IMG/VR virus record: IMGVR_UViG_3300040811_000738
Coordinates: 1-28,890 of that record
Origin: a virus
Direction: 5' to 3' (one strand)
DNA length: 28,890 nucleotides
Below, one piece after another: positions 1-28,890 of the stretch (position 1 is its first letter; every line of letters begins with the position of its first letter). The notes beneath the pieces were generated by a model. It was not told the DNA's origin. It made no database searches and saw nothing but the letters and a program-made list of their open reading frames with translations. Both the position numbers and the translations under genes were made by a program.

Positions 1-168
1 TTCTGTTGGTATAGTTGGTGTAGGTTGAACATCACCACCGTCAATTGGATTTCTTAGAAATTCTTCTAACTCCAATTTACCTAAATAAATCTGATACTTC
101 TTCAGCACCACATTTTCGTTTAGGCTTCGGTTTTCGTTTAAACTCTTATATTGATTCCAACTATACAT
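1..168 (-). CDS. Hypothetical protein, N-terminal 56 codons only (runs off the left edge)
   Basis: A minus-strand frame opens with ATG at 168-166 and stays open through position 1, so only the first 56 residues are visible. The fragment begins MYSWNQYKSL, repeats SLNEN twice near its start and ends in a Pro/Thr-rich stretch (PTPTIPTE) that could be a linker. It begins 17 nt after the preceding gene stops, in the same direction, so it should share that transcript. I do not recognise the family. Competing plus-strand frames here lack any supporting context. Confidence 0.6.
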   Translation of the reverse strand, partial: MYSWNQYKSLNENRSLNENVVLKKYQIYLGKLELEEFLRNPIDGGDVQPTPTIPTE

Positions 169-185
169 CTTATATAAGTATGGTA

Positions 186-824
186 TTATTTTTTATCACT
201 CTGAGTTGCGTGTTTAACTCCCATAATAGTACCTAAAATACTGAAGGAGTTTGTTAATAGGATACCAAATAGATTTGACCACGTTGATTCTATGATTTTA
301 GAATCATGTCCAAAGAGTAGTACAAATACATATAATCCAGTTGTGATTAAACCAACTCCCATAATAACCCATAAAGCAACTCTTACGATATTACCCATCA
401 ATTCAGTTTGTGTTTTCTTTTGGAGTAATGATAGGTCAGTTTCAGCAAGTTCCTTTGCCTGTTCTGCTTTGTACCTCAACCTATCGGCTTCTTCTCTAGC
501 CTGCTCAGCATCTTCTTTAGATTTCTTTGATTGTTCGGCAGAATTTATTGCCTCGTTTAGAGCTTTTTCTAATTGCTTATTAACCCTAACATTTTCTTTA
601 GCGGCTGATTCTAATTCTTTGTTTTGTTTCTGAACTTGTTTGGTTACCTGTAATCGTTTTCTACGAGATTCTATATCTCGTTGTTTACAGATTTTTAAAT
701 ATTCTATAAATTCAGTATCATTACTATCAGCTTTTAAAACTTTTAAGATATTACCCTCTAAGTATATCTTTTTTTCTTTGGCTAATTTTAGTAATTCATC
801 CCTACATATTTTTTTAGCATCCAT
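186..824 (-). CDS. Coiled-coil protein with two C-terminal membrane helices
   Basis: The 212-residue product has three visible parts. Residues about 1-50 form a small charged N-terminal domain. Residues about 55-140 are a long heptad-like, Lys/Glu/Ala/Gln-rich coiled coil. Two hydrophobic segments follow at about 145-170 and 180-203, separated by a short loop, with a short polar tail. This suggests a cytoplasmic coiled coil anchored in the inner membrane. It starts 3 nt after the stop of the next upstream membrane protein and lies in the transcription unit that carries the kinase and receiver genes. I do not recognise the family. It could be an output or scaffold protein for that signalling pair, or a lysis or superinfection protein, but nothing in the sequence decides this. 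Confidence 0.8.
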   Translation of the reverse strand: MDAKKICRDELLKLAKEKKIYLEGNILKVLKADSNDTEFIEYLKICKQRDIESRRKRLQVTKQVQKQNKELESAAKENVRVNKQLEKALNEAINSAEQSKKSKEDAEQAREEADRLRYKAEQAKELAETDLSLLQKKTQTELMGNIVRVALWVIMGVGLITTGLYVFVLLFGHDSKIIESTWSNLFGILLTNSFSILGTIMGVKHATQSDKK

Positions 825-827
825 AAC

Positions 828-1325
828 TTACTTTTCATCTATTAACTCTTTCAATTTAATTTGTTCCAATCTCATATCAAAATTCTCTTTTTGGAGTTTT
901 TCAATCTTCTCTTCCAATTCTTCTCTGTACATCTTAGTGATATCTTGTTGTTCTTTATCACTTTTTTGTGATTCGATTTTTCGGGTGATTCTTCTGATAT
1001 TACTTAATGCACTAATTGCTATCACAATCCAACCCCAATTCATTGGAGTCCAATTAACATCTGCTGTAAAGTGTATAAGAACAAATAGTATTGCCATACC
1101 ACCATACAAATACCCAAACACTCTTCTTCGTTCTAAACTACTATAAACAACTGAGTGTAGAGTACCATATCCGATTAATACACTAATGATTGCGACATAC
1201 CATAAATCAGGAAAGAACTCCGCCTCTAATACAAGTGGTGCAAATATAAGCCATATCAGTCCCTGCAAAACCTCAGTTGGTTCTGAATCGTGATATGTTA
1301 AGATATGTCCTAATTTCTTTATCAT
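828..1325 (-). CDS. Multi-pass membrane protein with C-terminal coiled coil
   Basis: The 165-residue product has about four hydrophobic segments, at about 20-36, 42-58, 70-87 and 95-108. A charged C-terminal tail from about 115 to 165, rich in Lys and Glu, should form a cytoplasmic coiled coil. Its ATG lies 1 nt after the stop codon of the receiver gene, so translation is probably coupled. The family is not recognised. Its layout is the reverse of the next gene's, with membrane helices first and coiled coil second, so the two products might interact through their coils; that is inference. Position directly behind a response regulator makes it a candidate downstream partner. Confidence 0.8.
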   Translation of the reverse strand: MIKKLGHILTYHDSEPTEVLQGLIWLIFAPLVLEAEFFPDLWYVAIISVLIGYGTLHSVVYSSLERRRVFGYLYGGMAILFVLIHFTADVNWTPMNWGWIVIAISALSNIRRITRKIESQKSDKEQQDITKMYREELEEKIEKLQKENFDMRLEQIKLKELIDEK

Positions 1326-1326
1326 T

Positions 1327-1773
1327 TTATTTGTACACTTTAAATGGGTTTGTTTTGTTCACATACCCATCATAATCTTCTCTGAATTCTTCTAATCGTG
1401 GTTCGATATCATCTGATTTTACTAACCAAAACTGAGCCCCGGCTGCTTTGGCTTTCTCAATCTCCTGAGTATCATCTGATGATGATATGATACCAATAAC
1501 ACATCCGTTACCATAATCAGTATTAATTTTACGAATCAATTCAATACCATCAAACGATGAACCAATGATGTTTAAATCAACGAATACACATTCGGGCCTT
1601 TCATGATTTATATCATCTGGAAACCATTCTTTGAATTTCCTATCTGCCTCATCCGAAGAGTTGAGTGCCTCTAATGAAAGAGTTATATCTAAGATACTAC
1701 AAGCATCTTCAAATACTAAGTGGAACAAATCCTCATCATCCACTAGTAAAATTGAGTTAATCATATTGCTCAT
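1327..1773 (-). CDS. Stand-alone receiver-domain response regulator
   Basis: This 148-residue protein is a single CheY-like receiver domain. The conserved acidic pair is D12-D13 in the VDDED motif, the phosphoacceptor is D66 in FVDLN, the switch Ser is S97 or S98 in the IISSS stretch, and the conserved Lys is K119 in LVKS. There is no output domain: after about residue 130 only a short tail remains. It overlaps the end of the histidine kinase gene by 4 nt (ATGA arrangement), so the kinase is its obvious phosphodonor. AAGGA about 10 nt upstream supports the first ATG; a second ATG lies three codons in. As a single-domain receiver it must act by protein contact, for example on the neighbouring membrane proteins, or pass phosphate onward. 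The assignment is secure; the target is unknown. Confidence 0.93.
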   Translation of the reverse strand: MSNMINSILLVDDEDLFHLVFEDACSILDITLSLEALNSSDEADRKFKEWFPDDINHERPECVFVDLNIIGSSFDGIELIRKINTDYGNGCVIGIISSSDDTQEIEKAKAAGAQFWLVKSDDIEPRLEEFREDYDGYVNKTNPFKVYK

Positions 1774-3020
1774 TTTAATTTTATCCTTAATTTAGTTCCT
1801 GGGTTACACTTTTCTGCTGTTATATTAAAACCATGTTCTTTAAGAATTGCTATACAAATATTTAATCCTAAACCAGAACCACTTTCTTTTTGCTCCTTCT
1901 TTCTTATGTATGGTTTTGATAAGTTCTCAAACTCTGTTTGAGTCATACCTCTACCATTATCTTGTACACATAGTGTGTTATCATCTTCCATAAATATCAT
2001 AACAGTTTTCGTACCACTATCATTATACTTCAATCCGTTACGAATTAAATTATCAATGGCTGTACAAAACAATGGTTCGTTTACATCCATTGTGATTAAA
2101 TCATCAATTACGACCTGTTTTGAGTATGATGTTGATGATAAATAATTTTTAAGAATTTCTTTTAAATCAACCTGTTTGGTATCCAACTGAACATCCTCTT
2201 TAACTAAGTTTGTAAACTCTTTTACACCCGCATAAACCTTCTGAGTATGTTTTAATCCCTCATCTAACATTTTAAGTGGTGCTTCAATTCTTAACTCTTT
2301 GATTGTTTCATCATTTAATCTTCTTCTAAGAGATGATAACCCTCTTGGCATATAAGTATTGATACCACTATGCATATCATGTCTTAGAATCTTAGCGGCG
2401 TGTTCTAAGTATGAGTTCTTTTGGTTAACTATATCTTCAGCTTCATGTTGTGCAGTAATATCAGTTGCTATTTTAAGTATTGTATCGTACTCACCCTTTG
2501 AGTTTTTGATTGGTGTATAGTTACCATATAACCATCTCTTTGAACCATCCTTAGCAACTCTCTCAAACTCACCAGTTATACTCTTTCCACTTCGTAGGGT
2601 TTCCCAAAATTCTAAGTATTCTTTACTTTTAGCGTATTCGGGAGTAACCATTGCAGAATGTGGTTTTTTAATCATATCACCCTCTGTACACCCGACAAGT
2701 TTACAAAAGTTATCATTTGCTTTAGTGATGTAACCATCCATTGTTAGTGTAACAACAAGATTAGATTGACTGATACCACCCAACTGAGCGTTTACTTTTT
2801 CTTCCCTAATTTTTATGTTGTTGATGAACTCGCTTACAACCTTAAAGAATGGTGGCATGAAGAATACAACACAGCCCCAACCAAATTTAGCAAGAAATAA
2901 GGTTGGTTCACATATCCCAAATACAATGCATGTTTGAACGGCAAAGAATGTTAACATAATCATTCCAGCAACGCCTAATGATATTTTGGCGTTTAACGAT
3001 ATACCATCCAATGCTTTCAC
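1770..3020 (-). CDS. Membrane-bound PAS-domain sensor histidine kinase
   Basis: The 416-residue protein starts with GTG, directly abutting the TAA of the gene before it. Two hydrophobic segments at about 12-33 and 42-60 anchor it in the membrane with almost no periplasmic domain. A PAS domain with PAC motif spans about 80-190, ending in the KIATDITAQ signature. The H-box is ILRHDMHSG with H214 as likely phosphoacceptor. The HATPase_c domain carries an N-box (DNLIRNGLKYN, 323-333), G1 (DNGRG, 354-358) and G2 (GSGLGLNI, 381-388). All catalytic motifs are intact, so it should autophosphorylate and signal to the overlapping receiver. The short sensor loop suggests that signals are read in the membrane or by the cytoplasmic PAS domain, for example redox, a small ligand or membrane state. 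Its place in the lysis transcription unit is unusual for a phage. Confidence 0.95.
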   Translation of the reverse strand: MKALDGISLNAKISLGVAGMIMLTFFAVQTCIVFGICEPTLFLAKFGWGCVVFFMPPFFKVVSEFINNIKIREEKVNAQLGGISQSNLVVTLTMDGYITKANDNFCKLVGCTEGDMIKKPHSAMVTPEYAKSKEYLEFWETLRSGKSITGEFERVAKDGSKRWLYGNYTPIKNSKGEYDTILKIATDITAQHEAEDIVNQKNSYLEHAAKILRHDMHSGINTYMPRGLSSLRRRLNDETIKELRIEAPLKMLDEGLKHTQKVYAGVKEFTNLVKEDVQLDTKQVDLKEILKNYLSSTSYSKQVVIDDLITMDVNEPLFCTAIDNLIRNGLKYNDSGTKTVMIFMEDDNTLCVQDNGRGMTQTEFENLSKPYIRKKEQKESGSGLGLNICIAILKEHGFNITAEKCNPGTKLRIKLK

Positions 3021-3221
3021 TTATAAATCTGCTTTTTTGAATCCACATTTAGCGAAGAACCATTTAGATGGACAGAACCCAGTCCAAACACCAACGTTCA
3101 ACATAAATGTTACAAAGATTACTACTCCCCAAGATTCTAAAAAATAACCTGATAAGAGTACGATTGACATTAAAAGATACACCATACGTGTATCAGTAAT
3201 ACTATTTAGAAGTTCCTTCAT
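3021..3221 (-). CDS. Small two-helix membrane protein, DUF2892/YgaP-type
   Basis: The 66-residue product has two hydrophobic segments (about 12-28 and 31-45), followed by TGFCPSKWFFAKCG. A Thr-Gly-x-Cys-Pro motif after the second helix and a later Cys is characteristic of the DUF2892 family, the membrane domain also found fused to the rhodanese YgaP. The start is well supported by an AAAGGAG ribosome-binding site inside the end of the holin gene, so the two overlap by 20 nt. The kinase gene follows with no gap. C49 and C57 could be thiol-reactive, which would fit a redox input to the adjacent kinase, but that is speculation. It could alternatively be an antiholin-like regulator. Confidence 0.8.
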   Translation of the reverse strand: MKELLNSITDTRMVYLLMSIVLLSGYFLESWGVVIFVTFMLNVGVWTGFCPSKWFFAKCGFKKADL

Positions 3222-3660
3222 TTCTAGCTCCTTTATGTTTATCTATTCTATCTAAAATTTCATTAAGTAATTCATTTTTAATGAAACCTGCCATAGATGC
3301 ATTTTTAAGAGCCGAAATCAATTGGAATACTAAGAATGGTGCTAATATGGTTTCAGATAACCAACCAGTTCCTTTAAATCCTAATTCAATTGATAGTATG
3401 ACTGTGAGAATCAATTCCCACGCAAAAATGTTTTTCAAAACTCTGAGTGCTTTATATGTTTTAAAACCCTCTCTTTTAATTCCTGCGATGATTCCAAAGA
3501 ACCCATCTAATAACATTACACATATAACGGCGAGGTATTGTTCAGTATTATTTGCGGTTAAATCCATAAAATAACTTCCCATAAAACCACAAAGTGCGGA
3601 TACCCCCATTATAAATTGGGTTACTTTCGATTGTATCATTTCCATCTTATTACATTCCAT
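3202..3660 (-). CDS. Phage holin (holin_4_1-like)
   Basis: The 152-residue product has about three to four hydrophobic segments (about 13-32, 42-60, 74-92 and 100-118). A central LLDGFFGIIAGIKREGF stretch and the following KALRVLKNIFAWEL match the 'Asp-x-x-x-Gly-x-x-x-Ala-x-Lys' pattern of the Bacteroidetes/Firmicutes phage holin_4 type. The C-terminal tail is polar and charged. Holins form membrane lesions at a set time and release endolysin to the cell wall. The endolysin gene lies immediately upstream with one micro-ORF between, which supports the assignment. In-frame ATGs at codons 6 and 8 could serve as alternative starts, giving the dual-start possibility known from lambda S; the sequence does not decide this. 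Confidence 0.82.
   Translation of the reverse strand: MECNKMEMIQSKVTQFIMGVSALCGFMGSYFMDLTANNTEQYLAVICVMLLDGFFGIIAGIKREGFKTYKALRVLKNIFAWELILTVILSIELGFKGTGWLSETILAPFLVFQLISALKNASMAGFIKNELLNEILDRIDKHKGARNEGTSK
3228..3234 (-). promoter_or_regulatory. Strong Shine-Dalgarno site for the DUF2892-type gene
   Basis: AAAGGAG lies 6 nt upstream of the ATG at 3221, inside the holin coding sequence. It fixes the start of the small membrane protein and shows that this phage uses canonical ribosome-binding sites for its late or lysis genes, although many other starts here have weak or absent ones. Confidence 0.8.
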
Positions 3661-3766
3661 AATTAAAAGTTTGGATTAAAGCAACCTTTAACCTAATCAC
3701 CATTCTCTTTCTCCAAGATAATGATTTAAACTCCTTTGTATTAAAAATATCTTCTAATTCTTTCAT
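3650..3766 (-). CDS. 38-codon micro-ORF between endolysin and holin
   Basis: The ATG at 3766-3764 overlaps the endolysin stop (TAATG) and the frame ends at TAA 3652-3650, overlapping the holin start by 11 nt. It thus exactly fills the space between the two lysis genes. The product begins MKELEDIFNTKEFKSLSWRK and continues with a basic, amphipathic stretch (RMVIRLKVALIQTF) but no clear membrane helix. An AGGG sequence lies about 6 nt upstream of the ATG. Coupled start and stop codons on both sides support a real gene. Function is unknown; a small lysis regulator is possible. Confidence 0.6.
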   Translation of the reverse strand: MKELEDIFNTKEFKSLSWRKRMVIRLKVALIQTFNYGM

Positions 3767-4647
3767 TATAACCCTAATAACATATCGATGAGTTCAGGTT
3801 GCGGGAACATATCTACTTTATCTTTACGAGTATTAGTATGTGTCCATGTACCTTTTACTTTTCCGTAATAAGCGTCTTCGTTGAATTCAAAGGCATCCGC
3901 ACCTTTTTCTTTAATTAAAGCAGGCAATCCGGCTCTGACATCAATATTATCTCTTTCAGCAATCCATAAAATCCATAAGCGCATTGCATCAATTTGTGCA
4001 TCAGAATATCTGTGCCATAAACTGTGTCCTCTAAATGGTTTTGCTAATTTAACGATTTGTGATTCATGAGCCGTAGTACCGGCATAAGTTTTACCGTCAA
4101 TTATGTATCCAAAATTATTTACCTCTACACCTACTGAATGGGTATGCATATGTTGTGAACCATTCTTTCCTAAGTGCCATCCGTAACCACCTTCTGGAAA
4201 TGCTTGTACCATTACACCGTCATATTTGGTATCGTTACCTTTTACTGATTGACCACCTAATACGAATTCAGTTGCAACTGCACCTCTTGAATCTCTACCC
4301 CAGTTATCAATTGTCTTAAAGGGATTATGCCATCCGGCAGTATGGTGTAGGAAAACGTACTCTTTATTTGTTGGACCTGATTTGTACTCACCAGGTGGAA
4401 GGAAGTGTCTATTTACGATTAATCCGTTTTCCGTTGTGTAAACCTTTTCCGAATTATCAGTAGTAGCAAGACCCATAGCATCCCAAGTGGAAGGGCCCAC
4501 AATACCATCAGCTGCCAATCCATTTTTAGATTGCCACTCTTTAACTGCTTTTTCAGTACCTTTACCGAAGATGCCATCTGCGCCAATTTCAAGAAACTCC
4601 TGTAATTCTTTTACTTCAGTTCCACGCGAACCAACTCTTAATAACAT
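3766..4647 (-). CDS. Endolysin: peptidoglycan-binding domain plus N-acetylmuramoyl-L-alanine amidase
   Basis: The 293-residue protein has an N-terminal PG_binding_1 domain (about 5-60; GADGIFGKGT and AADGIVGPST are its two repeat signatures). An Amidase_2 (T7 lysozyme/PGRP-type) catalytic domain follows at about 75-285. Visible zinc-site candidates are H101 or H102 in FLHHTAG and H270 in TWTHTNTRKDK, with the Asp/Lys tail typical of this family; VGVEVNN supplies the conserved Glu. It should cleave the bond between N-acetylmuramic acid and L-alanine in the host wall. There is no signal peptide, so it needs the holin encoded just downstream. GGAG 7 nt before the ATG supports the start. Placing the binding domain at the N-terminus is common in endolysins of Gram-negative hosts. 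Confidence 0.95.
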   Translation of the reverse strand: MLLRVGSRGTEVKELQEFLEIGADGIFGKGTEKAVKEWQSKNGLAADGIVGPSTWDAMGLATTDNSEKVYTTENGLIVNRHFLPPGEYKSGPTNKEYVFLHHTAGWHNPFKTIDNWGRDSRGAVATEFVLGGQSVKGNDTKYDGVMVQAFPEGGYGWHLGKNGSQHMHTHSVGVEVNNFGYIIDGKTYAGTTAHESQIVKLAKPFRGHSLWHRYSDAQIDAMRLWILWIAERDNIDVRAGLPALIKEKGADAFEFNEDAYYGKVKGTWTHTNTRKDKVDMFPQPELIDMLLGL

Positions 4648-4664
4648 ATTTTAACTCCATTTCG

Positions 4665-4970
4665 TTACTTACGTTTTCCTTGACAATGTGCTCTCTGAGA
4701 AAACCCTTTTGGATTATTACAATCTATACTTCTTTTGTATTTATCCGACCATTCCTCATCGATTTTTTTAATTAATACTTCCAACTCCATCTCAACTTTG
4801 TTTGGTAATCCCTTATGTTTGGTTGATGCGTATTTTTTTAAATCTGATTTTGTCATTCCTTTAGCTGTATCTCTAATATCTTTAGATACATCTGAAGGTT
4901 TAACATCACCTTTTTTAAGTGCATATGCCAACCCCATATATTTTTGTTGAGCTTTAGATTTAGCGGGCAT
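4665..4970 (-). CDS. Small basic protein, DUF3008-like N-terminus
   Basis: The 101-residue product begins MPAKSKAQQKYMGLAYALKK and contains KYASTKHKGLP; both resemble the DUF3008 family of short basic phage and bacterial proteins of unknown function. The C-terminus, with a Cys pair around CNNPKGFSQRAHC, looks like an added tail of the kind seen in some phage head-associated proteins. GGAG lies 6 nt before the ATG, so the start is well supported. It sits 17 nt upstream of the endolysin. Function unknown; nucleic-acid binding is plausible from its lysine content. Confidence 0.75.
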   Translation of the reverse strand: MPAKSKAQQKYMGLAYALKKGDVKPSDVSKDIRDTAKGMTKSDLKKYASTKHKGLPNKVEMELEVLIKKIDEEWSDKYKRSIDCNNPKGFSQRAHCQGKRK

Positions 4971-5006
4971 TAGTTACTCCGTAAGTTCTTTGGATATAAA
5001 TATGTA

Positions 5007-5183
5007 TTAATTTAGTTTAACATACGAAATTGGTACAATCCATTCTCTATCGAATGGGTCTGTAACTTTAACTTCTTGCTTTTCTTCGTTTACTGATATA
5101 ACTATCACCCTCTCCCCGTCGGGTAGACACCCATTGTGGTTGGTGAAGGTCTCTATCATTTTCGTTTTCTTTAAATTTGCCAT
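5007..5183 (-). CDS. 58-codon protein overlapping its neighbour in a different frame
   Basis: A minus-strand frame opens at ATG 5183-5181 and ends at TAA 5009-5007. Its 58 residues begin MANLKKTKMIETFTNHN and end in DPFDREWIVPISYVKLN. The composition and mixed hydrophobic pattern look like a folded protein, possibly a small beta-barrel. It overlaps the 3' part of the gene ending at 5068 by 116 nt in another frame. It fills what would otherwise be an empty stretch of about 97 nt before the next gene. The ribosome-binding site is only an A/G-rich run (AAAGAAAAA). No family recognised. One of the two overlapping frames could be the shadow of the other. Confidence 0.55.
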   Translation of the reverse strand: MANLKKTKMIETFTNHNGCLPDGERVIVISVNEEKQEVKVTDPFDREWIVPISYVKLN

Positions 5184-5286
5184 TTTTTCTTTTTTTGTTT
5201 TGAGTTAGTTCCATTGAATCATAATATAACTCATCCAATTCATCATAATTTTCCCAATCAATGTGATTAAGTCTAACTTTTGACAT
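5068..5286 (-). CDS. Hypothetical 72-residue protein, acidic then basic
   Basis: The product has an acidic, aromatic N-terminal half (VRLNHIDWENYDELDELYYD) and a strongly basic C-terminal half ending KRRKARS. An AAGGA-type site precedes the ATG, which abuts the stop of the gene before it, so the start is well supported. The last 39 codons overlap another open frame. The N-terminal half is therefore more certain than the tail, which may simply accommodate the overlap. No family recognised. Confidence 0.65.
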   Translation of the reverse strand: MSKVRLNHIDWENYDELDELYYDSMELTQNKKRKNGKFKENENDRDLHQPQWVSTRRGEGDSYISKRRKARS

Positions 5287-5528
5287 TAGTCCATCCTTTT
5301 AATTACTAATTTGCTGATTTGTTTTAGAAATTCTTCGGGTGTATAATCTTTACCCTTTTCATCTTTAATGATAATGTGTTCTAAGGTATCTGGATATTTG
5401 TGAACCATTCGTTCGAATATTTCAAAACCATGCTCCACCCAAAACGTTTTGAAAGAGCTTTCACCTAAGATGTTAGTGGAATAATCTTCATTCCCATCAT
5501 CATCTGGAAGTAGAATGTAGTATCTCAT
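5286..5528 (-). CDS. Hypothetical 80-residue protein
   Basis: The product begins MRYYILLPDDDGNEDYS and contains KTFWVEHGFEIFERMVHKYP and a C-terminal charged helix. It looks like a small soluble alpha/beta protein with alternating hydrophobic pattern. It starts 16 nt after the glycosyltransferase gene ends and ends at the start of the next small gene, with a shared base. No clear ribosome-binding site is seen. No family recognised. Confidence 0.7.
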   Translation of the reverse strand: MRYYILLPDDDGNEDYSTNILGESSFKTFWVEHGFEIFERMVHKYPDTLEHIIIKDEKGKDYTPEEFLKQISKLVIKRMD

Positions 5529-5544
5529 ATTACCAATAAATACA

Positions 5545-6741
5545 TCAATTTAGATGAATCAATGAATTTTCGTAAGTTTTTACCTTATTAACATTCACTC
5601 TAAATATATCTAATTCAAACTCACCAACCTCAATTTCAGAGTTCTCAAGTATCATAGATAACTCAGTTATTGTATTATATGAATATTGGGTTAATTTATT
5701 TGCATCAAAACTAATTTCAATATCAGAATCCACATCTACATTAATTCTTTTAGTTAAATCAAATTGAGTATTTGGTTGTTCTAACTCAATATATTCTTTG
5801 ATTTTATCAGAATCCAAATCTATCACAATTCTACTACACCATGGCTCTAGCATATTCAATAACTTCTCATTTCCATTTTCAATGTTAAACTGAATATCAT
5901 ACTTTGGTGGTACGATTGGTTTCATATAAGCATCATGTTTTACAAAGTGTCCCCACTTTCTGATAAAGTTACGAGTTGAACGAATGTTTTGCGCTAACCA
6001 CTCATCTGATTCTTTTCCAACTTCGGTAATTGTTGGGTTGTATCTACTACCTCTACAAGTTAAATGGAATACTGCACCTTCCCACGTCTGAATGAATTTG
6101 TACCCATTTAAAAGGAATCGGTTAAAGATATCAGAATCTTCTTTTGATTGTGGTGCGTATAATGGGTCATGCCCACCAATTGATTGAAAATCTTCTTTGA
6201 ATAAGAACCAGGGTGCAAAGATACCTTCAGTAGTTTTTCCTTTTGATTGTGGTAAATATTCATTTTTGAAATAATCTAAGAACCAATTTTCATCAAAATC
6301 TTCAGGTTCGGTTGGTGCATTTTTAATAAGTGCTTTCTCAGGCCCTGGTGGGTGTAAATCTGGTTCAATTCGAGTGAGTGATACCACACTCAATGGTTTG
6401 ATATGTTCCAATACAGATTCCAATGCACCAGGACAAAGGTACATATCAGCATGATAGATTCCTACAATTTTTGTAGGTGCCACTTCGTTAATCAATCTAT
6501 CATATAAGATTGTATGACCTAATCTTGTCGGGCCTTCGTTTCTAATTGCATGGAATTTTTTATCCTTCTCCATCATCTCTTGACACCATTCCCATGTTCC
6601 ATCATTTGAGAAATCATCTGCTACACAAATATGTGGTTTTGGCCCTGCGTTCTTTCTGATTGAATCATAAGACCACTTTAAATACTTCAAGTTATTTCTT
6701 GAAGGTTGAATAAACGATATATCTTTTTTACTTAAACTCAT
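5545..6741 (-). CDS. Family 2 (GT-A fold) glycosyltransferase with extra C-terminal domain
   Basis: Residues about 8-230 form a GT2-type domain. It opens with ISFIQPSRNNLKYLKWSYDS, continues with CVADDFSNDGTWEW (nucleotide-binding beta strand and Asp pair) and has HADMYLCPGAL in the metal-binding DxD position. Such enzymes transfer a sugar from a nucleotide donor with inversion. The last about 110 residues (about 290-398) are not part of the usual catalytic core and are rich in Asp, Glu and beta-prone segments; they may bind acceptor or mediate assembly. The start overlaps the preceding gene by 14 nt. It is the last gene of the glycan block. Donor and acceptor cannot be told from sequence. 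Confidence 0.82.
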   Translation of the reverse strand: MSLSKKDISFIQPSRNNLKYLKWSYDSIRKNAGPKPHICVADDFSNDGTWEWCQEMMEKDKKFHAIRNEGPTRLGHTILYDRLINEVAPTKIVGIYHADMYLCPGALESVLEHIKPLSVVSLTRIEPDLHPPGPEKALIKNAPTEPEDFDENWFLDYFKNEYLPQSKGKTTEGIFAPWFLFKEDFQSIGGHDPLYAPQSKEDSDIFNRFLLNGYKFIQTWEGAVFHLTCRGSRYNPTITEVGKESDEWLAQNIRSTRNFIRKWGHFVKHDAYMKPIVPPKYDIQFNIENGNEKLLNMLEPWCSRIVIDLDSDKIKEYIELEQPNTQFDLTKRINVDVDSDIEISFDANKLTQYSYNTITELSMILENSEIEVGEFELDIFRVNVNKVKTYENSLIHLN

Positions 6742-7654
6742 TATAAAACTTTCTTTTCCACTCTTCCTCAGAGTATTTTTCTTTGTATAAATTTTGTGTT
6801 AATATACGATTTTCTTCGTAGAAATCCAAATCATTCCACAACTTTTTTACTAATTCTCTTGCAGTTTCCATATCACCATCTTTTACTGATAGGTTTGGAT
6901 GTAATTCTCTTTGTGTATCTAAGTTGTTGTAACCAATACAAGGGATACCTAAATAAGAACAATTCAATGCGAATGTTCCTGCTGCGTGAGTTCTCATCAT
7001 ATGGATACCCACTCTTCTTTTACTTAATTCTGAAATCCATTTATCCCATTCTAAGTATGGTAATTGGGTAATTCCAAGTTGTTCTTCACCCTCTTGCCGT
7101 CTACCCATTTGTGGTGAATAGATTTCATCGGTAACTGAAGATGCTAACATAAAGGAATCAAACCCACCATACCAACTCTTCATATTACCACCAATCATAA
7201 TACCATCTCTACCCTCAGGATGTTGTAATTGAACATTTAGTAGTGCATCTTCAATCATCAAAGATTGTAAAACTCTAACATCCTTATGCCCTATCAAGCC
7301 TTTATAATATCGTGCATCTTGTTCATTATGTGCAAATATGATATCAGATTCTACTAAATTATTATAGTAATGGATTTGATTAGATAATTCATAATCCTGA
7401 AAAAACCAAAATGGTCCTTCTTGCATTACACCAACCGTCTTACAAAAGTTTTTAATCCTACCTAAATCTACTTTTTCAGGCGAATTCTTTGGTGTAATCA
7501 CAATACCCAGCTGATAGTATTGTTCAGGTGTATCATTGAGGTTGTAATGGTCTGCGTTTAGTGCAACCATCCATGCAAATTCTGTTCTCATATTCTTATG
7601 AGTTCGTGGTACTTTACCACCAAATCCCATTTCAGTAAAAAATGCTACTTTCAT
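6728..7654 (-). CDS. GT-B type glycosyltransferase-like protein
   Basis: The 308-residue protein starts with a Rossmann-like strand and glycine loop (KVAFFTEMGFGGKV). Its C-terminal half reads as a second Rossmann domain, including RRVGIHMMRTHAAGTFALNC and YLGIPCIGYNNL, the 'G.p.ig' turn common in GT4-type donor-binding domains, then a final helix typical of GT-B enzymes. It lacks a complete E-x7-E motif, so it is a divergent member or an inactive relative. It overlaps both neighbours by a few bases (14 and 4 nt) inside the glycan block, which favours a sugar-transfer role. Confidence 0.65.
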   Translation of the reverse strand: MKVAFFTEMGFGGKVPRTHKNMRTEFAWMVALNADHYNLNDTPEQYYQLGIVITPKNSPEKVDLGRIKNFCKTVGVMQEGPFWFFQDYELSNQIHYYNNLVESDIIFAHNEQDARYYKGLIGHKDVRVLQSLMIEDALLNVQLQHPEGRDGIMIGGNMKSWYGGFDSFMLASSVTDEIYSPQMGRRQEGEEQLGITQLPYLEWDKWISELSKRRVGIHMMRTHAAGTFALNCSYLGIPCIGYNNLDTQRELHPNLSVKDGDMETARELVKKLWNDLDFYEENRILTQNLYKEKYSEEEWKRKFYNEFK

Positions 7655-8301
7655 TGGTACAAATTCTTTATTTTAAATTCTTCAACTCTATACATACCTT
7701 TTTTGTAAGATTGAAAATCTGTATGGAACGCCTTTAATACCTTTTCATCAAAGTAAGTATGATGTAATTGGGATTTAAAACTTCTTAATCTCATTATTTT
7801 ATCATCGTAAGTATCTTCAATAACGAATTGAAACGTTGAATTCCATTCATTCAATGTAGATGGTGATTTATATTCAATTAATGATGGTGGTCCTAAGTTT
7901 TTTCTGTTTGGCCAAATACCTCGTGTAAGCGCAGGTCCTAATCTATTAATTAATTGATGTTCAAAATGACTATCAATCGCTGATGTTGTGAATATGCAAT
8001 CATATGAAATTTCTTTTAAGAATTTAGTTTCTATCCAATTTACCCACTCTTCTTCTTTCTTTTCTCTTAGAAAATTACAATCAGAAAAATGTAGATTTAC
8101 ATTATCTACCCCACTCCAAAAATTCTTTACCTCATCTAATCTGGATGTACCTGTTGTTGTATCACAATCACCACCATTTGATAAACAAATAATATCAAAG
8201 ATGGTATCAGTACAACCTAATATAGTACCAGACATACTGTACTCCACATCATCAGGATGTGGAGATAAGCATAAGACTCTATTAAAATATAATAACTTCA
8301 T
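7651..8301 (-). CDS. PIG-L/LmbE-family deacetylase
   Basis: The 216-residue product carries the PIG-L zinc motif near its start: LCLSPHPDDVEYSMSGT, with the His-Pro-Asp-Asp core. A downstream SHFEHQLINR supplies the family's later His. Members of this family remove N-acetyl groups from GlcNAc-type sugars, as in GPI-anchor and mycothiol synthesis and in some antibiotics. Here it could de-N-acetylate the amino sugar made by the CapE/CapF-type enzymes of the same transcription unit or act on the assembled glycan. It overlaps the next gene by 4 nt (ATGA). The usual Glu of HPDDE is Val here, which is a common variant but should be noted when judging activity. Confidence 0.83.
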   Translation of the reverse strand: MKLLYFNRVLCLSPHPDDVEYSMSGTILGCTDTIFDIICLSNGGDCDTTTGTSRLDEVKNFWSGVDNVNLHFSDCNFLREKKEEEWVNWIETKFLKEISYDCIFTTSAIDSHFEHQLINRLGPALTRGIWPNRKNLGPPSLIEYKSPSTLNEWNSTFQFVIEDTYDDKIMRLRSFKSQLHHTYFDEKVLKAFHTDFQSYKKGMYRVEEFKIKNLYQ

Positions 8302-8987
8302 TATTTGTATGCGTATGAATACAGAGTTCTATCTCTAAATAACCCACTTTCGATGTGAATTGGTAGTTTTTCAAATTCCGAAGTACTCATAAACGGAATA
8401 TCTGATACCTTTTTGAAGATACAACAAACATCACCTCTTGATGAGCTTTCAATATCATCGTGTAGTTCTATGATTTCATATCCCATAGCATCGGAAAGTT
8501 GAACGAAGAATTCAGATGTGTATTTGAACTCACAATGCCCATCCCAATATCCAACTTTTGGTAATATGTGTACCATATACCCACCAACTTTACAAACATC
8601 GTAAAGGTTTTTCCAATTGTAATACTGAACTTCGACGTGTTCCGATGTACCTGCATCAATTACTAAATCTGCCCAATTCAAAATTCCGTATTCATCATTA
8701 TCTTCGATTGGAAGTCTAAGGTCAACAATCAACGAATCCTCTTTACCATTCATATCAATAGACTTATGATTACCACCTACTAATGGGAAGTAATCACGAG
8801 ATGCCCAACTATTATTACCCGCCATTGTTAGTATATTGGTATCTGATGAGATTTTGTTATTATCAAAAATCCACTTTTGTGTTCCTATTCTAATGTACGC
8901 ATTACCCCAATTCATAACATTGTATTCACCCTCAAAAGTATCAATTACTTGGTGAATCAATTTCATACCATTTGCTTGTATTCCCAT
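8301..8987 (-). CDS. SAM-dependent methyltransferase-like protein
   Basis: The 228-residue product resembles class I methyltransferases of the sugar-modification type. It has WADLVIDAGTSEHV, in the position of the motif that reads DxGTxEHV in these enzymes, followed by NLYDVCKVGGYMVHILPKVG (post-motif strand and helix). The N-terminal glycine-rich SAM loop is not obvious, so cofactor binding is inferred. Located between a GT8-like transferase and a deacetylase, it probably methylates a sugar or the glycan chain. Stop and start codons of the following gene share a base. Confidence 0.65.
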   Translation of the reverse strand: MGIQANGMKLIHQVIDTFEGEYNVMNWGNAYIRIGTQKWIFDNNKISSDTNILTMAGNNSWASRDYFPLVGGNHKSIDMNGKEDSLIVDLRLPIEDNDEYGILNWADLVIDAGTSEHVEVQYYNWKNLYDVCKVGGYMVHILPKVGYWDGHCEFKYTSEFFVQLSDAMGYEIIELHDDIESSSRGDVCCIFKKVSDIPFMSTSEFEKLPIHIESGLFRDRTLYSYAYK

Positions 8988-8995
8988 TTTTTATT

Positions 8996-9760
8996 TTATT
9001 TGTATAATTTGTTATATGTTCGTTCCATCCAATAAGATACATCTCTTGGGTTTTGTGGTATTGCATTAAAGTGATATACCCACCCAGCATCCAAAAAATG
9101 TAAATCATCACTAAACCAAGAATGACCTGGTATGTGTAATAAATTCTTTCTAAATAAATCTTGCAGATTATACCCTTCAGATAATTTAGTTACTTCTATA
9201 TTATTTTTCTTTAACATAAAATTTACCATAGTTTGACCTGTACTTGCCTTTATGGTATCTCTGTAATGTTTTATTTCTTCACCTCTGTTAAGATACAAGT
9301 CTTTTATTTCATCAAAGAATGGTTTATGTTTTTTGTTTACAACTACAAATCCAGTGTTAAAATAATCATATGGTTTTACCAATGGTTCATTTGGAAACAT
9401 AGCATCACCCCATCCTCTCACACTTCGAGTTACCCACTCATAACAACCATTGTTTACAACGGCAGCGTAGTTGTGATTAGTTTCTTTAAAGAAATTTGGG
9501 CAATCAGGATGAACTATTGTATCAGCATCTACAATTAAAATCTGGTCGTAATCAATATCATTATGTTCTAATATATCAAACACCCATTCTCGCTGCATAA
9601 TGATTGGAAATTTAGAGGTATCCATAATTGGTTCATCCCATTCCAATACCAACACATTATGTTTTTCTGCCCAATGCTTCCAACTCTTTACTGAGTAATG
9701 GTATGGTGTACTTCTACCATCGCCAGTTGCTACATTTGGTATGAATATTACGTTTTTCAT
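8996..9760 (-). CDS. GT8-like glycosyltransferase (GT-A fold)
   Basis: The 254-residue product shows a DxD metal site in ILIVDADTIVHPDC, and a downstream YFNTGFVVVNKKH segment, the 'N(T/S)G' signature of GT8-type retaining transferases and their relatives. The C-terminal YHFNA contains the His often seen as third metal ligand. These enzymes move a hexose or amino sugar from a nucleotide donor to a glycan or protein. It overlaps the preceding gene by 4 nt. No signal or membrane segment is seen, so it should act in the cytoplasm. The exact family (GT8 or a neighbour such as GT77) is uncertain. Confidence 0.75.
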   Translation of the reverse strand: MKNVIFIPNVATGDGRSTPYHYSVKSWKHWAEKHNVLVLEWDEPIMDTSKFPIIMQREWVFDILEHNDIDYDQILIVDADTIVHPDCPNFFKETNHNYAAVVNNGCYEWVTRSVRGWGDAMFPNEPLVKPYDYFNTGFVVVNKKHKPFFDEIKDLYLNRGEEIKHYRDTIKASTGQTMVNFMLKKNNIEVTKLSEGYNLQDLFRKNLLHIPGHSWFSDDLHFLDAGWVYHFNAIPQNPRDVSYWMERTYNKLYK

Positions 9761-11163
9761 ATTTGTTCTATAAGGTTAATTAAATTAGATGGTTTCATTT
9801 CAGCCTTATGTAGTTTCATATCATCTAATCTATTTAAATCGTAAACACTTTCTAAATCAATCAAACCTAATTGATTGAAATAATCATCATAAATAACATT
9901 TATTGGAACTAAATCATAAAAAACCTTACCTCTTTGTTTTGAGTTTCTTAAAACAGTTCTAACTAAATCATTTGGGATATCATTTGGGTGTCTGCCTGAT
10001 AAAGTTATATACCCAATAATATCACCATTATCATTTTCTACCAAATGAGTCAGAGATGGTACTAATCCATTTAAGAACCCACTACTTAGTGCATCTCTAA
10101 AATTTTGTAATCTACAATACTCAGGATGAAATACTTTTACAAAATAACCATCTCCTTTGTAAACTACTCTTCCTTGATTAACACCATCAACAACTCTATC
10201 GTATTTATCCTTTATAGTTGTTAAATGTTCAAAGTCCAAATCTTCTACTCTTACCCGCTCTGAAAATTCAGGTAATCCCCATTTATAAAACTCAAAGTTA
10301 AATGGGTATCCTTTATGAGATTCTCTTTTGAAAAACTCTCTTATACCATTCCAATCATGCATATCACGATGTATATCTGATATGTGTTTACGTGCAAAGT
10401 AGAATCGGGGTTCTAAGAACTTATAACCATTGATATCAACACAATAGTTCTCTAATATATCATCATCACCTTCAGCACCAAAATAATCAAATTTAGGGTA
10501 ATCTTTTGGGAACACCTCAACTGATGATGGGAAACTGATGTTTTGACTACGAAGATTTGAAGATATGATTATATCCAAATCATCGTTTTGTCTAATACCC
10601 ATCGCACTTAAAATACCACTCTGGCATATACAATATTCAGAAGGTGGGATACCCATTCTATCCAGTTCTGATAGAATGTTTAAATTATCAATCGGTTTGG
10701 TGGTTCTTATTTTATTATCATTTGACCAGGGAATATCATATATCTTTTCAGTTTTCATATAGAATGGAAAGTACTTCTCACCCCTAATCAAACGACCAAT
10801 CATTGCTAATGCTCTGTGGTAACTATGTTTGATAAATCCATTATCAAATTCAACTGGGTTATTTTGTAGGTACTCTTCAATTTCATCATCACTCATTGGT
10901 TCTAATGAATTATAATATTCTTCTGTTAGATTCTCCCACCCTAAATCGTGATGATTTGCAACATCATGTCTAAACCCAGCAATCATACAATTGTAATATT
11001 GCCATATCTCAGGAGTTAAATTTGGGGTTGGCGCCGATTTCCAATATTCTACAAAATCTCTAACAGTTTTTAAATTACCATTTGGATTTAAAACTTGTTT
11101 ACTCGGGCCACCATTGGCGACCTCCATATTTAAGAAATAATCTAAACTAATTGGTGAATACAT
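9757..11163 (-). CDS. Two-part protein: nucleotidyltransferase-like centre and kinase-like C-terminus
   Basis: The 468-residue protein is not a family I can name with confidence. About residues 60-150 contain a helical region with FIKHSYHRALAMIGRLIRG. About 160-260 include ILSAMGIRQNDDLDIIIS, where the spaced Asp residues recall the metal-binding strand of nucleotidyltransferase-fold enzymes. About 330-460 read like a degraded protein-kinase or sugar-kinase fold: VVYKGDGYFVKVF (Lys on the third strand), VPINVIYDDYF, and LGLIDLESVYDL in the place of the metal-binding Asp. It would therefore act on a sugar or phospho-sugar in the glycan block. The gene starts 43 nt after the previous one, one of the few gaps in the block. 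Confidence 0.6.
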   Translation of the reverse strand: MYSPISLDYFLNMEVANGGPSKQVLNPNGNLKTVRDFVEYWKSAPTPNLTPEIWQYYNCMIAGFRHDVANHHDLGWENLTEEYYNSLEPMSDDEIEEYLQNNPVEFDNGFIKHSYHRALAMIGRLIRGEKYFPFYMKTEKIYDIPWSNDNKIRTTKPIDNLNILSELDRMGIPPSEYCICQSGILSAMGIRQNDDLDIIISSNLRSQNISFPSSVEVFPKDYPKFDYFGAEGDDDILENYCVDINGYKFLEPRFYFARKHISDIHRDMHDWNGIREFFKRESHKGYPFNFEFYKWGLPEFSERVRVEDLDFEHLTTIKDKYDRVVDGVNQGRVVYKGDGYFVKVFHPEYCRLQNFRDALSSGFLNGLVPSLTHLVENDNGDIIGYITLSGRHPNDIPNDLVRTVLRNSKQRGKVFYDLVPINVIYDDYFNQLGLIDLESVYDLNRLDDMKLHKAEMKPSNLINLIEQI

Positions 11164-11206
11164 AACTATACGTTTCTACTAATATACAAAAACTTTTTGA
11201 ATTATC

Positions 11207-11767
11207 CTAATTATTTATTCGTTTTAATATCCTAAGACCAGGAAATATTTCTATATCCTTATCCAATACCCATTCATCTGTTGTAGATAAAAAATCATCA
11301 GTTGCATCTTTTACTCCTTTAAATTTTATAATATCATGTACAATGATATACTTACTTACAACTTCATTAAATAATTCTAATTCTTTTCTGACGTGTGGTC
11401 TTTGATGTAAACCATCTATGAATAATAAATCAACATCAGCTAATTCCATTCGATGTGAATTCATTTCTTCTACTACTACTTCAATATTATTTTCCTCAGC
11501 GATACTTTTGTATATTGGTAAAATTTCTCTACAAGGATTAAAACTAATATCATTTAATGTAATTTTTTTAGGGTTTGATTTTAACCAAGCCCAAGATGAT
11601 AAAAGTCCTTGAACTCCTATCTCAACAATGTGGCCACCTTCACATAGTTTTCCATACTCATATAAGTCATTCATAAAATGACCGATATATTTTAATGGGC
11701 CATCTACGTTTCCTATCTTATTAGCTACTCTATTAAAGTTATTATCTATTTCTTCTTGTCTTTTCAT
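11207..11767 (-). CDS. Class I SAM methyltransferase (Methyltransf_24/CmcI-like)
   Basis: Glycine-rich SAM loop at HIVEIGVQGLLSSWAW, followed by KITLNDISF (second strand) and DLLFIDGLHQRPHVRKEL, a signature of the Methyltransf_24 and cephalosporin-hydroxylase-like group, where the Asp and His hold a metal. YIIVHDI matches the fifth strand. It is probably an O-methyltransferase acting on a sugar or small intermediate. I prefer the ATG at 11767 (MKRQEEID), 4 nt after the upstream stop, to the one at 11797, whose ten extra codons lie inside the upstream gene. A GAGAAAG sequence precedes the chosen start. Confidence 0.78.
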   Translation of the reverse strand: MKRQEEIDNNFNRVANKIGNVDGPLKYIGHFMNDLYEYGKLCEGGHIVEIGVQGLLSSWAWLKSNPKKITLNDISFNPCREILPIYKSIAEENNIEVVVEEMNSHRMELADVDLLFIDGLHQRPHVRKELELFNEVVSKYIIVHDIIKFKGVKDATDDFLSTTDEWVLDKDIEIFPGLRILKRINN

Positions 11768-11771
11768 AATT

Positions 11772-12839
11772 TTATACTTTCTCAAAATAAGTATCATCTA
11801 CTTTTACTTCACTCAAAATATCATTCATCCAAAAACACGCTATCAATGGTGTATCACCTATGTTTTTTAGATTATGAGTATAATAAACTGGTGTATCAAA
11901 TACAACCCCATCATCACCATTTATAGTGTAAGTCTTTACATCTTCTGTACCAACTTTTCTCATACTTACAGATGCCTTACCTTCTAATATACAAAACCTT
12001 TCAATTCTTTTAGTATGGAAGTGATTTCCTCTAATATGTTTAGTATCTGGTTTTGTAGTAGAATAAAATATTTGACCTGGTATTTTTGATATTACTAACT
12101 CTGATAATTTACCTCTATTATCTTCATTTAATTTTATAGGAAACAATCTACAATCATCATCTACATATGACCTAAAAGTATTAAATAGATTTAAATCAAA
12201 ATTACAATCAATGTAGGGTATTTTATTTTCTGTTAAATATTGCTTTCTCCAAAGGATTAGTTTGTTATAAACATATTCTACGGGTACAATATCAGTATAT
12301 TCAATTTCATCTCTTTCACCATTTATTACTTCTAATAACTGAATACACAAATCCTCTACATAAAGTAAGTTTACATTATCAGAGCTATATGTTACATCTT
12401 CACCTTTTATAATCTTATCACAAAATGTTGCAATAAATGAGTTGTAGTTTGGTTTACAAAACGGGCCAAAAATATTTGGTAGCTTTACTGATTTAAAATC
12501 ACCACCCCATTCCATAAAATTTTTAATGTTATCTCTTCTCCATTTACCATATAAATCATCTGAGTTTTCGTGGATTGATGATGTGTATATAATTTTAGGT
12601 TTATGGTTTATATCGTTTAATGCTTTTAACAAACTTAAAGTAGATTCTCTATTATCAGAATAAAGTTTATCTAAATTACCTCTATTACGTTCTCGCATAT
12701 GAACGATTACATCACATTTTTTAAGTTCTGTATGCGTTGGTTCTTTTGATAATCTAATTACATCAACATCTGATTTATAATTTAGATAAACCCATAAATG
12801 GTATCCCACAAATCCAACTCCGTTTATACCAACTACCAT
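11772..12839 (-). CDS. CapF/FnlB/WbjC-type reductase with C-terminal cupin
   Basis: The 355-residue length and two-domain layout match CapF of capsule synthesis. Residues 1-245 form an extended short-chain dehydrogenase with a GVGFVG cofactor loop at 7-12, YTSS at 85-88 and a YGKWR segment at 97-101. Residues about 250-355 form a cupin with RGNHFHTKRIERFCILEG, whose His residues match the CapF metal site. CapF enzymes reduce the 4-keto sugar formed by CapE to UDP-2-acetamido-2,6-dideoxy-L-talose. The CapE homologue lies immediately upstream and overlaps by 7 nt. The usual Tyr-x3-Lys pair is Tyr97-x3-Arg101 here, so catalysis by the reductase domain may be altered. Confidence 0.82.
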   Translation of the reverse strand: MVVGINGVGFVGYHLWVYLNYKSDVDVIRLSKEPTHTELKKCDVIVHMRERNRGNLDKLYSDNRESTLSLLKALNDINHKPKIIYTSSIHENSDDLYGKWRRDNIKNFMEWGGDFKSVKLPNIFGPFCKPNYNSFIATFCDKIIKGEDVTYSSDNVNLLYVEDLCIQLLEVINGERDEIEYTDIVPVEYVYNKLILWRKQYLTENKIPYIDCNFDLNLFNTFRSYVDDDCRLFPIKLNEDNRGKLSELVISKIPGQIFYSTTKPDTKHIRGNHFHTKRIERFCILEGKASVSMRKVGTEDVKTYTINGDDGVVFDTPVYYTHNLKNIGDTPLIACFWMNDILSEVKVDDTYFEKV

Positions 12840-13780
12840 ACGTTATTTCTTTTTAAAAATTCAGTTGTATCTTTTGTTAAATGTAATGCTGAGTTGAATG
12901 GTTTGTGGTCGTAACTTTCATTTATTCTTTCATATCCAATTAGATAGTAATTATCATATTCTTTAGTACGTTGAAACTCAATCTCACTAATCATATCTTC
13001 ATGTAGTTTTTCACCATCTTTTATTGGAACTTTATGAAAATCAATATTATCTTTACCAAGTGATTTAGCTATTGCTTTTGCCAAATCAATAATCTTTAAT
13101 GATTCTATTTTAGGGATTGCAATTTTACCATGTGAATCTTTGTGGAAGTATGCCCATTCAATTAAATCAATCGCCTGGTCTAATGTAAGTAAAAATCTAG
13201 TCATACCAAAATCTGTAATTGGTAATGATGTTGCACCATCTTTTATCTTTTTTGTAAATACTGGAATTATAGAACCCGTAGAGTTTAATACATTACCATA
13301 CCTAGCCATTACCACTTTGATATCAGATTGTTGTTTTGCAAAGTTTACATACAATTGTTCGGCAATTGCCTTCGACATTCCATATACATTTACAGGTTTA
13401 CACGCTTTATCAGTTGATATAAAAACCAATGTTTTTATTTTGTGATTACATTCTTGTATTGCATCTATTAAATTCTGATGTCCTATAATATTTGTTTGTA
13501 CGGATTCGTAACTATTATCTTGACATACCCAGACTGTTTTAACTGCAGCTGTATTGATAACAACAGTGGGTTTAAACTCATATAAGTTTCTTACTAAAGA
13601 TGGTTTATCTTTAACATCACCTAACCGATATGTAACATTCGGATAATTTACTCGCATTGCCTCTTGTTTATGTTCACTACGAGATAATACCATAATTTCA
13701 TTATCGTTATAGTATCTATCAGTTAACGTACTACCTAAAGCACCTGTACCACCGATTACTAATATTCTTTCGTTTTTCAT
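12833..13780 (-). CDS. UDP-GlcNAc 4,6-dehydratase/epimerase (CapE/FnlA/WbjB family)
   Basis: The 315-residue enzyme has the NAD(P) loop GGTGALG at 10-16, STDK at 122-125, and the catalytic YGMSK with Tyr133 and Lys137. The MARYGNVLNSTGSIIPVF and ITDFGMTRFLLT segments are hallmarks of inverting 4,6-dehydratases of the FlaA1/PseB/CapE group. It should convert UDP-GlcNAc to a 4-keto-6-deoxy sugar. Pairing with a CapF-type gene directly downstream points to the L-FucNAc/L-PneNAc branch rather than pseudaminic acid. The C-terminal part (SEIEFQRTKEYDNYYLIGYE) resembles the CapE C-terminal region. Overlaps of 4 and 7 nt with its neighbours indicate coupled translation. Confidence 0.88.
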   Translation of the reverse strand: MKNERILVIGGTGALGSTLTDRYYNDNEIMVLSRSEHKQEAMRVNYPNVTYRLGDVKDKPSLVRNLYEFKPTVVINTAAVKTVWVCQDNSYESVQTNIIGHQNLIDAIQECNHKIKTLVFISTDKACKPVNVYGMSKAIAEQLYVNFAKQQSDIKVVMARYGNVLNSTGSIIPVFTKKIKDGATSLPITDFGMTRFLLTLDQAIDLIEWAYFHKDSHGKIAIPKIESLKIIDLAKAIAKSLGKDNIDFHKVPIKDGEKLHEDMISEIEFQRTKEYDNYYLIGYERINESYDHKPFNSALHLTKDTTEFLKRNNVW

Positions 13781-14073
13781 ATCTCTTCTATTCGTTTTGT
13801 TTTATCACAAATTAATAAATCATATGATGGTTTTTCACCAACACTTAAATGATGATACTTACACCCCCAATCATCTAATTGAGATTTCGTTAGTTCGTAA
13901 TAATCTATACCACTATATGACCCCCTTGCAGTCCAATATGTAATTTCATTTCCAGCATCATATAGTTTATTTATTTTATCTATATTTTCAATCAATGGTG
14001 TAGGATTCTTATAGCCCAATCTATCACCATTGTGAATGCATATTGTTTCATCTATATCTACAAATATTCTCAT
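13777..14073 (-). CDS. Minimal HAD-family phosphatase
   Basis: The 98-residue protein carries HAD motif I at the start (FVDIDETI, nucleophile D6 and acid/base D8), motif II at YWTARG and the late Lys/Asp of motifs III-IV in GEKPSYDLLICDK. It has no cap domain. Such short HAD proteins are common in capsule and LPS clusters and probably act on phospho-sugars. Its position between an ATP-grasp ligase and a UDP-sugar dehydratase, overlapping both by 4 nt, supports that. The substrate is unknown. Confidence 0.85.
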   Translation of the reverse strand: MRIFVDIDETICIHNGDRLGYKNPTPLIENIDKINKLYDAGNEITYWTARGSYSGIDYYELTKSQLDDWGCKYHHLSVGEKPSYDLLICDKTKRIEEI

Positions 14074-14990
14074 ACTACTATTTCATTAAAATATCTTACC
14101 ACAGTTATTTCCTTTGGAGAATTAATATGCACATCTTTACCATTTACTATTTGTAGTATTATTTCTACAAAGTTAACACCTGCTAATCTACTAAAATAAG
14201 TACCACCGCCTAATCGTGGGTTTACTTCTATAAATTTAGGATTTCCGTTTTCATCTTCTTTTAGCTGAATACATACTGGCCCTTTTATATTTAAATGGTG
14301 TGCCAAATCAGTACACATTTTTTCTATGGTCTTATTTATTATAACCTTACCCTTTACAGAGATTCCGGCTTTAACTTGCAATCGTTCTCTTACAACACAA
14401 CTTAATACGTTACAATCTAAATCAGATAATAAATCTACTGTATATTCTTTCCCTGGCAGATACGATTGAAATATATAATCTCCAGTTATTGATTCTAAAT
14501 CACGATTTGATTTACATAAATGAATACCTCTACTACCACTCCCAACTTTTGGTTTGGCAATTACAGGTAAATTTAAATCATAACCATTTAAACTAGTCTT
14601 AGGAAGAACATCACTAAACTTAGAAACACAAAATTCATAAAACCTCATTTTATTTTGGCAGTTCAGAATTGTATCGTAATCGGACATGAAAACCGAAATA
14701 CCCATAGATTCTAATTCACTTTTATGTTTAGAAAAATGTTTAATATCACTATCACCTGTTGGTAAAATTAAAGTAACTTTTTCTTTTTTGATAATATCAA
14801 ACACAACATCCCAATATTCATCTGATTCTGAGTTTGGTACTGTGTAACTCACATCTGATAATAACCCACCCACAGCTAACGGGTCTAAATCAATAGAAAC
14901 AATACGGCATTTATAAGGTATACCCCTAATAGATTTAATTACACCCACCGCAGCAGGGCCGCCCGAACAAGTTAATAGTATCGTATTCAT
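14070..14990 (-). CDS. ATP-grasp ligase (CarB-like)
   Basis: The 306-residue protein has an N-terminal pre-grasp domain (TILLTCSGGPAAVGVIKSI), an ATP-binding part with PVIAKPKVGSGSRGIHLCK (Lys and glycine-rich loop) and the metal/catalytic segment PKFIEVNPRLGGGTYFS near the end. ATP-grasp enzymes join a carboxylate to an amine or thiol through an acyl-phosphate. In glycan loci such CarB-like proteins are thought to attach amino-acid-like or other acyl groups to amino sugars; applied here, this is inference. Its start shares a base with the stop of the preceding gene. Confidence 0.85.
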   Translation of the reverse strand: MNTILLTCSGGPAAVGVIKSIRGIPYKCRIVSIDLDPLAVGGLLSDVSYTVPNSESDEYWDVVFDIIKKEKVTLILPTGDSDIKHFSKHKSELESMGISVFMSDYDTILNCQNKMRFYEFCVSKFSDVLPKTSLNGYDLNLPVIAKPKVGSGSRGIHLCKSNRDLESITGDYIFQSYLPGKEYTVDLLSDLDCNVLSCVVRERLQVKAGISVKGKVIINKTIEKMCTDLAHHLNIKGPVCIQLKEDENGNPKFIEVNPRLGGGTYFSRLAGVNFVEIILQIVNGKDVHINSPKEITVVRYFNEIVV

Positions 14991-15916
14991 TATGTAAGAT
15001 ATATTATTTTATCAACAAAATTACCAGTCTTAAACGGGTCTTTTCTTGGTTTACCATTTAATCTCTCACCATGTAGAGGTCCATAGAATTTATTACCTAA
15101 TACAAACGTATCTGAATACTTAGCGCACCATAAAGTCATACCACTTTCATTACCAACATTTACTATAGCGTTACAACGAAGATACATTTGTTGTCTGATG
15201 TTAAGATTCATTGGTTTTACTGATGTATAATTTTTTATAAAATTCAAATTAGTTTCTTCAATTGGAGCTTCTCCATAATAAAACCAATGGATATCACCAT
15301 ATTCTTTTATTTTATCTACCAACAAGTGAGTATCTGCGGTTGACCCATATGTTGATGATACACCAATATACCCATAATTTTTGATATTTCCAAGCAATTC
15401 TTTACCAAAATTACTTTCTTCTTCGGAAAAGTATATATCTGGCGTTGTATCTGATAATTCTTCATTATTAAATTGCCAAAACTTCATCATTTGTGTTGTT
15501 AATGGAATCTTTGAATTTTCAGAATCAAATATCCTATAATGGTCGTGGAAAACCTCACCATCCACATAATCCACAAACTCATCTACATATGGGTTGTTTT
15601 TAAAAATATCTTCAGTAACTTTAGTAGCATCATATAAACCATACCCCCAATTCTGCATCATATCACCAAATATATCTTTTAACATTTTAGAAGATGGTAC
15701 ATATACTTTACAATTTGGATATTTTGATTTTAGTATTCTTGGTATGCCTGATATGATACACCAATCTCCAATACCATGACAGGTTCTCATAACTAAGAAC
15801 TCACCAGCTTCTAAGTATTCATCAGGTATATACATTGGATTTTTTTTATCAAACCCAACTAAATCTACTTCACCTGCGCTACTTAATTTGTTACTATTAA
15901 TTCTAAAAAAATGCAT
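14990..15916 (-). CDS. GT9-like (ADP-heptose-type) glycosyltransferase
   Basis: The 308-residue protein has CHGIGDWCIISGIPRILKSKYP, matching the N-terminal 'GxGD' loop and helix of the heptosyltransferase (GT9) fold, and CNAIVNVGNESGMTLWCAKY in the second domain, matching the family's 'xxVGxESGxxHxA' nucleotide-binding region. It could transfer a heptose or related sugar. A leader of about 35 residues precedes the first strand. It starts 1 nt after the fusion oxidoreductase gene. The family match is from motif pattern only, so the donor sugar is unknown. Confidence 0.7.
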   Translation of the reverse strand: MHFFRINSNKLSSAGEVDLVGFDKKNPMYIPDEYLEAGEFLVMRTCHGIGDWCIISGIPRILKSKYPNCKVYVPSSKMLKDIFGDMMQNWGYGLYDATKVTEDIFKNNPYVDEFVDYVDGEVFHDHYRIFDSENSKIPLTTQMMKFWQFNNEELSDTTPDIYFSEEESNFGKELLGNIKNYGYIGVSSTYGSTADTHLLVDKIKEYGDIHWFYYGEAPIEETNLNFIKNYTSVKPMNLNIRQQMYLRCNAIVNVGNESGMTLWCAKYSDTFVLGNKFYGPLHGERLNGKPRKDPFKTGNFVDKIIYLT

Positions 15917-15917
15917 A

Positions 15918-17660
15918 TTAGCTCTTTTTTATATAATTGCACAACTCATTTGCAGTATCAACTGCGGTTGATATTTTACCTGAAAATATTAGATATTTAC
16001 TTTTAGATTCTTTATCAACTATACTAGGTCTTGCATCATCATAATCTCTATTAGATAATACAGTTCTGATTGTAAACATAGAACCAATGTGTTCTACACC
16101 ATCAACATTCGTAAAAAACTTACTTAACGTTTCTTTAAATTTACTCCATTTTGTAATTGATGGATTTTTTACAATACCTTTATTTAATAACCCTTCTAAC
16201 TTTTTAGGTATCTCAGGCATCTTACCTGTATTTGTGTAATGGATTGCATGAACTACATTACCAACAACATGATACTCGGTATCAGAATATGGGTCTATAC
16301 ACATAAATGGGCCATCCATAATTACAATACCCATCCCCTTATATTTTTCAGGCAACTTAATCAATGGTTTTTCACAAATCTCAAATTGATAATCTGATTG
16401 TTTCTCTGAATTCTGATTTAAATTAGAATATGTTGCATTTACTACATAATCATAATCCAACTCATCTATTCGTTTGAATTCTTGATTATACAATATTTTT
16501 ATGTTAGAATCATTCAATCTAGCTTTACACATATCATATAACTTTTTAGGGTCAAACAACCCCTCATCAACTTTATATAACTTTTCTATATGTGTATCTA
16601 CTAGCAAATCACTCACAACTTCTTCATAGTTCAAACCCACATTATCCATAAAAGATTCATAATCATTTGATGTTACTTTTGAACCAAATGATGCAATTGC
16701 ATAATGTTGATTTGATGATTCTAATTCACATGGATATTCTTCCAAAAATGTTTCAGTACCATGTTTCGCAGATACAGCAGTATCAACACTTCTTGGATAA
16801 TGATATCCCCTATGTAATCTATATTGGTTTATAGAACTCGCGTTTTGTAAAATATCATTATTCTTTTCAAATAGTGTTACATCAAAGTCATCATCCAATT
16901 TAAGTGCTGATGTAACTCCAAAAATACCCGCTCCAATAACAGCTACTTTTGGTTTATGTTCATTCAACCTATCCAATATAGAATTTACATCTAATGCCAT
17001 TTGGTTGTTTGATTCAAATGATACTTTACCATCAAATACCTGATGAAACATCGATGTTAGTAAATTTAGATTTGTTTTAAAATCAAAAGTATATCCACCA
17101 CCAAATGCTTGTTTAGTTTTCTTTTTACTAACTCTATCATAGTAGAATTCAGTATCACCAATACTAAACTCCTTTTCATTTACTCTATTAGTTTTAATAT
17201 GAATATCACCTGATAAATCATATCCTAAGTGTAGTGCTATATATAAATCGTGATACGATAAATTATTAAAAATATTATCGTTAAACGAGCCATACTTTCT
17301 CCACTCAAATCTAAGAACTTTAGGGTCATATTGTGCAATCCACCTTAATGTTGGATGATACAAAAACACATCATCAACATATAATTTTACATTGTGTTTT
17401 TTTGATAAATCTACTAACTCTTTAGATTGTTCATATGTTGGAGTCATTGGTTTTTCAATAAAAACATTTATACCCCTTTGAATAAAATCTTTTGCTAATT
17501 GATAGTGAGATTCGGTTGAAGATGCAACGACTACCCAATCGATATCATATGTAATATCCATTTCCCTACCAGTGAAGAATTTAATATCACAAAATGATTG
17601 AAGTGTTGAGTGTATTTTTTTACCAAAATACCCCTTACCAATTATACCTACTTTATACAT
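15918..17660 (-). CDS. Fusion of Gfo/Idh/MocA dehydrogenase and FAD-dependent oxidoreductase
   Basis: The 580-residue protein joins two redox enzymes. Residues 1-230 are a Gfo/Idh/MocA sugar dehydrogenase with NAD loop VGIIGKGYFGK (4-14) and the catalytic FIEKPMTP motif (Glu69-Lys70-Pro71). Residues 237-580 are a DAO-type flavoprotein with FAD loop VAVIGAGIFGVTSA (239-252), an acidic Glu265 ending the second strand and the substrate-region INQYRLHRGYHYPR. The frame is open throughout, with no internal stop. Such a fusion would suit two successive oxidations of one sugar. It lies between a GT9-like and a GT2 gene. A plausible role is making a keto- or amino-sugar branch; this is inferred. Confidence 0.85.
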   Translation of the reverse strand: MYKVGIIGKGYFGKKIHSTLQSFCDIKFFTGREMDITYDIDWVVVASSTESHYQLAKDFIQRGINVFIEKPMTPTYEQSKELVDLSKKHNVKLYVDDVFLYHPTLRWIAQYDPKVLRFEWRKYGSFNDNIFNNLSYHDLYIALHLGYDLSGDIHIKTNRVNEKEFSIGDTEFYYDRVSKKKTKQAFGGGYTFDFKTNLNLLTSMFHQVFDGKVSFESNNQMALDVNSILDRLNEHKPKVAVIGAGIFGVTSALKLDDDFDVTLFEKNNDILQNASSINQYRLHRGYHYPRSVDTAVSAKHGTETFLEEYPCELESSNQHYAIASFGSKVTSNDYESFMDNVGLNYEEVVSDLLVDTHIEKLYKVDEGLFDPKKLYDMCKARLNDSNIKILYNQEFKRIDELDYDYVVNATYSNLNQNSEKQSDYQFEICEKPLIKLPEKYKGMGIVIMDGPFMCIDPYSDTEYHVVGNVVHAIHYTNTGKMPEIPKKLEGLLNKGIVKNPSITKWSKFKETLSKFFTNVDGVEHIGSMFTIRTVLSNRDYDDARPSIVDKESKSKYLIFSGKISTAVDTANELCNYIKKS

Positions 17661-17663
17661 AAC

Positions 17664-18284
17664 TTATAACGTATCGTAATACTCGTTTTGTTTTTCTTGT
17701 CTTTCGATTGTTTTTGGATGATGTAGTGCTAACTCTTCTTGAAGTGGTAAATGTGATATGGTTTTGAATCCATCTAATTGTTCGTGCACTTTATTAATCC
17801 ATTTGATATTATCTGAGTTTTTATACAATCTCCATTGCATATCCGGCCAGTTTACCCAACCATCTGAATTTACGTTCCAACCCCACTTTTGAATATGCTC
17901 ATCAGTAAGTCCTGCGACCGTATTTACTCTTGGAACTAAGATTACATCTACATCATTCAATTCTAATATACCATGTATATTTTCCATCAACCCAATATCG
18001 GGTAGTTCATCTGCATCAATCTGAAAAATGTAATCACCACTACACAATGAATTTAGTTTATTTTTCATATTACCAAAATGGCCATCGAATTCATTTGGAT
18101 ACCATTGGAACTCTGCGTTTACAGAATGACTTCTTAGGTACTCTTCTACTGCTTTACTACCATTTTTTGAATCAAATATTATTACAATCTCATCATTAGA
18201 TTGTTTGTGTTTTAATAAAAATGATACTAATCTTTGAATTTCTACGTGTTCATTACAAACTGGAATTGCGTAACTAATCTTCAT
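17664..18284 (-). CDS. Family 2 glycosyltransferase
   Basis: The 206-residue protein is a compact GT-A domain: ISYAIPVCNEHVEIQRLVSF at the start (family 2 nucleotide-binding strand), EIVIIFDSKNG, and the metal-binding YIFQIDADELPD. The conserved NKVHEQLDGF segment near the end is typical of GT2 enzymes resembling WaaE/KdtX (lipopolysaccharide core beta-1,4-glucosyltransferases). It has no membrane segment. It starts 1 nt after the preceding gene stops and probably adds a hexose to the glycan made by the block. Substrate not determinable. Confidence 0.87.
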   Translation of the reverse strand: MKISYAIPVCNEHVEIQRLVSFLLKHKQSNDEIVIIFDSKNGSKAVEEYLRSHSVNAEFQWYPNEFDGHFGNMKNKLNSLCSGDYIFQIDADELPDIGLMENIHGILELNDVDVILVPRVNTVAGLTDEHIQKWGWNVNSDGWVNWPDMQWRLYKNSDNIKWINKVHEQLDGFKTISHLPLQEELALHHPKTIERQEKQNEYYDTL

Positions 18285-18285
18285 T

Positions 18286-18801
18286 TTACTTTACTTTGTT
18301 TTGTTCTTGCTGCTCTCGTTCTCTTGCTTCAGCCTCTAATTGTTTTCTACGTTCATCTGCAGATGGAATCTTATCAAATTTACCCCAATCATAGTTTACT
18401 GCCTGAACTGATTTAATATCCAATAGATTGAATGTACGATACGCAGCCTTCAGTTGTTTTTCGGTTTTAATCTCTGATGTATAAAACACCTTAGATGCTT
18501 CATTGATTTGAATTTTAGCCAAATCTAATCGTTTAACCTTTGAAGATTTTGATATCACCTCATTATAGATTTCTGCTATTTCTAATAATTTACCAGGAGA
18601 TACTGCATCTAAGGATAACCCATGTAACTTACCTTCAATTGTATTAGGCCATTTTGGCTGTAGTACAAATACGAGATACAACTTTGTACCTGTATCTTTT
18701 TTGTACTTAATTTTAACCACCATACCCCGCTCCATCTTACTTTTCGTAATTGGAGTGGGGTCTGATGTTTTTCTTAGATGTGTATTGTAGTATCCTGGCA
18801 T
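18286..18801 (-). CDS. Hypothetical 171-residue protein
   Basis: Residues about 1-65 contain MERGMVVKIKYKKDTGTKLY and HGLSLDAVSPGKLLE, which look like a small beta-barrel domain. A helical middle follows, then SADERRKQLEAEAREREQQE, a charged C-terminal coil. The N-terminal pattern is reminiscent of small proteins encoded by T4-like phages whose function I cannot name. It is not obviously a sugar enzyme although it lies inside the glycan block, and its stop and start codons touch those of its neighbours. It may be a virion or morphogenesis protein. Confidence 0.7.
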   Translation of the reverse strand: MPGYYNTHLRKTSDPTPITKSKMERGMVVKIKYKKDTGTKLYLVFVLQPKWPNTIEGKLHGLSLDAVSPGKLLEIAEIYNEVISKSSKVKRLDLAKIQINEASKVFYTSEIKTEKQLKAAYRTFNLLDIKSVQAVNYDWGKFDKIPSADERRKQLEAEAREREQQEQNKVK

Positions 18802-20141
18802 TACTTAACCTTTTTTAATTTAGGTAATTTAACCTCAGGTTTCTCTTCTTTATTAACCTTCTTTAACTTTGGTAGTTTTAAACCAACCTGTTGTGGTTGT
18901 TCTTTGATATCCATCGTACTCTCATCAAACAATACACCAATACGTTCTATCATTTTATCAAATGAGAAGTTATCTTTACTATACTTACGATGTTTACGAG
19001 ATTTCTCTAAATACTTTTTATAGTTATCTACCATATCTCTCATAATAGAACCACCTTGATTGTAATCTGCAGTAAACCACTCACCCTCTTTTACTAAGAA
19101 TTTATCTGCTGCTGATTTGTGAACCTTTTCCAACTTACCATTAATAACTGAAACGTATTCTGGATTAATGAAATCCATATGTCCACTCCACCCACTAACA
19201 ATCATTGGTTTACCACTAATAGTTGCTTCCAATAAAGGTCTACCAAAACCTTCACCTCTTGTAAATGATACATGAGCCTTAACCTTTGGGTGATTATATA
19301 ATGCGTTCATCTCCCAATCACTTAAATCTGAATGTAGTAAGTAAATATTAGGTAACATTTTACCACCCACACTATCTTTTATTTGTTCGATGATTTTTCT
19401 CAACTTAACTCTATCTACTAATGATGTAGAACCTGCTGATGTTTTAAGAATTAGGGCTGGTTGTTTTTTCTTATTTTTAAATGCTTGTAAAAATGTCCAA
19501 ATTAAACCACTCACATTTTTTCTATCTTGTTGAAAATCCCCCTTTAACCAATGTCCCACAAATAAGAACGCAAAATCTTCGTTTATATTTCTTAGTACGT
19601 TATTAATACGTTCTTCAGATGGTGCTTTCTCATTATATACTTCTAAATCAATACCCTCAAATAGAACCTCAACTGGTACATTACATTTCAGTTGGCCCAT
19701 TAATTGATTTGTTTTCTCATCCTTCTTATCATATACAGAACTCATAATCACTTGCTTTGTAAATTCAGATGATACCAATACCTTATTCATACGATTGATA
19801 CCTTCTAAACACTCAGGTGGCATAATTGTAGTTTCTACACCAGCAGTTAAGCCAATACTGTACTTACCAACCGGCTGAAACTCATTAGGTACTGTGATTT
19901 GAATCCACACATCTGGTTGAGTTTCCATCTTCTCAGTAATGATTCTACTTAACAAATCATCATCTTCATCTTCTTTGAGAGCATCCATAGCCGTCTGTCC
20001 CCATCTCTGAGAAAGGATTCGGATATCCCAATTTGGTTTTGATTCAATCAAACCTCTTACAAAATCCCTACTTCGTGCACCATATCCACTTCGAGTTGAG
20101 ATAGGACAACTCACTACACATAATTTTTTTATATCTTCCAT
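18801..20141 (-). CDS. GT4 glycosyltransferase with repeated lysine-rich tail
   Basis: The 446-residue protein is a GT-B enzyme. The second domain carries the E-x7-E motif FTRGEGFGRPLLEA (Glu297 and Glu305) and a downstream turn (GKPMIVSGWSGHMDF). The first domain begins VVSCPISTRSGYGARSRDF, with a glycine-rich acceptor loop. Retaining GT4 enzymes transfer from UDP-, GDP- or ADP-sugars. The C-terminal about 28 residues contain KLPKLKKV twice, separated by a charged linker, which is not part of the catalytic fold and may tether the enzyme to membrane or protein. It overlaps the second GT4 gene by 13 nt, so the two are probably co-translated. Confidence 0.86.
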   Translation of the reverse strand: MEDIKKLCVVSCPISTRSGYGARSRDFVRGLIESKPNWDIRILSQRWGQTAMDALKEDEDDDLLSRIITEKMETQPDVWIQITVPNEFQPVGKYSIGLTAGVETTIMPPECLEGINRMNKVLVSSEFTKQVIMSSVYDKKDEKTNQLMGQLKCNVPVEVLFEGIDLEVYNEKAPSEERINNVLRNINEDFAFLFVGHWLKGDFQQDRKNVSGLIWTFLQAFKNKKKQPALILKTSAGSTSLVDRVKLRKIIEQIKDSVGGKMLPNIYLLHSDLSDWEMNALYNHPKVKAHVSFTRGEGFGRPLLEATISGKPMIVSGWSGHMDFINPEYVSVINGKLEKVHKSAADKFLVKEGEWFTADYNQGGSIMRDMVDNYKKYLEKSRKHRKYSKDNFSFDKMIERIGVLFDESTMDIKEQPQQVGLKLPKLKKVNKEEKPEVKLPKLKKVK

Positions 20142-21517
20142 AATACTACTTCATTTTTTGGTTGCCATTTATCAAACACACCATCCATTGAATCAATGAA
20201 TCGTTGTCCCATATGTCTTGCACTCATTCCACTTTCTACTGAATTCATCCACTCAGAACCTTCTAACCCACATTCAGTTCTACGTTCAGATGGAGTATCA
20301 TACCATTGTCTTAATGCCTTAGCAGCATCTTCATAAGAACATCTATCATCAAAAATGTATGGAGTTACAGGTGAACCTTGTAATGAACGATTGGATGGCC
20401 AAATTGGGTTTACCCAACTACCCCAACTAAGATTCTCAGGTAGTTTCTTACGATTGTGAAGTGAACCTAGCTCAACATATTGGTCTGCAGTAATATACTT
20501 ACCATCGATAGTAAAGTTACATTGGTCTTGCAATCCACCCGTTACGTTTACTACGATTGGTGTACCTGCTTTTACTGATTCACAAGTTGCTAATCCAAAC
20601 CCTTCGTTTGATGCCATATTGATTGTAACATCTGCAAGGTTGTATAGAACATTTAAATCTTCAGTTGAGAACTGAGAGTTTGTGAATTGTACATCATAAT
20701 CAGGACAAACGTTCTTAACCACTTCTGGCAAATCAGTACCATTCGGGTCTACTTGCTGAGTATGGAATAGAAGAACTACATCTTTTGACTGTTCTTTGGT
20801 AAGTGTATCACAAAACTCTTTATATGCTAATACAACATCACCTGGATTCTTTCTACGAATGTTTCGGTTGTTATAAAGAACTACAAACTTCTTATCACCA
20901 ATACCCAATTTGGATTTCATATCAATTACCTTCTGATACTCATTTGAATCAGATGGAATTGGTTTAAACTTTTCAGATACACCATGTGGTACATATTGAA
21001 TCTGCCAATCTTCCATTGGCATTCCAAATTTATCCATCACTCTCGTATTGATACCATAGGTTTGTTTAGAAATACCCATTAATAAATCACAACTTCCATA
21101 GAATGGTGCGTTCCATTGTGGGTCTGGTAAATCATCCCAAATGTTATAATAGAAGATAGGAATGTGTCTACGGATTTCATCTTCCATAGCATATAACCAA
21201 TCCCAAAAACGAGGGTCGGTGAAGTGTAGAATTGCATCTGGGTTCTCAGTAGTTATTAATTGTCTAATTAAGTCCTGATTACCATACCCACTCATTGGAA
21301 TGATACGAACATTTGCGTTATCAATACCCGCCTCTTCATTTACTGAATCTGATACATCGAAGAATTTACCCTCATCTGGATGTTTAACTGCTGCACCTAC
21401 CTGAATCCAATCGTATTTATGTGAGGTATGTAGTACAATCTCCTTTGACATGGTTGCAATACCACTATGCAACCTTAAATCATCGGATAATAATAGAATC
21501 TTTTTCTTTTTACTCAT
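20129..21517 (-). CDS. GT4 glycosyltransferase
   Basis: The 462-residue protein is a GT-B enzyme of a type frequent in large T4-like phages. The N-terminal domain starts KKKKILLLSDDLRLHSGIAT with the glycine loop. VLYNNRNIRRKNPGD marks the start of the C-terminal domain, where the phosphate-binding Arg and Lys lie. ASNEGFGLATCESVKAGTP contains the E-x7-E pair (Glu305 and Glu313). It is the first gene of the glycan block: a promoter-like site ends 52 nt upstream, and AAGG lies about 8 nt before the ATG. Its sugar donor is unknown. Together with the overlapping second GT4 it may build a disaccharide. Confidence 0.87.
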   Translation of the reverse strand: MSKKKKILLLSDDLRLHSGIATMSKEIVLHTSHKYDWIQVGAAVKHPDEGKFFDVSDSVNEEAGIDNANVRIIPMSGYGNQDLIRQLITTENPDAILHFTDPRFWDWLYAMEDEIRRHIPIFYYNIWDDLPDPQWNAPFYGSCDLLMGISKQTYGINTRVMDKFGMPMEDWQIQYVPHGVSEKFKPIPSDSNEYQKVIDMKSKLGIGDKKFVVLYNNRNIRRKNPGDVVLAYKEFCDTLTKEQSKDVVLLFHTQQVDPNGTDLPEVVKNVCPDYDVQFTNSQFSTEDLNVLYNLADVTINMASNEGFGLATCESVKAGTPIVVNVTGGLQDQCNFTIDGKYITADQYVELGSLHNRKKLPENLSWGSWVNPIWPSNRSLQGSPVTPYIFDDRCSYEDAAKALRQWYDTPSERRTECGLEGSEWMNSVESGMSARHMGQRFIDSMDGVFDKWQPKNEVVLWKI

Positions 21518-21562
21518 TTCGTAACCTTAATTATTTTAATATAAATATTGAAGTATATTTAA

Positions 21563-22045
21563 TCAACTCAAATATACAACTTTTTTTCCAAATCTCAAAA
21601 GTAATTTTTCAAAATATTTTTGTTCTGATGGTTTAATTCCACCAAAGTAGATAATCTTATCGGAATGCTTTACAATGCAATCATACTGGTGTAACCTTTG
21701 TGTTGGGTGAAATGGTTTATCATAATACTCATCACTCATTCCACTATATAAATTTCTACCAGTATGTGCTGGATTGTACTCCGTATATCTAAAACCAAAC
21801 TCTAAAGCATATTTTCTAACCCACTTCTCACATCCATCTTTGTTACCTCTCGTTATGATATTAACATCAGTACCTAACTTTTGTTTGATGTTGAATAGAA
21901 AATCCCTAATAGTTCTAACACTATCATATTTAGGTGAACCTATAATTGCTATGTTCATATCATCATCATTTCCATTTGATATTCTTTTATATGATACGCG
22001 AGTTTTATTTGAACTACTTTTGAAATTTCTCACGTAATTTTTCAT
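21563..22045 (-). CDS. SLOG-superfamily (DUF2493/YspA-like) protein
   Basis: After a 29-residue hydrophilic leader the protein shows MNIAIIGSPKYDSVRTI and IITRGNKDGCEKWVRKYALEFG. This is the pattern of the Rossmann-like SLOG fold, where the first glycine loop and the 'G(x)2-G' segment bind a nucleotide or ADP-ribose-type ligand. DUF2493 members are common in phages, but their role is unknown. The ATG at 22045 overlaps the preceding gene by 32 nt and has a weak AAAGGG site; the ATG at 21958 begins exactly at the fold and is an alternative start. A nucleotide-sensing or nucleotide-processing role is inferred. Confidence 0.68.
   Translation of the reverse strand: MKNYVRNFKSSSNKTRVSYKRISNGNDDDMNIAIIGSPKYDSVRTIRDFLFNIKQKLGTDVNIITRGNKDGCEKWVRKYALEFGFRYTEYNPAHTGRNLYSGMSDEYYDKPFHPTQRLHQYDCIVKHSDKIIYFGGIKPSEQKYFEKLLLRFGKKVVYLS
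21569..21600 (-). promoter_or_regulatory. Bacteroidetes-type promoter ahead of the glycan block
   Basis: On the minus strand TATATTTG (21576-21569) matches the Bacteroidetes -7 consensus TAnnTTTG in full. TTTTG (21600-21596) stands at the -33 position with a 19-bp spacer. It overlaps the last codons of the upstream gene and lies about 50 nt before the ATG at 21517, giving a normal short leader that contains an AAGG ribosome-binding site. It would drive the 16-kb glycan block. Confidence 0.65.
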
Positions 22046-22589
22046 TCGCTATAACCCTTTTTAATGATTGTATATAATTTGGTGCTTCTGCATAACTTCT
22101 GGATAGATACTGAAAATATTCTTCTTCAGTTTTAAGGCCACCCAAATACCTACATTGGTAAAATGCATAATCATACACCGATTCTCTCCAATTCTCATAG
22201 TATGCGTGGTTATGTTGAGTTCCTTTTGCGGTATGAACTCTTACATACGCCTCTTTCATTCCAAATAGATTGTGGTTCTCTATAAAGATTCTACTAGTCC
22301 AATGACCCGTTTCTACAATTGATTGTGCTAACACAATATGTGGAAACTTAACATTTAGTTCTTTTAACATACCAATTAAAGTATCCTCACTAAATGCTCG
22401 TTCATTTTGATTTATAACAATCAATCGTTCTTCTGGTGTAATGGTTTCTAAAACCACCCGCCTATCTGAATTATGTGTTAGTAGGAAAGTACCTAAAACT
22501 AAAAAGGTTGTATATCCCAACACCCCAATAATGAACTTTCGGTTGATGTTTTTAAACTCCAACCCCTTTTTACAATAAAAGTACAACAT
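22014..22589 (-). CDS. Membrane-anchored glucosaminidase (PF01832-like)
   Basis: From the ATG at 22589 the protein has 191 residues. A single hydrophobic segment (about 20-37, FIIGVLGYTTFLVLGTFLL) acts as an N-terminal signal anchor. A glucosaminidase domain follows: VLAQSIVETGHWTSRIF with catalytic Glu in ETG, NLFGMKEA and YENWRESVYDYAFY, all typical of the family that cuts the N-acetylglucosamine side of peptidoglycan. I rejected the frame's longer opening from 22757, because its first 56 codons lie within the nuclease gene. It is separate from the lysis cassette, so it may serve DNA entry, wall remodelling or late lysis rather than act as the main endolysin. Confidence 0.85.
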   Translation of the reverse strand: MLYFYCKKGLEFKNINRKFIIGVLGYTTFLVLGTFLLTHNSDRRVVLETITPEERLIVINQNERAFSEDTLIGMLKELNVKFPHIVLAQSIVETGHWTSRIFIENHNLFGMKEAYVRVHTAKGTQHNHAYYENWRESVYDYAFYQCRYLGGLKTEEEYFQYLSRSYAEAPNYIQSLKRVIANEKLREKFQK

Positions 22590-22599
22590 ATATCTAAAT

Positions 22600-23547
22600 T
22601 TAAACTTTGTGTCTATTCTCTTTAGGACATTTATCAAAATCATTTTTGAAAGGACAGTACTTACAATTCTTATTGTTCTTACCCGCCATTGCTGGAAACT
22701 CAGATTCGGTTCTGTAACTACCATCTTCATTAAATGCGTTTCTGATAAAATCCTCAAAACTTTTAGTTATCTTATTTAATGTAGGTTTACCATTTGCAGG
22801 TACAAATTCTTGTACTCTCTTCTGAGCAAACATCATACCTTCCATTAACTTACGTTTTACAATAAAGTACTTAACATCAATCCTATCTAATGGATATCCG
22901 TATTGTTCAGATAAGAACTTTTTGTACAACACCAACTGAGCAGTTTTTGTTTTATCAGCTTTCTGATATTTGTTCCACCCATTAGTTGATGTTTTGATAT
23001 CCCAAATAACCAATTTATTTTGGTATGTATCTTCGAATACAATATCTAAAAACCCCCTCATATACACTTCATGCGTTGGTATTGCTTTTGAGTATATTGG
23101 TAATTCAATTGCAACTAAGTTTAGCTGACGGGTATTGAAGTAATCAATTCTATTCTTTGTAATATAATTAAGAATTTCAATTCCATCTTCTAAGAACTCT
23201 TCCATTTGAGATGGTGAACTGAATTCCACTCCAGTTTGTTCACGCATCTTCTTATACTCTTCAATCATACTTTCATATAATAACTTACCCAAATCCATCT
23301 CAGTTGCTTCTTTAGGTGAATTATTATATAGTACATCTAACCAACTCTGAAGAGTTTCATGCATTGCAGTTCCGAACACCAAATGAAGTGATGGGTCGAA
23401 CGAACGATGCCCATCCATATAATTCAATTTCCATTGATGTGGGCAATTAGCATACATTGTATATTGAGAGTAAGATACCTTAGAATCACCAGGTTGTGGT
23501 TCTCTTACACCAAATGTGAATATATTGTTTATCTTACTATCTTTCAT
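22600..23547 (-). CDS. PD-(D/E)XK nuclease with Fe-S cysteines (Cas4/AddB-like)
   Basis: The 315-residue protein shows the full RecB-family pattern: YTMYANCPHQWK (Cys35), FGTAMHE (His63), GFLDIVFED (Asp168), VIWDIKTS (Asp183 and Lys185) and TAQLVLYKKF (the Gln-x3-Tyr motif). Three more cysteines follow at 295, 298 and 307 (NCKYCPF and DKCP). One early plus three late cysteines is the 4Fe-4S arrangement of Cas4 and AddB. It is predicted to be a single-strand-directed exonuclease, acting in phage recombination, replication or host-DNA degradation. Its ATG lies 5 nt after a TAnnTTTG promoter element, so its mRNA may be leaderless. It ends 11 nt before the glucosaminidase start. Confidence 0.9.
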   Translation of the reverse strand: MKDSKINNIFTFGVREPQPGDSKVSYSQYTMYANCPHQWKLNYMDGHRSFDPSLHLVFGTAMHETLQSWLDVLYNNSPKEATEMDLGKLLYESMIEEYKKMREQTGVEFSSPSQMEEFLEDGIEILNYITKNRIDYFNTRQLNLVAIELPIYSKAIPTHEVYMRGFLDIVFEDTYQNKLVIWDIKTSTNGWNKYQKADKTKTAQLVLYKKFLSEQYGYPLDRIDVKYFIVKRKLMEGMMFAQKRVQEFVPANGKPTLNKITKSFEDFIRNAFNEDGSYRTESEFPAMAGKNNKNCKYCPFKNDFDKCPKENRHKV

Positions 23548-23551
23548 ATTA

Positions 23552-23583
23552 CAAATATACGAATTTTATTTGGATAATCCAAA
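23552..23583 (-). promoter_or_regulatory. Bacteroidetes-type promoter for the nuclease gene
   Basis: TATATTTG (23559-23552) matches TAnnTTTG exactly, and TTTG (23583-23580) sits at -33 with a 20-bp spacer after the TTG. Transcription would start about 5-7 nt downstream, at or next to the ATG at 23547, implying a leaderless or nearly leaderless transcript. The only other way to keep the conserved N-terminal Cys motif would be a start further upstream, and none is seen. Confidence 0.65.
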
Positions 23584-23584
23584 T
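23568..23584. promoter_or_regulatory. Palindrome overlapping the -33 box (operator candidate)
   Basis: ATTTGGAT-A-ATCCAAAT is a perfect 8-bp inverted repeat around one central base. It covers the spacer and the -33 TTTG of the nuclease promoter. A dimeric repressor bound here would block RNA polymerase. It has no T-run, so it does not look like a terminator. No repressor gene was recognised in the window. Confidence 0.5.
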
Positions 23585-23595
23585 TATTTATATTA

Positions 23596-23817
23596 TTATT
23601 CATATGATGGGTACATATCTTCCCACCCATCTACGGCATTATTATTATAATACCTAGCCTCTTTAGGTTCTACATACTCATCCGGCCAAATAGAATATTG
23701 TTCATCTGGAAACATTTCCTCTAAACTACTTAACAACTCATTAGCTTCCTCTAATGAAAGTTGAGTTGTATGTTCTTCAGGGTAATTTGTTTCGTTCATT
23801 ACTTTGTATAATTGCAT
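23596..23817 (-). CDS. Small acidic hypothetical protein
   Basis: The 73-residue product begins MQLYKVMNETNYPEEH and is rich in Glu, Asp and Tyr, with net strong negative charge and a C-terminal DGWEDMYPSYE. It stands alone between the intrinsic terminator and the nuclease promoter, so it should have its own promoter, but no clean consensus is seen upstream (TTACTTTG is an imperfect -7 match). Small acidic phage proteins of this kind often act as DNA mimics or inhibitors; that is only a possibility here. Confidence 0.65.
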   Translation of the reverse strand: MQLYKVMNETNYPEEHTTQLSLEEANELLSSLEEMFPDEQYSIWPDEYVEPKEARYYNNNAVDGWEDMYPSYE

Positions 23818-23849
23818 AATTCTCAGTTTTTATTACAAAGTAAATATAC

Positions 23850-23877
23850 AAAAAAAGCCTGGTATTACCAAGCTTTT
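23850..23877 (-). terminator. Intrinsic (rho-independent) terminator
   Basis: On the minus strand AAAAGCTTGGT and ACCAGGCTTTT pair over 11 bp (one G-T wobble) around an AAT loop, followed by seven T. It lies 16 nt after the 25-codon micro-ORF and ends the replication transcription unit. The A-run on the other side gives it some capacity in the opposite direction. Confidence 0.85.
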
Positions 23878-23892
23878 AATGTTAAGAAATCG

Positions 23893-23970
23893 TTAATATT
23901 TCAAAGGATGTACTGCACAGCTTGTAGTGATTATCCCCACTACTAAGGATAGTAATAAATTTCTAATCAC
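23893..23970 (-). CDS. 25-codon lipoprotein-like micro-ORF
   Basis: GTG at 23970-23968 overlaps the TGA of the preceding gene (GTGA), and the frame ends at TAA 23895-23893. The product, beginning MIRNLLLSLVVGIITTSC, has a basic start, a hydrophobic core and a Ser-Cys that fits a lipoprotein processing site (Cys18), leaving a mature lipopeptide of only eight residues, CAVHPLKY. A GGGGA sequence lies just upstream of the start, and the terminator follows 16 nt after the stop. The -3 residue is Thr, not the usual Leu, so lipidation is uncertain. It could also be a plain membrane peptide, or chance. Confidence 0.45.
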   Translation of the reverse strand: MIRNLLLSLVVGIITTSCAVHPLKY

Positions 23971-24320
23971 TTTCCCCACTTTCCGTTTTGAACGATTTGG
24001 GCAATGATACCATATACTGAGAGGTCAGCGTAAGTATCTTGTATTGATTCACCAACTTCATCTGGCTGCCCTAATACTACCAATTGCTTCAATCGTTGAA
24101 TTTTATCATTCATTCTGAACCAAAGACCTGTAAGTGAAATCTTAATATCATCTTTAGTTTTTAAATCAGTACCAACTGAGATATTATCTGGTCCATAGTT
24201 TCGTTGTTTCTTACAAAAGGTTTCATATTGTTCCCACATAATCCTTTTGTACTCTTCCATCATTTCAGGATAATTTTGTTCACAAAAATCAACTGCGGAT
24301 TGTTCTTTGTTAGTACTCAT
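23967..24320 (-). CDS. DUF1599 (Nmad1)-like protein
   Basis: The all-helical product contains CKKQRNYGPDNIS, GLWFRMNDKIQRLKQLV and ESIQDTYADLSVYGIIAQIV, which match the DUF1599 family, named nucleotide-modification-associated domain 1. The family recalls the MazG/dUTPase helical fold and occurs beside base-modifying genes in phages. I choose the ATG at 24320 because GAGGTGA lies 7 nt upstream; an ATG at 24374, overlapping the previous gene by 8 nt, would add 18 residues. It is the last full-size gene before the terminator. A role in the phage nucleotide pool or in modified-base synthesis is inferred. Confidence 0.7.
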   Translation of the reverse strand: MSTNKEQSAVDFCEQNYPEMMEEYKRIMWEQYETFCKKQRNYGPDNISVGTDLKTKDDIKISLTGLWFRMNDKIQRLKQLVVLGQPDEVGESIQDTYADLSVYGIIAQIVQNGKWGK

Positions 24321-24366
24321 TGTACGTTCACCTCTATGAACTACTTTTGTTTTAGTTTCTCTTATA

Positions 24367-24639
24367 TTATCCATTTAATTGTTGTTTGGTATCTTTTTTA
24401 GGTTCGGTTACTTCTGATGGTTGTTGTTGTGGTTGTTGTGTAAAGTATCTTTCCAACGTAATCAACCTATCATCCGCATCTACTAACATTCTTAATGCTT
24501 CTTCTGCGTTCTCATAAAAATCGCCAGTTGAATGGTCACCAATACCAACTGCTTTACCTTCTAATAACTCCAATGTAAGGAGTGCTTTTGCCTTATCAGC
24601 GATTGCTGATGTTCTTAGCATATCTAATAATCTACTCAT
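24367..24639 (-). CDS. Hypothetical 90-residue protein with Gln/Pro tail
   Basis: The first 70 residues look like a helical domain (MLRTSAIADKAKALLTLELL, then NAEEALRMLVDADDRLITLE). A low-complexity tail follows, with QQPQQQP and a charged end. It overlaps the gp62-like gene by 4 nt (ATGA) and so is coupled to the clamp-loader genes. No family recognised. A replication accessory role follows only from position. Confidence 0.7.
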   Translation of the reverse strand: MSRLLDMLRTSAIADKAKALLTLELLEGKAVGIGDHSTGDFYENAEEALRMLVDADDRLITLERYFTQQPQQQPSEVTEPKKDTKQQLNG

Positions 24640-25088
24640 TTTAATAACTTTTTTGCTTCTTTTTCTGTTAAACCATATTTTTTTAAAATATTAATTACCT
24701 CATCCTTTGGAAGTAAATCTAAATAATCACCAACTTCTCTCTGAGATACACCATACCACTTTGATAAGTACTCTAAGAGTTCTTTGTTATACTTTCCTTC
24801 TTTCTTACCTTTAATGTATTTATCAAATGTTTTCTGCTTTGGTAAGAAATCTAAATACAACTTATAAACTTCTTTGGGTGATAATAACCCAATGGTATAT
24901 TTCTGAAGAATATTAACGATTGGTAGTAAATCCAAGTTCATACTCAACCACCTATTGATGATAAAAGGAGTAAAGGATTTCTTATCCATCTCAGATAGAG
25001 ATTCCCAAGACTCCTTCTTCTCCTTTATACCACTCAGATGCTGAAATATTGTTTTTGCCTTTACTGTATTTCCAGCTGCTTTTGCCAT
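24636..25088 (-). CDS. 62: Clamp-loader small subunit (gp62-like)
   Basis: The 150-residue product is helical and matches the gp62 pattern of T4-like phages: a short basic lead, then KKSFTPFIINRWLSMNLDLLP, equivalent to the phage 'FIxNRxLSxxxD' region. LYLDFLPKQKTFDKYIKG and a C-terminal helical part follow. Gp62 joins a gp44 tetramer to load the gp45 clamp. It is shorter than T4 gp62 (about 187 residues), and sequence identity is low. Location two genes after gp44 in the same transcription unit supports the call. Its start overlaps the stop of the zinc-ribbon gene (TAATG). Confidence 0.72.
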   Translation of the reverse strand: MAKAAGNTVKAKTIFQHLSGIKEKKESWESLSEMDKKSFTPFIINRWLSMNLDLLPIVNILQKYTIGLLSPKEVYKLYLDFLPKQKTFDKYIKGKKEGKYNKELLEYLSKWYGVSQREVGDYLDLLPKDEVINILKKYGLTEKEAKKLLK

Positions 25089-25348
25089 TAAGGTAATAAT
25101 TCTTTAGGTAAAAACTTCTCTGATACATTTCCACATTCAGCACATCTAACAACGGGAATCGGTAACATTGATTTCTGTCCGTTTGGTGATTGAACTGCTG
25201 GAACTTCTTTAAACATTGTAACCTCTTCGAAGAAGATACCTTCACAATTTTCACAACTTACGGTATCCAACTTAGTTGGGTCGATGTTCAATTGTGGTGC
25301 CTGTTGTTGTGGATTCATACCAACAACTTTTCCTTTTCCTTTTGCCAT
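25088..25348 (-). CDS. Zinc-ribbon protein
   Basis: The 86-residue product has two Cys-x2-Cys knuckles, Cys32/Cys35 (SCENCEG) and Cys69/Cys72 (RCAECGN), after a Lys/Gly and Gln/Pro-rich leader. This is a typical four-cysteine zinc ribbon, probably for nucleic-acid or protein contact. AAGGA 6 nt upstream of the ATG supports the start. It lies between gp44 and gp62, where T4 has no such gene. It may bridge replication to transcription or assist clamp loading; no direct evidence. Confidence 0.82.
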   Translation of the reverse strand: MAKGKGKVVGMNPQQQAPQLNIDPTKLDTVSCENCEGIFFEEVTMFKEVPAVQSPNGQKSMLPIPVVRCAECGNVSEKFLPKELLP

Positions 25349-25351
25349 AAC

Positions 25352-26281
25352 TTATCCTTTTATATCAATTAAAATTTGTAACATCATTGCCATCACATTG
25401 ATTTCTTTATCAACTACTGATGCGTCTTGGTATTGTGCCTCTGCAATCTTTAAGATAATATTACCAGCTTTACCACTTGCGTATTCATCAACATTATCAT
25501 ATAGGAATCGATAGAATGGTGTAAAATCCTTCACCTTCGAATCTGCTATAATCTGTCTAACATTTCTGAATGTATCTTTAAGGTTATCATTAGATTTCAG
25601 TACGGTTAGAACTTCATCCATATAATTTGCCTGAATAGTAGATGCTTTATCAATCTCCAAAACACCACCAATAACCTGTCTTTGAGCTGCGTTTAGAACT
25701 CTACGAATATCAGGATATCCACTATTAACCAATACTGCCAAATCCGGCATTTCATACTGAACACTCTCACCATCTAAGATATCTTTTAATCTCATAGCCA
25801 CTTCTTTCTTAGATGGTGGTGTAATCCCAAATGTTTGACATCTACTCTGAATCGGGTCGATGATTTTCTCTACATAGTTACAGGTCAAAATAAACCTTGT
25901 AGTTTTAGAGAATGTTTCCATTAGGTTACGGAGTGCTGCTTGTGCGTTTGGTGTAAGATAATCTGATTCATCTAAGATAATAACCTTCCATTTACGGAAA
26001 CCCATTGAAGATGCAAACCCTCTAATCTTATCCCTAACAGTATCAACATTGTTTTCATCTGATGCGTTTATATACATCACATCACAATCAATCTGATTTG
26101 TAATGATTTTAGCCAATGTGGTTTTACCAGTACCAGCTTGTCCATATAGAAGTAAGTGAGGTACATCCTCATTCTCTATATAGATTCTTACTTTTTGTAA
26201 GATATGTTCATTACCAACATACCCTTCCAATGTATCGGGTCTATATTTCTCAACCCATAAGCTATTTTCGTTATTATTCAT
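25352..26281 (-). CDS. 44: Clamp-loader ATPase (gp44-like)
   Basis: The 309-residue AAA+ protein begins with the RFC-box-like LWVEKYRPDTL. It carries Walker A GQAGTGKTT (47-55), Walker B IILDESD (101-107), sensor 1 at LTCN and the SRC motif at 146-148 (arginine finger, typical of RFC/gp44 subunits). It forms the ATP-driven ring that opens and closes the sliding clamp on primed DNA. Length and motif order match T4 gp44 (319 residues). It is encoded in the same direction as clamp and gp62. No clear ribosome-binding site is seen. Confidence 0.95.
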   Translation of the reverse strand: MNNNENSLWVEKYRPDTLEGYVGNEHILQKVRIYIENEDVPHLLLYGQAGTGKTTLAKIITNQIDCDVMYINASDENNVDTVRDKIRGFASSMGFRKWKVIILDESDYLTPNAQAALRNLMETFSKTTRFILTCNYVEKIIDPIQSRCQTFGITPPSKKEVAMRLKDILDGESVQYEMPDLAVLVNSGYPDIRRVLNAAQRQVIGGVLEIDKASTIQANYMDEVLTVLKSNDNLKDTFRNVRQIIADSKVKDFTPFYRFLYDNVDEYASGKAGNIILKIAEAQYQDASVVDKEINVMAMMLQILIDIKG

Positions 26282-26291
26282 TTATTTATTT

Positions 26292-26579
26292 TTATTTTCT
26301 TAATAATCTGTTATTTTCTCTCTCAATAAAGTCTAACTTAACTTTTATAGCTGCTAATTCGGCTGTAATACTTGTTAATTGAATTTGACAAGATTCTTTA
26401 TCTCCTTCTAATTTTTCAACTCGAGCACGTAAATCATCACGATACATATTCTGTTCAGTCATAGTTTCCTTTTCTTTTTCACGCCTATTACGGATTAAAA
26501 ACTCATAAAACTTCCAAGCTCCAGCACCACCAGCTACAGTTAAAGTTGTAATTATTATTGTAGTTAATTGTTCGCTCAT
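26292..26579 (-). CDS. Small membrane protein with coiled coil
   Basis: The 95-residue product has one N-terminal hydrophobic segment (about 6-26) followed by a basic stretch (RNRREKEK) and a coiled coil from about 45 to 93. This topology would fit an inner-membrane spanin-like subunit, but it lies far from the lysis genes and no outer-membrane partner was seen, so an alternative is a membrane tether for the replication complex. It overlaps the upstream membrane protein gene by 4 nt. Confidence 0.72.
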   Translation of the reverse strand: MSEQLTTIIITTLTVAGGAGAWKFYEFLIRNRREKEKETMTEQNMYRDDLRARVEKLEGDKESCQIQLTSITAELAAIKVKLDFIERENNRLLRK

Positions 26580-27001
26580 TTTTTTAATGATTTATGTAAA
26601 ACTTCTCGTTTTAGTTTAAATAAAATCCAAGTCCACATACTTGCATAGAAGAATGTAATTAATAAATTTTTAAAATCCGTTATCACAAATGGTTCTGTAT
26701 CTAAAGTTGAAAATATATTTACAACATATCTAATTGTCGAGAATAAATATAAAACTAAATATAATGATACAAACCTAGATAACCATTTAGTATTATTTAT
26801 TGATATTATCATTGATATACTAGCTATTAAATAGGCAAAGTATAACCAATAAGTATATGGTTGACCTAAATTATCCCAATAATCCAGCGTAGTCCATAAA
26901 ACTTGATTGTTTAAAATATCACTAGTAACCCAAAAGAATAATAAGGGTTGAAAATCAAAATATAATAAAGTTTCCTTTATCTGTTTAAAGTAACCATTCA
27001 T
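26576..27001 (-). CDS. Four-helix membrane protein
   Basis: The 141-residue product has about four hydrophobic segments (about 15-30, 48-65, 73-92 and 108-128) joined by short loops, with a basic C-terminal tail. Aromatic and Asn-rich loops suggest an integral inner-membrane protein. It overlaps the following gene by 4 nt. No family is recognised. Together with the small coiled-coil protein it forms a two-gene membrane unit inserted between the DUF4338-like gene and gp44. Confidence 0.72.
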   Translation of the reverse strand: MNGYFKQIKETLLYFDFQPLLFFWVTSDILNNQVLWTTLDYWDNLGQPYTYWLYFAYLIASISMIISINNTKWLSRFVSLYLVLYLFSTIRYVVNIFSTLDTEPFVITDFKNLLITFFYASMWTWILFKLKREVLHKSLKK

Positions 27002-27015
27002 TTTTTATGTTTTAT

Positions 27016-28233
27016 TTATCTACCAACTTCTTTTAAGTACGTTTCTTTCATTTTATCCCAACTCATACCAATCGCATCAATATAGAACAAATTCTCAGGT
27101 TTAATTCTACCTTCAGAATGTAGTTTGGTGTATCGATTGATTGCTTTCTTCTTCCACCACTTACTAATGTAATCTACACCATCTACGAACTTTTGTTTCA
27201 TCTTCAATTCATCTTCTCCGATTTCATCTCTTAGAAACTCAGGTCCGTTCTCATACATCATAGCGAGATATACACCCCTCTTAAAACCATGATGGTATGT
27301 GGATTGTTTGATACCACATTCTTTGAAAATCTGCCCCAATATCTTTTGTTTGATACCACTTACAGGTCCACTAGCACCTTCACCAGTTCCCATATTCTGG
27401 CCGTTTCGGATTCGTTCGTTAGTGATAGCTTCTTGATACCACTCTGAACGATTTTCTTTTAACCATTGGTGCCACGGGTCGTAGAACTTATCATCAGGTT
27501 TGATAGAAATCTTTCCTGCTGATTCACCCAATGTTTTGAAATGAGGTATTCCATTGTATTGAGAGTGGATTCCGTATAAAGATGTAGTACCAACTCCTAT
27601 AAGAGTCTGTCCATACTTCTCTTTCCAAAACTCTCTTACCTCAGGCACCGTAGTCATCATAGCAATTAACTTACCACCTAAAAAGTTATATCCTAATGGT
27701 TGGGTACATACAATTGTTGATGCGATTGTAGTATGATTGAGTTTTCCTTTTTTGAACTTATCATCCTTAGTCCACCCAATGTAGTTATCTCTAACTGCCA
27801 TTGATGTAACATCTGATGCCAATGATATTTGACCTAAGAGCTTACCACTCTTTCTATCCTTTACATTGATTTTAACATTACGACCAGGATTAGCAACAAA
27901 GGACATTGTATGAATCATTTTTCGGATATGAGTCCACTTACCAGCCTCTTTGGTATCCTCTAATATTTCAACATAAGGTTCTAACTCTTCAATCTCTTTG
28001 ATAGTTTGTTCCAAATTATTAATATCAGTAGGAGCCCATTGAATATCGTACATAGATGCAATTTGAGATTTATCTCTAATCATATTAGGTTCTTGCAATT
28101 CTACCCACTTCTTATATAAAGTCTGCTCTTCAACACTCATAGAAGAAAGATAGTCCATATTTTCGATTAACAATCTTTTTTGTGTTTCGAAGTCAAACTC
28201 CGGCTTTGCTGGCTCTGTATCCCAAAAATTCAT
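27016..28233 (-). CDS. DUF4338 (DruA-like) protein
   Basis: The 405-residue protein has a central region matching DUF4338: KLLGQISLASDVTSMAVRDN then YIGWT, where the family has 'Gxlxfxxaaxxxxx RDxxIGW'. Next come LNHTTIASTIVCTQPLGYNF, GGKLIAMM, FWKEKYG and YNGIPHFKTLGESAGK, equivalent to the family's 'WxxxYG...YrAxNWxxLGxTxG' part. DUF4338 is the domain of DruA, the hallmark protein of Druantia anti-phage defence; free-standing members are of unknown activity. The N-terminal 100 and C-terminal 120 residues are extra helical parts. AAGGA precedes the ATG. It sits between clamp and loader, so a DNA-processing or counter-defence role is possible. Confidence 0.7.
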   Translation of the reverse strand: MNFWDTEPAKPEFDFETQKRLLIENMDYLSSMSVEEQTLYKKWVELQEPNMIRDKSQIASMYDIQWAPTDINNLEQTIKEIEELEPYVEILEDTKEAGKWTHIRKMIHTMSFVANPGRNVKINVKDRKSGKLLGQISLASDVTSMAVRDNYIGWTKDDKFKKGKLNHTTIASTIVCTQPLGYNFLGGKLIAMMTTVPEVREFWKEKYGQTLIGVGTTSLYGIHSQYNGIPHFKTLGESAGKISIKPDDKFYDPWHQWLKENRSEWYQEAITNERIRNGQNMGTGEGASGPVSGIKQKILGQIFKECGIKQSTYHHGFKRGVYLAMMYENGPEFLRDEIGEDELKMKQKFVDGVDYISKWWKKKAINRYTKLHSEGRIKPENLFYIDAIGMSWDKMKETYLKEVGR

Positions 28234-28242
28234 ATAATATCC

Positions 28243-28890
28243 TTATTTAATCTCTACGAGATAATAGTTACTTTTTAATGAATCGTTTTCAAAAGAAATG
28301 TGTGATAACCCCTGAGAGGATATCTTTAAGGTTGCTGATTTAGAACCTCTGTTTGCATTAAGTACTTCTTTCAGATACTTTGCTGAGAATGAGATTGGTT
28401 GGATATCACCCTCACACTTACAATCTACTGAAATAGATATTCGGTTTGTGTTGATTGTTGAGTATCCCAATACAACTTCACCCTTACCACCAATACAACT
28501 AAATGTAAATGTATCAGATTCACTAAGTGCTCCTTTAGATTTGATGAACTTAGATGTAAAATCATCATTCAATGTGATTTCTGCATCGAATGGTGGCATC
28601 TGCTTCAAATCAGGAACAACTGGGATAACTGAAAGGTCAGCCAACATATAGTTTACCGATGTACCTTTATCTGAAAACTTAATATAAGATTCGGTTGATT
28701 CAACATCAACAGTTGATTCTAAAACACCTAATAGTGCTTTCAGTTGTGATGTGGTATAAATACCAAATTCACCATTTGGAAACTCACCTTCTTCTGAGGT
28801 TACATCTCCTAACAAAGTCTTATCATCTGAGATAAAACTTACTTTCATTTGAGAATCGGTTGATTCAATCTTTACCGATTCTACTTCACC
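28243..28890 (-). CDS. 45: Sliding clamp (gp45-like), 5' end beyond the window
   Basis: The frame ends at 28243 and remains open to the right edge: 14 codons lie upstream of the ATG at 28848 without a stop, so that ATG is probably internal and the N-terminus is missing. The visible part has the gp45 layout: FGIYTTSQLKALLGVL (a conserved clamp helix), the first inter-domain region, then ISFSAKYLKEVLNA and the C-terminal SNYYLVEIK strand. It forms the trimeric ring that holds the phage DNA polymerase on DNA. Neighbouring gp44 and gp62 genes support the call. The visible part is about 215 codons, close to the 228 of T4, so only a few residues may be missing. Confidence 0.85.
   Translation of the reverse strand, partial: GEVESVKIESTDSQMKVSFISDDKTLLGDVTSEEGEFPNGEFGIYTTSQLKALLGVLESTVDVESTESYIKFSDKGTSVNYMLADLSVIPVVPDLKQMPPFDAEITLNDDFTSKFIKSKGALSESDTFTFSCIGGKGEVVLGYSTINTNRISISVDCKCEGDIQPISFSAKYLKEVLNANRGSKSATLKISSQGLSHISFENDSLKSNYYLVEIK

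Follow-up and report, generated by a model that had tools for sequence, protein, structure and literature searches.

Why would a phage carry a complete two-component signalling pair of its own, and what would such a pair act on? The question is raised by the window analysed here, a linear stretch of 28,890 bases (positions 1-28,890 of IMG/VR record IMGVR_UViG_3300040811_000738) in which genes for a histidine kinase and a receiver lie beside lysis genes. Phages are commonly viewed as borrowing or sabotaging the signalling of their hosts, and a complete, predicted phosphorelay of the phage's own departs from this view. In a survey of jumbo phages, a receiver-like domain was never found together with histidine kinases (PMC7824862). 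The original prediction for this locus was that of a two-gene system embedded in a lysis cassette.

A histidine kinase and a receiver with intact catalytic residues

The kinase gene (1770-3020, minus strand, GTG start) encodes 416 aa that comprise a two-TM hairpin, a PAS domain, a DHp domain with H214 and an HATPase domain. The protein qualifies as a histidine kinase by its Pfam match to HATPase_c (E=9e-15) with N, G1 and G2 motifs and by a two-helix DHp hairpin with a conserved histidine; PAS_3 is also matched (E=4e-13). Residues H214, D215, N324, N328, D354, G356, G358, G383 and G385 are invariant among 46 diverse relatives, confirming the membrane-bound PAS kinase with intact motifs that was first proposed from the window. 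The H box is atypical (RHDMHSGINTY.PRG), and because of this divergence the protein does not match Pfam HisKA (PF00512). In the AlphaFold model, TM1 (residues 9-33) is followed by a 7-residue turn, TM2 with a linker helix (41-86), the PAS domain (88-187), the DHp hairpin bearing H214 and finally the CA domain (282-414). Foldseek matches this model to PAS/LOV kinases and to HK853.

The receiver gene (1327-1773, minus strand) overlaps the kinase gene by 4 nt and encodes a 148-aa single-domain, CheY-like receiver (Response_reg, E=3e-8) with D66 as the predicted phospho-acceptor. The catalytic residues attributed to it are all present, D12, D13, D66, S97 and K119 being invariant in 24 diverse relatives; with the DD, D, T/S and K residues in place and no output domain, it belongs with the single-domain (CheY/DivK-like) response regulators. 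An output as a transcription factor was rejected, since the receiver has no DNA-binding domain. Mean column identity is 64% for the kinase versus 84% for the receiver (the latter over 24 diverse members). Measured against relatives, the kinase gene has a dN/dS of 0.07-0.16 and the receiver gene one of no more than 0.04; by this measure both genes are under strong purifying selection.

Such pairs had been called rare in phages, and for cultured phages this was borne out: among GenBank phages no record has the receiver at a threshold of E<=0.01, the kinase finds only generic PAS/ATPase similarity, and the third gene described below is not found. Nor is the system described in the open-licence literature on phage and viral histidine kinases and two-component systems, an absence that is in itself no proof.

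A constant third gene

The two-gene view was correct about the pair but incomplete, as it missed a constant partner gene, p212 (186-824, minus strand). Scans of viral contigs returned at least 597 relatives of the kinase and, with the p212 alignment, at least 527, and the combination of kinase, receiver and p212 occurs in more than 500 IMG/VR contigs. When gene order was compared over 125 loci, the receiver was present in 125, the kinase in 122 and p212 in 121; the next commonest gene family reached 57. p212 was never observed without the receiver. Among the loci retrieved by using p212 as bait, the receiver is always upstream, and so is the kinase wherever the contig reaches far enough. Each of 32 long contigs carries one module. 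The distances among kinase, receiver and p212 are correlated (r=0.75, 0.58 and 0.55; Mantel p<=0.002), a correlation that may partly reflect shared phage ancestry. The triad is constant while its genomic surroundings vary, other copies following ribonucleotide reductase genes or sitting among baseplate/virion genes. As judged by these gene-order comparisons, the constant unit is a three-gene, virus-associated module rather than a pair of genes peculiar to a single lysis cassette.

Hosts commonly have two-component systems, and the pair could in principle be an ordinary bacterial one that was acquired by chance or placed here by an assembly join; the original prediction had itself allowed for such a join and for loss of the pair in close relatives. 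Relatives keep the pair, and near-identical copies of the module recur in independent metagenome contigs, with the same arrangement in loci L001-L006. This recurrence, along with the low dN/dS, argues against an assembly join, which we rejected given the same synteny in independent assemblies. The hundreds of viral contigs, the single module per long contig, the strong purifying selection and the phage-specific output part of the third gene likewise speak against a chance passenger. The results already contradict this explanation, and we give it practically no credence.

p212 is the likely output of the module. It consists of a conserved N-terminal domain of ~75 aa, in which E23, G24, K28, Y42, D50, R54, R57, K62, Q65, Q67 and N68 are invariant, a long coiled coil of variable length among relatives, and a strongly conserved C-terminal two-helix membrane hairpin (consensus STWSN.FGILLTN.FSI.GTIMGVK). 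In the structure model, a 135-residue helix (37-171) continues into TM1, a turn and TM2. Searches of Pfam, PHROGs, NCBIfam and PADLOC gave no credible match of p212 to a known holin, defence or structural protein, the membrane hairpin matched no family of known function, and the sole match in a BFVD structure search was an uncharacterised phage homologue (A0A6J5PRT3). Between receiver and p212 the window also encodes a 165-aa membrane protein with a coiled-coil-like C-terminal tail (828-1325, minus strand), which is confined to the window's closer relatives (27 loci).

Sensor input of the kinase

The input part of the kinase varies among 135 distinct kinases. Most have one PAS domain, a few have two PAS or GAF+PAS, and about 28 have no PAS; these last are roughly 300 aa long (one is cut by the contig end), and in the examples that we read the membrane hairpin is joined directly to the DHp domain. 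The same TM hairpin and kinase core are shared by all of these variants. On this sequence comparison, the constant sensor of the kinase is a membrane hairpin with a very short loop, and PAS and GAF are exchangeable.

In most loci a small membrane protein is encoded just upstream of the kinase, either of the window's type or of a 53-aa type. The window's version (3021-3221, minus strand) is a two-TM protein whose gene abuts the kinase gene and overlaps the holin gene; its relatives weakly resemble YgaP-like_TM/DUF4395, and it is a frequent rather than a constant accessory. The 53-aa membrane protein takes its place in locus L047 (5825-5992) and in 26 similar loci. The constant hairpin and the small membrane protein upstream together favour a signal linked to the membrane, to which PAS or GAF domains would add optional inputs. 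Sensing of membrane or redox state had been proposed for the pair; its membrane part is upheld by the constant hairpin, but redox as a general signal is unsupported, because many relatives have no PAS domain.

Two TM helices separated by a very short loop are typical of intramembrane-sensing histidine kinases of the LiaS and BceS type. The module kinase resembles these in the short modelled loop of its hairpin (7 residues) and in the small membrane proteins next door, and its PAS-less forms have no other sensor domain. The window kinase has the two helices and the short loop but departs from this type by its PAS domain; moreover, the module has no DNA-binding response regulator and no recognised partner of the LiaF or BceAB kind.

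Two contigs have an additional gene between kinase and receiver. In one of 163 kb it encodes a 541-aa protein rich in WYLNGKLHREDGPA repeats (L065, 7245-8870); in the other, of 155 kb and with a GAF+PAS kinase, it encodes a 174-aa protein that resembles YceI on visual inspection only (L180, 3006-3530).

Relation to lysis genes

In the window the pair does lie just behind genes for a tiny membrane protein (the two-TM protein above), a holin (3202-3660, minus strand; Phage_holin_4_1, PF05105 E=3e-5) and an endolysin (3766-4647, minus strand; peptidoglycan-binding plus Amidase_2), the amidase gene ending 105 nt upstream of the holin gene. Holin and endolysin are neighbours of the module and not constant parts of it. 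A DUF3008 protein (4665-4970) adjoins the endolysin and is kept in the window's closer relatives. The notion of a lysis transcription unit found no support, because the whole 28.9 kb reads one way (nearly all of the window's genes are on the minus strand) and the cassette has no T4 late-type promoter TATAAATA.

This neighbourhood suggests a module that advances or delays lysis, a purpose akin to that of T4 lysis inhibition, in which p212 would serve as a holin, antiholin or membrane brake under phospho-control; holin and endolysin adjoin the module here, and p212 and the small upstream proteins are all membrane proteins. Of 104 distinct modules, 46 have lysis genes no more than 5 kb away. Flanks are full, with 4.5 kb or more on each side, in 40 distinct modules; of these, 12 have a holin or endolysin within 5 kb by a strict count and 18 by a broad one that adds a DUF5675 protein and a small two-TM protein as lysis genes, but 22 have no recognised lysis gene within this distance. 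A PF05105 holin occurs in 10 of the 32 long contigs, including those of 75 and 93 kb, and is always ~2.5 kb or nearer to the receiver, a count that is not independent because the contigs are related and partial. In two other long contigs, M15 endolysins lie ~25 and ~35 kb from the module. p212 itself matched no holin family and does not classify as a holin, and homology of its hairpin to the neighbouring two-TM protein (c5) was unsupported (hhalign probability 2%). By these counts the lysis link is real in some lineages without being inherent to the module: membership of a lysis cassette stands for the window and for fewer than half of the relatives (strictly 12/40, broadly 18/40), but the invariant partner of the pair is p212, not holin or endolysin. 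We regard control of lysis as a possible, if doubtful, general function.

The module's location is independent of lysis genes in many phages, and a membrane hairpin appears both as the constant sensor and as the output. These features would also suit a module that detects envelope damage or a second phage, with p212 blocking entry or sealing the membrane. No anti-phage defence model was credibly matched in a PADLOC search, and we consider such a guarding role unlikely.

Bacterial relatives and a domain swap

Among 84,980 species genomes, relatives of the module were found on three contigs, two of them from Bacteroidetes MAGs and a third that is binned as an uncultured bacterium but is apparently phage. 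This third contig (L136) has the phage form of the module along with phage-like genes and is probably phage DNA in a MAG. Samples of Bacteroidota genomes contained no further relatives. A widespread cellular origin was rejected, as just two Bacteroidetes MAGs were found.

That relatives of the kinase-receiver pair exist in Bacteroidetes at all, and that some phage proteins, such as PIT4, interfere with the two-component systems of hosts (PMC10714779), would be in keeping with a phage kinase or receiver that feeds or drains host pathways. Rewiring of host signalling, which had been raised for the pair, is thus conceivable but not favoured: the pair has a partner of its own in the strictly linked, dedicated third gene, and host relatives are limited to 2 MAGs of ~85,000 species, with none in the Bacteroidota samples. 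We hold this explanation to be improbable.

One of the two Bacteroidetes MAGs (L134, CANIVF010000058.1) retains the order kinase-receiver-third gene. Like the phage module, this locus has the kinase core (with the same RHDMHSGIN), the receiver and the N-terminal domain of the third gene; unlike it, the kinase is multi-PAS and has no phage hairpin. The third gene encodes a 349-aa protein whose first ~75 residues align with the p212 N-terminus (15 invariant columns over 18 sequences), and the remainder is HisKA plus HATPase, replacing the membrane hairpin. In both settings the receiver is accompanied by the N-terminal domain, but the output part is a kinase in the bacterium and a membrane hairpin in phages; this swap, seen in one bacterial genome, suggests that the domain is the receiver's docking site and that p212 is the output.

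Proposed mechanism

We propose that the module is a phage-borne, three-gene His-Asp system in which a phospho-switch would act on the membrane effector p212 and not on transcription. In this scheme the membrane hairpin of the kinase, with its exchangeable PAS/GAF domains, would sense the state of the infected cell, the kinase would phosphorylate H214, and the phosphate would pass to D66 of the receiver. The phosphorylated receiver, having no DNA-binding output, would bind p212 at its conserved N-terminal domain; the resulting change would pass along the coiled coil to the C-terminal hairpin, which could alter either the inner membrane itself or a partner protein at that site. The final effect may be on lysis timing, maintenance of a sealed membrane or exclusion of other phages. 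We infer phosphotransfer, receiver-p212 binding, the direction of signalling and the final effect, the contact between receiver and p212 being proposed because of gene linkage and the domain swap in one bacterial genome; on balance we lean towards this proposal. The presence of a conserved unit in hundreds of T4-type fragments argues that these viruses probably monitor some condition of the infected cell and respond at the membrane.

A bolder form of this proposal, which we advance tentatively, is a virus-specific relay in which the phosphorylated receiver would directly gate p212, the same docking domain being wired to a second kinase in the bacterium. Direct gating, if true, would let the phage decide quickly, and without transcription, on the moment to breach, seal or guard the membrane of its host.

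Known systems offer partial parallels. In DivK-DivL-CckA circuits, a receiver without an output domain binds a partner that controls a membrane-located complex (PMC4505887). The window receiver also has no output domain and putatively signals by partner binding, but its genes are viral and its putative partner is a coiled-coil protein with a membrane hairpin, not a kinase; the L134 version alone has a kinase as third gene. In T4 lysis inhibition, the antiholins RI and RIII act with holin T, the state of the infected cell being sensed and the response given at the membrane (PMC11413866, PMC6832632). The proposed module would similarly link cell-state sensing to a membrane response in a T4-type phage, but T4 uses no kinase or receiver and the module's genes were not found in GenBank phages. 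With interchangeable sensors and a fixed core, the triad is kept by selection across a large uncultured T4-type branch. With only three genes to test, it opens to experiment the question of how a phage reads host state and times its next step, and it offers a compact, putatively receiver-controlled membrane device.

Phage lineage and hosts

The window can be assigned to the T4-type phages by the replication genes at its right end, which encode the T4-like sliding clamp gp45 and clamp loader gp44 and gp62; the gp23 capsid gene is present in 7 of 45 module-bearing records. The window's clamp loader matches 2,688 GenBank phage records and is below 50% identity to any of these counterparts, and its first 12 kb have no DNA match among GenBank phages. 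Because of this divergence we place the window, from its sequence, in a deep uncultured branch of T4-type phages.

Shine-Dalgarno-like motifs precede only 7 of the window's 38 genes, compared with 8% of random 15-base stretches. Their scarcity and the module relatives in Bacteroidetes point weakly to Bacteroidota as hosts.

Elsewhere in the window, a sugar/surface-polysaccharide block (11207-21517) contains a nucleotide-sugar epimerase, a phosphoheptose-isomerase-like protein and two glycosyltransferases, among which lie several large proteins that have no match. The module also occurs, as one copy, in a jumbo-size contig of 297 kb with the T4-type capsid gene gp23 (L026, IMGVR_UViG_3300048121_001678).
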